This document shows, piece after piece, positions 1 to 64,000 of a DNA stretch of 64,000 bases. The stretch lies in NCBI RefSeq assembly GCF_030848505.1, contig NZ_JAVDDU010000001.1:310001-374000 (forward strand). Direction: 5' to 3'. The notes beneath the pieces are model-generated. The model worked only from the letters and a program-made list of their open reading frames with translations. It was not told the origin of the DNA and did not search any database. Source of the stretch: Marinimicrobium hydrolyticum (GTDB lineage Bacteria > Pseudomonadota > Gammaproteobacteria > Pseudomonadales > Cellvibrionaceae). Made by a program: the position numbers and the translations under genes. Positions within the stretch are counted from its first letter, which is position 1, and every line of letters starts with the position of its first letter.

Positions 1-1
1 C

Positions 2-2176
2 TTGCCTCGCAACCAGGTTAAGGTGTTGATTAATGTTAACGAAGGTAAGCCGGCGCGCATCCGGAGTATCAACATCGTTGGGAACGAAGTCTATCGAGAC
101 AAAGACCTGCTGGATTTGTTTGAGTTAAGTGCCCGGGGCCTGTTTTCGTGGATTACCGGCGACGACAAATACTCTCGTGAAAAATTGTCCGGTGATATCG
201 AGCGTTTGGAGTCCTATTACCTGGATCGCGGTTATCTGGATTTCCGCGTCGACTCGACACAGGTCGCGTTGAGCCCTGACCGGTCGAAGATCTACATCAC
301 CATTAATGTCACCGAAGGCGAAGTTTATACGGTCAATGCTGTGGAACTGGCTGGCGATCCTGTGTTGCCCGAACGGGCTATACGACAGCTGATTATGGTT
401 CGGGAGGGTGATACTTTTTCCCAAATTATGATGACCACTTCAGCGGATTACATTAAGCAACGCCTGGGCAACGAAGGTTACACCTTCGCCGAGGTAGAGG
501 GGATTCCGGAGCGGAACCAGGAAGACAAGACCGTTGATGTTACCTTTTTTATCGATCCGGGCGAGCGTGCTTACGTGCGGCGGATTAATTTCAGAGGCAA
601 CACCAAAACCATTGATGAAGTGCTGCGCCGCGAGATGCGGCAAATGGAAGGCGGTGCTGCGTCTACCTCTCAAATTGAGCACTCAAGAGTGCGGCTCAAT
701 CGCTTGGGCTTCTTTAAGGACGTGGATGTTGAAACCGTAGAGGTGCCGGGTACGTCTGATCAGATCGACGTGGAATACACCGTCGAGGAAGCACCATCAG
801 GTAGCATGGGGCTGCAGGTTGGCTATGCCCGCTACTCGGGACTCTTGCTGTCCGCCAATATCCATCAGAACAACTGGTTCGGTACTGGTAAGCGTGTGGG
901 TATGTCCCTGAGTAACAGCCGCTTCCGTACGGCTTACAATTTTAGCTACGAAGATCCGTACTTTACCCGTGACGGTGTCAGTCGGGGCTTCAACTTGTAT
1001 TACTCAAAAAGTAACTTCGCCAACATCGGTGTAGCGGGTTACGGTACCGACGTATACGGCGCTAGGATGTCCTTTGGTTATCCAATCTCCGAGATTGAGC
1101 GTATTGGCTTCAGTCTGGAGGCTCGGGACTTAACGGTTAAAGCCAGTGGTCGTTCGGCGCAGGAAATTATTCGCACGCCAGTACTACCGTCTAACGCCAT
1201 GTACATCACCCAAAGTGATGCCTCTGCAGCGCGGGATGAAATTCTTCGTGGACGAGACTTCCCTGAAGGTATCGAGCGTCACCCCGTCACCGAAGACGTG
1301 TTGGGCCCGCCTGGGTATCTGGATGCTCACGGCAATCGTTTCCGCGATTTGCTGGTGACCCTGAATTGGGGCAAGTCAACCTTGAATCGGGGCATGTTGG
1401 CCACGCGCGGCACCTCTCAGCGGATCTCACTGGAAGCTGCGCTTCCCGGCGGTGACCTGGACTACTACAAGTTACAGTACAATGCTGAGACCTATAAGCC
1501 TTTGACCCGTCACCTCACGCTCAAGCTGCGCACCAATTTGGGCTACGCCAATTCTTACCGTAGCGACCGGGATCTACCGTTCTTTGAGCACTTCTACGCG
1601 GGTGGTTTTGGTTCGGTGCGCGGTTTCGAGCGCAACAGCCTGGGGCCTCGTACCTCGCCACCAGAGCAGGCGTTTCAGAGCGAGTTTGCATGGGATGACC
1701 GCGATGGCGACGGTTTGGCCCAGCAAAGCGAGCTCGCGCGCACTTATGTCCTATGTGAGGATCCTGAAGGGCTGAATCTTAACTCCTTCACTTGTCGACC
1801 TGGCGAGCTGATTACTCAGCGCACCGCAACGAGAGAACAGTTGGCCAGACGGGACTCGAGGTACTCAGCGTTTGGGGGCAATATCCTGGTGGAAGCGGGT
1901 GCGGAAATTCTCTTCCCGCTGCCCTTTATTGACGATCAGCGCTCCATGCAGAGCTCTTTCTTTATTGAAGGCGGTAACGTCTTTAGTGAACATTGTCGTC
2001 CTGAACAGTTGAACTGCTATGGCCCGAGCTTGGATAGAATCAGTATTTCAGCGGGTTTTGGCTTAACCTGGATTACCGGTTTTGGTCCCTTAACTTTCAG
2101 TGTCTCGCGGCCACTGAACGAAAACGATGGGGATGATCCCAAATTCTTCGACTTTACCATTGGTGGCGCTTTCTAA
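2..2176 (+). CDS. bamA: BamA outer-membrane protein assembly factor (5' partial)
   Basis: Central barrel of the BAM machine that folds and inserts beta-barrel proteins into the outer membrane. The visible 724 residues begin near the end of POTRA2 (LPRNQV). By comparison with E. coli BamA about 160 N-terminal residues (signal peptide, POTRA1, most of POTRA2) lie left of the window, so the first codon is internal. POTRA3-5 fill about residues 1-265, with the conserved EMRQMEG and RLNRLGFF motifs, and the 16-strand barrel follows. The barrel carries the invariant VRGF signature at 539-542. The loop after VRGF has an insert with an EF-hand-like DRDGDG...E segment (566-577) and two cysteines (585, 598) that could form the loop disulfide known in BamA. 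It heads the skp-lpxD-fabZ-lpxA-lpxB cluster. Identification is secure. Confidence 0.97.
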   Translation: MPRNQVKVLINVNEGKPARIRSINIVGNEVYRDKDLLDLFELSARGLFSWITGDDKYSREKLSGDIERLESYYLDRGYLDFRVDSTQVALSPDRSKIYITINVTEGEVYTVNAVELAGDPVLPERAIRQLIMVREGDTFSQIMMTTSADYIKQRLGNEGYTFAEVEGIPERNQEDKTVDVTFFIDPGERAYVRRINFRGNTKTIDEVLRREMRQMEGGAASTSQIEHSRVRLNRLGFFKDVDVETVEVPGTSDQIDVEYTVEEAPSGSMGLQVGYARYSGLLLSANIHQNNWFGTGKRVGMSLSNSRFRTAYNFSYEDPYFTRDGVSRGFNLYYSKSNFANIGVAGYGTDVYGARMSFGYPISEIERIGFSLEARDLTVKASGRSAQEIIRTPVLPSNAMYITQSDASAARDEILRGRDFPEGIERHPVTEDVLGPPGYLDAHGNRFRDLLVTLNWGKSTLNRGMLATRGTSQRISLEAALPGGDLDYYKLQYNAETYKPLTRHLTLKLRTNLGYANSYRSDRDLPFFEHFYAGGFGSVRGFERNSLGPRTSPPEQAFQSEFAWDDRDGDGLAQQSELARTYVLCEDPEGLNLNSFTCRPGELITQRTATREQLARRDSRYSAFGGNILVEAGAEILFPLPFIDDQRSMQSSFFIEGGNVFSEHCRPEQLNCYGPSLDRISISAGFGLTWITGFGPLTFSVSRPLNENDGDDPKFFDFTIGGAF

Positions 2177-2184
2177 TAATTGTC

Positions 2185-2208
2185 CAGGCCCGCCTTTTTG
2201 GGGGCCTG
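2185..2208 (+). other. Intercistronic hairpin between bamA and skp
   Basis: A CAGGCCC...GGGCCTG inverted repeat with a T-rich loop sits just after the bamA stop. It has no downstream T-run, so it looks like an RNA-processing or partial-attenuation hairpin inside the transcript and not a full terminator. Function is inferred. Confidence 0.4.
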
Positions 2209-2255
2209 AGCGTGACCACTGATTCATTTAATCAAATGTGCAAGAGGAAAACACT

Positions 2256-2783
2256 GTGATTACGAGTACTGCTAAAAAACTGATCGTCGGTATGGCTTTG
2301 ATGATGGCGTCCAGCTTGGCGCTGGCCGAAGGTAAAATTGTAATACTGGACTTGCAGGCTGCTGTGTTGAGCACAAACGTCGCTCAGGCCCGGCTTGGCC
2401 AGTTGGAGCAAAATCCCGAGTATGCGGCGCTTATGGCCCGTTACGAGAGTCTGACCGAAGATTTGCAACGCTTGCAGCGGGACGCGGAGCAAAATGCCAT
2501 GACTTGGTCGGAAGAGGATCGCAAGAAGAAAGAAGAGGAAGCCCGCAAGCTCCGTCAAGAGTATGAGACTGCTGTACAGACCCTGCAAAATGGTCGTCAA
2601 CAAGTCATGCAAAATGTTATGCAACAGATGGGCGCCAGCACCCGCGACGTACTGGAAAGCCTAATCGAGGCCGATAAAATCGGGTTGATTTTGAGCAGTC
2701 AGGCGGTCTACCACGCTACCGAGCATTACGACATTACCGACCGAGTGACCCAGTTGCTCAATCAAAGATCTCAGCAACAGTAA
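2256..2783 (+). CDS. skp: Skp/OmpH family periplasmic chaperone
   Basis: Periplasmic holdase that escorts unfolded outer-membrane proteins to the BAM complex. I chose the GTG at 2256 because AGAGGA lies 8-9 bases upstream and it gives a normal signal peptide (basic start, IVGMALMMASSLALA, cleavage before EGKIV). A GTG at 2238 in the same frame has no such site. The mature part of about 150 residues has the short N-terminal strand GKIVILDLQAAV and then a long charged helical arm (about 55-120) rich in E, R, K and Q, typical of the Skp tentacles. Its position directly between bamA and lpxD is the conserved gammaproteobacterial arrangement. Identification rests on fold-level features and synteny, because Skp sequences diverge quickly. 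Confidence 0.9.
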   Translation: MITSTAKKLIVGMALMMASSLALAEGKIVILDLQAAVLSTNVAQARLGQLEQNPEYAALMARYESLTEDLQRLQRDAEQNAMTWSEEDRKKKEEEARKLRQEYETAVQTLQNGRQQVMQNVMQQMGASTRDVLESLIEADKIGLILSSQAVYHATEHYDITDRVTQLLNQRSQQQ

Positions 2784-2802
2784 CGACCCGGAGTCGGCCT
2801 CT

Positions 2803-3828
2803 GTGAAAAAGCAATATACACTTGCTGAGCTGGCTCAGTACTTGGATGCCCAGCTAATCGGAGCGCCGGATTGCTTGATTGACGGGTTGGAATCTCTGAC
2901 CCAGGCGGGCAAGGGCCAGTTAAGCTTTGTGGCCAATGCAAGCTACGCTAAACATTTGGCCGACTGTTCGGCATCGGCGGTCATTTTGCATCCCGACCAA
3001 CAGGAGCGGTTTTCCAGCAATAAATTACTGGTGAGTGAACCGTACCTAAGCTATGCGCGGGTCACAGAGTTGTTTGATCCGCGTCCTGCTCTCGAGGTAG
3101 GGTGTCATCCCAAAGCTGTGGTGGCGGACGATTGCCAGCTAGGCGAGCGTGTGCGTATCGGAGCGAATGCCGTTATTTCTGAAGGGGTCACCCTAGGAGA
3201 TGGTGTCGAGATCGGGCCCGGCTGTTTTATTGGCGCCGGTACTTCCATAGGCGCTAATACTTATCTTGCGGCCAATGTTTCTGTCTACCACGGTGTGGTT
3301 ATTGGCCCCAACTGCATTATCCACAGCAACGCTGTGATCGGCTCTGACGGCTTTGGCTTTGCCCCTGCCGAGGGTGGGTGGCAAAAAGTTCATCAGCTTG
3401 GCGGTGTGCGGATTGGAGCCCAGGTAGAGATAGGTGCCGGAACGGCCATTGATCGCGGGGCCTTGGATGATACGGTTATTGGCGACGGTGTAAAGCTCGA
3501 TAATCTGGTGCATATCGCCCACAATGTCCAAATTGGCAAAAATACTGCGATTGCGGCCAACTCGGCTATTGCCGGGAGCACCACACTGGGGGAAAATTGC
3601 ACCGTCGCTGGCTGTGTCGGTATAGCAGGCCATGTCACTATTGTGGATAAGGTACACCTGTCCGGAATGAGCATGGTGACAAACTCAGTAACTGAGCCCG
3701 GCTCATATTCTTCGGGCATTCCTTTGAGCCCTTCCGCTGAATGGCGGAAAAACGCTGTGCGGTTCAAGCAACTGAACGCGCTGATGGCTAGAGTCAAGCA
3801 GCTTGAGAAAGATAAAGACAGAGACTAA
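2803..3828 (+). CDS. lpxD: UDP-3-O-(3-hydroxyacyl)glucosamine N-acyltransferase LpxD
   Basis: Third step of lipid A synthesis: N-acylation of UDP-3-O-acyl-glucosamine from acyl-ACP in the cytoplasm. The 341 residues match the family length. An N-terminal uridine-binding domain (about 1-100) is followed by a left-handed beta-helix of hexapeptide repeats (about 105-300, many IG/VG-x4 units) and a C-terminal helix. The catalytic histidine lies in the [13 protein letters not shown] motif. The gene starts with GTG at 2803, 19 bases after the skp stop, with GGAG upstream. It belongs to the skp-lpxD-fabZ-lpxA-lpxB transcription unit. Confidence 0.97.
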
Positions 3829-3887
3829 ATTACTGGCAAGCTGCCCACAGAGTAGCTGCGGACGAATACCCCAAGGGTCGCCAAATT

Positions 3888-4325
3888 ATGATGGATGTAA
3901 GAGAAATACGTGAATACCTGCCGCACAGGTACCCTTTCCTGTTGATTGATCGGGTAACGGAATTGGTGGAAGGCGAGTCAATTATTGCCTATAAGAACAT
4001 CACCATTAACGAAGAAGTTTTCAACGGACATTTTCCTCAAAGCCCGGTTTTTCCCGGGGTAATGATTCTGGAGGCCATGGCACAGGCATCCGGGATACTT
4101 GGCTTCAAGACTATGAACAAGAAGCCGGAAGATGGTTCGATCTACTTGTTTGCAGGGGTGGATCAGGTGCGCTTTAAGCGCCAGGTCATCCCCGGAGACT
4201 GCCTCCAACTGGAGTCAAAAGTCGTTTCGGTTAAGAGCGGCATTTGGAAGTTTTCCTGTCGGGCCACAGTGGATGGTGCCCTGGCCGCAGCGGCCAATAT
4301 TCTTTGTGCGGACCGGAAAGTGTAA
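3888..4325 (+). CDS. fabZ: (3R)-hydroxyacyl-ACP dehydratase FabZ
   Basis: Dehydrates beta-hydroxyacyl-ACP in type II fatty-acid elongation and competes with LpxA/LpxD for hydroxyacyl-ACP. The 145-residue hot-dog protein has [12 protein letters not shown] near the N terminus. The catalytic pair is His48 in [12 protein letters not shown] and Glu62 in LEAMAQ. Two adjacent ATGs (3888, 3891) are possible starts; AAGGG precedes them. The embedding between lpxD and lpxA is the conserved order that couples lipid A and phospholipid precursor supply. Confidence 0.97.
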
Positions 4326-4387
4326 CAGCGGTCGCCAACTCTTGGACCCGCCGGTCCGGTCACCAAACTGTAGCAGCGAGACTAGCC

Positions 4388-5158
4388 TTGATAGATCCAC
4401 ACGCTATTGTTCATCCAGACGCTCGATTGGCTCCTGATGTGGTCGTGGGGCCCTGGACGCTGATAGGGCCAGACGTGGAGATTGGAGAGGGCACTACGAT
4501 TGCCTCCCACGTAGTCATTAAGGGGCCGACCCGTATCGGCAAGCACAATCGTATCTTTCAGTTTTGCTCTTTGGGAGAGGACAGCCCAGATCTGAAGTAT
4601 CAGGGCGAAAATACTCGCTTGGTAATTGGTGATCACAACACCATACGTGAAGGCGTCACCATTCACCGGGGCACTGTTCAGGATCGCAGTGAAACCACCG
4701 TGGGTAGCCACAACCTGCTGATGGCCTACGTGCACATAGGGCATGACTGCGTGGTGGGAGATCGCACCATTTTGGTCAATAACACCGCTTTGGCCGGTCA
4801 TGTGCATGTGGGCGATTGGGCCATCCTCAGTGGCTTTACACTGGTACACCAGTACTGTTGGGTAGGGGCACACGCCTTTACCGGCATGGGCACCGCCATT
4901 GGCAAAAATCTCCCGGCATACGTATTGGCCACGGGTAATCCAGCTTCCGCCAAAAACATTAATGCTGAAGGTTTGCGTCGGCGCGGCTTTGATCAAGAGG
5001 TCATCGCTAAACTGCAAAAAGCCTTTAAGATCATCTATCGTCGCGGTCTGACGTTGGACGAGGCCATGGCAGAGTTGGATGTCATGCGGGCTGACTGTGA
5101 AGAACTCACCCCCTTGATGGATTCCCTGAAGATTACCGCACGCGGGATTGTGCGCTGA
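4388..5158 (+). CDS. lpxA: UDP-N-acetylglucosamine acyltransferase LpxA
   Basis: First step of lipid A synthesis: 3-O-acylation of UDP-GlcNAc. I place the start at TTG 4388 (reads as MIDPHAIVHP), because the reading frame upstream runs back through fabZ and has no LpxA character. The TTG start gives 256 residues, close to the usual 255-262. The protein is a left-handed beta-helix of hexapeptide repeats followed by a helical C-terminal domain (about 190-256). The catalytic histidine is in AYVHIGHD (His119, equivalent to E. coli His125). The Shine-Dalgarno is weak (GCGAG), which with the TTG could keep expression low. The frame is certain and the start is probable. Confidence 0.94.
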   Translation: MIDPHAIVHPDARLAPDVVVGPWTLIGPDVEIGEGTTIASHVVIKGPTRIGKHNRIFQFCSLGEDSPDLKYQGENTRLVIGDHNTIREGVTIHRGTVQDRSETTVGSHNLLMAYVHIGHDCVVGDRTILVNNTALAGHVHVGDWAILSGFTLVHQYCWVGAHAFTGMGTAIGKNLPAYVLATGNPASAKNINAEGLRRRGFDQEVIAKLQKAFKIIYRRGLTLDEAMAELDVMRADCEELTPLMDSLKITARGIVR

Positions 5159-5168
5159 CGGGGGTTGC

Positions 5169-6314
5169 ATGACGGAGCGTGTGCGCATTGGCATGGTAGT
5201 GGGTGAGACATCGGGAGATATTCTCGGTGCTGGACTCATGAGTGCCTTGCGCAAGCACTACCCGGATGCGGAGTTCTGCGGTATTGGCGGTCCTCGCATG
5301 CTGGCTTTGGGCTTCCACTCCTTCTTCCCTATGGACCGACTGGCCGTAATGGGCCTGGTCGAGCCACTAAAACGCCTCCCCGAACTGCTCAAAATTCGCC
5401 GTTTTCTGCGCGAGCATTTCACCGAGCATCCGCCCACCGTGTTTATCGGCGTCGATGCGCCGGATTTCAATCTGACCCTTGAAGGTCACCTGAAAGAGGC
5501 GACCATCCCCTCGGTGCATTATGTCAGCCCAACGGTATGGGCTTGGCGGCAGGGCAGAGTGCATAAGATCGCACGCAGTGTGGATCTGATGTTAACGCTG
5601 TTCCCGTTCGAGGCCGAGTTCTACCAGCAACATCAGGTGCCCGTTGAGTTTGTAGGCCATCACCTAGCCGATGCGTTCCCCCTGGAAGTGGATCAGCTGG
5701 GCGCTCGGGAAGCATTGGGTGTGCCTGCAGATGCCCGTGTAATTACACTAATGCCGGGCAGTCGCAGTGGCGAAGTCAGCCGACTGGGGCCGGCGTTTTT
5801 ACAGGCCGCGCGTCACTGCCTGGAGCAGGACCCAAGCCTGCAATTTCTGCTTCCCGCAGCCAGCCCGGATCGCTACCGGCAATTGCACCACCAGCTCGCT
5901 GAGTTTACCGATCTGCCGATTACCTTGATCCAGGGGCAATCTGAGCAGGCGATGACAGCCGCTGATGCCGTACTGATTTCCTCCGGTACGAGCGCTTTGG
6001 AGGCGCTGCTACTGAAGCGGCCCATGGTCGTGGCCTACAAGGTCGCACCCGTCTCTTACGCCATTCTGTCTATGATGGTGAAGACCGAACACATCTCCAT
6101 GCCCAACCTGTTAGCGGGTCGCGAGCTGGTGCCTGAGTTTTTACAACAGCGGGCGCAACCGCAAGCGTTGGCCGATGCACTGATGCACTACTTCAAAAAT
6201 CCGGAACAGACGCAGGCGTTAACCGAAACTTATGATCGCATTCACCGCACCTTGCGGCAGAATGCCAGCGAAAGCGCCGCCGCCGCCGTGGCCCGATTGG
6301 TGGAGAAGCGCTAA
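5169..6314 (+). CDS. lpxB: Lipid-A-disaccharide synthase LpxB
   Basis: GT19 glycosyltransferase that condenses UDP-diacyl-GlcN with lipid X at the inner membrane. The ATG at 5169 gives [21 protein letters not shown], the family's normal N terminus, preceded by a GGGGG stretch. A GTG at 5148 would overlap lpxA and add seven atypical residues. The 381-residue product carries [15 protein letters not shown] and the C-terminal [12 protein letters not shown] nucleotide-sugar region. Its stop overlaps the rnhB start (TAATG), indicating translational coupling. Confidence 0.96.
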
Positions 6315-6928
6315 TGGTGGCAATGAGCCCATTCAAACCCAGTTACGGGGGCGAGCTACTGGCCGGCGTTGATGAAGTGGGGCGTGGTCCACTGGCCGGT
6401 GATGTGGTGGCGGCAGCGGTTATTCTCGATCCGCGCAAGCGCATTCGAGGGCTGAGAGATTCCAAAATACTCACGGAAGCTCGTCGTGAACAGTTGTACG
6501 ATGAGATCTGTACCAAAGCACTCAGTTGGTGTGTGGCAAGGGCCTCGGTGGCGGAAATTGACCGGATAAATATTCTACAAGCCAGCCTGCTGGCCATGAC
6601 CCGCGCAGTGCAGGGGCTGGATGCAGAACCTGAGCACGTACTGGTGGACGGTAATCACTTGCCCGTATGGAGTTTCAGCGCCGAAGCCGTGATCAAGGGA
6701 GACAGCCGTCATCCGGCCATCAGTGCGGCCTCGATTCTCGCCAAGGTGACGCGCGATCGGGAGATGGCCCTATTGGATAAAGAATACCCCGGCTATGGCT
6801 TCGCGGAGAACAAAGGCTACCCCACCAAAAGCCATTTGGCCGCTCTGACGACGCTGGGAGTTACGCCGGTGCATAGAACGTCCTACGGGCCAGTGCGTGA
6901 GCGCTTGGCTCAGATTGAGTTATTCTAA
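6314..6928 (+). CDS. rnhB: Ribonuclease HII
   Basis: Removes RNA from RNA:DNA hybrids and single ribonucleotides misincorporated in DNA. The 204-residue product has the signature [13 protein letters not shown] (acidic Asp-Glu metal site), the third acidic residue in LVDG, and [14 protein letters not shown]. The ATG overlaps the lpxB stop by one base; a second ATG three codons on (6323) is also possible. The lpxB-rnhB-dnaE order is conserved in gammaproteobacteria. Confidence 0.96.
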
Positions 6929-7002
6929 CCATCCGCAGCCGCCGGTAAGCGAATCGCTTAAACGCGGACACCCCCGAAAAAACCATAACACTGAAGAACA
7001 TC

Positions 7003-10000
7003 ATGGCTGCCGATTTTATCCATTTAAGAATACACACCGAGTTTTCCCTGGCGGATAGCTTGGTGCGCATCAAACCCCTGGTTAAGCAGGTCGCTGAGCT
7101 GGGCATGCCCGCTTGCGCCATCACCGATCAATGTAACTTCTACGGCTTGATCAAGTTTTACAAGGCCGCTCAGGGAGCGGGTTTGAAGCCCATCGCGGGC
7201 TGCGATTTTTTGCTCACCAACAGCGATCCCGAGGGCAAGCCTAGCCTGATCACCTTGCTAGCTATGAACAATACCGGCTACAAAAACATCATTGCGCTTA
7301 TCTCGCGCGCCTGGCGTGAAGGCCAGAGGCAGGGTATTGCCTATCTTCAGCGGGAATGGATTAGCGCATGCAGCGAGGGTGTGATCGCGTTGTCCGGTGG
7401 TAAATTTGGGGACATAGGTCTAGCCCTAACCGCGGGCCGTCAGGGCCCGGCGCGACAGCTGTTGGACGACTGGATGGCGGACTTTCCTCAGCGCTTTTAC
7501 CTGGAGTTGCAGCGCACCGGGCGCGAGAACGATGAGCACTATCTGCATGCCGCCGTGGAACTGGCCACTCAGGCTCAGTGCCCAGTCGTAGCGACCAATG
7601 ACGTGCGTTTTCTGGAGCAGGACGAGTTCGAAGCCCATGAAGCTCGGGTGTGTATCAGCGAGGGCCGGGCACTGGACGATCCGCGTCGCGAACGTCGCTA
7701 CAGTGATCAGCAATACCTGCGTTCGCCGGAGGAAATGCAAGAGCTGTTCAGGGATATCCCGGAAGCGTTGCAAAACTCCGTGGAAATTGCCAAGCGTTGT
7801 AACCTGGACATTCAACTGGGCACCTACTTCCTGCCCGAATACCCCATTCCCGATGGGCTGACCGAAAACCAGTTTTTTGAAAAAATTTCGTTTGAAGGTC
7901 TGAACGATCGCCTCAAGAACATTCTCGACTCCGCGGCTCCGGACTATCAGGAACGGCGCACAGTCTACGAGCAACGGTTGCGTTTCGAACTGGATATCAT
8001 CATTCAGATGGGTTTTCCCGGTTACTTTCTGATCGTGATGGACTTCATCCAGTGGGCCAAAGACCATCAGATTCCGGTTGGCCCTGGCCGTGGTTCCGGT
8101 GCCGGTTCGCTGGTGGCCTACGCGCTGAAGATTACCGACCTGGATCCGCTGCAATACGATTTGCTGTTTGAACGCTTTCTCAACCCCGAGCGGGTATCCA
8201 TGCCGGACTTCGACGTGGACTTCTGCATGGACAACCGGGACCGGGTGATTTCCTACGTAGCGGATCGCTACGGGCGCGATGCCGTGAGCCAGATTATTAC
8301 CTTCGGCACCATGGCCGCCAAGGCGGTAGTGCGAGACGTGGCGCGAGTGCAGGGCAAATCCTACGGCCTGGCGGACAAGCTCTCGAAAATGATTCCTGCC
8401 ACGCCCGGCATGACGCTGGCAGCGGCACTGGAGCAGGAAGAGATACTCCGGGAGTTTCTGGACAATGACGAAGAGGCCCAGGAAATCTGGGACATGGCCA
8501 CGCAACTGGAGGGCCTGGCGCGCAACGTCGGCAAGCACGCCGGGGGTGTGGTTATCGCCCCCACCAAGCTGACTGATTTCGCGCCTTTGTACTGCGACGA
8601 CGCCGGTGGCGGTTTGGTGACGCAGTACGACAAAAACGACGTGGAAGAAGCCGGCCTGGTCAAGTTTGACTTTCTCGGCCTGCGCACCCTGACCATCATT
8701 GATTGGGCCTGCGCCATGATCAATCAGCAGCGCGCCAAAAATGGCGAAGCGCCGCTGAATATCGAAACCATCCCGCTGGATGATCCAGAGACCTTCACCA
8801 TGCTCAAACGCGCCGATACCACGGCGGTGTTTCAGCTGGAATCCCGCGGCATGAAGGATTTGATCAAGCGCATGGTCCCCGAGAGCCTGGAAGAGTTGAT
8901 CGCGCTGGTGGCCCTGTTTCGGCCGGGGCCTCTGGACTCTGGCATGGTGGACGACTTTATCAATCGCAAGCACGGCCGCGCACAAGTGGCCTACCCGGAC
9001 GCCAAGTACCAGCACCCGCGTCTGGAGCCGATCCTGAAACCCACCTACGGGGTGATCGTGTATCAGGAGCAGGTGATGCAGATTGCACAGGAATTGGCCG
9101 GTTACAGCCTCGGCGGTGCGGATATGCTGCGCCGGGCCATGGGTAAGAAAAAGCCCGAGGAAATGGCCAAGCAGCGCAAGGTGTTTGCTGAAGGCGCCAA
9201 AGAGCAGGGCATAGACCCCGAATTGGCCATGAAAATTTTTGACCTAGTGGAAAAATTCGCCGGGTACGGTTTTAACAAATCTCACTCCGCCGCCTACGCC
9301 CTGGTCTCTTACCAAACGGCCTGGCTGAAAGCCCATTATCCGGCCCACTTTATGGCGGCGACCATGTCCTCGGACATGGACAAGACCGACAAAGTAGTGA
9401 CCTTCATTGAAGACTGTCGGCAGATGAAGCTGCAGTTATTGCCCCCGGACGTCAACAGCGGCGAATTTCAATTCAGTGCTGACGATGACGGCAATATTAT
9501 CTACGGCCTCGGCGCCATCAAAGGCCTGGGCGAAGGCCCGGTGGAGAGCATTATTGCCGCGCGCCAGCAGGGGCCCTTTAAAAACTTGTTCGACTTCTGC
9601 GCCCGGGTTGATCCCCGTAAGGTCAATAAGCGCGCCCTGGAAGCCCTGATTCGCTCGGGTGCCGCTGACAAGCTTGGCCCCGGCGTAAACCTGGATTACG
9701 ACCGGGCAGTCATGTTTGCCGCCATTAACGAAGCGGTAAAAACCGCGGAGCAGCAGGCCGCCAACCAAAGCGCCGGTATGGTGGATCTGTTCGGAGAGGT
9801 GATCCCCGGAGGTGGAGACAGCGAAGGTGACACCTACGGGGATTTTCAGCGGGTGCGCAGCTGGAGCGTAAAAGAACGTTTGCACGGGGAAAAAGAAACC
9901 CTGGGGCTTTACTTAACCGGCCACCCCATCGATGAATACGACAGCGAATTGGATCACTTGGTCTCGTCGCGCATTGCCAATTTGAAGCCGGAAAAGAGCT

Positions 10001-10503
10001 CGCAAACGGTCGCTGGCCTGGTGGTCGCCATGCGCATTATGAAAACCAAGCGCGGCGACAATATGGCCTTCGTCACTCTGGATGACCGCACCGGGCGCAT
10101 CGAAGTGGCGATTTTCAGCGATGCTTACAGTGAAGCCCGGGACCTGCTTTTGAAGGACAGCTTACTGGTAATCACCGGCCAGGTGAGTCACGACGACTAC
10201 AGCGGCGCGCTAAAAATGCGCGCCGACGGTATTCGCCTGCTGGCCGATATGCGCCAGGAAAGGGCGCGGGAACTGTGTTTGGCGGTGGAGGCGGGCGCCT
10301 TGCCGGCGAACTTTGCCCGACAGCTCAGTGAGCTACTGGACCCCTATCGGGATGGGCGGTGCCCTATAGTGATTGACTACCGGCGCACTGACGTACGCGC
10401 TCAGCTGCGCCTGGGCGCGACCTGGCAGGTGCATCCGGAGGACGATTTATTGCAGCGCCTGCGTGACACCTACGGGGCGGAGAGTGTGCAGCTTGTGTAC
10501 TGA
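7003..10503 (+). CDS. dnaE: DNA polymerase III alpha subunit
   Basis: Replicative polymerase subunit. The 1166 residues are full length. Domains in order are an N-terminal PHP domain (from HLRIHTEFSLADSL), the C-family polymerase palm and fingers with GRGSGAGSLVAYAL and the catalytic aspartates in PDFDVDFCMDN (about 400-410), the thumb and beta-binding region, and an OB-fold domain (about 1000-1085, VAGLVVAMRIMKTKRGDNMAF). It lies 74 bases after rnhB in the conserved order. The Shine-Dalgarno is weak (GAAGAA). A long antisense open frame inside it (7426-9015, -) is a codon-bias shadow. Confidence 0.98.
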   Translation: MAADFIHLRIHTEFSLADSLVRIKPLVKQVAELGMPACAITDQCNFYGLIKFYKAAQGAGLKPIAGCDFLLTNSDPEGKPSLITLLAMNNTGYKNIIALISRAWREGQRQGIAYLQREWISACSEGVIALSGGKFGDIGLALTAGRQGPARQLLDDWMADFPQRFYLELQRTGRENDEHYLHAAVELATQAQCPVVATNDVRFLEQDEFEAHEARVCISEGRALDDPRRERRYSDQQYLRSPEEMQELFRDIPEALQNSVEIAKRCNLDIQLGTYFLPEYPIPDGLTENQFFEKISFEGLNDRLKNILDSAAPDYQERRTVYEQRLRFELDIIIQMGFPGYFLIVMDFIQWAKDHQIPVGPGRGSGAGSLVAYALKITDLDPLQYDLLFERFLNPERVSMPDFDVDFCMDNRDRVISYVADRYGRDAVSQIITFGTMAAKAVVRDVARVQGKSYGLADKLSKMIPATPGMTLAAALEQEEILREFLDNDEEAQEIWDMATQLEGLARNVGKHAGGVVIAPTKLTDFAPLYCDDAGGGLVTQYDKNDVEEAGLVKFDFLGLRTLTIIDWACAMINQQRAKNGEAPLNIETIPLDDPETFTMLKRADTTAVFQLESRGMKDLIKRMVPESLEELIALVALFRPGPLDSGMVDDFINRKHGRAQVAYPDAKYQHPRLEPILKPTYGVIVYQEQVMQIAQELAGYSLGGADMLRRAMGKKKPEEMAKQRKVFAEGAKEQGIDPELAMKIFDLVEKFAGYGFNKSHSAAYALVSYQTAWLKAHYPAHFMAATMSSDMDKTDKVVTFIEDCRQMKLQLLPPDVNSGEFQFSADDDGNIIYGLGAIKGLGEGPVESIIAARQQGPFKNLFDFCARVDPRKVNKRALEALIRSGAADKLGPGVNLDYDRAVMFAAINEAVKTAEQQAANQSAGMVDLFGEVIPGGGDSEGDTYGDFQRVRSWSVKERLHGEKETLGLYLTGHPIDEYDSELDHLVSSRIANLKPEKSSQTVAGLVVAMRIMKTKRGDNMAFVTLDDRTGRIEVAIFSDAYSEARDLLLKDSLLVITGQVSHDDYSGALKMRADGIRLLADMRQERARELCLAVEAGALPANFARQLSELLDPYRDGRCPIVIDYRRTDVRAQLRLGATWQVHPEDDLLQRLRDTYGAESVQLVY

Positions 10504-10507
10504 CCAA

Positions 10508-10680
10508 CTCAAGTTTCGAGTTCAACTTGAGGCGCTGGTATGGCGAACCCCACTGCGGGACACGCTGTGAATACGTCCATGTAAGCTCGACGTCGGCATC
10601 CCTGCCTCCGACGGTCCCGCAGCGGGGTTCGCCATCCCAGCTTAGTGCCACCCGACGAGTTTTTAGCCCCGAAACTTGAG
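10508..10680. repeat. Long palindromic repeat, copy 1 (dnaE-accA gap)
   Basis: The gap between dnaE and accA holds a nested palindrome. Outer 11-bp ends CTCAAGTTTCG (10508-10518) and CGAAACTTGAG (10670-10680) are exact inverted repeats. Inside, 21-nt arms at 10541-10561 and 10614-10634 pair with one mismatch. Within them is a smaller stem CGTCGG/CCGACG (10591-10613). The segment between (GGACACGCTGTGAATAC) closely matches the cores of the copies near 31.3 and 31.7 kb, while the stem sequences differ. It could end the dnaE transcript, but no T-run follows. I see no gene in the rest of the gap (to 10878). Confidence 0.8.
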
Positions 10681-10878
10681 TGACTAATAAGTTACAGGCA
10701 ATAGTCGTTTTAGTTTGGCCGCCTGTGACGGACGCTAGTCGGGCAGGATCGCCTCCCACGGTCGACTATTTAGCCGTTTTCGCGTATCTTTAGACCCTTT
10801 CGTGCGGTGCGCGGGCCGCCCGTCAGCCGCTGTGAGCTGGCGTGAGACAGCACAATAAACTGGAATGCCTAGCCGATT

Positions 10879-11826
10879 ATGAACCTGAATTATCTGGATT
10901 TTGAACAGCCTATCGCCGTCCTTGAAGGAAAAATCGAGGAGCTGCAACTGGTGGGCAACGACAACGACCTCAATATCACTGAGGAAATTGCCAAACTGCG
11001 GGAAAAAAGTACCAAGCTGACCGAAAGCATTTATGCCCAACTGACACCCTGGCAGGTGGTACAGGTGGCGCGTCACCCGCACCGGCCCTACAGCTCGGAT
11101 TACATTAAGCGCCTGTTTACCGACTGGGACGAACTGCACGGCGATCGCCATTTTGGCGATGACCACGCCATTATTGGCGGTGTTGGCCGTTTGGACGGCA
11201 AACCGGTAATGGTTATCGGTGAGGAAAAAGGCCGCAGCGTCAACGACAAGGTGTATCGCAATTTCGGTATGCCCAAGCCGGAAGGCTACCGCAAGGCTCT
11301 GCGCCTGATGGAAATGGCCGAGCGATTCAAAATGCCGGTACTGACGTTGATCGACACTCCCGGCGCTTATCCCGGTATTGATTCCGAGGAGCGGGGTATC
11401 AGTGAGGCCATTGCCCAGAATCTCGCGGTTATGTCTCGCTTGCGCACGCCGATTATCTGCACCGTGATTGGCGAGGGCTCTTCCGGTGGCGCCCTGGCCA
11501 TTGGTGTGGGCGATCAGCTGAACATGCTGCAATACTCCACCTACTTTGTGATCTCCCCCGAAGGTTGTGCCAACATTATTTGGAAAACCGTAGCCAAAGC
11601 GCCCCAGGCCGCCGAAGCCATGGGTGTGACCTCCAAGAGTTTGGAGGATTTGGGCATAGTGGACGAAACCATCCCCGAGCCGTTGGGCGGCGCACACCGG
11701 GATATTGAAACCATGGCCGCCAGTTTGCGAGGCCGTCTCGTGGACCAACTGGATCGGTTAAGCGGTGAGCCAATTGATCAGTTGCTGGAGCGGCGCTACA
11801 AGCGTTTGATGAGCTACGGAAACTGA
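10879..11826 (+). CDS. accA: Acetyl-CoA carboxylase carboxyltransferase alpha subunit
   Basis: With AccD it transfers the carboxyl group from carboxybiotin to acetyl-CoA, giving malonyl-CoA for fatty-acid synthesis. The 315 residues match the family (about 317). The N-terminal helical region starts [16 protein letters not shown]. The crotonase-type core includes [26 protein letters not shown] and the oxyanion region [16 protein letters not shown]. It follows dnaE as in most gammaproteobacteria, but here the palindromic repeat separates the two. The Shine-Dalgarno is weak. A bidirectional terminator follows. Confidence 0.98.
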
Positions 11827-11842
11827 TTCTCCTTAAGATGTA

Positions 11843-11877
11843 AAAAAGCCCGCGACTGTCACCAGCGCGGGCTTTTT
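11843..11877. terminator. Bidirectional intrinsic terminator between accA and katA
   Basis: AAAAAGCCCGCG (11843-11854) pairs with CGCGGGCTTTTT (11866-11877) across an 11-base loop. The T-run lies on one side and the A-run on the other, so it can end both accA (+) and the convergent catalase transcript (-). Confidence 0.92.
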
Positions 11878-11890
11878 CTTTTCTGCAGGC

Positions 11891-13342
11891 TTAATTCCCC
11901 TGGTTCAAAGCGGCGCGAACGCCGGCCGCATAGTCAGGGTGAATCTGCTCAAAATGCCCCAGCTGGCGCTCGATAATAAACTCTGGAACGCCCGCCATGG
12001 CGGCCGCAATGTTGTTGAACAGCCGTTGTTTTTGGCCCTGATCAAACAGGTTAAAAAGGGCGCGTGGCTGGCTGTAGTCGTCGTTGCCTTCCCGGTGGTC
12101 ATAGCGATCCACATCGCCGCTGATTTTCAACGGCGGCTCGCTCACGTCCGGCTTTTCCACGGGCCCGCTGAACGAGTTGGGCTCGTAGTAGGCGTCCGGA
12201 TTGGGACTGTTGGGCGTGAAGCGCATTTGACCATCTCGGTGGTAGTGATGCACCGGGCATTTCGGGGCATTCACCGGCAGGGCTTCGTAATGGGTGCCCA
12301 AACGGTGCCGGTGTGCATCGGCGTAGGAGAAAATACGCGCTTGCAGCATTTTGTCCGGGGAAAAGCCAATTCCGGGCACGACATTGGACGGTGAAAACGC
12401 CGCTTGTTCAATCTCCGCAAAGTAATTATCGGCGTTGCGGTTCAACTCCAGAATGCCCACTTCAATGAGCGGGTACTCTTTGTGTGGCCAAACTTTGGTC
12501 AGATCGAACGGGTTGTAAGTTGTCTTCTCGGCGTCGGTTTCCGGCATAATCTGAACGCACATGCGCCACTTGGGGTAGTCGCCGTTTTCGAGGGCCGAGA
12601 ACAAATCCTCCTGGGTGGATTCGCGGGTTTTGCCCACCACTTTTTCCGCTTCCTCATTGGTCCAGTGACGGTGGCCCTGTAGGGTTTTGAAATGGAACTT
12701 AACCCAGTAGCGCTCGTTGTCGTCATTGAGGAAACTGAACGTATGGCTACCATAGCCGTTGATGTGACGTACGTCTGTGGGCAGACCACGGTCGGACATC
12801 AACATGGTTACCTGGTGAAGCGATTCCGGAGACAGAGACCAAAAATCCCACATAGCGGTGGGAGAGCGCATGTTAGTGCGCGGGTGGCGTTTTTGGGTAT
12901 GGATAAAATCCGGGAATTTGTAAGGGTCGCGCACAAAAAACACCGGCGTGTTATTGCCCACCAAATCCCAATTGCCTTCCTCGGTGTAAAACTTCAACGC
13001 GAAGCCGCGGACATCCCGCTCGGCGTCCGCCGCGCCAGCCTCACCTGCAACCGTAGAGAACCTGGCCAGAACTTGCGTGGTCTTGCCCACTTCCGCAAAC
13101 AAACGCGCCTTGCTGTAGCGACTGATGTCGTTAGTGATGGTCAAGGTTCCGTAGGCGCCCCAGCCCTTGGCGTGCACAGCCCGCTCGGCAATGCGCTCGC
13201 GGTTTTGGTGTGCCAGTTTTTCAATCAGTTGGTAATCCTGCAGCAGCACTGGGCCCCGTGGCCCCGCTGTGAGTGAGTTCTGGTTGCTGGCGAGGGGAGC
13301 GCCGGCCGTGGTGGTTAAGGTTGGTTTGGGCTTATCGCTCAT
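11891..13342 (-). CDS. katA: Monofunctional heme catalase
   Basis: Disproportionates hydrogen peroxide. With the ATG at 13342 the product is 483 residues, the length of small-subunit (clade 3) catalases. GGGAGTTACT directly precedes this ATG, so I prefer it to the upstream in-frame ATG at 13366. The distal heme histidine is His57 in [13 protein letters not shown]. The active-site Asn is in [10 protein letters not shown] (about 130). The proximal tyrosine is in the [12 protein letters not shown] motif. The protein is cytoplasmic, with no signal peptide. It is convergent with accA. A partial OxyR-type site lies upstream. The symbol follows the family; the organism's own name is unknown. Confidence 0.95.
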
Positions 13343-13444
13343 AGTAACTCCCTGGAAATTGGGCATGCAGCCCGAATGGCGGTGAAATCGTTGGGGCAGA
13401 TGCCCCGTGATTCACAGCCTAGGCTATTAAGATCTGGGAGTACA

Positions 13445-13470
13445 ATTGAGGTAGGCTATTGTTTAGATAG
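13445..13470 (-). promoter_or_regulatory. Partial OxyR-like operator upstream of the catalase
   Basis: Seen on the + strand as ATTG-N7-CTAT-N7-ATAG. The OxyR consensus is four tetranucleotides (ATAG-N7-CTAT-N7-ATAG-N7-CTAT). Here two are exact, one matches 3 of 4, and the outermost does not match. It lies about 100 bases upstream of the catalase ATG, next to possible minus-strand promoter elements (TTGTAC, TAGGCT, 18-base spacing). OxyR control of catalase is well established in gammaproteobacteria; this site is an inference. Confidence 0.4.
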
Positions 13471-13500
13471 CCGACAGGGCAGGGTAGGGCGCCAACCCGG

Positions 13501-14037
13501 TCAAGCACTGGCTAGAAGCTGGTCGTATTTGCGGCTGAGCAGCTCGTAAAACTTCTCTCGCGCCTGCGAGACTTCCTGCTTAAGCGCCATGGCTTGTTCC
13601 AAACTGATGTCCTGCCGGCCCACGTAAACCTGTTTGCGATAGAGGGCGATCTTCCCTCCGTAAATGCGCAGGCAGCGTTCCAGGTTTTTCTCGCCCAGCA
13701 TCAGGAGCTTGGCTTCAGCATCAGCGAGTTGCTTGAATTCCGCCACCAGCTCGGCACTGATGGCTTCCAGTTCCGCGCGTCTTTCCCGGGGCCACCGGTC
13801 TCCGAACTGCACGTATTCCGCCGCCAGTGACGAGTATTTGGCGAAGCTGTGCGTGACCTGGCCCACTTGCGAGGAGACTTGCTCCAACAGTGTCAGGCGA
13901 CGGTTCTCGCGCGGGGATTTTGGCCCCACCAGGGCGTCGCGTCGCAACATTACCCAACCGGCAATGCCCGCGATGAGCGCGCCGAGGGCCACCTTGAGGG
14001 AAGTGTCGATTAACTGAAAAAAAATGGCACTGTCCAT
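13501..14037 (-). CDS. Hypothetical membrane-anchored coiled-coil protein
   Basis: I do not recognise this protein. With ATG 14037 (AAGG eight bases upstream) it is 178 residues. One hydrophobic segment lies near the N terminus (about 9-30, LIDTSLKVALGALIAGIAGWVML). A charged, heptad-like helical region follows to the C terminus, rich in E, K, R, Q and L. It has no cysteines or recognisable catalytic motif beyond the anchor. The topology suggests a single-pass inner-membrane protein with a helical cytoplasmic tail. It lies between yciH and the catalase, all on the minus strand, with gaps of 150 bases or more on both sides, so it is probably its own unit. Confidence 0.7.
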   Translation of the reverse strand: MDSAIFFQLIDTSLKVALGALIAGIAGWVMLRRDALVGPKSPRENRRLTLLEQVSSQVGQVTHSFAKYSSLAAEYVQFGDRWPRERRAELEAISAELVAEFKQLADAEAKLLMLGEKNLERCLRIYGGKIALYRKQVYVGRQDISLEQAMALKQEVSQAREKFYELLSRKYDQLLASA

Positions 14038-14187
14038 TGAGCACACCTTGGTGACATAGAATTGACGTTTAGAGCGCTTGTACGCTGTTAAGGACAGTTA
14101 GAGCAAAATCTGGGCCAAAGAAAGGGGACGATGAGTGAGCCGAGACGTAACAGTCGCGCGGTAAAAATGAGCGGGGCGCCGAGGGGC

Positions 14188-14514
14188 TTAGCCGCCCGCC
14201 AGCTTCACGGTATAACCTTTGGCTTCCAGGGCGGGCTTGAGTCGCTCCCGCTGATCGCCCTGAATTTCAATAACACCAGCTTTGACAGAACCGCCAGTGC
14301 CGCACAGCTGCTTGAGCTCTTTCGCCAGCGTTTTAAGCTTATCGGCGCTCTCCGGTACCCCGTCAACCAGGGTTACGCCTTTGCCTTTACGCCCTTTGGT
14401 TTCGCGGCGCAGGCGAACGATACCATCGCCCACAGGGGCTGCGTCGGCAGGTGTTGACTCGGACTTGATTCGGCCCTTGTCGGTGGAGTAAACCAAACGG
14501 CTATTGCGGCTCAT
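14188..14514 (-). CDS. yciH: YciH/SUI1-family translation factor
   Basis: Bacterial homologue of eukaryotic eIF1, thought to influence start-codon selection or stress translation. The 108 residues comprise a flexible N-terminal tail (MSRNSRLVYSTDKGRI) and a SUI1 domain (about 30-105). The domain has the conserved basic segment RRETKGRKGKGVTLVDG, the LCGTGGSVK motif, and IEIQGDQRERLKPALEAKGY. The length matches E. coli YciH. It is divergent from the downstream chemoreceptor gene. Confidence 0.93.
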   Translation of the reverse strand: MSRNSRLVYSTDKGRIKSESTPADAAPVGDGIVRLRRETKGRKGKGVTLVDGVPESADKLKTLAKELKQLCGTGGSVKAGVIEIQGDQRERLKPALEAKGYTVKLAGG

Positions 14515-14715
14515 GATTGGCGTCCTGGTGCAGAGTGAATGCGCGCAATCGTAGCATTTTCGAAGGCTTTATGCCTGCTTCTGCTCCCCTGGTTCCACTG
14601 ATTGCGTGAGACACAGTTTAAGCCCGGAGAATCTGTGCTAAACCTAAGAGCAGTCTGGCCGATACAGCTTAACTATAACGAACTTCGCTCAACACTTTGG
14701 ACCAGGGAAAAGGAT

Positions 14716-16233
14716 ATGACGGTATCGCAACCCATGGGGAAAGCCTTATTTTCCCTGGATGGACAGCGCCAACGGGCACACATGTTTATGCTCGCGGTGG
14801 TTTGGATTCTGTTTGCCTACGCTGTGGCACTGGCTTTTTGGTACGGTGTCTGGGGAACGGCGCTGGTGCTGGCTTTTCTCATGGCATTGGCGCCCAGCTT
14901 GCTGGTGTGGTGCATGCCCGGTCACGTCATTACCCGGCTCAGTTTCGCTGTCAGTTTTATGGCCATGACGGCCGTTCATATCCACAAGGCCCAAGGCATG
15001 ATTGAGATGCACTTTGGCTTTTTTGTGCTCCTCGCTTTCCTCCTGTACTACCGAGATTGGCTGCCCATTGTGGTGGGCGCCGGTGTTGCCGCTGTGCATC
15101 ATGTGGGCTTCCATATACTGCAGGCTGGCGGCTACCCGGTGTACGTATTTGAACATGGAGCGGGTTTTCAAATTGTGATTTTGCACGCTTGCTATGTTGT
15201 ATTCCAGGCAGGCGTTCTCTGCGTGATGGCCCAGCAATTGCGCAAGGAGGCGCTGCAGTCGGAGGATGTGTACGCCTACACGGGTAACCTACTCAGCGGT
15301 GGCGAAACCATTGATCTCAAACCTCCTTCCCACACCCCTGTTACGCCGGTCGGCCAGGCGTTGAAACGAATTATTGAAAACACCCATCGGGTTTTGCTGG
15401 AGACCCGGGATGTGGCGGAACGGTTAACCTCCTCAGAGGCCGTGATAGGCGGACTGTCTGAGCAGTTGCTGGAGAAGTCCTCGTTGCAGGTTCAGGAGAT
15501 ATCCCAGGCCGCTACCGCGGTCACCAGCGCTTCAGAAGCGGCCGGTAGCGTGTCCCATAACGCTCAGGAAGCGGCTCAAACAACCCAAGCTGTGGATGGG
15601 GCGTCCACGGAGGGCCTAACGTCCTTGAGCCAGGGCCAGTGCGTTATCGAACAACTGGCAGCGGGCATTGACGAAACCAGTACGGTAATCAGAACAGTCG
15701 TTACTGAATCGAAGAAAATCGGCTCTGTGCTGGATGTCATTTCAGCGATCGCTGAACAAACCAATTTGCTGGCGCTCAATGCGGCCATCGAGGCGGCCCG
15801 GGCGGGGGACAGCGGTCGAGGCTTCGCCGTTGTTGCGGACGAGGTGAGAACTCTGGCCAGTCGAACCCAAGAGTCTTCCAAAGACGTGCAGGAAGCCATC
15901 GGCTGTCTTCAAAAAGCCAGCGAGATGGCCGACAACGCCATGGGCAGCAGCCGGCAACATATGGAGAACACTCGGGAGGCATTCGAGGCCATTGAGGGCA
16001 AGTTGTCCTGTATCGCCTCTGGTGTGCAAAAGCTCAATACCCTAAACGCCCAGACAGCGGCATTGGCCGCGTCACAAACTGAAGTCATGACGAAAGGCGA
16101 AACCAGTGTCAATTTTCTGAGAGGAGAGATCGATCAGAGCGATAAAAACGCTCACAAGCTCTCGGCCTCCGCAAATGACATAGCCTCCTTGGCCGCCGAA
16201 TTGAAACGCAATATTCAGCAGTTCGCCCTGTAA
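14716..16233 (+). CDS. Methyl-accepting chemotaxis protein with multipass membrane sensor
   Basis: Chemoreceptor signalling through CheA/CheW. I start at ATG 14716 (AGGGA seven bases upstream, [14 protein letters not shown]); the frame opens earlier at 14602 with no gene-like sequence. The N-terminal third (about 22-172) has roughly six hydrophobic segments and no large periplasmic domain. It contains His-rich patches MEMHFGFF and VHHVGFH and the phrase [10 protein letters not shown], so sensing is probably within or across the membrane. A methyl-accepting helical domain follows, with the highly conserved hairpin tip [14 protein letters not shown] at about 349-362 and [12 protein letters not shown]. 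The ligand is unknown. No other chemotaxis genes lie nearby. Confidence 0.92.
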
Positions 16234-16345
16234 CACGCGAGGGAAGGTGCGGGAGGCTTGCGGCTGAGACTGCGCATCAGCGGGTCACTTACACCTAGGC
16301 TCTTATGCTGTCCTCCACCGAGGTGGTAGAATGCGACGTGAACGG

Positions 16346-16365
16346 AACGGAGCTTCGGCTCCGTT
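16346..16365 (+). terminator. UUCG-capped hairpin after the chemoreceptor gene
   Basis: AACGGAGC-TTCG-GCTCCGTT is a perfect 8-bp stem with a stable UUCG loop, followed by TTGTATTTG. It may end the chemoreceptor transcript or be a leader element of the cytochrome gene that starts 34 bases on. The T-run is imperfect. Confidence 0.4.
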
Positions 16366-16399
16366 TGTATTTGAAGTCCCTACCCAAGGTTTACCTCCC

Positions 16400-16780
16400 G
16401 TGAAAATCGCCTTATTTCCCTCGATTATTGCTGTCCTCACCGGAATGTTGTTGCTGCTCAGCGGTTGCGGCCCGAGTCCGGCGCCCAGCCCCGGCACCGA
16501 GGTAGGCGGAGATAGCGAAGAAGCTTTGCTTCTGGTGGGGCGGCAGAGGTCTCGAACCTGCATGGGCTGCCACGGTCCCCAGGGCATTTCTCGGGTTCGC
16601 TCCTACCCCTCGCTGGCAGGTCAATCCAAAGAGTATTTACAAGAGCAAATGCTTGCTTATCGCAGCGGGGAGCGAGACGACCCGATGATGAGTTCTATCG
16701 CTCGCAATCTCAGCGACGAGGATATTGTTGCGCTCAGCCATTACTACGCCAGTTTGCCCGGTCCGGAAGAGCGGAACTGA
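16400..16780 (+). CDS. Lipoprotein c-type cytochrome
   Basis: Small electron-transfer protein. The GTG at 16400 (AAGGT upstream) gives 126 residues beginning with a lipoprotein signal MKIALFPSIIAVLTGM and a lipobox LLSGC (Cys23). It would therefore be a lipid-anchored protein exposed to the periplasm. A single heme-binding CMGCH motif lies at 54-58, and a plausible methionine axial ligand sits in the DDPMMSSIA segment (about 96). The layout resembles the cytochrome c553/c5 class I family. A longer ATG start at 16331 would bury the signal peptide and run through the UUCG hairpin. Its redox partner cannot be read from context. Confidence 0.87.
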   Translation: MKIALFPSIIAVLTGMLLLLSGCGPSPAPSPGTEVGGDSEEALLLVGRQRSRTCMGCHGPQGISRVRSYPSLAGQSKEYLQEQMLAYRSGERDDPMMSSIARNLSDEDIVALSHYYASLPGPEERN

Positions 16781-16808
16781 GCTTGCTTGCCACAAGGTAC
16801 CCGTATCG

Positions 16809-17018
16809 ATGAATACGCTGGAAGATCAAATTATCGAATTACAGAGTCGCCTGGCCTTTCAGGAGGACACCCTCAACGAGCTCAATGGCGTGGTGGTCGA
16901 ACAGGCCACCCAGATTGATCAGTTGCGTCAGCAATTGCGCTCCTTGGCGGAGCAATACCAGGATTTGCGGCACCACCAGGGCGCTGAGGGCGAGGATCAA
17001 CCGCCACCCCATTATTAA
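16809..17018 (+). CDS. slyX: SlyX-like coiled-coil protein
   Basis: Small 69-residue protein of unknown function, found across gammaproteobacteria. The ATG at 16809 gives MNTLEDQIIELQSRLAFQED, the typical SlyX opening, then a continuous heptad coiled coil, and ends with the proline-rich PPPHY typical of the family. AAGG lies upstream. It follows the cytochrome gene by 28 bases and may share its transcript. Confidence 0.88.
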   Translation: MNTLEDQIIELQSRLAFQEDTLNELNGVVVEQATQIDQLRQQLRSLAEQYQDLRHHQGAEGEDQPPPHY

Positions 17019-17118
17019 CGGGTTTGGAGTCACGAAAGAGGTAGGCTCCGGGAAGGAAAACTACCACAAACGGCGTTTATTTCGTCTACACTGAATTCAT
17101 TGGATTTACCTCGACAGT

Positions 17119-20100
17119 GTGGATGCTTACTTCGCCATGGGGCAGGGAAACGTCATAAACAGCGCTAAATTGCCGACCGGACTCCACTTGGACGGCATTC
17201 TCAATGCTTCAGAAGTCGCGGTGTGGCACTACTATCCACACTCGGGCACTCTGATCTGCTCCGATACCCTCTACCAGCTTTTGCCCGACTTGGCTCCGCT
17301 CAAGCATCGGGATCAATTATTGGCCTTGCTGTCGGCGGCCGACCAATACATCTTTCAGAACACCTTCAAAACGCCGGAGAGCGTAGACCTAGCGGTTGGA
17401 GCCCGCCCTCTGGCCGCTTGTGAAGTGCGTCTTACCGCTCTCGCCAGTAAACCCAGTTTGCGCTTTATCGCGCGTGCGAACTCAATGGAAAAACTGAGCA
17501 AGCGCGCGGACGAGCTTTGCTACAGCGGTGTGGTGGTGAGTGGCGATCACTGGCTAGCGAATCCGGGCCCGGAATATATACAGAAATTACTCTCCCGCCT
17601 GTTTTCCGAAAGCCCCATCGCGAGCCTAGTCACTGATTGCAACGGTGTCGTATTGGAGTGCAATCAAGCTCTGGAGACTCTGCTCAGACTGACACCTCGA
17701 CAGGCAACCTCGGGTTTTGGCCAGTACAACCTCCTGCGTGATCAAAACTTTAAGATGGGGGCAGATCTACGCGCCCGGCTGGAAGACGCCTACCGCCACG
17801 GGGACGTGGTGTCCTTCGAGCTGGAATACCGGCTGAAAGCACTGCACAAAAACAGACTCATGAGTGAGCAGAGCCTGCCGTTGAAAGCGAGCTTTCTGCC
17901 CCTCAAAGATCGCCGTGGCAATGTCGCCCGGGTTCTCGTGCAGTTGCAAGAGTACTCCAGAAGCATAGCCCCCAGGCTGGATGACAAGGATGAGGTGCTG
18001 TACAGCCTGATCAACAACTCCCACAGTATGATTTCCGTTAAGTCCCCCCAGGGCACCTACCTGCTCGCCAATCGGAGCTTTGCCGACTGGCTGGGCCGTG
18101 AAGAGGACGAGGTGTGCGGATCCACTGATGCCGATCTCTTTCCCGCTCCCGTAGCAGCGCGCTTGCAATGGGAAGATCGTGGCGTGTGCGACGGCCATAT
18201 TACCTCCCAGTCAGAAGAAGTGTTTCCCGCCGCCGACGGCCAGGAGCAGAGCTTTCTCTGTGCCCGTTTCCCCGTTTTTACCCCCGGCGGAGCTTTGCAG
18301 GGTGTTGGGCAGGTAATGACCGACATCAGTGAACAAAAGGCTATTGAACAACGGCTGCAGGCACAGACTCAGGAGCTGCGACTGTTATTGGATTCCATGC
18401 GCTCGGCCGTGTGGTACCTGGATCGCTGGGGTTTGGTTAAGGACTATAACCGACTCGCCAAGGAGCTGTTTCCCGACTCGGTAATGGAAGGCAAAGGCTT
18501 TCTTGAGTTAGCCGGGTTGTGGGACGATGCCGCCGAGCGCCAACGCGAAATTATGCAGGTGATTCGTACTGGCGAAGCACAGCTTGAGTCCATAGAAACC
18601 GCGCACTTTAGAACGGGTCAGCGCTGGTTCTCGGTGGATAAAATTCCCACCAAAGATCGGCGTGGTCGGGTTACTGGTTTGTTGTTGGTGATGACAGATA
18701 TTACTCAGCAACAGGCCAGGGAGCGGGAGCTGGCTCGCAGCGACGCCCGCTATAAGGCCTTTATTGCCAACAGCTCCGAGGCTATTTGGTGCTACGACAT
18801 TGATCCCCCCATCCCCACCGACGCCCCAGTGGCTGAACAGAGCGAAGCCTTGGCCGCCAACGCACGTTTGTCCGAGGGAAATCAGGTGTTGGCTCGCATG
18901 TTGGGTGTGCCCAGTATCAGCGACGTTTTGGGTTCGGGGCTGAGGGACACAGGCTCAAAAAATTACCTGTTTGATGGGCAGCTGTTTATTGATCAAGGTT
19001 ACCGTCTAGTGGACCACAGAGTGAGCCGCCGGGACCACATGGGCCGGGAAATCTGTGTGCAAATCTCCTGTCGGGGGGCGATCGAGGATGGGTGTTTGAC
19101 TCGCGTCTGGGGCACTACCAAGGATGTGACCGCGCGCAAACGCTATGAAGATCGCCTGGAGTATCAGGCCAATCATGATGCTCTGACCCATTTACCCAAC
19201 CGCAGTAAACTCTATCGTGAGGTGGAACGCTGGTTGGCCCAGCGCAGCGACAGGCAATTGGGCGCGCTTTTGATCATTGATCTGGATCGGTTCAAAGAGA
19301 TCAATGATACCTTGGGGCACCAGGTGGGGGACTACCTGCTGCGCCTGATCGGCCCGCGGCTGGAGAGCGAAATGGCTGATATTCCCGGCGTTGTGGCCCG
19401 GTTGGGGGGAGATGAGTTTGCGGTTTTTATGCCTGAAGTGGCCAACAGTCGACAGGCGCTGGTGTTCGGCCATCGGGTGTTGGATGCCTTGCGGAACGAG
19501 TTCGACGTGGACGGTTACAGCATCGAGATCAGTGCCAGTATTGGCATCTCCGTTTGCCCGACCCAGGCCCGTGATGTGAGCACCATGATGCGCTATGCGG
19601 ATGTGGCCATGTACCAGGCCAAAACTGAAATGTGTGGTGCCGCTCTCTACGACCCAGAAAAAGATCCTCATTCGCCCAAGCGGTTGTCCATGATGGTGGA
19701 GTTGCGCAAAGCCATCCGCGATGACCAGTTGAGCCTCTACTACCAGCCCAAAATCGATTTACAGGAACGGCGCTGCTACGGGTTTGAGGCGCTGCTGCGC
19801 TGGAACCATCCGGAGCTGGGCTTCGTCTCCCCGGGCGAGTTCATTCCCATTGTGGAAATGACCAATCTAATTCATCCCATGACCCACTGGGTTCTGGAAC
19901 AGAGTATTCGTCAATGCCGACAGTGGCATGACCAGGGCCTTAGTGTGAGCGTGGCGGTGAACCTGTCCGCGCGCAACCTCATGGACGAAACCATGCCCAG
20001 GCAAGTAGAAAAGCTATTGGAACAGTACCAGCTTCCCGCGTCGGCGCTGGAGCTGGAAATCACCGAGAGTTCAATCATGAACGATCCGGCGCGGGCCATG

Positions 20101-20460
20101 AAGGTTTTGGAGTGGTTGCACGAACTGGGGGTGTCCCTCTCCATCGACGACTTCGGCACCGGCTATTCCTCCCTGGCGTATCTGAAGCGCCTACCGGTGC
20201 AAACTCTGAAAATCGACTATTCCTTTGTCCGGCATATGCTCGACGATGAACAGGATGAGATCATCGTCAATTCCACCATTCAATTGGCCCACAACTTAGG
20301 GCTCAGCGTGGTGGCGGAAGGTGTGGAGTGTGAGGAGCTACTAGAGCGCCTGAGTGCTATGGGCTGTGATCGCGCTCAGGGTTACCATATCGCCAGACCC
20401 CTGGCTCCGGATCAATTGCAGCAGTGGATCGACAGCGCACCCTGGATGCAATGCCGTTAG
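17119..20460 (+). CDS. PAS-GGDEF-EAL cyclic-di-GMP regulator
   Basis: Large (1113 residues) soluble signalling protein combining cyclic-di-GMP synthesis and breakdown modules. The N-terminal 140 residues are not recognised. Several PAS-like units follow (about 150-280, 290-415, 418-540, 545-680), recognisable by phrases such as IASLVTDCNGVVLECN and SMISVKSPQGTYLLANR. The GGDEF domain (about 685-845) has an intact RLGGDEFAVF at about 761. The EAL domain (about 855-1105) has intact EALLRWNHPELG, VNLSARNL, DDFGTGYSSLAYLK and AEGVECEE. I see no RxxD inhibitory site ahead of GGDEF. No transmembrane segment is apparent. GTG 17119 is used; ATG 17137 is an alternative, and neither has a strong ribosome-binding site. 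Confidence 0.93.
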   Translation: MDAYFAMGQGNVINSAKLPTGLHLDGILNASEVAVWHYYPHSGTLICSDTLYQLLPDLAPLKHRDQLLALLSAADQYIFQNTFKTPESVDLAVGARPLAACEVRLTALASKPSLRFIARANSMEKLSKRADELCYSGVVVSGDHWLANPGPEYIQKLLSRLFSESPIASLVTDCNGVVLECNQALETLLRLTPRQATSGFGQYNLLRDQNFKMGADLRARLEDAYRHGDVVSFELEYRLKALHKNRLMSEQSLPLKASFLPLKDRRGNVARVLVQLQEYSRSIAPRLDDKDEVLYSLINNSHSMISVKSPQGTYLLANRSFADWLGREEDEVCGSTDADLFPAPVAARLQWEDRGVCDGHITSQSEEVFPAADGQEQSFLCARFPVFTPGGALQGVGQVMTDISEQKAIEQRLQAQTQELRLLLDSMRSAVWYLDRWGLVKDYNRLAKELFPDSVMEGKGFLELAGLWDDAAERQREIMQVIRTGEAQLESIETAHFRTGQRWFSVDKIPTKDRRGRVTGLLLVMTDITQQQARERELARSDARYKAFIANSSEAIWCYDIDPPIPTDAPVAEQSEALAANARLSEGNQVLARMLGVPSISDVLGSGLRDTGSKNYLFDGQLFIDQGYRLVDHRVSRRDHMGREICVQISCRGAIEDGCLTRVWGTTKDVTARKRYEDRLEYQANHDALTHLPNRSKLYREVERWLAQRSDRQLGALLIIDLDRFKEINDTLGHQVGDYLLRLIGPRLESEMADIPGVVARLGGDEFAVFMPEVANSRQALVFGHRVLDALRNEFDVDGYSIEISASIGISVCPTQARDVSTMMRYADVAMYQAKTEMCGAALYDPEKDPHSPKRLSMMVELRKAIRDDQLSLYYQPKIDLQERRCYGFEALLRWNHPELGFVSPGEFIPIVEMTNLIHPMTHWVLEQSIRQCRQWHDQGLSVSVAVNLSARNLMDETMPRQVEKLLEQYQLPASALELEITESSIMNDPARAMKVLEWLHELGVSLSIDDFGTGYSSLAYLKRLPVQTLKIDYSFVRHMLDDEQDEIIVNSTIQLAHNLGLSVVAEGVECEELLERLSAMGCDRAQGYHIARPLAPDQLQQWIDSAPWMQCR

Positions 20461-20532
20461 GCGCGTGATTTGGCTGCCGCGCGCCAGCTCGGTTATTCGC
20501 GCGCATCCTTGCGGCGACGACCACAAGGAACG

Positions 20533-21975
20533 TTACATCAACCGCTCTGCCTGGCGGCGCATCTCTTCGGTCTGCTTTATTCGCTCTTCAATCAGGGTAA
20601 TGCGATAGCGGCTGTCCGTATGGCGCAGGCCATGGTGCAGGTGGCGAATGGCCTGATTGTAGCGGCCGTTGAGAATAAAAAACTCCGCTCTGGCTTCATG
20701 CACTTGCAGAATGTTTCCTGCCAGCCCGCTGACCTCAGCCAGCAAATACCAAACCTCTGGATCGTCACGGCGTTGGCGGGAATAGTTCTCCAGCAGCTCT
20801 GTGCTGCGGGCAAATTGCCCAGCCTTCATCAGCCCTTCGGCATAGTGCATCAGGGCAGCGTGGCTGTCTGGGTGCTGCTTATGAAGCCCCTCAAGACGTG
20901 CCAATGCGGCATCGTGTTTGCCCGCTTCAGTATCGATATCGGCTGCTAGCAATTGGTAAGTTAGTCGCTCCGGCTCTTCTTCCAACAGGGGTGCCAGGGC
21001 AGCACGCGCTGCTTCTGTCTGGCCCGCACGAGTGTGGGCCAAAGCCAGACCGTAGCGGTTTGCCGATGGGTGCCGGTTACGGCCATCCAGTTCACTTTGG
21101 AAGCGCTGTGCCGCCATTTGCGGCGTTTCGGCGTGGTTGGCTCTTACCCGTGCGCGCATCAAATGGAACTCTAGGTTATCTGGAAAGGATTCTTCCCGGC
21201 CCAAATCCAGGGTGCGGTTGCGCGCGTCGGCGATGCGCCGTTCCGTAATCGGGTGAGTGAGCAAAAATTCGGGCGGACGACGGTTGAAGCGCGCCGCCTG
21301 CTGCATAACTTCAAACATTTCAGCCGCACCACGAGGGTCCATGCCCGCTTGGGCCATGGTTTGCATCCCGATGCGATCCGCCTCCTGTTCATTCTGCCGG
21401 CTGAAGCGCAGTTGAGCATCCAGAGCGGCGGCCTGGGTTGTCATTATTCCCGCCATGCCCGCTTCGCTACCGGTCGTAGCGGCCAACACCAAGCTGCCTA
21501 ACAGAGCGGCGTAAAAGGGCAGGGCCATGTTTTTTTGTTGCTCAAGGCGCCGGGCATAATGTCGCTGGCTCAGGTGAGCCATCTCGTGCGCAATCACCGA
21601 GGCCAGCTGGTGTTCTGTTTGCGCTGAGCGGATCAAGCCGGTGTGAATACCGATGACTCCGCCGGGAACGGCAAAGGCATTAATGGTGTCATTCTCTACG
21701 AGCACCAGCGAGAGGTTTGGGTCCTGAAGTTGGCTGTGGGGGGCCATTTTATTCATCAGGTCTTCAAGGTAATTGATAATCTGGTGATCTGAGGACGTGG
21801 GCACGTGGCTGCGGTACAATCGCAGCCACTCCTGGCCCAAAGCACGCTCTTGCCGGGGCGAGATCATGCCGGAACTGGTATCTCCCAGCATCGGTAGTTC
21901 GATCTGGGCGTTGGCAGAGCTGGTCACGCTGGCCACCAGCAGGACAAACATCAGCAATTTAGCAACGGCTTTCAC
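20533..21975 (-). CDS. bepA: BepA-type periplasmic M48 metalloprotease with TPR repeats
   Basis: Periplasmic protease/chaperone that supports LptD and BAM assembly and degrades stalled outer-membrane proteins. The 480 residues start from a GTG with GGAG upstream and a signal peptide (LLMFVLLVASVTSSANA). The M48 domain has the zinc motif HEMAH at 130-134 and the third ligand Glu198 in EQEADRIG. TPR-like repeats fill about 300-470. The length matches E. coli BepA (487). It is convergent with the GGDEF-EAL gene and divergent from the TusA-like gene. Confidence 0.94.
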   Translation of the reverse strand: MKAVAKLLMFVLLVASVTSSANAQIELPMLGDTSSGMISPRQERALGQEWLRLYRSHVPTSSDHQIINYLEDLMNKMAPHSQLQDPNLSLVLVENDTINAFAVPGGVIGIHTGLIRSAQTEHQLASVIAHEMAHLSQRHYARRLEQQKNMALPFYAALLGSLVLAATTGSEAGMAGIMTTQAAALDAQLRFSRQNEQEADRIGMQTMAQAGMDPRGAAEMFEVMQQAARFNRRPPEFLLTHPITERRIADARNRTLDLGREESFPDNLEFHLMRARVRANHAETPQMAAQRFQSELDGRNRHPSANRYGLALAHTRAGQTEAARAALAPLLEEEPERLTYQLLAADIDTEAGKHDAALARLEGLHKQHPDSHAALMHYAEGLMKAGQFARSTELLENYSRQRRDDPEVWYLLAEVSGLAGNILQVHEARAEFFILNGRYNQAIRHLHHGLRHTDSRYRITLIEERIKQTEEMRRQAERLM

Positions 21976-22099
21976 GTTGGTACAATCTCCATCGAGTGAT
22001 GATGGGTGCCAGTGTATCGCTACTGGCCATCCCGGGTATAGGACTGGCGCCTGGGGTTACAGTTCAACAGGGTAGTTTACATTTCAGCGGAGCTTTTTC

Positions 22100-22354
22100 A
22101 TGACCGACCAGCCCTTCCCGGGAGCAGATGAATGTGATCAGAAGGTGGATGCCCGGGATTTACGCTGCCCGCTGCCTTTATTGCGGGCGAAACAGGCCCT
22201 GCGTAATATGGAGTCCGGGCAGCGGCTCAAGGTCGTAGCTACCGATAGTGGTTCGGTTCGGGATTTTCAATCCTTTAGCCGAATCAGTGGTAATCGCCTC
22301 GACCACTGGCAGGAGCAAGCCGGGGTCTACACCTATGTTTTGGTAAAATCCTGA
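22100..22354 (+). CDS. TusA/SirA-family sulfur carrier protein
   Basis: Small cytoplasmic sulfur-transfer protein. The 84 residues contain the family signature DARDLRCPLPLLRAKQAL; the cysteine in the CPxP motif is the predicted sulfur carrier. CGGAG precedes the ATG. It is followed by the permease gene and is divergent from bepA. In related genomes a TusA-like gene is often found beside bepA/perM, so this is probably that paralogue and not necessarily the tRNA-thiolation TusA. Confidence 0.88.
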   Translation: MTDQPFPGADECDQKVDARDLRCPLPLLRAKQALRNMESGQRLKVVATDSGSVRDFQSFSRISGNRLDHWQEQAGVYTYVLVKS

Positions 22355-22373
22355 GGTTCCAGGATCATCCTAT

Positions 22374-23495
22374 TTGAGTAAAGATTCCATGCTAAGAATT
22401 TTACGCAGCTGGGTAGAGCGCTACTTCTCGGACGAAGAAGCCGTTCTCCTGCTGGTGTTGTTGGCGGCCGGCTTGCTGATCGTCCTGACCATGGGCGCTG
22501 TGCTTGCTCCCATGATCGCGAGCATTATCATTGCTTTTCTGATGCAGGGCTTGGTCACGCGGCTGCGACAGTGGGGGATACCTCACTTTTTGGCGGTGAT
22601 TATTTCTTTCTGCGCCTTGATCGCGGGCATTACGGCCATAGTGCTGGGGCTGATGCCGATTATCTGGCGCCAATCCACGCGCTTTTTTGCCGAATTACCG
22701 CGCATGCTGCGGGAATGGCAGGACCTCTTGCTGTTGCTACCAGAGCGTTACCCCAATTTGATCAGCGAACAGCAGGTGGAGCAGATGATGTCAGTCACTT
22801 CCGCTGAGCTGGGTTATATGGGGCAATACATCGTCAGCTTTTCCGTCACTAACTTGCCAGTGCTCGTGACGGTACTGATCTACTTTGTTTTGGTACCCAT
22901 CCTGGTGTATTTCTTTTTGATGGACAGCCGGTTAATACTTGACTGGTTTGCCAGCTTCCTGCCTCGCAAGCGGCCGTTGATGAGCAAGATCTGGCATGAA
23001 ATGAACCAGCAAATTGCCAACTATGTGCGCGGCAAGGTGATAGAAATTTTTATTGTGGGCGCTGTGACCTACATTATTTTCTCCCTTATGGGGCTCAATT
23101 ACGCGGCTTTGTTGGCCATTGCCGTGGGTTTGTCGGTGGTGATCCCCTACATTGGCGCCGCTGTTGTGACCCTCCCGGTTGCGATGGTGGGCTTCTTCCA
23201 GTGGGGGTGGAGCAGTGAGTTCGTTTACTTGTTACTGGCTTATGGGGTGATTCAGGCCTTGGACGGCAATGTTCTGGTACCCCTGTTATTTTCCGAAGCG
23301 GTGAACCTACACCCGGTGGCAATCATTTTGGCGGTTCTGGTGTTCGGCGGGTTTTGGGGCTTCTGGGGCGTATTTTTTGCCATTCCGTTGGCGACCCTGG
23401 TCAAGGCGATACTCTACGCCTGGCCCATTGGTGTACAGCAGGCGCAGTACAGTGAACCTGAGCCTGCGGAGCACGTAGAGCAGGGTACTGAGTAA
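22374..23495 (+). CDS. AI-2E/PerM family membrane permease
   Basis: Predicted inner-membrane transporter of the UPF0118 family, which includes PerM, TqsA and sodium/proton exchangers; the substrate is not known. The 373 residues have about seven to eight hydrophobic segments, including paired helices at about 23-60 and a cluster at about 220-345. The family-typical sequences VVIPYIGAAVVTLP and NVLVPLLFSEAVNLHPVAIILAVLVFGGFWGFWGVFFAIPL are evident in part. It starts from TTG 22374 (AGGA nine bases upstream), 19 bases after the TusA-like gene; ATG 22389 is an alternative. Its stop overlaps the M16-like start (TAATG). Confidence 0.9.
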   Translation: MSKDSMLRILRSWVERYFSDEEAVLLLVLLAAGLLIVLTMGAVLAPMIASIIIAFLMQGLVTRLRQWGIPHFLAVIISFCALIAGITAIVLGLMPIIWRQSTRFFAELPRMLREWQDLLLLLPERYPNLISEQQVEQMMSVTSAELGYMGQYIVSFSVTNLPVLVTVLIYFVLVPILVYFFLMDSRLILDWFASFLPRKRPLMSKIWHEMNQQIANYVRGKVIEIFIVGAVTYIIFSLMGLNYAALLAIAVGLSVVIPYIGAAVVTLPVAMVGFFQWGWSSEFVYLLLAYGVIQALDGNVLVPLLFSEAVNLHPVAIILAVLVFGGFWGFWGVFFAIPLATLVKAILYAWPIGVQQAQYSEPEPAEHVEQGTE

Positions 23496-26347
23496 TGACG
23501 GTGGGTGCTCCTCTGCTCCTAAGATGCTGTTGGCTGCTGTTGCTCGTGTTCGGCAGTGTCGCTCACGCCAAGGTGGTAGCCCCCCTTAAAGGCGAAACCG
23601 ACCCGCGCGACTATCGTCACTTCCAGCTTGAGAATGGTTTGCAGGTACTGGTCATCTCCGATCCAGAGGCCAAGCACGCGGCTGCCGCCGTTAGTGTGCG
23701 CGCGGGTGCCTATCAGGATCCCGCCGGTGCGCCAGGTCTGGCGCACTTGGTGCAACAGAGCCTGCTCACGGCTGTAGAACCCGAAGCCGAGACTTTGTCT
23801 GATTTTGTTCATCGGCACGGCGGCACTGTGGGTGCCCAAGTTACCGGTGAGTACGCCAATTACCAGTTCGCTATTGAGCCCGATCATCTGGAGCCGGCCG
23901 TTGATTATTTGGCCCGGTTGCTGTCATCACCTCATTTCAGTGCGGAAGCGATTGAGCGCGGCCGCGAGCGCGTTCATGCCGTGTACCTGGACGCATCCGA
24001 GGAGCCGCGGCGACGCGCGGATGATGTCTATCGGGAGTTGTTTGCGCCAGAACACCCAGCAGCCAACGCAATCCTCGGTAACCAGGACACATTGCCGAGC
24101 TCCGAGACGCACCCGTTGGATGAGGCTGTCGGAGATTTTCACAGTCGTTGGTACGTGCCCGGACGAGCCACCTTGGTAGTTTCCGGCGCGGCTTCACTGG
24201 ATGAGTTACAAAGTTTGGCGGAGGGGGCTTTTGGTGGCTGGAGCAGGGGTGATGCGCCGGACGCTGAGCTGGCATCCGGCTGGTTCCCCGATGATTTCTT
24301 GCCCGCCCAAGTGAACATTCGCGCGCTTGGTAACCAGCGGCAAGTATCGCTGCTGTTTCCCTTGCCCAGTGATCGCGAGCACTACAAGCGCAAGCCCCTG
24401 AGCTATATCGCACACAGCTTGACCCGGGAGGATGAGGGCAGCCTAGTGGCTCTGTTGAGAGAGCTGGGCTGGGCGGAGGCGCTGACGGCGGGCGCTCGGA
24501 TGGAAACGGACCAGGAAACCCTGTTTGAATTTACCGTTCACTTAACTGAGCTGGGAGTTCGGGCCAGCAACCAGGTGGTGGCGCTGATGTTCTACCAGAT
24601 TGGTCAGCTCGAACGGACCATCCTCGCTGAATGGCGCTACCTGGAGTTGCAACAGATGGCGGCCCTGGCGTTTCGTTTTAAGTCTCGAGATTCGGCTCTG
24701 GAGACTGTCGGCACGCTGGCCGAGCGCCTGCATCTCTACGAGGCTGAGGATGTATTAAGTGGTGATTATTTGTACGATCGGTATGACGCCCGCCTGATCC
24801 GGCAATTCTTGCGTCGGATGCGGCCGGACAATGTGCTGGTTAGTTTTGTGGCTCCCGAGCTGGAAGCGGAGGCCTACTCGAAGCAGTACCAAGTGCCCTA
24901 CGCATTGACGTCGTTGGAACCCCGTCAACCCGAAATCAAGAATCGAATCAAGAAAAGGCTCTATGCTCCTCAGCCCAATCCGTTTATTCCCCAGCGCGTA
25001 CTATTGAAAGATGCGCCGCTGCTGCCTTCGCCGGGCGTCTCATCCCAGGGTGATGCGTCTCGGCCGCAGCTGATTCTCAATCAGCCACGCAGCCGAGTAT
25101 GGTTTCAGCAGGACAGTCAGTTCCAAACGCCTAAAGCTAGCCTAAATCTGCGTCTGACTCTGCCGCTGGTGGCTGCCGACCAAACCGGTGCGGCCCGCGC
25201 TGAATTGTTCGCCGCACTGGCGCGGGACCGCTTGAGCTCTCTGAACTACCCGGCGGCTTTCGCGGGGCTGGACTTTACCGTGGAGGCCCACGCCCGGGGG
25301 CTGGATATCCAGGTATATGGGTACAGCGCCCGGCAAAGCTTATTACTGAGCAATATTGTTGAGGTCATTCAGTCGGGACGCTTTGAACAGGAGCAGTTCG
25401 ATCGAGTGAAAGCCGAGCTGTTGCGACAGTGGGGCGCCGAGACGGCGCAAGACCCGCACCGGGAACTGGCCAGGCAGGTGCCGCGAATGCATTTGTCCCC
25501 CTATTGGACGGGCGAAGATTTGCAAGAGGCTTTAGCGGGCGAGTCCCTGGAGAATTTGCATCGCTTCGCCGATGCCATGCTGCAAAACGCCCAAATCACG
25601 GGACTGTTCTATGGCAACCTGTATCGGCAAGAGGCTGTGCGGTTGGCGGCTATGGTTGAGCATCAATTGCGCGCCGATCCGAGTCGACGCGAGCTTATGC
25701 CGACCCGCACCTACAAAATTCCCGACCAGGACGGGCCCCACTTGTATCGCTACCCGACACAGCATGAGGAGCACTCGGTATTGCTTTATGTGCAGGGCCT
25801 GGAATCCAGTATCGAAGATGCTGCGCACATGCAATTACTGCGGCGTGTGGTGCGACCAGCACTTGCATCATCATCGCCCGATCAAGAGATGAGCGATCAA
25901 CTGGACTTGTTGCCCATGCCCTTGCGGAACCTGGAAGGGATTCTGTTTGCGGTGCGATCCCCGACCGCAGAGGGTTCAGAGCTGATCGGGCGCATCCAAT
26001 CGTTTTTGTCGGCTTATGATGAACAGCTTGAGGACGACCTCGGCGCGCATCGAGCTGCCTTGGCGGAGGAGCTGCGCGAGCCGGCCCAAAACCTTCGGCA
26101 ACAGGCTGAGCGATATTGGCAGAGTTTGCTGTTGGGTGATTTGGAATTCAATCGTCGCGCCAACCTGGCATCCGCCGTAGAGCAGGTAACGGCGGAATCC
26201 TTGTTGCACTATTTTGAGGCAACGGTACGTGACCCGAAACGCCAGTTGTGGATTGCTAGCAGTGATGTCGAACTGCCGGAGGAATTTCGTGAAATTCGCA
26301 GCATAGGCGACTACCGTGAAACCCTGCAGAGTTTGACCTTCCCTTAA
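23495..26347 (+). CDS. M16 (insulinase/pitrilysin) family protein lacking the zinc motif
   Basis: A 950-residue exported protein with the four-lobe architecture of pitrilysin/insulinase. It has a signal peptide (LLLLVFGSVAHA), an N-terminal lobe opening YRHFQLENGLQVLVISDP, and a second pair of lobes (about 520-940). In active M16 enzymes the position after PGLAH reads HxxEH. Here it reads HLVQQ (84-88): the catalytic Glu and second His are both Gln. The downstream HPAANAILGNQDTL corresponds to the conserved HPFSKFSVGN-like region. The protein is therefore probably not a peptidase and may bind substrate or partner another subunit. It is translationally coupled to the permease gene. The fold assignment is confident and the role unknown. 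Confidence 0.88.
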   Translation: MTVGAPLLLRCCWLLLLVFGSVAHAKVVAPLKGETDPRDYRHFQLENGLQVLVISDPEAKHAAAAVSVRAGAYQDPAGAPGLAHLVQQSLLTAVEPEAETLSDFVHRHGGTVGAQVTGEYANYQFAIEPDHLEPAVDYLARLLSSPHFSAEAIERGRERVHAVYLDASEEPRRRADDVYRELFAPEHPAANAILGNQDTLPSSETHPLDEAVGDFHSRWYVPGRATLVVSGAASLDELQSLAEGAFGGWSRGDAPDAELASGWFPDDFLPAQVNIRALGNQRQVSLLFPLPSDREHYKRKPLSYIAHSLTREDEGSLVALLRELGWAEALTAGARMETDQETLFEFTVHLTELGVRASNQVVALMFYQIGQLERTILAEWRYLELQQMAALAFRFKSRDSALETVGTLAERLHLYEAEDVLSGDYLYDRYDARLIRQFLRRMRPDNVLVSFVAPELEAEAYSKQYQVPYALTSLEPRQPEIKNRIKKRLYAPQPNPFIPQRVLLKDAPLLPSPGVSSQGDASRPQLILNQPRSRVWFQQDSQFQTPKASLNLRLTLPLVAADQTGAARAELFAALARDRLSSLNYPAAFAGLDFTVEAHARGLDIQVYGYSARQSLLLSNIVEVIQSGRFEQEQFDRVKAELLRQWGAETAQDPHRELARQVPRMHLSPYWTGEDLQEALAGESLENLHRFADAMLQNAQITGLFYGNLYRQEAVRLAAMVEHQLRADPSRRELMPTRTYKIPDQDGPHLYRYPTQHEEHSVLLYVQGLESSIEDAAHMQLLRRVVRPALASSSPDQEMSDQLDLLPMPLRNLEGILFAVRSPTAEGSELIGRIQSFLSAYDEQLEDDLGAHRAALAEELREPAQNLRQQAERYWQSLLLGDLEFNRRANLASAVEQVTAESLLHYFEATVRDPKRQLWIASSDVELPEEFREIRSIGDYRETLQSLTFP

Positions 26348-26731
26348 GGCGGGGAGGGAATCTGTTTTGTGCGCCTGGGAGTGAATGAATGCACCCGAGG
26401 CACCCCTTGCGAAAACCAAGCTTCCGCCCCAACTCTCCGGCTGTAGCGCCTCTATCTGGGCTGGCGCCCAGGGGGCGCTGTATGTAGCGGTAGTGGCGGG
26501 GCTGGTAAAAAATCCCCGGATATGTAAAAATTCGCGCATTTTTCGGCCCTTAAAGAAAGGCAACACAAGGGCAACTAAAGGGTAAAAAGGGCAAAACGGC
26601 CTGGCCATAACCCCATTCAAGACGGTTTGCCAAGGACTTTTGTGGTAGCGCAACGCCCCCGATTTCTATTTCCTGATGATTAGGTTGTATCGATTATATG
26701 TGCCAACGTGTGCACGGCTGAGGAGAATTTA
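26348..26731. other. Intergenic region upstream of aceE
   Basis: No convincing gene in these 384 bases. It holds a short GC-rich hairpin GCGCCC-AGG-GGGCGC at 26464-26478 that might help end the M16-gene transcript, then an A-rich stretch (about 26510-26600), and the aceE ribosome-binding site GAGGAG. The aceE promoter must lie here, but I could not place a convincing -35/-10 pair or a PdhR site. Confidence 0.5.
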
Positions 26732-29383
<2,652 letters not shown>

Positions 29384-29394
29384 ATTGAAACGCC

Positions 29395-29413
29395 CCCGGG
29401 CTTCGGGCCCGGG
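29395..29413 (+). other. Hairpin in the aceE-aceF gap
   Basis: CCCGGGC-TTCGG-GCCCGGG directly follows the aceE stop, without a T-run. It resembles intercistronic hairpins that tune the E1:E2 ratio by RNA processing or partial termination. The function is inferred. Confidence 0.45.
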
Positions 29414-29452
29414 TTCAGGGTCGAACACCAAGAATACGAGTGAGGATTTACT

Positions 29453-31108
29453 GTGGCCATTGAAACCATCAAAGTCCCAGACATTGGCGGCTCCGACGAT
29501 GTCGAAGTGATAGAAATTAGTGTGTCCGTGGGCGATACCATTGACGTGGAAGATACCCTGATTGTTCTGGAAACCGATAAGGCTTCCATGGACATCCCTA
29601 GCACCTTGGCGGGTAAAGTGACCGCTGTGAAAGTGAAAGAGGGTGATAAGGTTTCCGAAGGTTCCGCGATTGTGGAAGTTGAAACCGCCGGTGAAGCTTC
29701 TGCCAGCGATGAGAAAGCCGAACCAGAAAGCGAGCAAAAAACCGAGCAAAAAGCCGAAGAAAAACCCGCCGCTGCAGAACAAAAATCCTCGGCCAGCTCT
29801 GGCAGCCAGGAAATTGACGTTCCGGTTCCGGACATCGGTGGTTCCGAAGGCGTTGAAGTGATCGAAGTGGCTGTCTCCGTGGGCGATGAAGTGTCCGAGG
29901 GAGATTCCCTCATCGTGCTGGAAACCGATAAAGCCTCCATGGAAATTCCAGCACCGGCCAGTGGCACTATCACCAGCATCGCGCTTAAAGAAGGCGATAA
30001 GGTGTCGCAAGGCGACCTGATCGGTAAAATGAAAACCGCTGGTGGAAGTAGTGAGCAGCCCAGCCAAGCTGCCCCCGCTCCCGCTAAGAGCGAGTCCGCT
30101 AGCTCTGAAGCCAAATCGGAAGCAGCGCCCGAGAAACCGGCGAGCGACAGTGGATCTCCCGCTACAGCCGCTGGTGCCAGCTCTGAAGTGATTAACTCCG
30201 GCGATGTTTACGCCGGACCAGCGGTACGCCGTCTGGGTCGTCAGCTGGGTGTGGATCTTGCCAAGGTTAAAGGGTCCGGCCCGCGTGGACGCGTCAGTAA
30301 AGACGATGTACGTGATTACGTGAAAAATATTGTTACGGCTTCTCAGTCCGGAGCGGCTCCCGCCGGTGGTGGCGCAATTCCTCGTCCGCCCGCCGTGGAT
30401 TTCGCCAAGTTCGGTGAAATCGAAACGGTGAAGATGAGCAAAATCAAAAAGCTCACCGCCGATAACATGACTCGCAGCTGGCTGAATGTTCCGCACGTCA
30501 CTCAGTGGGACGATGTGGACATTACTGAGATGGAAGCTTTCCGCAAAGGCCTGAAAGCGGAAGCGGAAAAGCGGGGTAGTAAGCTAACGCCTCTGCCGTT
30601 CCTGCTTAAAGCTTGTGCCGCTGCCTTGGCCGCAGAGCCCAGTTTCAATGTGTCTCTGCACCACGATGGCGAGCAGTTGGTACACAAGAAATACATTCAC
30701 ATTGGTATTGCTGTAGATACGCCCAACGGCTTGATGGTGCCGGTGATTCGCGATGTGGACAAAAAAGGCTTGTGGGAGTTAACTGACGAGATTAACGCCA
30801 TGGCCAAGAAAGCTCGCGATGGCAAGCTGACGGCTCTGGATATGCAGGGCGGGTGCTTTACCATTTCCAGCTTGGGTGCAATGGGCGGCAGTGGCTTCAC
30901 GCCTATCGTGAATACGCCGGAAGTGGGTATTCTCGGGGTGTCCCGTGCACAGATGAAACCGGTGTGGAATGGCAGTGAGTTTGTGCCGCGCAATATGCTG
31001 CCGATCTCTTTGTCCTACGATCATCGCGCCATCAATGGTGCTGATGCCGGCCGATTCTTTACCTATTTGTCTTCAGTGATCAGCGACGTGCGTCGTTTGT
31101 TGCTCTGA
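29453..31108 (+). CDS. aceF: Pyruvate dehydrogenase E2 (dihydrolipoamide acetyltransferase)
   Basis: Core of the pyruvate dehydrogenase complex, transferring acetyl from lipoyl groups to CoA. It starts from GTG 29453 with GAGGA upstream; 551 residues. There are two lipoyl domains (about 3-78 and 120-195) with lipoylated lysines Lys43 and Lys160 in TDKASM. Linkers rich in Ala, Glu, Pro and Ser follow, then a peripheral-subunit-binding domain (about 252-290, AGPAVRRLGRQLGV) and the catalytic domain (about 320-551) with SYDHRAINGAD (active-site His524). E. coli has three lipoyl domains and this protein two, as in many other gammaproteobacteria. A strong terminator follows. Confidence 0.98.
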   Translation: MAIETIKVPDIGGSDDVEVIEISVSVGDTIDVEDTLIVLETDKASMDIPSTLAGKVTAVKVKEGDKVSEGSAIVEVETAGEASASDEKAEPESEQKTEQKAEEKPAAAEQKSSASSGSQEIDVPVPDIGGSEGVEVIEVAVSVGDEVSEGDSLIVLETDKASMEIPAPASGTITSIALKEGDKVSQGDLIGKMKTAGGSSEQPSQAAPAPAKSESASSEAKSEAAPEKPASDSGSPATAAGASSEVINSGDVYAGPAVRRLGRQLGVDLAKVKGSGPRGRVSKDDVRDYVKNIVTASQSGAAPAGGGAIPRPPAVDFAKFGEIETVKMSKIKKLTADNMTRSWLNVPHVTQWDDVDITEMEAFRKGLKAEAEKRGSKLTPLPFLLKACAAALAAEPSFNVSLHHDGEQLVHKKYIHIGIAVDTPNGLMVPVIRDVDKKGLWELTDEINAMAKKARDGKLTALDMQGGCFTISSLGAMGGSGFTPIVNTPEVGILGVSRAQMKPVWNGSEFVPRNMLPISLSYDHRAINGADAGRFFTYLSSVISDVRRLLL

Positions 31109-31123
31109 TCAGTAATCGCTCAT

Positions 31124-31153
31124 AAAAAAGGCCAGCATATGCTGGCCTTTTTT
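31124..31153 (+). terminator. Intrinsic terminator of aceEF
   Basis: A perfect 30-base palindrome: A6-GGCCAGCAT and its complement ending in T6. It lies 15 bases after the aceF stop and would terminate in both directions. Confidence 0.93.
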
Positions 31154-31156
31154 ATT

Positions 31157-31215
31157 GGTGCTTTAGTCGAGTGATGCACGGAGGCAAATGACCAAACCCA
31201 GCCTCCACCATTCGT
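31157..31215. repeat. Remnant of the palindromic repeat family
   Basis: The left part (GTGCTTTAGTCGAGTG) matches the left flank of copy 3 at about 31720, and the right part (GGAGG...CCAAACCCAGCCTCCAC) matches the right end of the inverted copy at about 32064-32095. The middle is missing, so this looks like a deletion derivative joining the two ends. Confidence 0.55.
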
Positions 31216-31310
31216 TGAGAGCTCTGAAGCCCGAAGAGCATACCCAACCGCATTTTGCAGCCATTCTCAGTTCCCTGGAAATGTCTGACTTTCAAGTGTA
31301 GCCCTGGGTC

Positions 31311-31470
31311 TTTGGTCGAGTGCTCCGAGTGGGGCAGGCACACCCGGACACGCCGTGAATACTTCCGTGTAGGCTTGGATGCGGCATCCCTGCCGCATAC
31401 AGTCCGGGAATGCCTGCCCCACTCTCCGCGGTGCCATCCTGAAAGTTTCTGGAAATAAGGGAGTTGGGTG
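31311..31470 (+). repeat. Long palindromic repeat, copy 2
   Basis: Arms at 31327-31349 and 31402-31424 (23 nt, two mismatches) enclose the shared core GGACACGCCGTGAATAC and an inner perfect stem ATGCGGCA-TCCC-TGCCGCAT (31379-31398). The whole 160-base unit, including the flanks TTTGGTCGAGTGCT and GGAAATAAGGGAGTTGGGT, aligns with copy 3. The stem sequences differ between copies but stay complementary. No coding content is supported. Confidence 0.85.
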
Positions 31471-31559
31471 TGGTTCTGCGCACCGAAATGGATTCCTGTC
31501 CCATACGAAGTCGAGAGTGACGTGCTTTTGCGCAGGGGTACGCGGATCTCTATACCGTC

Positions 31560-31579
31560 ATCTCCACGAAAGTGGAGAT
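31560..31579. repeat. Short REP-like hairpin
   Basis: ATCTCCAC-GAAA-GTGGAGAT is a perfect 8-bp stem with a GAAA loop inside the phrase GTCATCTCC...GGAGATCCA. The layout is that of the widespread GTCATTCCCGCGAAAGCGGG-type REP palindromes of Proteobacteria, with a different stem. Only one copy is seen in the window. Confidence 0.55.
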
Positions 31580-31722
31580 CCAATCACGGAACAGCTTCGG
31601 ACGCCTCTGAACAACACAGCTGACACTAAGGCAGATTGGGTAAGGCTTAGTGGCACCCAACCTCATCAATACAAAGCTCTATAGAGAGCCAGCAAGATGG
31701 CTCACTTTGTATTTTTTGGCGC

Positions 31723-31881
31723 TTTGGTCGAGTGCTACGAGTGGGGTAGGGACTCCCGGACACGCCGTGGACCCATCCATAGGGGCTTGGCACCGACTTC
31801 CTGTCGGTGACAGTCCGGAAGTCCCTACCCCACTCTCCGCGGTGCCATTCAGAAAGTTTCGGGAAATAAGGGAGTTGGGTA
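31723..31881 (+). repeat. Long palindromic repeat, copy 3
   Basis: Arms at 31739-31761 and 31813-31835 (23 nt, one mismatch) surround the core GGACACGCCGTGGACCC and the inner stem CACCGAC-TTCCT-GTCGGTG (31791-31809). Relative to copy 2, the outer arms (GGGTAGGGA for GGGCAGGCA) and the inner stem have changed on both sides so that pairing is kept. The flanks are nearly identical to those of copy 2. Confidence 0.85.
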
Positions 31882-31909
31882 CACTTAGTGGCACCCAAAC
31901 GTCCCGTAA

Positions 31910-32083
31910 GGGTTTGGGGAGCTACCTTCGGGACTGTATGCGGCAGGGATGCCGCATCCAAGCCTACAGGGATGATTCACTAGGCACATCCATGTGCCTA
32001 GCCCTACGGGCAGCCTGCGGCTGTGCTAATCGTCTTTCCTGACGATTAGTCACGGCGTGTCCCGGAGGTAGATCGCCAAACCC
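31910..32083 (-). repeat. Inverted palindromic repeat, copy 4, interrupted by a 70-bp insert
   Basis: Arms at 31910-31936 and 32057-32083 pair imperfectly. The inner stem at 31938-31957 is the exact reverse complement of that in copy 2, followed by CCAAGCCTACA. The core is split at ATTCAC / CACGGCGTG by the segment 31981-32050, and CAC occurs on both sides (31978-31980 and 32051-32053). Confidence 0.75.
31981..32050. mobile_element. 70-bp four-hairpin insert within repeat copy 4
   Basis: The insert is almost entirely tandem hairpins: TAGGCACAT-CC-ATGTGCCTA, CCC-TAC-GGG, CAGCC-TGC-GGCTG and CTAATCGTC-TTTCCT-GACGATTAG. Removing it together with one CAC restores the uninterrupted core seen in copy 2. 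That fits insertion with a 3-bp target duplication. Mobility is inferred from this single event. Confidence 0.5.
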
Positions 32084-32164
32084 AACCTCCACTGCTAAGA
32101 AAGAGTGCCTTAATAGAATAGCTTAAGTGTTTTTTATTCTTTCCAGGAGAGCCGCTCGTTCAAA

Positions 32165-32554
32165 CTAGGGGCTTTGCAACAGCATCCGACTCCAACGCGG
32201 AGCGAGTTTACGCGCACATTCAAACAACGCCAGTCCACTGGCGGCGCCCGCCATGTTCGCCAAAATATCCAGCCAGCTAAACGTACGCGGCGGCATAAAA
32301 TGCTGAGCGACTTCAATACCGGTGGAGTAGGCCACCAGTATCAACCAGCGTTGCCAGACGGGCATGTTTGGGAATGCGAAGGTTATGGAAAGCCCTGCTA
32401 CCAAATAGCCCGTGAAATGCATAAGTTTGTCGTTGTACACGGGCACATAGTCGCCCGGAGTGCTGGTCAAACTTAGATAAGTATAAATTACCAGCATCAC
32501 GGCAAACTGAAGCAAGCACAAGGGTCGCCACACCCGGGCAATAGTATTCATCAT
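32165..32554 (-). CDS. VanZ-like membrane protein
   Basis: Small inner-membrane protein of the VanZ-like family; a role beyond the family name cannot be read. The 129 residues have about four hydrophobic segments (about 11-30, 43-62, 66-82, 97-113). The family motif NDKLMHFTGYLVAG is near the start of the second segment, and YSTGIEVAQHFMPPRTFSWLDILANMAGA follows (typical VanZ E-x2-Q...D-x-L-N pattern). Two consecutive ATGs (32554, 32551) lie behind GGAGG/AAGGA. It is 28 bases after the Usp gene and may be the last gene of the sulP-usp transcript. Confidence 0.82.
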   Translation of the reverse strand: MMNTIARVWRPLCLLQFAVMLVIYTYLSLTSTPGDYVPVYNDKLMHFTGYLVAGLSITFAFPNMPVWQRWLILVAYSTGIEVAQHFMPPRTFSWLDILANMAGAASGLALFECARKLAPRWSRMLLQSP

Positions 32555-32582
32555 TCCTTTTACTCCTCCGATACCCTTTGCG

Positions 32583-33437
32583 TTACCTTAACACCATAAG
32601 CGAAATACGAGTTCGGCTGATCATAGCCGTGGTGGTACTGCCCACGATGAGGTGCCGTATCCGTGAATGACCGTAGGCACCCATGATCAAAAGATCAATC
32701 TGATTATTTTCCTGATACTCCACCAGAACGGTTTCCGGATCGCCGGCAATAATACTGGCGGGCGCGTCAAAACCGGCGTCGGTCAGCTTCTTTTGCGCCC
32801 AATTCAATTGCTCCCGTGAGGTGGCCAAATCCGCACCCACCATCACCAGGTGACAGGGAATACCGCGAAAGAGCGGGCTGGCTGCGACCATTTCCACGCC
32901 TTTGCGGGTGGTGGCGCTGCCGTCAAAAGCCATCATGATCGCCTTGGGCGGTTCGAAGCTTTGTTGGGCAATAAGTATAGGGCGGTGCAGGGTGCGAATA
33001 ATTTGTTCCAGGTGAGTGCCGATGTGGCCATGGGCGGATGCGGTGTCTGCTCCACGCTTGCCCACTACTAACATGCGAGTTTCGGTTTCCAGGTCAGCCA
33101 GTGTGCTCACCAGCTCGCCGTGTCGCTGACGCGTCTCGACCTCGGCAATGCCTTTTTCTTGAACCCGTTCTTTCGCCGCGCTTAACATTAGACGGCCCTG
33201 TTCTTTTGCCAGCTTGGCGCGTTGCTCGTCAAGGCTCGCCAGCTCTTCCAGGAGGGCTTCTTGCGAGCCCAGACCGATGGTGCCGCTTAGGTTTTGTTTC
33301 TTGTCCGCTTTGGTGTCGCCGAGCACATGAATCAGGCTCAGGGGGGCGTCCATGCGCTGGGCCGACCAGGCGGCGTAGTCGCACACGGATTCGGAGTACT
33401 GGGAATCGTCGATGCAGGCTATGACTTTGTTATGCAT
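32583..33437 (-). CDS. Tandem universal stress protein
   Basis: Cytoplasmic protein of 284 residues made of two UspA domains (about 1-145 and 150-284). The second ends with a canonical ATP-binding G-x2-G-x9-GS motif (GAYGHSRIRHLIVGSTTTAMI in part). The first has a diverged version (GKRGADTASAHGHIGTHL). The gene begins 15 bases after the SulP transporter stop, so the two are very probably co-transcribed. SulP-Usp pairs recur in bacteria, and a role for the Usp in sensing or gating linked to the transporter is inference. Confidence 0.92.
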   Translation of the reverse strand: MHNKVIACIDDSQYSESVCDYAAWSAQRMDAPLSLIHVLGDTKADKKQNLSGTIGLGSQEALLEELASLDEQRAKLAKEQGRLMLSAAKERVQEKGIAEVETRQRHGELVSTLADLETETRMLVVGKRGADTASAHGHIGTHLEQIIRTLHRPILIAQQSFEPPKAIMMAFDGSATTRKGVEMVAASPLFRGIPCHLVMVGADLATSREQLNWAQKKLTDAGFDAPASIIAGDPETVLVEYQENNQIDLLIMGAYGHSRIRHLIVGSTTTAMISRTRISLMVLR

Positions 33438-33452
33438 AATCGCTCTCTCTTA

Positions 33453-34937
33453 TTAGTGGCCCATCAGCCGTTCAACGGCATCGGGTTTATCGTGCACCGC
33501 AAAGCGGTCCACCAGAGTGGCGCTGGCTTCGTTCAGGCCGACCAATTCCACATCAGTACCTTCCCGGCGGAACTTCAGTACCACTTTATCCAGGGAGCTG
33601 ACAGCCGTAATGTCCCAAAAGTGAGCGCGGCTTAAGTCGATGGTAACGTTATCGATGGCCTCTTTGAAGTCAAAGGCGTCGATGAACTGGTCCGCGGATG
33701 TAAAGAAAACCTGGCCCACTACGGTGTAGCGACGCTGCTCACCGTCTTCAGAGAGTTCAGAGCCCACGTAGAGAATATCGCCCACTTTGCGCGCAAAGAA
33801 TAGTGCGCTTAACAGTACGCCCACCAACACGCCATAGGCCAAGTTGTGCGTGGCCACCACCACCGCGACCGTTGAGACCATGACGATACTGGAGCTTTTG
33901 GGGTTGTGGCGCAGATTCGTCACTGATGACCAACTGAAGGTCCCGATGGATACCATGATCATTACAGCCACCAAAGCCGCCATGGGTATGGCCGCTACCC
34001 ATTGATCCAAAAAGACCACCATTACCAGCAATACAACCCCGGCGACCAAGGTGGACAGTCGAGTCCGTCCGCCGGATTTAATATTGATGACCGATTGGCC
34101 AATCATGGCACAACCGGCCATGCCGCCGAGCAGGCCCGAACCAACGTTGGCAACACCCTGGCCGACGCATTCGCGGTTCTTGTTACTGGGTGTATCGGTC
34201 AGGTCATCCACAATGGTGGCGGTCATCATGGATTCCAGCAGACCTACTACCGCCAGAGTTAGAGAGTAAGGGAAAATAATTCGCAGGGTCTCAAAATTCA
34301 AAGGCACATCGGGCCACAGGAACACAGGCAGGCTGTCGGGCAGCTCGCCCATATCGCCCACGGTGCGGATGTCCATACCCAGGTACATGGCGATGCCGGT
34401 CAGCACCACAATACACACCAGGGGCGAAGGCACGGCTTTGGTTATGTAGGGGAAAAGGTAAATAATGGCCAGGCCGCCAGCGAGCATGATGAAGACCAGT
34501 GAAGTGGCGTTTTCTCCGGTGATCTCCGGCAGTTGGGCAAGAAAGATCAGTATCGCCAGCGCGTTCACAAAGCCGGTTACCACCGAGCGTGATACAAAGC
34601 GCATCAAGACCCCTAGCTTGAAGACACCTGCCAGCATTTGCAGAACCCCCGTCAACAGGGTGGCCGCTAACAGATATTCCAAACCGTGGTCGCGCACCAA
34701 TGTGACCATCAACAGGGCCATGGCGCCAGTAGCGGCGGAGATCATCCCTGGTCGTCCGCCTACGAAGGCGGTAATGGTGGCGATACAAAACGAAGCGTAG
34801 AGCCCTACTTTAGGGTCTACGCCGGCGATAATGGAAAACGCGATGGCCTCGGGAATTAGGGCCAGCGCTACCACGATGCCGGCGAGCACGTCGCCTTTCT
34901 TATTGGAAAACCAGTTTTGTTGGATCGATGAAAGCAT
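33453..34937 (-). CDS. SulP-family anion transporter with STAS domain
   Basis: Inner-membrane anion permease (sulfate, bicarbonate or dicarboxylate are possible; not resolvable from sequence). The 494 residues have the SulP transmembrane domain (about 1-375, roughly 11-14 helices) with the family's N-terminal [19 protein letters not shown] and the [29 protein letters not shown] region. A C-terminal STAS domain follows (about 385-490, [18 protein letters not shown]). GGAAAGAGAATT precedes the ATG. The marine-type BicA-like family is a plausible subgroup given the short N terminus, but this is a guess. A strong hairpin lies just upstream. Confidence 0.93.
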
Positions 34938-34970
34938 AATTCTCTTTCCATTGGGTAAAAGCAGTCCGTC

Positions 34971-35006
34971 GCCGGGGGCACCGTTGCGTGCAACGGTGCC
35001 CCCGGC
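34971..35006. promoter_or_regulatory. Perfect 17-bp GC-rich hairpin upstream of the SulP gene
   Basis: GCCGGGGGCACCGTTGC (34971-34987) and its exact complement (34990-35006) are separated by only two bases. It lies 33 bases upstream of the SulP start codon, in the leader on the minus strand. A smaller stem AACGCC/GGCGTT follows at 35045-35060. It may end the mobA transcript or act on the SulP leader; no T-run makes it a clean terminator. Confidence 0.5.
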
Positions 35007-35227
35007 GGGGCGCTTAATGTTTACTCGGTAAATTCCCGTTAGCGAACGCCGAAGGGCGTTTTACCAACGTAGGACGGGCACTGGGCCAAGTCGCGATAAC
35101 CGGCGAATTTTTGATGTGTTGTTATAGCGCGCTCAAGAGGTGAGCTGAAGCATTAGCCAGTCCCGGCGCGAAGGCGGCATATTCTAGTGGAAATGGCGTG
35201 TAATTGCATGTGCTTTTTGGCCATGGA

Positions 35228-35860
35228 TTAATTGCTTTCTTCCAGAAAAGGCAGCAGCGTTTCCGCCTGGTACAGGTCCTGGGGATGATTAATATTGAAA
35301 AAAGCATCGTAGCGGACGGAGGGAAAATCCACTTCCACACACTCTTGTTGACGCACCCACTCCTGCAGACGCGGGCTGACATCGCCTGTGAGCGCCTTGC
35401 TCACCGGATCAAGCAAGGAGCGATGCCAGAGAGCAAAGGTGGGATGCAGGCGTCCTTCTGAGCTGGCTACGGCCAGGTTGGCGCCACTTTCCTGGGTTGC
35501 CCTCAATAAGTGATCGACCAAGTCGGAAGGAAAGAATGGCGTATCGCTGGCAAAGCTGGCCAGCCACTGACAGTCCGGTCGGTGGGCGTGTAACCAGCTT
35601 AGGCCGGTTTGTATTCCCGCCAGGGGGCCGGGAAAATCGGGTTTCTCATCCGGCAACACCGTCAAGCGGCTACGGGCGAAGCGCAGGCTGCTACCGTTGG
35701 CGCTTAACAGCAATTGGTCAACCTGGGGCTGGGCCCGGTCAATGGTGCGTTGCAGCAAGGTCTTGCCGGCCAGAGGTAATAGGCACTTGTCGCCGCCCCC
35801 CATACGCCGGGCTTGCCCGCCCGCTAATAATATTCCCAGAATTGTGTCTTTTGTGGTCAT
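35228..35860 (-). CDS. mobA: Molybdenum cofactor guanylyltransferase
   Basis: Transfers GMP to molybdopterin to make the MGD cofactor for DMSO-reductase-family enzymes. The 210 residues open with the nucleotidyltransferase signature ILLAGGQARRMGGGDKCLLPLAGKTLL (shown in full length only in the sequence). ASDTPFFPSDLV carries the metal-binding aspartate and FFNINHPQDL is near the C terminus. No mobB, moeA or molybdoenzyme lies in the window. The ribosome-binding site is weak. Confidence 0.93.
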   Translation of the reverse strand: MTTKDTILGILLAGGQARRMGGGDKCLLPLAGKTLLQRTIDRAQPQVDQLLLSANGSSLRFARSRLTVLPDEKPDFPGPLAGIQTGLSWLHAHRPDCQWLASFASDTPFFPSDLVDHLLRATQESGANLAVASSEGRLHPTFALWHRSLLDPVSKALTGDVSPRLQEWVRQQECVEVDFPSVRYDAFFNINHPQDLYQAETLLPFLEESN

Positions 35861-36052
35861 GTTGAGTGGCCAAACTGCAGGTGACTAGGGCCTCGTGACG
35901 GCTTAGTGATACCACTTAAGCGTTACTTGAGACGAAAATAAGTGGGCTGATCGCGAATCAGCCTCGGTCTGGGCGTCCCTCCAGATGAAATAATCTCAGG
36001 CTAACAGTAGTATAGCGGATGTCATCGCTTTGACCCTCAGTTAGGATTCAAT

Positions 36053-36697
36053 ATGAACTACGATCTGAAAGATTTGCGACGCGAGTACCTTCGCGGCGGT
36101 TTGCAGTTAACGGATTTGAGTGCGGACCCCATAGCTCAGTTTGAGCTATGGATGGCGCAGGCGCTGGAAGCGCAAATTCCGGATCCCACCGCCATGGTGC
36201 TGGCGACTGTGGCGCAAGACGGGCAGCCGTCCCAGCGCATCGTTTTGCTCAAAGGTTTGGATAAACGCGGCTTTGTGTTTTATACCAATTTGCGCAGCCG
36301 AAAAGGCCTGGAGCTTCACTCAAACCCGAAAGTCAGCCTGCACTTTCCCTGGCACGTCCTGGAGCGGCAGGTGAGCGTATGCGGCGTGGTACAGCCACTG
36401 GATCGGGATGAGGTGGCGGACTATTTTCGTCGCCGCCCACGGGAGAGCCAGATTGCGGCCTGGGCCTCACGTCAAAGTCGGGCCATCGCGTCGCGGGCTG
36501 AACTGTTGGAGCGCTATAAAGCCACCGAGGAGCGTTTCGATCAGGAGGATGTGCCACCGCCGGAGTTTTGGGGCGGTTTTCGCGTCCGGCCTCACCAGGT
36601 GGAGTTCTGGCAGGGCGGCGCTCACCGTTTGCACGACCGCTACCAGTACACTTTGCAAGCCGAGGGCAACTGGGCCATCGATCGGCTGGAGCCCTAG
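36053..36697 (+). CDS. pdxH: Pyridoxamine 5'-phosphate oxidase
   Basis: FMN-dependent oxidase that makes pyridoxal 5'-phosphate. The 214 residues match the family (about 218). Motifs are [18 protein letters not shown] (FMN and substrate contacts), RSRKGLEL, and the C-terminal RLHDRYQYT and [12 protein letters not shown] precedes the ATG. It is followed by the CoA-transferase gene after 49 bases. A 192-base gap to mobA precedes it. Confidence 0.96.
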
Positions 36698-36746
36698 TGT
36701 GCCGCCATGAACAGAAAGATAATACGCACCGAATGAGCAAGCACCC

Positions 36747-37967
36747 ATGACAGACCAATCCCCGCAATCCGCCCGGCGCCCCCTGGAAGGGGTACGCGTT
36801 ATCGAAGTAGGGCAGTTGATCGCCGGGCCTTTTGCCGGCTGTATGCTGGCCTACTTCGGGGCCGAGGTGATTAAGCTCGAGCCGCCCGGCTCAGGTGATC
36901 CGCTTCGGGGCTGGCGGGTGGTGGAAGACGGTACTTCCCTGTGGTGGCGAAGCCTGGGGCGCAACAAGAAAAGCGTCACTCTGGATTTGAAGCAACCCGA
37001 AGGAAGGGCCCTGGCGCGCCAGTTGATTGACAGTGCCGATGTATTAATTGAAAACTTCCGCCCCGGCGTGATGGAGGAGTGGGGGCTCGGGCCAGACGCC
37101 GTTAAGCAAACCAATCCGGGGCTGGTGTACGCCCGCATTTCCGGTTACGGCCAGACCGGGCCCTACGCCAAAAAGCCGGGCTTCGCTTCCGTGTGTGAGG
37201 GCATGAGCGGATTTCGCTATGTGAATGGCTTTCCCGGTCAGGCACCTGTTCGCCCCAACCTGAGTATTGGTGACACCATTGCCGGCTTGCACGCTGCTTT
37301 GGGGATTGCCTTGGCGCTGTTTGAGCGCGAGCGGCACGGCGAACGGAATGGCCAGGTGGTGGATGTGGCGCTGTACGAGTCCATGTTCAACCTAATGGAA
37401 GCCGTGGTCCCCGAGTTCGATGGCGCCGGCGTGGTACGCGAGCCCTCAGGCACGACGGTCACCGGCATTGTGCCCACCAACACCTACCGGTGTCGCAACG
37501 GCAAGTACGTGGTCATCGGTGGGAATGGGGACTCCATCTTCAAGCGGTTGATGGACGTGGCGGGCTATCCCGAGATGGCAAGCGATCCGCGCATGGCCAG
37601 CAACAGCGGTCGGGTGGAGCATCAAGAGACCATAGATACAGCCTTGGCGACGTGGTGCAGTAGCCGTGATTCAGACGAGATACTGGCGCTGCTGGAAGAG
37701 GCGCGGGTACCCTCGGGGCCTATCTATAACGTGGCCGATATGTTGGCCGACCCGCACTTCAACGAGCGCGGCCTGTTCGAGCAGGTGGAGATTGACGGAA
37801 AGCCGTTGAAGATTCCGGCCATATTGCCGCGCCTCGCCGATACCCCGGGCCGGACCGACTGGCCCGGTCCAGGCCTGGGTAGCCATACCAATGAAATACT
37901 GCATGAGGTTCTGGGCGTGGATGAGGAGACGCTTGTCCAGCTAAGAGCCTCAGGCGTTATTGACTGA
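36747..37967 (+). CDS. Class III (CaiB/BaiF family) CoA-transferase
   Basis: Transfers CoA between carboxylic acids; the acids cannot be told from sequence. The 406 residues show the family opening LEGVRVIEVGQLIAGPFAGCMLAYFGAEVIKLEPPGSGDPLR. The catalytic aspartate is in NLSIGDTIAGLHAALGIALA. The C-terminal part contains RVPSGPIYNVADMLADPHF. The closest-looking group is the formyl-CoA/succinyl-CoA:carboxylate transferases. No neighbouring acyl-CoA enzyme suggests a pathway. Confidence 0.9.
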   Translation: MTDQSPQSARRPLEGVRVIEVGQLIAGPFAGCMLAYFGAEVIKLEPPGSGDPLRGWRVVEDGTSLWWRSLGRNKKSVTLDLKQPEGRALARQLIDSADVLIENFRPGVMEEWGLGPDAVKQTNPGLVYARISGYGQTGPYAKKPGFASVCEGMSGFRYVNGFPGQAPVRPNLSIGDTIAGLHAALGIALALFERERHGERNGQVVDVALYESMFNLMEAVVPEFDGAGVVREPSGTTVTGIVPTNTYRCRNGKYVVIGGNGDSIFKRLMDVAGYPEMASDPRMASNSGRVEHQETIDTALATWCSSRDSDEILALLEEARVPSGPIYNVADMLADPHFNERGLFEQVEIDGKPLKIPAILPRLADTPGRTDWPGPGLGSHTNEILHEVLGVDEETLVQLRASGVID

Positions 37968-37997
37968 TCTGCCCATCTATTCAGGAGAAACACCCTA

Positions 37998-38234
37998 ATG
38001 GTACAAGAAGGGCGCTATCGCCATTACAAGGGCAACGAATATCAAGTACTGGGCGTTGCCACGCACAGCGAGTCGGGCGAGGCGATGGTGGTTTACCGTT
38101 GCCTGTACGGCGACTACGACCTCTGGGTTAGGCCTCTGAGTATGTTTACCGAGCAAGTCACCCTGGAAGGCGAGAGTGTGCCGCGTTTCCGATATCTGGG
38201 GCCTGACTCAGGCGATGGGGAGATGATGCCCTGA
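37998..38234 (+). CDS. DUF1653 family small protein
   Basis: A 78-residue protein of unknown function. The whole length is the DUF1653 domain: GRYRHYKGNEYQVLGVATHSE, MVVYRCLYGDYDLWVRPLSMFTE. AGGAGA lies ahead of the ATG. Its stop overlaps the tadA start (TGATG), so the two are translationally coupled. Confidence 0.9.
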   Translation: MVQEGRYRHYKGNEYQVLGVATHSESGEAMVVYRCLYGDYDLWVRPLSMFTEQVTLEGESVPRFRYLGPDSGDGEMMP

Positions 38235-38743
38235 TGGTCGATACGATGGTCCATACCGAGCAGGACGATTATTGGATGCGCCGCGCTTTGGCGCTGGCGG
38301 AGCAGGGTCGTGAGCAGGGAGAAGTACCCGTGGGCGCCGTTTTGGTGCGGGACGGTGAAGTGCTGGGTGAAGGCTGGAACCAACCCATCGGCTGCTCCGA
38401 TCCCACGGCTCATGCGGAAATTATTGCCCTGCGCCAAGCGGCTAGCCGACTGAATAATTACCGGCTGCCGGGAAGCAGCCTCTATGTGACATTGGAGCCT
38501 TGCACCATGTGTGTGGGCGCTATGATTCACGCTCGGGTAGAGCGCCTGATTTATGGCACGACGGAACCCAAAGCTGGAGTGGTGGAAAGTCAAAGCCGGT
38601 TGTTGGAGCAGGACTTCTACAATCACCGCTTGAGCGTCACTAGCGGCGTCCTCGCGCAGCAATGCCGCCAGCAGTTGACGAGTTTCTTCCGTGAGCGGCG
38701 GGAGACAATCAAGTCCCGGAAAAAAGATGCTGCTGGCTCCTAG
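38234..38743 (+). CDS. tadA: tRNA-specific adenosine deaminase TadA
   Basis: Converts A34 to inosine in tRNA-Arg(ACG). The 169 residues carry the cytidine/deoxycytidylate-deaminase zinc site: His60 and the proton-shuttle Glu62 in AHAEIIALRQA, and Cys90 and Cys93 in EPCTMCVGAMIHARV. A basic tail extends past 155. It is coupled to the DUF1653 gene by a one-base overlap. Confidence 0.96.
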   Translation: MVDTMVHTEQDDYWMRRALALAEQGREQGEVPVGAVLVRDGEVLGEGWNQPIGCSDPTAHAEIIALRQAASRLNNYRLPGSSLYVTLEPCTMCVGAMIHARVERLIYGTTEPKAGVVESQSRLLEQDFYNHRLSVTSGVLAQQCRQQLTSFFRERRETIKSRKKDAAGS

Positions 38744-38968
38744 CCCCTAGTTATTAGTTCCTATCTGGTTAAGCGTTGTACTCACTCGTTCGCGTTACCT
38801 TCCTTGCAATGTGCATCCCATTTTGAGCCATAGAGCTGTGCTATGCTTAAAAGGTGAATTCGGTGTCATTAAAGGCCGATTCGCCGTAGATCACATTTTA
38901 GGAATGGTCTGCCGCAGTCGCGGGACGCTAGTAGCGGCGCGAGTGGCGGATCTGCAGAGAAGTTTGTC

Positions 38969-40417
38969 ATGCGCGTTTTTACGCTAGTTGTAGGTTTTCT
39001 TAGTCTGAGCACTCTCGCCAGCCAGAGCTGGGCTGTGTCCTTCTTGTCCTTTGACGCCCGCTCCATGTCCATGGGCAGTACCGGTGTGGTCATGGCCCGC
39101 TCCCACAACGCCAGCTTGTTTAACCCCGCCCTGCTGATCGACACAGATCCAAAACGCCAAACCCGTTTTCATATGCACACCTATGCGGGCGCGCGACTTC
39201 TGGATCGGGATAATTTTCTGGATACCGCTGATCAATTCAGAACTCGCTACGAAGGTATGACGCTGGACGAGCTGCTGGATATTGATCTCAATTTAGCCCC
39301 GACCGAGTTTGCCAGTGGCGACGAGCTACGCGCAGCAACCGGGCGAATCCGCGCCGCCCAAGCGGATATCAATGGTCTCTCCAATAAGCCATTGCGTGTC
39401 AGTGCCTCTTACGGTTGGTCTTTTTCCTATCCCACCACTCATTGGTCAATTGGCGGCTATGTGCGTGAATTTGCCGTGTTGGGCAGTATGGTAAACGTCG
39501 CGGACGCTGACAATGCGGCCATTGATCGTCTGGCCAACACCGTGGAAAGTTTTGCCAATCTGTTGGATGAAGTGATTGAGCTGCGAGAGAGCACCGAAGG
39601 CCGGACTCGATTCACCCTTGAGGAAGTGATAGACCGCGCGGATCCGTTAGTGGACGCTATTTGGGACTTAAATCGATACGTGAACTTTCCTGAGCTGCGG
39701 TCAGATGTCCAACTGGGCGTAGCATCTGACCGAAATGTTCAGGAATACCTGAGGGAACCATTGCCGGACGGCTTTCAGTCCACCATTGACAGCCGTGGTG
39801 CGGAAGTGACCGAGCAGGCAATCAGTGTGGCGCGGAGTTTTAACGGAGGCGAGGCATTACCGGGACTGATCCATCTGGGCATTAACTTCAAATATGTGGA
39901 TTTTACCACCATAAGTTTTTCTCAGCCGGTGGACGAATTTTCTCTAAGTGCTTATCGGGAAGATGAATACCGGTTGTCCCATCGCCGTTTTAACATGGAC
40001 ATGGGTATGGTCTACGGCCCCAGCGATCAAGTACATATCGGGCTAGTGGTACGCAACTTGATTCCCCGTGATTTCGCGACGGTTGATGGTGAACCTATTC
40101 CACTTCGTCCCATCGCGCGCATGGGTATCGGTTACCGCAACAGGAATGTAAATTTAACCGCGGATCTGGATGTTACCCGCAACGAACCTCTGGGTTTTGA
40201 CCCTGATAAACAATATCTTGGCCTTGGCGCTGAGTGGTTTGCCTGGCGGAATACGGCGCTGCGAGCGGGACTGCGCTACAACACCGTGGATGGTGAGACC
40301 CTGCCTTCTCTGGGCTTCGGGCTGGGCGGCCGTCACGGTCACTTAGACTTGGCGGTGGCGAAAAGCAGCAATGGCGACGAATGGGGGCTGGCCTTCCAAG
40401 CGGGTTTGGCTTTCTAA
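38969..40417 (+). CDS. TraF-like outer-membrane beta-barrel protein
   Basis: Predicted exported protein, 482 residues, with a signal peptide (VVGFLSLSTLASQSWA). It then has SFDARSMSMGSTGVVMARSHNASLFNPALL, the opening typical of the conjugal-transfer TraF-like (TraF_2) and FadL/OMPP1-type families. The rest alternates short amphipathic strands and ends in aromatic Phe (GLAFQAGLAF), the usual C terminus of outer-membrane barrels. A helical stretch (about 110-250) could be a plug or periplasmic insert. No conjugation genes are nearby, so the TraF name reflects family only. A 225-base gap precedes it. It is convergent with mrpG. Confidence 0.8.
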   Translation: MRVFTLVVGFLSLSTLASQSWAVSFLSFDARSMSMGSTGVVMARSHNASLFNPALLIDTDPKRQTRFHMHTYAGARLLDRDNFLDTADQFRTRYEGMTLDELLDIDLNLAPTEFASGDELRAATGRIRAAQADINGLSNKPLRVSASYGWSFSYPTTHWSIGGYVREFAVLGSMVNVADADNAAIDRLANTVESFANLLDEVIELRESTEGRTRFTLEEVIDRADPLVDAIWDLNRYVNFPELRSDVQLGVASDRNVQEYLREPLPDGFQSTIDSRGAEVTEQAISVARSFNGGEALPGLIHLGINFKYVDFTTISFSQPVDEFSLSAYREDEYRLSHRRFNMDMGMVYGPSDQVHIGLVVRNLIPRDFATVDGEPIPLRPIARMGIGYRNRNVNLTADLDVTRNEPLGFDPDKQYLGLGAEWFAWRNTALRAGLRYNTVDGETLPSLGFGLGGRHGHLDLAVAKSSNGDEWGLAFQAGLAF

Positions 40418-40447
40418 TCGGCTGTTAAAAACCGTTCAAGCATGCGG

Positions 40448-40783
40448 TTATTCACTGCTCCAAGGCTTACCCCGAGTGCCGGGTGCCAGCTTGACCTTAA
40501 GATGAATAGCCACCTTGGCCATCATGTGGCCGCTTACCGGCGCGGTGATGAACAAAAACATGGAAATCAGCAGCTCGTGCAGGCTGAGAAAGTGTCCCGT
40601 CACGTTGAAAAAAATGACCGATCCGATAATAGTGCCACCTACGCCCAAGGTGGTTCCGGTAGTGGGCGCGTGCACGCGGCTGAAAAAATCCGGTAGCCGT
40701 ATTAAGCCGATTGAGCCCACCAGAGCGAACAAAGCTCCGCCCAGCAAAAAAAACGAAATAACCAGTTCCACCCAAATATTCAT
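40448..40783 (-). CDS. mrpG: Mrp-type cation/H+ antiporter subunit G
   Basis: Small membrane subunit (111 residues, three hydrophobic segments) of the Na+(K+)/H+ antiporter. It has the family sequence LIRLPDFFSRVHAPTTGTTLGVGGTIIGS. CTGGAG precedes the ATG. It is the last gene of the mrpAB-C-D-E-F-G operon, 12 bases after mrpF. Confidence 0.94.
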   Translation of the reverse strand: MNIWVELVISFFLLGGALFALVGSIGLIRLPDFFSRVHAPTTGTTLGVGGTIIGSVIFFNVTGHFLSLHELLISMFLFITAPVSGHMMAKVAIHLKVKLAPGTRGKPWSSE

Positions 40784-40795
40784 AGCTGACTCCAG

Positions 40796-41065
40796 TTACT
40801 CAATAATGTTGCCGCGCAAAAGGTACTTGCATACAGCGGTTGTGCCTACAAAACCCATCATGGCAATGAGCAGAGCGGCTTCAAAAAAAGCGGTGGAACC
40901 CAAGTAAACGCCAAACAAAATAATCAGTGCGATGGCATTTACGTACAACGCATCCAAGGTAAGAATCCGGTCGGGAATATCTGGTCCGAGCGCCATCCGT
41001 AAAATAGTCAGAAGCGCAGACAGCGCGTAAATAACCAGGGAAAGTGGCACGACGATCTCTAACAT
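40796..41065 (-). CDS. mrpF: Mrp-type cation/H+ antiporter subunit F
   Basis: 89 residues from ATG 41065 (MLEIVVPLSLVIYALSALLTILR), with three hydrophobic segments and the family motif GPDIPDRILTLDALYVNAIALI. The upstream in-frame extension to 41116 overlaps mrpE and is not family-like. It starts one base after the mrpE stop. Confidence 0.94.
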   Translation of the reverse strand: MLEIVVPLSLVIYALSALLTILRMALGPDIPDRILTLDALYVNAIALIILFGVYLGSTAFFEAALLIAMMGFVGTTAVCKYLLRGNIIE

Positions 41066-41066
41066 A

Positions 41067-41567
41067 TTAAAAGATCTCCCGCAGCGGCTGTTCGTAGCGC
41101 TGTTTGATGTGAGCAATAGCGGCGTCTATGTCCGGTACGTGTAGGCCATGAATCAATAGGCACGACCGATCCAGAGCTATATCCGCGCTGACGGTTCCCG
41201 GAGTTAGGGTAACGGTATTGGCCAGCACCGTAATGGCAATGGGGTTGTCGATGTCCAGGGGTAACTCAAAAAAAGCGGGCTGCAATTTTTTGGTGGGACC
41301 CAGGAGCAGGGGCACGATAACGATGTTGGACAAGGTAATATCCCACAAAACCGTAAACGCGTAGCGCACCAAGAGCCACCAATTGCGAATTTTTACTGGA
41401 AACAACCAAAAGGTTTGCGTGGCCCAAGGTAAAAACCAGCCCAGTAGCAGCGCTACCAGAATTGGGCCAGGCTCAATGCTCTGATTGAGAATCAACCAGA
41501 CGGCCACCAGTACAAGGCTGACCAGAGGTTGGGGCAATAAACGGCGCTTGGCAGTAGACGATTGCAC
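41067..41567 (-). CDS. mrpE: Mrp-type cation/H+ antiporter subunit E
   Basis: 166 residues with two N-terminal hydrophobic segments (about 15-50 and 60-85) and a soluble C-terminal domain containing NTVTLTPGTVSADIALDRSCLLIHGL, typical of MrpE. GTG start with AGGAG upstream, one base after the mrpD stop. Confidence 0.93.
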   Translation of the reverse strand: MQSSTAKRRLLPQPLVSLVLVAVWLILNQSIEPGPILVALLLGWFLPWATQTFWLFPVKIRNWWLLVRYAFTVLWDITLSNIVIVPLLLGPTKKLQPAFFELPLDIDNPIAITVLANTVTLTPGTVSADIALDRSCLLIHGLHVPDIDAAIAHIKQRYEQPLREIF

Positions 41568-41568
41568 C

Positions 41569-43086
41569 TTAAAGCTCCTCGCTCAATCGTATCGGCATGA
41601 CGGCATCAATATAACCGCTGGTATCGCGCAATTGTTCCGCCGTGGCTTGGCAATAGCTTAGCAGTGCCTCTCCATAAACGGTCATCAATGGACTAACCAA
41701 CAGTAACAGCAGGGCGACGCCCAGCTTGGTTTTATCGGCACGGCGCGTACCCTCATTGCTGTCATCGCTGTGACTCCAGAAAATGGTGCTGCCGGCGCGA
41801 CTCATGCTGACCAGGGTAATCAGTCCCGCCGCCAGTAGAATCAGCCATAGGGCCGGAGCGAAGCTACTGCCGGCGGATGCCTGCAAAATAGAGGCTTTGC
41901 TGATAAAACCTGAAAGGGGTGGTAGCCCGGCGACGCTAACCGCGGCGATAAAAAATATACTGCCCAGTAAGCGCGGTTGCCGCAAGGGCTGAGCCGGTTT
42001 CAGATAGTCTTTTGCCTGACCGCGTTGATTGCTGATGATGTCCGCCAGCAGAAACAGAGCCGCAGTGATAAAGGTTGAGTGAATCAGATAGTAAAGCCCG
42101 CCGCTCCACGTGGCCAAATCATCGGTGGCCACAATCGCCAACACGGTGCCCACGGACACAATAACCAAATAAGAAACCACGCGCTTGAGCGTACGGGCGC
42201 CCAGTACGCCAATAGCGCCAAAAATCATGGTGAGTAGAGCGATAGGCCACAACCAAGTTGAAATGGCATTCTCTAGCACCCCGGCTTCTGGGCCAAACAA
42301 CAATCCGTGCACGCGTAAGATCGAATAGATACCCAGCTTAGTCATAATGGCAAACAGCGAAGCCACTGAGGGACTGGCAGAGCTGTAGGCGTTGGGCAAC
42401 CAGAAATACAAGGGGAGCATGGCGGCTTTGAGGCCGAACACTACCAGCAGAATTAAACCGGCTGCCAGCACCAAAGGTGCATCCTCGGGAGCTACCTCGG
42501 AAATGCGGATGGCCAAATCTGCCAAATTCAGCGTTCCGAGCACACCATACAGCGTTCCTACACCAATGAGGAACAACGCGGAACCGGCCAAATTGAGGAT
42601 CACGTAGTGAAGGCTGGCGCGGGTGCGCTCGGGGCCGGCACCGTGCATCAGCAGGCCATAAGATGAGATCAGGGTGATTTCGAAAAACACAAATAGATTG
42701 AACAGATCGCCGGTGAGAAAAGCGCCCTGTAGGCCCATTAATTGGAAATGAAATAGAGCGTGATAATTGCGACCGCCTTTATCGTCACTGCGGATGCCGT
42801 ACAGTAATGCCAGCAATCCAAGAATAGAGGTCATCATCAGCATCATGGCGGCAAAGCGATCCAGCACCAGCGCAATGCCATAGGGCGGCTGCCAATTGCC
42901 TACAGCGTAAACCTGATATTCGCCTGCGCCGGCCTGAATCAGTAATACGGCGGTGACCGGTATGGACAGCAAAGCCGATATCAGGCTCACGGCCCGTTTG
43001 GCATCCAGGTGCGCCCGCGCCATAAAGATCAATGCCACGCCGGTACACAGCGGCAGCATGATGGGCAGGGTAATCCAGTGTTGCAT
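41569..43086 (-). CDS. mrpD: Mrp-type cation/H+ antiporter subunit D
   Basis: Large proton-translocating subunit related to NuoM/NuoN of complex I; about 505 residues and about 13-14 helices. It contains ITLISSYGLLMHGAG (conserved Glu of the antiporter family just before, FFEITL), KAAMLPLYFWLPNAYSSASPSVASLFA and GGLYYLIHSTFITAALFLLADI. I prefer the ATG at 43086, which overlaps the mrpC stop (TGATG); a GTG three bases upstream is possible. Confidence 0.95.
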   Translation of the reverse strand: MQHWITLPIMLPLCTGVALIFMARAHLDAKRAVSLISALLSIPVTAVLLIQAGAGEYQVYAVGNWQPPYGIALVLDRFAAMMLMMTSILGLLALLYGIRSDDKGGRNYHALFHFQLMGLQGAFLTGDLFNLFVFFEITLISSYGLLMHGAGPERTRASLHYVILNLAGSALFLIGVGTLYGVLGTLNLADLAIRISEVAPEDAPLVLAAGLILLVVFGLKAAMLPLYFWLPNAYSSASPSVASLFAIMTKLGIYSILRVHGLLFGPEAGVLENAISTWLWPIALLTMIFGAIGVLGARTLKRVVSYLVIVSVGTVLAIVATDDLATWSGGLYYLIHSTFITAALFLLADIISNQRGQAKDYLKPAQPLRQPRLLGSIFFIAAVSVAGLPPLSGFISKASILQASAGSSFAPALWLILLAAGLITLVSMSRAGSTIFWSHSDDSNEGTRRADKTKLGVALLLLLVSPLMTVYGEALLSYCQATAEQLRDTSGYIDAVMPIRLSEEL

Positions 43087-43424
43087 CACGGTTGCTGATC
43101 CTCGTCGCTGCGGGCGTCCACGTGATCGTTACCCAGTTCACTGCGCGCGCGCAGAGCCAAAACGGTAATGAAAGAGATCATGGCAAAGCCGATCACAATG
43201 GCGGTCAGTACCAAGGCTTGAGGCAGGGGGTCCGTGTACTGTGCGCCTTCGGCAATGATCGCAGGCTTACCCGTATGCAGTCGTCCCATGGCCACCAGAA
43301 ACAGGTTCACAGCGTAAGAGAACATCAGCAGACCCATAACCACCGGAAAGGAGCGCGCTCTCAAAATCAAATAGAGTCCGCTGCCAGCGAGGATGGCCAC
43401 CACTGTGGCGTAGAGCAATTCCAC
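43086..43424 (-). CDS. mrpC: Mrp-type cation/H+ antiporter subunit C
   Basis: 112 residues with three helices, homologous to NuoK. The family motif GLLMFSYAVNLFLVAMG and the DPLPQALVLTAIVIGFA segment are present. It begins two bases after the mrpA stop and ends overlapping mrpD. Confidence 0.95.
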   Translation of the reverse strand: MELLYATVVAILAGSGLYLILRARSFPVVMGLLMFSYAVNLFLVAMGRLHTGKPAIIAEGAQYTDPLPQALVLTAIVIGFAMISFITVLALRARSELGNDHVDARSDEDQQP

Positions 43425-43426
43425 AA

Positions 43427-46213
43427 TCAGGGCTCCGTTGTCGGTTGACTGGTGAAGGGCTTGAGCTTGCCCAGATTTTCCAAAATGACCAGCGTGGCTC
43501 CAACCACGGTCAGATAAACCCCCAAATCAAAGACCATCGCCGTGGCCAGAGGTATCTCGCCCAGCACCGGCAAATGCACGTGCGTGTGGGCTGTGGTCAG
43601 CAAAGGCATTCCAAAAAACCAGCTGCCCATGGCGGTCAATCCGGCGATCATCACACCGCTGGCCACCAAGGGGTGGAAGTTGTCATTGAGGCGTTCATTG
43701 GTCCAATTTAGGCCGTTGGTCAAATACTGCAGAATCAACGCAATGGCGGTTATCAAGCCGGCAATAAAACCACCGCCCGGTAAGTTGTGACCCCGCATAA
43801 AAATGTACAGAGAAACCATGAGCGCCAGAGGCAGCAGGGGCATGTTCAACACGGACAACAGCATCGGGTGCCGGTCTTTGGCGTAGTGATGGCCCAAATG
43901 ACGCGGGTTGAACAGGCGCATGCCATCCAGCAGCCCGAAGATACCAATGGCGGCAATTGCCAAAACCGTAATCTCACCGAAAGTATCAAAGCCCCGGAAA
44001 TCCACCAGCACCACGTTGACCACGTTGGTGCCACCGCCGCCGCTGACACTTTCCGCCAAAAAGAATTTTGATATGGAGTCCAATGGGCGGGTCAATATGG
44101 CGAACGTCAAAATACCCAGGCTCAGACCGCCCACGCCCGCCACCACCGCGTCCCGCCACAAGCGTTGAACACTGGAGTCGCGCTGGTTCTGGCGGGGCAG
44201 GAGGAACAGGATCAACATCAATAGAATAATGCTGACCACTTCAACGGATAGCTGAGTCAACACCAGATCGGGCGCAGAAAAACGGGCAAACACCAGAGCC
44301 ACGCCCAGACCAACCACACTTAGAAACAGCAGCGCTGTCAGACGGTTACGGTGTAGGATCGCGGTGCCCAGAGCCGCCACGATCATGGTCATGGCAATGG
44401 CCAGGCTGGGGAAGTCAATGGCCGTCATGCTTACGCCGCCGTGCAGCGAGGGCAGTTGCAGCAGCGCCGCGCCGGCCAGAGCGATCGTAAACAGGAACAG
44501 AATTAGCAGGTAGTTTTGCGGGTGGCCGCTTTCCAGCAGTTTGGTGATTCGGCGAGAGCCCTGAACCAATATGCTGTGCAGAATAAATTCAAAAACATCC
44601 GGCGCGCTAAGTGGCGGGAGCCGATTCCAAAGATTGAACAGCCGGTGTCTCTGGGAATACAAGAACACACCCAGCACCATGGCCAACACACTCAGCGCCA
44701 GAGGCAGGTTGAAACCGTGCCAGATCTCCAGAGTGTACTGAGGCAGAATCGTCTGGGTAGTGCTTGCAGCGGCTACGGACAACAGTGGACCGACAATCAG
44801 TGCGGGTAGCATACCGACCGCCAGGCACAGCACAACCAGAATCACGATGGGCGCCCGCATAAAGAAGGGCGGCTCGTGAGGTTGCTTGGGCAAGGGACCG
44901 GGCTTGGGGCCAAAAAAGACGCTGTGAATAAAGCGCAGAGCGTAGGCGACGGAAAACACTTTGGCGAACACCGCCACCGCGGGAATCAACCAACTCCAAC
45001 CCCCGAGTACTCGCTGCTCAATGGCTTCCCCTAAAAACATTTCAGTGCTCAGGAAGCCATTCATCAACGGCACGCCGGCCATGGCGGCGGCGGCAATCAG
45101 CCCCAGGGCAGCGGTGATGGGCATGTAGTGTCGCAAACCGGATAAGAGACGAATATCCCGGCTGCCGGTTTCGTGATCGACAATCCCGGCGGACATAAAT
45201 AGGGAGGCTTTAAAGGTGGCGTGGTTAACCGTGTGGAACAGCGCTGCCACCACCGCCAATTGAGTATCCAGCCCGAACAGCAACACAATCAGCCCCAGAT
45301 GGCTGATAGTGGAGTAGGCCAGTAACCCCTTTAAATCGTGTTTGAACAGCGCCACTACAGCGCCCAACGTCATGGTGGACAACCCCACCAGGGACAACAT
45401 AATAAACCAGAGTTCGGTACCCGAGAGCGCCGGGTAAAGTCTCGCCAGAAGGAAAACACCCGCCTTTACCATGGTGGCGGAGTGCAGGTAGGCGGATACG
45501 GGTGTCGGCGCCGACATGGCATGAGGCAGCCAGAAATGAAACGGAAACTGCGCGGACTTGGTGAACACACCCAGCAATACCAAAACCAGTGCTACCGGGT
45601 AGAGGTGGTGCTCGCGCAGAATGTCTCCGGCTGCCAGTACGTCACTGAGCTCAAACGAGCCTACAATATGACCGATGACCATCACTCCGGCCAGCAGTGC
45701 CAAGCCGCCCCCACCGGTAACCGTGAGCGCCATGCGGGCACCCCGCCGGGCATCGCGTCTGTGCCCCCAAAAGCCGATCAGTAGAAATGAACTGAGGCTG
45801 GTCAGCTCCCAAAACACTACCATCAGCAACAGGTTGTCCGCCGTGACCACGCCCATCATGGCGCCCATAAACAGCAGCAGTAGGCTAAAGAAACGGCCGT
45901 GGGAGTCCTTGGCGGAGAGGTAGTAGTGCCCGTAGAGAATAACCAACAGGCCTATGGCGAGAATCAGCAGAGCAAATAGAAAGGCCAAGCCGTCCAGTCG
46001 AAAGCCGATATTCAAACCCAGAGCGGGAATCCAGTCCCAGCGAATGGTCAGCAGTTCGCCCTGAAACACCGCCGGTGCTGTGCTCAACAACAACAGGAGC
46101 GCGCAGGCAGGGGGAGCGGCGGTTAGCCATGAGCAGACGGTACGCCCTTTATGGGCGGCCAACAGGGGCAAGAGGCTGCCGATGAACGGCAGCAAAATCA
46201 GTGACAGCAGCAT
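43427..46213 (-). CDS. mrpA: Mrp-type cation/H+ antiporter fused subunits A and B
   Basis: First gene of the Mrp operon, 928 residues. The N-terminal about 500 residues are NuoL-like (FWELTSLSSFLLIGFWGHRRDARRG, FPFHFWLPHAMSAPTPVSAYLHSATMVKAG). MrpA-specific C-terminal parts follow (about 570-760, FRGFDTFGEITVLAIAAIGIFGLLDG). The last about 140 residues are an MnhB-type domain (MLLSVLNMPLLPLALMVSLYIFMRGHNLPGGGFIAGLI). A separate mrpB is therefore absent and its function is carried here, as in other gammaproteobacterial operons. The complex exchanges Na+ (or K+) for protons and supports sodium and alkaline tolerance. Confidence 0.96.
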   Translation of the reverse strand: MLLSLILLPFIGSLLPLLAAHKGRTVCSWLTAAPPACALLLLLSTAPAVFQGELLTIRWDWIPALGLNIGFRLDGLAFLFALLILAIGLLVILYGHYYLSAKDSHGRFFSLLLLFMGAMMGVVTADNLLLMVVFWELTSLSSFLLIGFWGHRRDARRGARMALTVTGGGGLALLAGVMVIGHIVGSFELSDVLAAGDILREHHLYPVALVLVLLGVFTKSAQFPFHFWLPHAMSAPTPVSAYLHSATMVKAGVFLLARLYPALSGTELWFIMLSLVGLSTMTLGAVVALFKHDLKGLLAYSTISHLGLIVLLFGLDTQLAVVAALFHTVNHATFKASLFMSAGIVDHETGSRDIRLLSGLRHYMPITAALGLIAAAAMAGVPLMNGFLSTEMFLGEAIEQRVLGGWSWLIPAVAVFAKVFSVAYALRFIHSVFFGPKPGPLPKQPHEPPFFMRAPIVILVVLCLAVGMLPALIVGPLLSVAAASTTQTILPQYTLEIWHGFNLPLALSVLAMVLGVFLYSQRHRLFNLWNRLPPLSAPDVFEFILHSILVQGSRRITKLLESGHPQNYLLILFLFTIALAGAALLQLPSLHGGVSMTAIDFPSLAIAMTMIVAALGTAILHRNRLTALLFLSVVGLGVALVFARFSAPDLVLTQLSVEVVSIILLMLILFLLPRQNQRDSSVQRLWRDAVVAGVGGLSLGILTFAILTRPLDSISKFFLAESVSGGGGTNVVNVVLVDFRGFDTFGEITVLAIAAIGIFGLLDGMRLFNPRHLGHHYAKDRHPMLLSVLNMPLLPLALMVSLYIFMRGHNLPGGGFIAGLITAIALILQYLTNGLNWTNERLNDNFHPLVASGVMIAGLTAMGSWFFGMPLLTTAHTHVHLPVLGEIPLATAMVFDLGVYLTVVGATLVILENLGKLKPFTSQPTTEP

Positions 46214-46370
46214 GAACCCGGCGTATCCGATCGGTCAGGGGGAGCCTCGCTCTGGAGGCCTGCGTGATTTTCTAACGATGCCGGCGCGCATTATATACAA
46301 GTCAGTCGCAACAATGTTGGATCAAAATCAAACTTTGTACTGACTCGAAACGGGATTTTTGGGGTACTCC

Positions 46371-47852
46371 TTAAAGTACCGAAATAGGCATAGCCAAAGC
46401 GCTGTGACTGACTTTACGCTGCTGGTGCTGTGCCGGGGTTTCCTCTTCCGCTGCTGCTGCCCGGCGTTGTTCCTGCTGATCGTGCCAGGCAAGAATGTTG
46501 TAGAAGTTTTGGATGTTGCGCACATAAGTGACGGGCTCCCAGCCGCGCGCATAGCCGTGGCGCGTATGCCGGTAATACTGGCGCTTGGCGAGCAGTGGGA
46601 GGTACTCCCGAACATCGGACCACTTGTTTGGATCTCCCCCATGGCCTTGGGTCAGTCGGCGCGCATCTTCCAAATGGCCCAGGCCCACATTGTAGGCCGC
46701 TAGCGCCATCCAAGTGCGGTCCGCGCCCTCTATGCCAGGAGGTAGGCGGTTGTACATGGAGCGGAAGTACTTGGCCCCACCATAAATACTTTGCGCTGGG
46801 TCTCTGCGGTTGCTGATACCCATATCTTCAGCGGCCGCCATGGTAAGCATCATCAGGCCGCGCACACCGGTGTAAGAGCGGGCATTCGGGTCCCAGTGGG
46901 ATTCCTGGTAGCCGATCGCTGCCAGCAGGCGCCAATCCAGATCAAATTCTTCCGCTGCTTGCTGCATTTGCTTCTTCCAGCGGGGCAGGCGATGTTCGAC
47001 CCGATAAGAAAATAGCAGTGCGCCGCCAGTGGTTACCTCGTCAATATGTTCGTAGAAGCTCTGGCTGATGCGCGCAACGGTACCGTCGTTTTTACTGCGC
47101 TCGAGATAATTTTGGGCGATTTGGTAGAGGCTTTCGTCGCGACTGCGGGGGAAGGCCCAGGCCAAAGGTTGAGGTTCGCCCAGCTCAAAGGCAACCCAGG
47201 CGCGGGGGAAGGTGTGGCGATTGAGTTGATAGGCGTTGGAGTCGACAATGGCGTGGTCAACAGTGCCGCTGTGAACCATCTCCAGCAGATCGATCATTTC
47301 CAGATTGCCTTGCTCGCGCCAAGTAAGGGTCGGGTAGCGTCGCTGCAGCTCCCGAAGGCGTTCAGCGTGGGCGGATTTGGAAATAACCAGTATGTCTTTG
47401 CCAATCAGATCCTCGATACTGCTCGGCGCTTCGGCGCGGCTGTTGTACAGCAGTATTTGGCTAACTTCCTTATAAGGCGTGGAGAAGCGCACGGTGCGGC
47501 TGCGGCTCTCGGTGACGGTGAGGCCGGCGGCGGCCAAGTGGGCTCGGCCATCGCGCACGTCGTGGAGCATAAACTCCAGGTCTTCCTGATCTTCAATCAC
47601 CAGCTCTACGCCCAGCTCGTCGGCGAAGCCCTTTAGTAATTGGTATTCGAAGCCGGTGTATCCGTACGGACCCCGGTAATAGGTGGTGGGGCCATTGCGC
47701 GAGGCCACGCGCAGCTCGCCCAGGGCCAGCACCCGCTCAAGAGTGGTAGGGGGTTTGCTGCCTACCAGCAAGGCGCTGCAGGCAATCAGCATCAGGCACG
47801 CAACAGCGTGCATCAGCGGTGAGAAAATCGTCCGTTTTTTGCTTACGTCCAT
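46371..47852 (-). CDS. mltF: Membrane-bound lytic murein transglycosylase F
   Basis: Cleaves the MurNAc-GlcNAc bond of peptidoglycan, forming 1,6-anhydroMurNAc. The 493 residues include an N-terminal hydrophobic export segment (about 12-32), an amino-acid-binding-protein-like regulatory domain (about 38-265, GYTGFEYQLLKGFADELGV) and an SLT catalytic domain (about 275-460). The catalytic glutamate is in IGYQESHWDP (about 315), with GVRGLMMLT and ALAAYNVGLGHLEDARRL. GGAG lies ten bases ahead of the ATG. It is divergent from purL, a common gammaproteobacterial pairing. Confidence 0.96.
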   Translation of the reverse strand: MDVSKKRTIFSPLMHAVACLMLIACSALLVGSKPPTTLERVLALGELRVASRNGPTTYYRGPYGYTGFEYQLLKGFADELGVELVIEDQEDLEFMLHDVRDGRAHLAAAGLTVTESRSRTVRFSTPYKEVSQILLYNSRAEAPSSIEDLIGKDILVISKSAHAERLRELQRRYPTLTWREQGNLEMIDLLEMVHSGTVDHAIVDSNAYQLNRHTFPRAWVAFELGEPQPLAWAFPRSRDESLYQIAQNYLERSKNDGTVARISQSFYEHIDEVTTGGALLFSYRVEHRLPRWKKQMQQAAEEFDLDWRLLAAIGYQESHWDPNARSYTGVRGLMMLTMAAAEDMGISNRRDPAQSIYGGAKYFRSMYNRLPPGIEGADRTWMALAAYNVGLGHLEDARRLTQGHGGDPNKWSDVREYLPLLAKRQYYRHTRHGYARGWEPVTYVRNIQNFYNILAWHDQQEQRRAAAAEEETPAQHQQRKVSHSALAMPISVL

Positions 47853-48215
47853 TTTGCATTTTCTCCGTAATACGGATGCCGGGTCATATCCTTTTTTGCG
47901 GCCCTGGCCAAAAATTTTCGCGATTCTATAGTCTCTGGCCGTGAACCGCTAGCTTGTACTTCTGTCAAATCTGTAGTATGTCGTCTAAACGATTCCGAAC
48001 GAATTCTAACCAAAATTGGACGGAAAGTCGAATTTGGCGTCAGATTACACCGTTCTGCGTCTGAATAATTCCAAAATGGAATAAGATGTGTCAGGGCTGC
48101 GACTTGGCCTGCGGGAGGACTAACTTGGGCAACTAAAAGCTGCCTTGCGGGGTAAGATCAAGTACAATTGCGCGCTCTTCAAAAACCCTCCGCTACCCTG
48201 AGGTCATGACCCACT
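47853..48215. promoter_or_regulatory. Divergent mltF-purL regulatory region
   Basis: No gene is supported in these 363 bases, which are more AT-rich than the surrounding genes. It contains a hyphenated palindrome ATTCCA-AAA-TGGAAT (48068-48082), a smaller dyad TCCGT-AAT-ACGGA (47874-47886) in the mltF leader, and a TACAAT -10-like element at 48163-48168 without a well-spaced -35. I found no PurR-type box. Confidence 0.45.
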
Positions 48216-51200
48216 ATGCTGATTTTGCATGGCGCCCCCGCTCTTTCCGCATTCCGCCTTGAAAAACTCCTAGCCAAACTGCAGCACGCGGTCCCCGGTA
48301 TATCCGGCTTGGCTGCCCACTATGTGCATTTCATTGAGTTGCGGGAGCCGCTGATTGGCGGCGAGCAGCAGGTGCTTGAGGCATTGCTGACTTACGGCCC
48401 TCGTGCTGAGGTAGCTGAAATCGCCGACGGACAGGAATTTGTCGTGGTGCCGCGTCCCGGCACCATCTCGCCTTGGTCCTCTAAGGCTACCGATATCGCG
48501 CGTAACGCCGGCCTGGACAAGGTTAACCGCATAGAAAGGGGCGTTCGTTACGTTATAGAAGGTGCAATAGAAGTTGCCGCCGAGCCATTTATTAAGGCTC
48601 AGCTTCATGATCGTATGGTGGAAGCGGTTCTGGGCAGCCCGGAGGAGGCGGAACAGCTCTTTTCCCACCGGGATCCCGCGCCCCAGACCACCGTGGATAT
48701 TCTCGCCCAGGGGCGAGAGGCGCTGGCAGAGGCCAACGGCCGCCTGGGCCTGGCTTTGGCAGACGATGAAATCGACTACCTGGTGGAAAGCTTCCAAAAA
48801 TTGGGCCGCAATCCGGTGGATGTCGAACTGATGATGTTCGCTCAGGCCAACTCGGAGCACTGCCGTCACAAAATCTTTAATGCCTCTTGGACGCTGGATG
48901 GCGAAGAGCAGCCGCGCAGCCTGTTCAAGATGATCAAAAATACCTTTGAGTTGGGCGGGGACAATGTTCTGTCCGCTTACTCGGACAACGCGGCGGTGAT
49001 CGCCGGTCCGGTGGCCGAGCGTTTCTATCCGAACCCGGATACCAAAACTTACGGCTATCACCACGAAGCCATTCCCATGCTGATGAAGGTGGAAACCCAC
49101 AATCATCCCACCGCCATCTCACCGTTTGCGGGCGCCGGCACTGGCGCTGGTGGCGAGATTCGGGATGAAGGTGCTGTCGGTCGTGGCTCCAAACCCAAAG
49201 TGGGTTTAACGGGTTTTACCGTTTCCAACCTGCAGATTCCCGATTTTGGTCAACCCTGGGAGCGCGACTACGGCAAGCCCGGGCGCATCGCCAGCGCTCT
49301 GGACATTATGCTAGAGGGTCCCATTGGCGGAGCTGCGTTTAACAACGAATTCGGCCGTCCCAACATCTGTGGTTATTTTCGAACCTTTGAAGACGATTTC
49401 GATGGCGAGCGTCGCGGCTATCACAAGCCCATTATGCTGGCCGGCGGGTACGGAAACATAAAAGCCGAGCACGTCGATAAACCACCGTTCAACGCCGGTG
49501 CCAAACTGGTGGTTCTCGGTGGCCCCGCCATGCTGATCGGTTTGGGTGGTGGCGCGGCCTCCTCTATGGATTCGGGCCAATCTTCGGAAGCGCTGGACTT
49601 CGCCTCGGTGCAGCGCCAAAACCCAGAGATCGAACGCCGTTGCCAGGAAGTGATCGACGCTTGCTGGCAATTGGGTGACAGCAATCCTGTTGCCTTTATT
49701 CACGATGTGGGCGCAGGCGGCCTGTCCAATGCGTTCCCGGAGCTGGTGAAAGACGGCGGTTGCGGTGGTCAGTTTGAATTACGCAATGTCCCCAACGATG
49801 AGCCCGGCATGAGCCCCTTGGCGATCTGGTCTAATGAATCCCAGGAACGCTATGTGCTGGCCATTCAGCCCGAAGATCTGCCGCGTTTTGAGGCCATTTG
49901 TCAGCGCGAACGCTGCCCTTACGCGGTGGTCGGTGAGGCCACCAGTGAACAACACTTGCTGGTTAACGACACCCACTTCGATGCCCAGCCGGTGGATCTG
50001 CCCATGTCGGTGTTGTTTGGCAAGCCGCCCAAAATGCATCGTACCGCCGAGCGCTATCAGGGCAGCACCCTGACCTTTGCCACTACTGATGTGCATATTA
50101 ATGACGCTGCTGAACGAGTGCTCAAACACCCGGCGGTAGCCAGTAAAAGTTTTCTGATTACCATTGGCGATCGGTCGGTGACCGGCATGGTCGCGCGAGA
50201 CCAAATGGTTGGCCCCTGGCAGGTGCCCGTGGCGGATTGCGCTGTAACTACGGTGAGCTATCAGGGCTACGCCGGTGAGGCTATGAGCGTGGGTGAGCGC
50301 ACGCCGGTCGCGCTGCTGGATGCGCCGGCTTCTGGGCGTCTGGCGGTGGCTGAAGCCATCACCAATATTGCCGCCACCCGTATTGGGCAACTCTCCGATA
50401 TCAAACTCTCCGCCAATTGGATGTGTGCCGCAGGCCACAAAGGCGAGGACGAAAAACTGTACCGCACTGTGGAAGCGGTGGGTATGGACCTGTGCCCGGC
50501 ATTGGGTATTACCATTCCGGTGGGTAAGGACTCTATGTCCATGCGCACCGCGTGGGAGGACTCGAACGGTCAGGAAAAAGCCGTAACCGCGCCTCTGTCA
50601 CTGGTGATTTCCGCTTTCGCTCCGGTGCTGGACGTGCGCAAGACCCTGACGCCCCAGATTCGTACCGACAAAGGCGCCACTGATCTGCTGCTGGTGGATT
50701 TGGGTGAGGGTATGAACCGACTCGGCGGTTCTATTTTGGCCCAGGTGTACAACCAACTGGATGAGGTGCCGGCGGATCTGAATAATCCGGCCCTGCTGAA
50801 AGGCTTTTTCGATACCGTACAGGCCTGCTTGGAAAACGATCAGCTGGTGGCTTACCACGACCGCAGTGATGGCGGTTTGTTTGTCACCCTGGCGGAAATG
50901 GCGTTTGCCGGTCACTGCGGTTTGGATATCTGCATTGATGCTTTGGGAGACGATCCTCTGGCGGTTCTGTTCAGCGAAGAGCCGGGCGCTGTGTTGCAGG
51001 TGGCTCGAGAACATCTGGAAACCGTGCAGGCACGCTTCAGTGCGGTGGGTCTTGAGGCCAAAGTCATCGGCCGCCCTAACGAGGAAGACTGGCTGCGTAT
51101 ACAACGCGGTGGCGAGCTGATTTTCGATCAATCGAGAGTGATCTTGCAAAGTTTGTGGTCGGAAACCAGTTATCACATGCAGGCGCTGCGGGATAATCCC

Positions 51201-52088
51201 ACCTGTGCGCGGCAGGAGTTTGATCTGCTGTTATCGGCCCAGCCCGGTTTAAGCGCGTCGCTCACGTATGATCCGTCTGAGGACGTAGCGGCGCCCTACA
51301 TCAAGCGTGGCGAACGGCCCGCTATAGCCGTTTTGCGCGAGCAGGGCGTCAACGGTCAGATGGAAATGGCGGCAGCGTTTGAGCGCGCCGGTTTTAGACC
51401 CGTCGATGTGCATATGAGTGACCTGCTGGCTGGCCGCACGCAACTGGATGAATTCCAAGGTCTGGTGGCTTGCGGGGGCTTCTCCTACGGTGATGTGCTG
51501 GGTGCGGGCGAGGGCTGGGCGAAAACCGCTCGGTATAACACGCGCGTTCGCGATCAGTTCGCGAACTTCTTTAATCGTGACGACACCTTCAGCCTGGGTG
51601 TCTGTAACGGTTGTCAGATGCTCTCTAACTTGAAGGATTTGATTCCCGGAGCCGAGCACTGGCCGCACTTTGTACGCAACCTGTCCGAGCAGTTCGAAGC
51701 GCGTTTTAGTTTGGTACAGGTGCCTGAATCGCCCTCGGTGTTACTCCGTGGTATGGCGGGTTCGCACCTGCCGGTGGCCGTAGCCCACGGCGAAGGGCGG
51801 GCGGAATTCGCCAGTGCCGAAGCGCTTAAAGCGTGCGATGAAAGCGGCACGGTAGCGTTGCGGTATATCGATAATCATCTGTCGGTGACCGAAAACTATC
51901 CGGCCAATCCTAACGGTTCGCCGCTGGGGATTACTGGACTGACCAGTCGCGACGGTCGCGCCACCATCTTGATGCCGCATCCTGAGCGCGTGTTCCGCAC
52001 CGTAACCAACTCCTGGCATCCGGACGAGTGGGGCGAGGATGGCGCCTGGCTGCGCTTGTTCCGCAACGCCCGTGTGTTTGTCGATTAA
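48216..52088 (+). CDS. purL: Phosphoribosylformylglycinamidine synthase (single chain)
   Basis: ATP- and glutamine-dependent conversion of FGAR to FGAM, step four of purine synthesis. The 1290 residues match the large single-chain type. An N-terminal PurS-like region ([18 protein letters not shown]) is followed by two AIRS-like synthetase halves ([39 protein letters not shown]). The C-terminal class I glutaminase domain (about 1040-1290) has the nucleophile cysteine in [10 protein letters not shown] (near 1130) and the triad His in [13 protein letters not shown] lies upstream of the ATG. Confidence 0.98.
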
Positions 52089-52112
52089 GTTGTTCGTACG
52101 CCGTGAACCTAG

Positions 52113-52169
52113 CAGGCTGTTGAAGGCATTGCACCGCGGAAAAAACCGAGGTGCTTTTTCAACAGCCTG
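52113..52169. repeat. 57-bp inverted-repeat element between purL and the GH15 gene
   Basis: CAGGCTGTTGAA (52113-52124) and TTCAACAGCCTG (52158-52169) are exact 12-base inverted repeats, with a nested GCACC/GGTGC pair inside. It sits between convergent genes and could act as a bidirectional terminator (A- and T-rich stretches inside). The CAGGCTGTTGAA end also resembles the termini of several insertion sequences, so a miniature element is possible. Confidence 0.55.
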
Positions 52170-52181
52170 TTCAGAGGCTCC

Positions 52182-53966
52182 TTAAGTCAGTGTCACCGCT
52201 TCTGGGCTACCAGTGGCGATTAAACGGGCGCTGCTGATCAACGCCAGATGAGACAGCCCCTGGGGGAAGTTGCCCAGTAATTGGTGGTTGTGGGGGTCCC
52301 ACTCCTCCGACAACAGACCGACATCGTTGCACAGCGAGAGCAGGTGCTTGAACATTTCTTCCGCTTCCTCACGCCGGCCCATTAACCAGTAGTTGTCTAC
52401 CAGCCAGAAACAGCAGGGCAGGAACTTGCCCTCTTCATTGGCCTGATCACCCACCCGATAGCGCCGCACCAAACCGCCCGACACTAGCTCTTTTTCAATT
52501 GCAGTGATGGTGGCTTTCATGCGTGGATCGTCGGCAGGAAGAAATTCCACCAATGGAATCATTAACAGGCTGGCGTCCACATTGTCGGATCCATAGCGCT
52601 GCGTAAAGTAGCCGCCTTCGGCGTGAACACCGTGCTTGAGAACGTCTTCGCGAATCTCTTTGCGGATGCGTTTCCAGTGGTCGATTGGCCCATCCAGCCC
52701 ATGTTTTTCGGCGTCACGAATGCAGAGATCAAAAGCAGTCCAACTGAGCACTTTGGAATGGGTCAAGTGATCGTGAATGGTGCGGAACTCCCAAATGCCT
52801 TCATCCGGTTTGTGCCAGTGCTCCTCCAAGCTTTCCAGAATCTTGCATTGCAACTGCCAGATATCGCCACTCAAATCCAGGCCGTGATCGCGCGCCAAAT
52901 GAAGGACTTCCATCAATTCTCCGCGCAAGTCCAGTTGATACTGATCACTGGCCGCATTGCCGCTGCGTACCGGCTTGCTGTCCGCGTAGCCGGGCAGCCA
53001 GTCCAGTTCGTTTTCGTAATCAATGACGGCACCATCGATACCGTAGAGCGCGTGCATATGGGAGTCGTGCTGATGCACCGCCTCCAGCAGCCAGTCGCGC
53101 CAGGCACAGGCCTCCTTGCGATAGCCAGCGTTAAGTAAGACCTTTAGGGCGAAGGCTGCGTCTCTGATCCAGCAATAGCGGTAGTCATAGTTCGCTTCTC
53201 CACCCGGTACTTCCGGCAAAGAGGTGGTTATCGCTGCGACCATGCCGCCGCCTGGTTCGTAGGTCATGGCTTTAAGGGTTATTAGGGAGCGTTTCACGTG
53301 CTCTTCCCAGCGGCCATGATAGGTGCACTGAGATATCCAATCCTTCCACCACTGTGCGCACTTTGAGATTTCCTGTTGAGCGTTCGGTGGCTCAGGAAGC
53401 TTTTCGTCGGCGTGGCTGTAAGTTAACGCGAAGCAGTGCTGTTCGCCCGCCGCGACTTCAAACTCTGCGTGCGCTGCGGTGGCCTCGTCATCCAGGCTTA
53501 AGGTTGCGTCCTCGTAGGTCAACAGTAACTGATCATCGCCGCAGTGGAACAGCACCTGACCCTGGGAAACCGACTCTGTTGCAGGTTTGTCGCGCCCATA
53601 GGTAAAGCGAGGCACGCATAAGCTGCGCATGGGTACCTTTCCTGACACGCCTTCGACCACTCGAATGAGATGACAGGTATTGTCCGACAGGGGCATGACG
53701 TCGGTCAGGCGGACTTTCCCCGCCGGCGTGGTAAACACGGTTTCCAGTACTAGCGTATCCGGCTGATAGTGGCGTTCAACACTGACTTCATCGCTGGACG
53801 GCGCGATCAGCCAGCGACCGTTTTCTGCCGTGCCCAATAGAGCGGCGAAGCAGGCGGGAGCGTCAAAGCGGCCCGGACAAAACCAGTCCACCGATCCCGC
53901 TTTGGAAACCAAAGCGGCACTGTGTAGGTCGCTCAAAAGTGCGTAGTCATCAATGGGCCTGAACAT
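52182..53966 (-). CDS. GH15 glucoamylase/trehalase-like glycoside hydrolase
   Basis: Predicted cytoplasmic glycosidase, 594 residues, no signal peptide. The N-terminal beta-sandwich begins FRPIDDYALLSDLHSAALVSKAGSVDWFCPGRFDAPACFAALL, and the (alpha/alpha)6 catalytic domain (about 240-590) has YDYRYCWIRDAAFALKVLLNAGY and the acidic region GIDGAVIDYENELDWLPGY. This is the GH15 group annotated as glucoamylase or trehalase in bacteria; substrate is not resolved. GGGAGGAGTT is a strong ribosome-binding site. It is the last gene of a minus-strand cluster, 24 bases after the SDR gene. Confidence 0.9.
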   Translation of the reverse strand: MFRPIDDYALLSDLHSAALVSKAGSVDWFCPGRFDAPACFAALLGTAENGRWLIAPSSDEVSVERHYQPDTLVLETVFTTPAGKVRLTDVMPLSDNTCHLIRVVEGVSGKVPMRSLCVPRFTYGRDKPATESVSQGQVLFHCGDDQLLLTYEDATLSLDDEATAAHAEFEVAAGEQHCFALTYSHADEKLPEPPNAQQEISKCAQWWKDWISQCTYHGRWEEHVKRSLITLKAMTYEPGGGMVAAITTSLPEVPGGEANYDYRYCWIRDAAFALKVLLNAGYRKEACAWRDWLLEAVHQHDSHMHALYGIDGAVIDYENELDWLPGYADSKPVRSGNAASDQYQLDLRGELMEVLHLARDHGLDLSGDIWQLQCKILESLEEHWHKPDEGIWEFRTIHDHLTHSKVLSWTAFDLCIRDAEKHGLDGPIDHWKRIRKEIREDVLKHGVHAEGGYFTQRYGSDNVDASLLMIPLVEFLPADDPRMKATITAIEKELVSGGLVRRYRVGDQANEEGKFLPCCFWLVDNYWLMGRREEAEEMFKHLLSLCNDVGLLSEEWDPHNHQLLGNFPQGLSHLALISSARLIATGSPEAVTLT

Positions 53967-53990
53967 AACTCCTCCCGTTTTCGTAAGAGT

Positions 53991-55001
53991 TCATAGGGAA
54001 TCCTGGTTGTGGTCGCGCTTGATTACCATAGCCGCTAAACCCGCCATTAGGGTGACCAGTGCTAGAGGTAGACGGTTTTGGCTCAGCAACAATTGCCAGC
54101 TCCGGTCCTTGGCCTGATCATCGAATCGGCCATGGGTTCCCATGTCTTTGGGTACGGGCTCGAACAAATTGTCGCGGGTTGAGGGGGTTTTCACTTGCTT
54201 GTCCATTTGCCCATCAATGGCCTGCTTACTGGCCATGTAGTCGATCAATCCGGGAACTATCTTGTTGCCTAAAATAATTTTTAACGCGGGAAATCCCACG
54301 TACAGTTCTCGCCGGTTGTGGTTCGCAGACCACACAACGGCGCCAGCGGCCACCTCCGGTTGAAAGATGGGTGGCAGAGGTTGGGGTTGGCCGCCGATTC
54401 GGTGGCGGGCCCATTCAAACTGGGGTGTGTTAAACGCGGCCAGATGTACGGTAGTGAGGTGTATTTTGCTGTTTTCGTAGATCAATTCCGCTCGCAGGGA
54501 ATCGGTAAAGCCGCGTGCCGCGAACTTGGCTCCGCAGTAAGCTGATTGCAGGGGAATACCTCGGTAGGCTAGGGCCGAGCCCACTTGGATGATCGTGCCG
54601 GCGTTACGGGGGCGCATGCGTTTGAGTGCCGCCTGAGTGCCATAGACGACACCGAGATAACTTATTTCGGTAACCCGCTGGTACTCTTCGGGGGCCATGT
54701 CGACCACCTTGGAAAACACGGTCACCATGGCGTTGTTAACCCATACGTCGATAGGGCCAAGCACCTTCTCTACCTGCGCAGCGGAGTCCTCCACTTGCTG
54801 AGCATTGGCGACGTCGGTGGGCAGTGCCAGGGCCGTACCTCCCGCCTGTTCGATTTCTTTGACTGCCCCGTTTAGCCCTTCGGTGCCTCGCGCCAGTAAA
54901 GCGACCGAGGCTCCGCTGCGGGCAAAGGCGAGGGCGGTTGCGCGGCCCACGCCAGCCGAAGCGCCAGTAACCACTACCACTTTCGGACTTTTCTGAGTCA
55001 T
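53991..55001 (-). CDS. SDR-family oxidoreductase with C-terminal membrane segment
   Basis: NAD(P)-dependent short-chain dehydrogenase, 336 residues. The cofactor motif TGASAGVGRATA is at about 13-24, NNAMV is at about 91, and the catalytic Tyr/Lys sits in SAYCGAKFAARGF (about 161-165). The segment after about 250 is longer than in a classical SDR and ends in a hydrophobic helix (LALVTLMAGLAAMVIKR), a probable membrane anchor. AGGAG lies ahead of the ATG. It follows the FAD/Fe-S gene by 18 bases. The substrate is unknown. Confidence 0.9.
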   Translation of the reverse strand: MTQKSPKVVVVTGASAGVGRATALAFARSGASVALLARGTEGLNGAVKEIEQAGGTALALPTDVANAQQVEDSAAQVEKVLGPIDVWVNNAMVTVFSKVVDMAPEEYQRVTEISYLGVVYGTQAALKRMRPRNAGTIIQVGSALAYRGIPLQSAYCGAKFAARGFTDSLRAELIYENSKIHLTTVHLAAFNTPQFEWARHRIGGQPQPLPPIFQPEVAAGAVVWSANHNRRELYVGFPALKIILGNKIVPGLIDYMASKQAIDGQMDKQVKTPSTRDNLFEPVPKDMGTHGRFDDQAKDRSWQLLLSQNRLPLALVTLMAGLAAMVIKRDHNQDSL

Positions 55002-55019
55002 GGGTTCGCTCCTGTTTCC

Positions 55020-57983
55020 TTACGGGTGTCGGTGGATTGACTGTTCACTGGAAGCCAAAATTGGGCCGGGCGTTTGCCCTTCCCTTAGAGCCATATCCAG
55101 TACCTCGGCGATGTTCATCGACCTGCGGCCGGTCGCATGCCGAATTTGTTCCCGGCAACTGAAACCATTGGTAATCAGTAAGGTGTCTTCTTCAGCGGCA
55201 CGTACGGCGGGCATTAAGTGTTGTTCACCGATGCGCAGTGACAACTCGTGATTGCTTGCTTTAAAACCAAAAGAGCCTGCCAAACCGCAGCACCCGGCAT
55301 CGAGCACGTGCGCGTCCACGCCCATCCACGCTAAGAGCCGGGCGTCGGACGAGCCATCCAAGGATGCGTGCTGGTGGCAGTGCGTATGCACGAGGGCGCG
55401 ACGGGAAAGTGGCGGCGGACGGAAGCCCTTGCATTGCAAGAACTCTCCCAGTAGTTGCGAGTTTTCCGCCAAGTAGTGGGCGCCTTCATGTTTTGGAAAC
55501 AGCTGCGGCAATTCATCCCGAAAGCTGGCAACGCAGGAGGGTTCCAGTCCAATCAGTGGTAAGCCCAAGGTCATTTCCTCCTGCAGGGTTTCTAGAATGT
55601 CATGCAGTTGTTTACGTGCCAAATCCAGCATGCCTTCGGCGAACAGCGGCCGAGAGCAGCACAGCGGGCGGGCGGGAATGCGCACCCGGTACTTGGCCGC
55701 TTCCAACACGCGCACGGCGGCTTTTAACGTGTCCGGATAAAAATAGTTGTTGAAGGTATCCGGCCACAGCACCACCTCTTTCCAATGACCATTGCCGGAC
55801 TTGCCGTTTCGAGGTTGCTTCTCTCTGCCTTGAAACCAATCCCGAAAACTTTGTTTGGCGTATTTGGGCATGGCGCGTTCGGGCGATATGCCGCCGATCC
55901 ACTTCGCGGCTCCAGACAAACCTGGTGTTTGTAAGACAAAGTTAGCCAACCCGGGTAGTTTTCCGGCAGCACGGCTCCACCACCAAATCAAACCCATGGC
56001 GTATGCGTCGCGCGGGTGCAGGCGGCGCCGATAGTAGTGCGCCATAAATTCGGCCTTGAAGGTGGCCATGTCGACATTAACGGGACAGTCGGATTTGCAA
56101 CCCTTGCAGGCCAAGCATAAGTCGAGGGCTTCATGTACGGACTCGTTGCGCCAACCCTCGCGAAGTTCTTCATCGCGCAGCATCTCAAACAACAGGCGCG
56201 CGCGACCGCGTGTGGAATGTTGTTCTTCACCCGTGCCTCTGTAACTAGGGCACATGACGCCGCCCTTTTGGTCGCGGCAATTGCCGATGCCCACGCAGCG
56301 GTTGGTGGCGTCGGCAAAGCTGTGATGATCCTCCGGGTAATCGAATTCAGTTTCCACTATGGGTGGATGGGCATCGGGTCCGTAGCGTAAGTTGGTGTCC
56401 ATGGGGTAGGGGTCCACGACTTTGCCGGGGTTCATTTTTCCCGCCGGGTCCCACAGGGATTTAAATTCCCGGAATGCCTGTGCCAGTTCCTCTCCATACA
56501 TACGTGGGAGGAGTTCGGCGCGCACTTGGCCGTCCCCGTGTTCGCCAGACAAAGAACCCCCGTAGCGAAGTACCAGGTCGGCCGCGTCAATCATGAACCG
56601 GCGCCACTGTTTTAAACCGGCGTCACTGCGCAAGTCGAAGTTAATACGGCAGTGAATGCAGCCCTCGCCAAAATGGCCATAGAGTGCACCTTCGTAATTA
56701 TGGCGATGCATCAGGTCGCGAAACTCGCGCAAATAGCGGCCCACGTTTTCCGGCGGTACGGCGGCGTCTTCCCAACCGGGATAGGTGTTGCCTTGTTCTG
56801 GAGCGCGCGAGGTTGCACCCAGGCCGGATTCGCGCAGTTTCCAGAGGCGTTCTTGATCCTCGGACGATTCGAACAACTCCATGGTAGGGGCGTCGTCTCG
56901 TTCACAGAGATCGTCCATCACCGCGCGCGCTTTCTCCTTCGCCTTCTCGAGCGTTTCACCTCCAAACTCCACCATCAACCAGCCGCCACCTTCCGGCAAA
57001 AGGCGCCGCTCCTGGGCGTGCATCTGCTTCATGGCCATGGCCCGCAAGAGCACACTGTCCATGCCCTCCAGTCCGGTGGGCTCGAACTTTAAAATCTCGG
57101 GCACATGATCGCCTACCACGTAAACATTGGGGTAGGACAGGATCAGCAAAACGCGCACGGGTGGGCTGGGCACCAGTTGCAACTCCGCCTCCAGGCAAGT
57201 GACACAAGTGCCTTCCGAGCCCACCAGGGCACGCGCGACGTTAAAGCCTTTTTCCGGTAGCAGTTCGTCCAGGTTGTAGCCGGAGACGCGGCGAGGAATG
57301 TCCGGATAACGCTTGCGAATCAGCTCCGCGTAGCGATCGCGAATGCGCCGAAGGCCAGCGTAGATCTCGCCGCGTCGCCCGCCCTGGTCGATGATGTGCT
57401 CCAGTTCTTCCTCGCTGGTGGGACCGACACACATACGCTCACCGTCATAGGTGAGCACTTCCATGGTGATCACATTGTCCGCGGTCCGGCCCGCCATCAC
57501 TGAATGTACGCCGCAGGAGTTGTTGCCAATCATGCCGCCCAAGGTATTGTGGGCGTGGGTGGATGGGTCAGGCGCAAAAGTGAGATGGTGCTCTTCGGCT
57601 TTGTTTCGCAGCACATCCAACACGCAGCCCGGTTGCACTCGCGCGCGGCGCGTTTTTGGGTCTACCTCAAGCAATTGATTAAGATATTTGGAAAAGTCGA
57701 TCACCACGGCCACATTGCAGGCTTGCCCCGCCAGGCTGGTGCCAGCACCGCGGGCTAGCACCGGCACATCCGCTTCCCGGCACAGTCGCAGAGTTGCTAC
57801 CACGTCGTCCACGGAGCGGGGCACGACCAGCCCAATCGGAACCTGCCGATAGAGCGAGCCATCAGCGGCGTACAGTGCGCGGCTGCCATCGTCAAAGCGA
57901 ACTTCGCCGCGCACACACGCTCGGAGCCGGTTCGCCAAGTCCTGGGCTTTGTCGTTACTGTGCTGTGGGTTTGGACTCGCCAT
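55020..57983 (-). CDS. YdiJ-like FAD/4Fe-4S dehydrogenase (D-2-hydroxyacid type)
   Basis: A 987-residue fusion oxidising a D-2-hydroxyacid (D-2-hydroxyglutarate or D-lactate are the known substrates of the group). It has an FAD-binding PCMH domain (about 45-270, ARGAGTSLAGQACN) and an FAD-oxidase C-terminal domain (about 275-540, GEGCIHCRINFD; GSLSGEHGDGQ). An iron-sulphur region has CVGIGNC and CLACKGCKSDCP (about 565-635). Paired CCG (heterodisulfide-reductase-like) motifs include EPSCVASF, HTHCHQHA and DAGCCGLAGSFGF (about 815-900). The length is close to E. coli YdiJ (1018). It has no signal peptide. The weak ribosome-binding site suggests coupling to the gene ahead, 27 bases upstream. 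Confidence 0.92.
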   Translation of the reverse strand: MASPNPQHSNDKAQDLANRLRACVRGEVRFDDGSRALYAADGSLYRQVPIGLVVPRSVDDVVATLRLCREADVPVLARGAGTSLAGQACNVAVVIDFSKYLNQLLEVDPKTRRARVQPGCVLDVLRNKAEEHHLTFAPDPSTHAHNTLGGMIGNNSCGVHSVMAGRTADNVITMEVLTYDGERMCVGPTSEEELEHIIDQGGRRGEIYAGLRRIRDRYAELIRKRYPDIPRRVSGYNLDELLPEKGFNVARALVGSEGTCVTCLEAELQLVPSPPVRVLLILSYPNVYVVGDHVPEILKFEPTGLEGMDSVLLRAMAMKQMHAQERRLLPEGGGWLMVEFGGETLEKAKEKARAVMDDLCERDDAPTMELFESSEDQERLWKLRESGLGATSRAPEQGNTYPGWEDAAVPPENVGRYLREFRDLMHRHNYEGALYGHFGEGCIHCRINFDLRSDAGLKQWRRFMIDAADLVLRYGGSLSGEHGDGQVRAELLPRMYGEELAQAFREFKSLWDPAGKMNPGKVVDPYPMDTNLRYGPDAHPPIVETEFDYPEDHHSFADATNRCVGIGNCRDQKGGVMCPSYRGTGEEQHSTRGRARLLFEMLRDEELREGWRNESVHEALDLCLACKGCKSDCPVNVDMATFKAEFMAHYYRRRLHPRDAYAMGLIWWWSRAAGKLPGLANFVLQTPGLSGAAKWIGGISPERAMPKYAKQSFRDWFQGREKQPRNGKSGNGHWKEVVLWPDTFNNYFYPDTLKAAVRVLEAAKYRVRIPARPLCCSRPLFAEGMLDLARKQLHDILETLQEEMTLGLPLIGLEPSCVASFRDELPQLFPKHEGAHYLAENSQLLGEFLQCKGFRPPPLSRRALVHTHCHQHASLDGSSDARLLAWMGVDAHVLDAGCCGLAGSFGFKASNHELSLRIGEQHLMPAVRAAEEDTLLITNGFSCREQIRHATGRRSMNIAEVLDMALREGQTPGPILASSEQSIHRHP

Positions 57984-58010
57984 GACGATTACATCCGTGA
58001 GTGGTCAGGC

Positions 58011-59147
58011 TCATGTCTGGGTTTTGGGTCCACATTCATCAAGCAGAAAAGGCGCGGCATGTTCCGATCGGAACGCCAGCCCATGACCGGCCCGTTCCCG
58101 GTTTGGCCACAGCTTGCCATTGCGCAGCTCTGGCACATGTTCGAACAACAGTTTCTCTAGCCGAACATGGTCGTGAAAATATTCAATGTGTTTGAAGTTG
58201 GGAAGCGTTGCGCACAGAGCCGTATGAACAGCGGGCGCGCAATGGGCCGAGAGCGGTATCTGAAACGCTTCGCACAGCTGCGCCGCCTGAATAAAACCCG
58301 AGTAACCACAGCGTGTGGCGTCCGCTTGTAGTATGTCGACGGCGTGTGTTTCCAGCATGCGCCGAAAGTAAATTCCGCCCCAACCGTATTCGCCAGCGGC
58401 GATGGCAATTCCAGATGGAGTTCGATCACGCAACCAACTGAGTCCTTCCAGATTATCGGAAGAAACGGGCTCCTCCAGCCAGCAGATGCCCCAGTGATGT
58501 AAACGTTCTATCAGATCCAATGCGGTGCGCGGGTTGTAGGCGCCGTTGGCGTCCACCATGAGCTCAACGTCGGGACCCACCACTTCTCGGGCCAACGCCA
58601 CCCGGCGGATGTCTTCTTCCAGGATCAGGCCGAGTTTAATTTTGACGGCGGTTAAACCAAGCTCCATCCAGTCTGCCAATTGGCTTCGTAACTGTTCGTC
58701 TGTGTAAGTGGTGAAGCCACCGCTGCCGTAGACCGGCACCCCAGCGCGAGAATTTCCCCAGAGAGTGCTGAGCGAGATATTGAGCAGCTTGCCTTTTAGG
58801 TCCCAGAGCGCAATGTCCATCGCCGAGGCGGCCATAAGGCCAAGGCCGGGCCGCCCGATGTTGCGCAGAGATTGGTTCATGTGCAGCCAGAGGCTGGGTA
58901 GATCCACGGCACGACTGCCCATTACGCTGGGCGCCAGTGTGTCGCGCACCAGAGCGGCCGCGGCCAAACCGCCGGTGTAGCTGTAACCCAGGCCCACGTG
59001 ATCGCCCGCGCGGATCTGCACTACCAACAGTTCCGTGGAGCTCCAGTGAAAGGTGCCATCGCCTTCCGCGTCATCCGTGGGGACGCGATAAGCCGCCACC
59101 TCCACGGACTCTATCAGCGGCCCCTGTCCTTCCAAACACGCTGTCAT
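58011..59147 (-). CDS. Mandelate-racemase/enolase-superfamily enzyme
   Basis: Enolase-superfamily enzyme that abstracts the alpha proton of a carboxylate; such proteins include sugar-acid dehydratases and racemases. From ATG 59147 it is 378 residues (a GTG at 59156 abuts the preceding stop). Residues seen are the KxK base pair in AVKIKLG (about 168), metal ligands Asp in MVDANGAYNP (about 196), Glu in LEEPV (about 222) and Glu in AAGEYGWGG (about 250). A His is expected further on (SAHCAPAVH is the candidate). The substrate cannot be named. It is the second gene of the cluster, nine bases after the TPP enzyme. Confidence 0.9.
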   Translation of the reverse strand: MTACLEGQGPLIESVEVAAYRVPTDDAEGDGTFHWSSTELLVVQIRAGDHVGLGYSYTGGLAAAALVRDTLAPSVMGSRAVDLPSLWLHMNQSLRNIGRPGLGLMAASAMDIALWDLKGKLLNISLSTLWGNSRAGVPVYGSGGFTTYTDEQLRSQLADWMELGLTAVKIKLGLILEEDIRRVALAREVVGPDVELMVDANGAYNPRTALDLIERLHHWGICWLEEPVSSDNLEGLSWLRDRTPSGIAIAAGEYGWGGIYFRRMLETHAVDILQADATRCGYSGFIQAAQLCEAFQIPLSAHCAPAVHTALCATLPNFKHIEYFHDHVRLEKLLFEHVPELRNGKLWPNRERAGHGLAFRSEHAAPFLLDECGPKTQT

Positions 59148-59156
59148 GGTTGTCAC

Positions 59157-60941
59157 TCAGCGCCGGACGTTTAACCCAGAGAAAAACTGTTTGGTACTTT
59201 GTTTGATGATGCCCCACTGGTCCGGGTCCACCTTGGACAGTGCGCCCAGATAAGACGTGGCTTGATCCAGTGTGATATGCGGCGGCATAGGCGGCACATT
59301 GGGGTCGGTAATAAACTCAATCACCACCGGGCGATCCGCGGCCAAGGCTTCATCCCAAGCGCGTCCGATATCGTTGGGGTCATCCACATGAATATCCTTG
59401 AACCCCAACAGGCGGCCGTATTCCGCGTAGGGAAAGTCGATGACGTCCTGTGCGGTCGGGTATTTGGGGTCACCGGCCAGGGCTCGTTGCTCCCAAGTCA
59501 CTTGATTCAAGTCGTGGTTGACCAACACCATGATGATGAAACTGGGGTTTTGCCAGCGCCGCCAATACTGCATCACCGTAACCAGTTCAGCGTTGCCGTT
59601 CATCTGCATAGCACCGTCACCCACCATGGCAATGACCGGTCGATCCGGGTGCGCCATCTTAGCGGCAATGGCGTAAGGTACGCCGCTGCCCATGCTAGCG
59701 AGTTTGCCTGACAGCGAGCCCATCATGCCGCGTTGCATGCGAATATTGCGCGCGTACCAATTGGTGTGAGAGCCGCTGTCGCCACACAAAATGGTGTTGG
59801 ACTGCAGGCGCGGCGACAATTCCGAGAACACCCGTTGCGGGTTGATGGGGTCGGCGTCTTCCATGGCTTTCTCTTCCACGTCGATCCACCAATCGGAAAC
59901 ATTTTTCTCCACGGTTTTTCGCCAGGAGCGATCCGGTTTGTAATTAAGCAGCGGCATGAGTCGGCGTAACGTTTCAGCGCTGTCCCCGATGAGATTGACT
60001 TCCGTGGGGTAGCGGAGCCCGACGTTGCGCGGATCAAGGTCAATCTGCACGGCCCGGGCAGCGCCGTCCTTGGGTAGAAACTCAGAGTAGGGGAAGGTGG
60101 TGCCGACCATTAGTAAGGTGTCGCAGTTGGACATCAGTTCCCAACTGGCCTTGGTGCCCAACAAACCAATGGAGCCGGTAACAAAGGGCAGGTTGTCCGG
60201 TAGCACCGCTTTGCCCAGTAGGGCTTTGGCAGCCCCGGCGCCGAGAATTTCGCACACCTCGATCACTTCGTCGGTGGCGGACAGGGCGCCGGCGCCCACC
60301 AATAAGGCCACTTTTTTCCCGGCATTGAGCACTTCCGCCGCCGCGTGTAACTCCGCTTCCGATGGTACTGGGTGCTGGGGTGCAGGGCTGGCGCTGGAGT
60401 AGTTACTGCCGTGAGTGCGGGGTGGCGAAGGGACGGCTTTCATCATCTGCACATCATTGGGAATGATGATGCAGGTAACCGCGCGTTCGGCCGCGGCGAT
60501 GCGCACAGCGCGGTCAATTACGTGCCGGGCCTGCGACGGCTCGGTAATCATTTGGCAGTAACTGCATACGTCCGCAAACACCGTTTGCAGTGCCACTTCT
60601 TGTTGAAAGTCGCTGCCCAAAGAGCTGGCGGATTGCTGGCCAACAATTGCCACTACGGGCACATGGTCCCCTTTGGCGTCGTACAAACCAGCGAGCAAAT
60701 GCAAAGCCCCCGGTCCCGACGTGGCCATGCACACACCCACTTCGCCTGTGAACTTGGCGTGTCCGCCAGCCATAAAGGCGGACATTTCTTCGTGCCGGAC
60801 GCGCACGTAATCGAAGCGATCTTCCGCTCGATCCATAGCGCCCATGAGACCATTGATACCGTCGCCGGGATAACCAAAGATGCGCTTGATGCCCCAGTCC
60901 GTGAGTCGACTTAGAATGAAATCCCCCACTGTGTTCGCCAT
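59157..60941 (-). CDS. Thiamine-diphosphate enzyme, pyruvate oxidase (PoxB)-like
   Basis: A 594-residue ThDP-dependent enzyme of the acetolactate-synthase/pyruvate-oxidase family. The N-terminal Pyr domain has GYPGDGINGLMGAMDRA and the catalytic Glu51 in RHEEMSAFMAGGHAKF. The central domain (about 195-340) probably binds FAD. The C-terminal PP domain has the ThDP motif GDGAMQMNG...NHDLNQVTWEQR (about 439-480). It resembles PoxB (E. coli 572 residues), and the presence of YxxxF-type decarboxylase details cannot be judged without alignment. AAAGGAGATAGGT is a very strong ribosome-binding site. It is the first gene of the five-gene cluster. Confidence 0.88.
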   Translation of the reverse strand: MANTVGDFILSRLTDWGIKRIFGYPGDGINGLMGAMDRAEDRFDYVRVRHEEMSAFMAGGHAKFTGEVGVCMATSGPGALHLLAGLYDAKGDHVPVVAIVGQQSASSLGSDFQQEVALQTVFADVCSYCQMITEPSQARHVIDRAVRIAAAERAVTCIIIPNDVQMMKAVPSPPRTHGSNYSSASPAPQHPVPSEAELHAAAEVLNAGKKVALLVGAGALSATDEVIEVCEILGAGAAKALLGKAVLPDNLPFVTGSIGLLGTKASWELMSNCDTLLMVGTTFPYSEFLPKDGAARAVQIDLDPRNVGLRYPTEVNLIGDSAETLRRLMPLLNYKPDRSWRKTVEKNVSDWWIDVEEKAMEDADPINPQRVFSELSPRLQSNTILCGDSGSHTNWYARNIRMQRGMMGSLSGKLASMGSGVPYAIAAKMAHPDRPVIAMVGDGAMQMNGNAELVTVMQYWRRWQNPSFIIMVLVNHDLNQVTWEQRALAGDPKYPTAQDVIDFPYAEYGRLLGFKDIHVDDPNDIGRAWDEALAADRPVVIEFITDPNVPPMPPHITLDQATSYLGALSKVDPDQWGIIKQSTKQFFSGLNVRR

Positions 60942-61321
60942 ACCTATCTCCTTTCGTAATCGATCGGGCGCAATCGCTGTCTGGCCAGCACCGGCGCTAT
61001 GTCGGACGGGTCTGCCGACATGGCCATATCGGTGCCGGAAAAACCAGTGGCGAGGCCAATCCGTTTACAGGACCCTGTAAAACTCGACGTTGGGGGATAG
61101 GCAAAGTTCCCCAGCTGGCGCCGGGGTGCTCGTGTGCAACAACTGGATCATTTTTTTTGTTCAAGGCGTAAAGCGCAACGATTGGTTGCCCAATGGAGTG
61201 AACGCTACCGTGTAGAGTACGCAACCAGAGTTCAGTCTGTGGCAGAATGCCCAAGGCAATATGACCTGCCCTTGCAAACAGCGATTACCCGCCTGCCGAG
61301 GGCTTTAGTGCGAGGAACACT
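60942..61321. promoter_or_regulatory. Divergent region upstream of the TPP-enzyme cluster and lipoprotein gene
   Basis: No gene is supported in these 380 bases. There are two dyads: ATGTCGG...CCGACAT (60999-61021, 9-base spacer, with CACCG/CGGTG outside it) and TTTACAGG-AC-CCTGTAAA (61064-61081), either of which could be an operator for the leftward cluster. No TPP riboswitch motif was recognised. A 63-codon frame at 61134-61325 lacks a ribosome-binding site. Confidence 0.4.
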
Positions 61322-61948
61322 ATGAAACTGACGATGTTGATTTGGCTGTTCGCGGCCGCAGTCTTGACCGGCTGCGCCACTGCTCCGGAACCAGTGCCGC
61401 CTGAGACTGAAGCGGATGGCGTAACGGTGGATGATTACTTATTGGACGGCGTTTTTGTGGCTCCCGGAGCGGACTTTTCGGCCTATAACCGCTTGCTGGT
61501 GACTGATTTAAATTTGGAGGACTGGCGACCACCCGGTCGGGATCTGCCGTTGGGCGCAATGAATCGAAATGATCGGGAGTTTTTTCGCCAGGAATACGTT
61601 GGCGCTTTGGTGCACCACCTGGTGGCGGACGGAGCCTATGAGCTGGCGTTGGAACCCGGCAACGATGTCTTGCAAGTGGATGCCAGCCTACATCAAACCA
61701 CCCTGAGCCAAGAGGCCAGTGAGCAGATGGGTGTGACAGACCCCAGAGACATGGCAGTGATTGTACTCAGTATAGAGCTTTATGATTCCGTATCTGGTCG
61801 CTTGCTGGCCACGGTAACCGATCGGCAGCCTTTGGGGCGCGGCGCAAATCACGGCAGCAGTCCGCTCACGCCCATGCAAGTGCGGCGTGCGTTTTCTGAG
61901 TGGATGCACTATTTACGGGAAGAGTTGGACGAATTGCGGGAAGGTTAA
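61322..61948 (+). CDS. DUF3313-type lipoprotein
   Basis: Predicted lipoprotein of 208 residues: signal segment MKLTMLIWLFAAAVLTGC with lipobox LTGC (Cys18). A soluble domain contains GVFVAPGADFSAYNRLLVTDLNLEDW and FRQEYVGALVHHLVADG, resembling DUF3313 family proteins. GAGGA lies ahead of the ATG. The function is unknown. It is convergent with the UspE-like gene across a strong hairpin. Confidence 0.78.
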   Translation: MKLTMLIWLFAAAVLTGCATAPEPVPPETEADGVTVDDYLLDGVFVAPGADFSAYNRLLVTDLNLEDWRPPGRDLPLGAMNRNDREFFRQEYVGALVHHLVADGAYELALEPGNDVLQVDASLHQTTLSQEASEQMGVTDPRDMAVIVLSIELYDSVSGRLLATVTDRQPLGRGANHGSSPLTPMQVRRAFSEWMHYLREELDELREG

Positions 61949-61965
61949 GCTGGGTGGCGAGATGT

Positions 61966-61993
61966 GTGACGCGGACCCTATGGTCCGCGTCAC
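61966..61993. terminator. Bidirectional hairpin between lipoprotein and UspE-like genes
   Basis: GTGACGCGGACC-CTAT-GGTCCGCGTCAC is a perfect 12-bp stem in the 55-base gap of two convergent genes. The T-run is lacking on both sides, so it is either a factor-assisted terminator or an RNA-stabilising hairpin. Confidence 0.6.
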
Positions 61994-62003
61994 AGTGTGT
62001 CGC

Positions 62004-62822
62004 TTATTCGTGGTTGATGACCATAACGTCGTCATCCAAAGCGGCAATCAGACGCTCGGCGGTATTGCCCCGGCGCGTCGTAGTCATACCGTTTTGGCCC
62101 AGAGTACCTATAACCACCAGGTCCGCCCCGATGTCATCGGCGACGTCGGCCACCACATCGGAGGTATAACCGTTCTTGACGTGGATCCGGTCGGTCGCCA
62201 ACCCAGTGTCCCGCACCAGTCGACCTCGGTCCGGATAGCTCATGGAGTCCAAATAACCATTCACCACATGCAGATCCGCGCCGTACACTTCTGCGAAGTG
62301 GCGGGCCTGTTCGAGAATCAACTTGTTCAGTTCTTTCTGAATGTCCCGCTTGGCCTGGAAGTTCACCGCCGCCAGGATGACCTTGCGCTGCTCCTTAGCG
62401 GCCGGGCGAATCAAGACTACTGGGCAGGGCGCGCCTTTTAGCAGCTCCCACTTGGATTCGGTAAAGGTAAAACGGCTGTAATTCACTTTGGCGTGCACCG
62501 GCAGGTAAATCAGGTCAGAGCCAAAACGCTTGGACGACTGCATGATCGACTTTTGCCATTCGCTCGACCAGGAAACCTCAATCAGATACTCCAATCCGGC
62601 GCTTGCAAGAGGCTTCTTAATGGTTTCGTCGAACCAGCTCTGGTCACGGAACAGGTTGTCATTGCTGGCGCGAGTATCCACCGCGTCGCCATCGACCGCG
62701 ACAAATACATAAATGTAGGGTTTCACTTCATGGAGTGCGGCGGTAATGATGGCGCGCTCCAGCGCAATATGCTGCTCGTCGTTGGGGTCGACAACGACAA
62801 AGAGTTTTTGCTGTATGGTCAT
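62004..62822 (-). CDS. UspE-like tandem universal stress protein
   Basis: A 272-residue cytoplasmic protein of two UspA domains (about 1-140 and 145-272). The second domain has GTLGQNGMTTTRRGNTAERLI, close to the ATP-binding G-x2-G-x9-GN form (UspE type). The length and tandem arrangement match UspE (E. coli 316 residues, a little longer). CAGGAG is a strong ribosome-binding site. It stands alone and is divergent from the 50-residue gene. Confidence 0.9.
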   Translation of the reverse strand: MTIQQKLFVVVDPNDEQHIALERAIITAALHEVKPYIYVFVAVDGDAVDTRASNDNLFRDQSWFDETIKKPLASAGLEYLIEVSWSSEWQKSIMQSSKRFGSDLIYLPVHAKVNYSRFTFTESKWELLKGAPCPVVLIRPAAKEQRKVILAAVNFQAKRDIQKELNKLILEQARHFAEVYGADLHVVNGYLDSMSYPDRGRLVRDTGLATDRIHVKNGYTSDVVADVADDIGADLVVIGTLGQNGMTTTRRGNTAERLIAALDDDVMVINHE

Positions 62823-63030
62823 GATGACTCCTGCTGATTATCCGTACCGATGACGGCCTTAATTGTTATAGCACCCTTTTGGCACCGAACACCGGGCTAG
62901 CATAGCAACGAGCAGAGGTTTTTTACAGAGAAAAGTGGTGCGACCTTGCGTTTGTACCCCGCTTCTGTGCTATAGGTAAATAGGTAGCTACTAAAGACGC
63001 ACCATATCCAGGCAGTAGAAGGAGTGTTGT

Positions 63031-63183
63031 ATGGCGAATGATCAAGGTTGGCAAAGACGGTCTGACGACTGGGTCAAAGCGAGTCACGAATCCCGTAAAC
63101 GCAAAGAGCAAGCTCGCCGCGAAGCGTTGGCCAACCGCTACCGGCCGCCCGAGCCTCAGGAACAAAAAGCCGCCTATCGATAG
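63031..63183 (+). CDS. Small basic protein (50 residues)
   Basis: I do not recognise the family. ATG 63031 follows an almost ideal ribosome-binding site (AGAAGGAGTG, seven bases before the ATG). The product MANDQGWQRRSDDWVKASHE... is strongly charged: rich in R, K and E, with one Trp near each end of the first third and a Pro-rich tail (RPPEPQEQ). There is no signal peptide or cysteine. It is probably helical from 15 to 40 with no other motif. A possible promoter (TTGCGT, TATAGG) lies about 60-85 bases upstream, and a stem GCCGCCT/AGGCGGC overlaps the stop codon. Confidence 0.7.
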   Translation: MANDQGWQRRSDDWVKASHESRKRKEQARREALANRYRPPEPQEQKAAYR

Positions 63184-63204
63184 AGGCGGCCTTGTGCGGG
63201 CGTG

Positions 63205-63996
63205 TTACTCGTCCCAATCAAAGCCGGAATGGCGGGCTAGCTCCCGGGGTTGCAGCACGCCGATGTGGCGTTCCCCATCAATGATCCAAGTGGGGAAGTT
63301 GCGAATATCCGCACGGCTGCACTCCAGTGCCATTCCACCGTGACGGCCATGGGGCGTGCATTCAATATAGGGCAGGTGTTCTTTGGCATCGCCAAACAGG
63401 GCGTTTTGCTGCTGGCAGGCGGCGCACCAGGAGGCCCCAAAGTAACGGGCACCGGTTTCATCCAGATGCTGAGCCAACGAAGTGAGCCGGTCATCCGGCG
63501 GCGTTGATAAGAGTGCGTCGTAATTGTAGTAAAAGTGCAGGGCACCCACTACGAGCACCGCGACGACTCCGCGATTGAGCAACCAGTTGGTCCAACTGGT
63601 CCCCGGAGCCTGGGTTGGCCGCTTAACCGTTAAAAGGGTGAAAATTGCGCCGATAATGGCCAAAGACGCTAGGCACCAGAGGCACACAGCGCTCAATTGC
63701 CAGAGTCCTATCACCGTCAAATAGAGGCTAATGGCCAGTGCGATTAACGCCAGAGTCCAGAGCCTTCTCCAGTCTTTCAGGCGCTGCGTACCCCGCCACG
63801 CCAACCCGGCCATCAAGCCGTAGAGTAGAAAGCCCCAAAACGCTAGGGGTAAGCCCATCACCTGTGACCAACGGCTTTGCTGAATCACGTCGCAACCGGA
63901 TTCCGGGCCGCACAAAATCGCACCACCGCCTCCGAGCCATGCGAGAACGCTCAAGTAGGCGGTCAACGCCATGCCAATTAAAGCTAAACCCAGCAC
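63205..63996 (-). CDS. VKOR-thioredoxin fusion (possibly 5' incomplete)
   Basis: A membrane thiol-oxidation enzyme coupling quinone to disulfide formation. An N-terminal VKOR-like domain (about 1-130, four to five helices) has loop cysteines Cys29 and Cys35 (CGPESGCDV) and the redox pair Cys105/Cys108 in CLWC. A linker with a further helix (about 142-158) leads to a thioredoxin-like domain (about 165-263) with Cys191/Cys194 in GASWCAACQQQ. It reaches the window edge: the GTG start at 63996 is the first available, and an upstream start beyond 64000 is possible. It may supply disulfides to periplasmic proteins such as the cytochromes. The 21-base gap to the 50-residue gene holds no terminator. 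Confidence 0.87.
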   Translation of the reverse strand: MLGLALIGMALTAYLSVLAWLGGGGAILCGPESGCDVIQQSRWSQVMGLPLAFWGFLLYGLMAGLAWRGTQRLKDWRRLWTLALIALAISLYLTVIGLWQLSAVCLWCLASLAIIGAIFTLLTVKRPTQAPGTSWTNWLLNRGVVAVLVVGALHFYYNYDALLSTPPDDRLTSLAQHLDETGARYFGASWCAACQQQNALFGDAKEHLPYIECTPHGRHGGMALECSRADIRNFPTWIIDGERHIGVLQPRELARHSGFDWDE

Positions 63997-64000
63997 CGGC

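Follow-up and report, generated by a model that had tools for sequence, protein, structure and literature searches.

The window analysed here is a stretch of 64,000 nucleotides from the genome of Marinimicrobium hydrolyticum (Cellvibrionaceae; assembly GCF_030848505.1, contig NZ_JAVDDU010000001.1, positions 310,001 to 374,000 of the forward strand), and all positions are counted from its first letter. Towards its middle a dispersed palindromic repeat occupies the intergenic region between what we take to be aceF and a VanZ-like gene (ORF 32165-32554), both names having been assigned from a reading of the translations alone. Copy 4 of this repeat carries an insert in its core and is referred to as filled, whilst the inverted copies 2 and 3 lack the insert and are referred to as empty (Table 1). 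A partial copy, consisting of the right end of the repeat, is found at 31179-31208, shortly past the end of the aceF reading frame.

Table 1. The host repeat, its copies and the parts of the insert, with positions in the window
Feature	Position	Strand	Basis or remark
Host palindromic repeat, copy 4	31910..32083		minus-strand fold, z -8.4
Host outer stem arms	31910-31934 and 32059-32083		part of copy 4
Host hairpins, first and second	31938-31957 and ~31965-31976		part of copy 4
Inverted copy 2 of host core, empty	31305..31450	-	sequence comparison
Inverted copy 3 of host core, empty	31717..31850	-	sequence comparison
Insert, four-hairpin T-loop module	31981..32050	-	fold z -6.8; covariance-model matches in own genome and relatives
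Hairpin P5, minus-strand apical loop CATGGATG (CANGGAYG)	31981..32000	-	fold, loop survey
Hairpin P4, GCCC-GTA-GGGC	32001..32011	-	fold
Hairpin P3, AGCC-GCA-GGCT	32012..32022	-	fold; covaries
Hairpin P2, minus-strand apical loop AGGAAA	32026..32049	-	fold; covaries
TCAC (minus strand GTGA), read as the module's conserved 3' end	31977..31980		right-hand GTG in 58/143 distinct copies
TCAC of the host repeat, in the empty copy as ATTCACGGCG	32050..32053		empty-copy comparison

The preliminary description of this DNA had seen the insert as four adjacent hairpins that take up nearly all of its length, and this is borne out by the folding energy of 31978-32053, which as single-stranded DNA is -21.8 kcal/mol against a shuffle mean of -8.3 (z -6.8) with none of 200 shuffles reaching it. 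The trinucleotide CAC is indeed present on either side of the insert, although the direct repeat to which it belongs is 4 bp (TCAC) and not 3 bp in length, giving a repeating unit of 73 bp. The same period of 73 bp is also found in tandem arrays of the module in relatives, such as G118 and Microbulbifer taiwanensis. The sense RNA strand of the insert is the minus strand, which matches the strand of the module in its tRNA-linked copies and is also the strand of the VanZ-like gene. It could therefore form part of the mRNA tail of that gene, with transcription in the window being something that we infer.

The host repeat carries other inserts too. A different hairpin insert of ~90 bp is found in or at the apical loop of the first host hairpin in three further copies, L040 (G000:C23:434970-435168), L051 (G000:C3:3384) and L047 (G000:C23:2135), which suggests that the loops of these repeats accept inserts repeatedly.

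Junctions of the insert and its empty sites

Read on the RNA strand of the module, the junctions in the window are GCCGTGA|C...AGTGA|ATCATCC. A right-hand GTG is present in 58 of 143 distinct module copies irrespective of what flanks them, and a left-hand GTG in 12 of the 143. The triplets at the two junctions are equal in only 19 of these copies, several of which are internal junctions of tandem arrays, and in three more filled copies of the host repeat from this genome the left side reads GCCGAAC, without the left repeat. From these comparisons the left CAC in the window is the conserved end of the module itself, the right CAC having already been present in the empty host repeat. The preliminary description had taken the two as a 3-bp target duplication, a reading that has to be given up. 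A variable target duplicated at both ends, as would be expected of a transposable element, is not what the module copies display, as the right-hand motif is constant and equal triplets are confined to 19/143. It follows as a general caution that equal triplets flanking a hairpin insert need not mean target duplication.

It had further been proposed that excision of the insert restores the sequence of copy 2. Over 14 nt across the junction this holds, the removal of 73 bp giving ATTCACGGCGTGTC, but the bases adjacent to this stretch differ, being GGGATGATTCAC against GGAAGTATTCAC. The difference is systematic, as the junction seen in the window, GTGAATCATCC on the minus strand, is also found in filled copies of other genera, whereas all of the empty sites that were read carry TGAATACATCC or a close form of it. 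A pattern for the host junction gave 83 sites in six genomes, and 50 of these were read: 29 of 30 returned loci (L329 was left out) and 21 sites from 20 hand-picked loci, the latter including every locus with a listed module match abutting the site, a choice that raises the proportion of filled sites. The sites with TGAATCATCC are filled in six out of six cases (the window, three in G053, one in G048 and one in G006). A longer junction, TGAATACATCC or close to it, is present at 44 sites, 2 of them filled and 42 empty, and all 42 empty ones retain two bases (AC) that are missing from the window-type filled copies.

Had the empty sites arisen from the window-type filled form, by deletion between its TGA repeats, they would carry TGAATCATCC. 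None of the 42 has this scar, thus the empty copies are not deletion products of that form. The earlier statement that the 70 bp were inserted, when compared with copies 2 and 3, is therefore upheld, and the search for filled and empty sites in related genomes that went with it found both at the same core position in three genera. From the comparison of these sites the insertion is genuine. The window-type filled form is common to three genera and so does not represent a recent insertion event in copy 2; most likely this form has spread as a unit rather than arisen anew there.

Three other origins for the insert have to be weighed against this. It could be a new micro-transposon, a 70-bp element made entirely of hairpins that generates a 3-bp target duplication on insertion, for which the CAC/CAC junction in the window, the filled and empty sites at the same place in three genera and the module's presence in unrelated flanks would all speak. 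Such an element is very improbable given the scarcity of equal junction triplets, the filled host copies of the same genome that have no left repeat, the duplicated motif being the module's own conserved end and the lack of a Y1 transposase in the genome. Another possibility is that the segment is ancestral to all host copies, with copies 2 and 3 having lost it by deletion between the TCAC repeats. A direct repeat could drive precise deletion of this kind and the filled form is old, being shared by three genera, yet empty sites are the great majority, they retain the AC that the window-type filled copies lack, and none of the 42 carries the TGAATCATCC scar, a test which covers the window-type filled form. 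Deletion from the rarer long filled form, of which two sites were read, is compatible with the scar test, and even so we regard an ancestral segment as a highly improbable origin.

That the insert is a REP-type sequence mobilised by a RAYT (TnpA-REP) might be suggested by it being short, palindromic, intergenic and present in many copies. A search of its own genome, which is 99.8% complete, for a Y1 (HUH) transposase (Y1_Tnp, PF01797) was negative (0/1), whilst the control search was positive in 5 of 14 known genomes; this search thus gave no enzyme that may move the module, and identity with a REP/RAYT system was rejected. A RAYT in the past is compatible with these results, but mobilisation of this kind has hardly any likelihood.

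Distribution of the module and its tRNA-linked setting

A DNA search with the window repeat including its insert gave 47 matches in its own genome, with the part made up of the insert only being found in several unrelated flanks. Two covariance models were used to look further. R1 was built from 18 copies, and R2 from 39 diverse copies with the two outer loops masked and without E. coli in the training; the training rows of R2 were 39 of 77 usable masked copies, amongst them the masked window module. R1 has 35 matches in the genome of the window and detects the module in 108 of 144 genomes of the bacterial family and in 106 of 274 of the class, whilst R2 finds it in 113 of 274 class genomes and in 77 of 299 genomes of a phylum sample. 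The window module scores 80.6 bits with R2, its masked copy having itself been a training row. Amongst the listed matches of R1 to named genomes, strong ones are found in Erwinia, Pseudoxanthomonas, Motiliproteus, Pseudomonas, Alteromonas, Bordetella and Hydrogenophaga; these come from a pattern scan that gave at least 114 loci, 52 of which were then searched with R1, and the list of taxa is no census. In the surveys of tRNAs, loops and junctions the named group consists of the top match of 38 R1-matched loci, with weaker ones omitted.

The stems of the module covary: 98.4% of cells are paired, there are 132 two-sided changes, and none of 500 shuffles reached as high a value. In this test a stem length of 5 bp or more had been a criterion of selection for the outer two helices but not for the inner two. 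The insert had been suggested to be either a new micro-element or a satellite of the repeat family. The former does not fit a module that is present in 113 of 274 class genomes and forms part of RtT-like tRNA-linked elements, and the latter is only half right, in that the module does ride in this repeat but occurs far more widely without it.

A number of further observations were made on module copies. In another class of the same phylum L355 and further loci in G437 give at least 17 module matches, many of them equal-scoring. An insert of ~49 bp with two hairpins is nested in the P5 loop in L029 (G000:C1:213869-213994), L031 (G000:C26:81616) and L087, and is also found in another genus; L087 is in Marinimicrobium agarilyticum, and the P2 loop of L029 holds yet another insert. 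In L034 (G006:C1:1504031-1504101) a strand of P3 has been copied to give a perfect palindrome of 54 nt, which is likely to be the scar of a template switch. Modules in L246, L250 and L252 lie in dispersed repeats and are followed by TTTTGGTTACTTTTCTTTG-like sequence, suggesting that escape from the tRNA setting is not limited to this bacterial family.

Within the genome of the window 15 of 29 modules checked, out of the 35 matches in all, lie no more than 400 bp from a tRNA gene, as do 24 of the 48 loci examined in the class (12/29 and 12/19), these 48 being best-scoring loci of which 19, from 18 genomes, were hand-picked from the class matches of R1. The tRNA-linked modules of the class are usually situated 70-95 bp past the tRNA 3' end. 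For modules downstream of a tRNA, in all groups, the strand relation is the same in 44 of 47, with the tRNA-sense strand being the one with the GGA loops; L029, in the genome of the window, has two modules with the opposite relation. The layout of these elements begins with the tRNA, usually a terminator, an inverted copy of the tRNA 3' end and a T-arm strand ending in TTCGA, after which the module follows; beyond the module come GAGTGAAT and then a direct copy of the tRNA 3' end with its CCA. Of 33 tRNA-linked loci, 21 have downstream of the module a sequence that fits the 3' end of the local tRNA better than that of any other isotype, and in 18 the inverted arm shows the same preference. The unit of Erwinia rhapontici folds into five hairpins arranged in a ring, which the tRNA-derived stem closes. 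There are also near-whole tRNA copies with the T-loop interrupted by the module, of tRNA-Ala in L077 and L081 and of tRNA-Ser in L267 and L272. The commonest recognisable setting of the module is the T-loop of a duplicated tRNA 3' end. For the insert described here there is no tRNA gene in the window, and it is the host repeat, not a tRNA end, that adjoins the module.

This arrangement is that of the RtT RNA (RF00391). At tyrT of E. coli K-12 there are four RtT units, which have their parts in the same order as the tRNA-linked modules. R1 matches three of these units weakly (14.8-16 bits) and R2, which was trained without them, all four (21.9, 21.2, 20.3 and 12.4 bits). In the opposite direction the Rfam RtT model matches 51 of 274 class genomes at E 0.001 and 18 of 274 over its cut-off; the places are often those matched by R2, with six pairs coinciding amongst the listed matches of the two models, and R2 matches the RtT site at 9 of the 10 best RtT loci. 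When run on 17 module loci the RtT model gave 44.7 bits for L311, with the cut-off at 45, and 25-29 bits for L264, L307, L299 and L207. Its match in the genome of the window (31.7 bits) begins 56 bp past tmRNA and closes with a repeat of the tmRNA 3' end. At L389:562-918 and in L368 (G000:C12:188461-188988) an RtT-like unit lies behind the tmRNA gene, with the 3' end of that gene repeated in it. The same order of T-loop hairpins, as recovered by R2, makes the module a relative of RtT.

The insert itself is not an RtT unit, having no tRNA end and not being listed by Rfam. The window region has no Rfam match over the gathering threshold and RtT is absent from the 27 matches obtained at E up to 10. 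The sub-threshold matches on the window, such as Ysr224 (31.3 bits, cut-off 70), were set aside as a resemblance of stems.

Origin of the insert, its GGA loops and known systems

The insert is likely to represent the T-loop module of an RtT-like element in escaped form, a copy of it having entered dispersed repeats and spread as their cargo. The usual element is a palindrome of the tRNA 3' end, placed directly after the tRNA gene, with one arm holding the row of four hairpins inside the T-loop (TTCGA | module | AAT-CCC) and the unit ending with the tRNA 3' end and CCA. In this bacterial family the module has probably also been copied into dispersed palindromic repeats at a GTGA or ATGA sequence, with the filled repeat then multiplying as a unit, and the module in the window would be the cargo of one such repeat between aceF and the VanZ-like gene. 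The direction of this spread is what we infer from the settings observed, and with 24 of 48 class loci away from tRNA genes there may be other settings besides the tRNA one, and the spread could have run the opposite way.

At the level of RNA the module is most likely a compact cluster of hairpins that binds protein or stabilises RNA, with two GGA loops that may be CsrA/RsmA-like. It is possible, although doubtful, that the module is selected as a decoy for CsrA/RsmA by means of the GGA loops on its two outer hairpins, as in CsrB, RsmY and RsmZ; it would then act on tRNA by-product RNAs and mRNA tails, a functional reading that is compatible with its identity as an RtT-type module. On the RNA strand the outer loops are often CANGGAYG or AGGAnA, fitting the consensus sequences quoted for RsmA (CANGGAYG) and CsrA (RUACARGGAUGU) in PMC7705225. 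In the 3' hairpin region CANGGAYG is found in 106 of 145 copies against 1.3 expected from shuffles, a count that is biased as the model had seen the loops. Amongst the 27 loops per outer hairpin recovered with the loop-blind R2, 17 hold a GGA, as do both outer loops of the copy in the window, and none holds TCC; weak sub-threshold matches to RsmY/RsmV fall on module arrays in L030 and L197. Against a decoy, no clear association with csrA is apparent, with the module present in 96 of 235 csrA-positive and 10 of 39 csrA-negative class genomes by R1 and in 100 of 235 and 13 of 39 by R2, where the 39 csrA-negative genomes out of 274 are 20 that were listed and 19 by elimination. In addition, GGA loops persist in the csrA-negative assemblies L266, L268, L285, L292 and L293, the RtT of E. 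coli and the modules of several csrA-bearing genomes have no GGA, and the host repeat's own GGA loops in the window are on the strand opposite to that of the module. That GGA loops are universal had been suggested by the R1 matches, and was ruled out by the loop-masked model, in which 10 of 27 are without GGA for each hairpin. The preference for GGA on one strand is thus real without GGA being obligatory, and in most copies, not in all, these loops fit CsrA/RsmA sites, making them candidate sites.

A wider reading of the escaped T-loop module, speculative and on balance rather unlikely, is that RtT, rather than being peculiar to a single enterobacterial operon, is an outpost of a proteobacterial family of structural mobile modules which have the T-loop as their home, grow in tandem, take up other hairpins in their loops, escape into dispersed repeats and, through their GGA loops, link CsrA/RsmA with tRNA. 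If this is true the T-loops of tRNA and tmRNA copies would be the preferred home, within palindromes that locally match the tRNA end of their host, and RNAs with GGA loops would tie CsrA/RsmA regulation to tRNA transcription. A module found across a class, whose stems covary and which keeps to one strand relation with tRNA genes, has locally matched tRNA ends beside it and occurs in escaped copies too, amounts to many natural replicates, with which it may be asked how the module acts and whether tRNA transcription yields a regulatory RNA as a by-product. To our knowledge it is not yet understood what the RtT repeats do, and a literature search gave no account of RtT-like T-loop elements as a class-wide family, nor of an escaped module in this bacterial family.

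Of the known systems, the sponge RNAs CsrB, RsmY and RsmZ resemble many module copies in having hairpins with an apical GGA on one strand, but the module differs from them in being tRNA-linked or dispersed, in having no recognised promoter or terminator of its own and in having no clear co-occurrence with csrA. BIME and REP elements are likewise intergenic, multi-copy and rich in hairpins, and enterobacterial interspersed elements similar to the rtT transcript have been assigned to BIMEs (PMC2965389), yet the module differs from them in sequence and in its fixed order of four hairpins, and there is no RAYT in this genome. RtT of E. coli is described in PMC4986893 as an RNA freed from the tRNA transcript, with RtT also annotated in Actinobacillus (PMC4986893) and in Thioalkalivibrio (PMC8092127). 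Unlike RtT, the copy in the window is the T-loop module only, without tRNA sequence and inside a dispersed repeat, and its outer loops carry the GGA that the E. coli loops lack. It is the tRNA-linked elements that resemble RtT in the inverted tRNA 3' end, the T-arm with TTCGA, the four hairpins of the T-loop, the GAGTAAT, the tRNA 3' end with its CCA and the tandem units after a tRNA, with the covariance models of the two matching each other.
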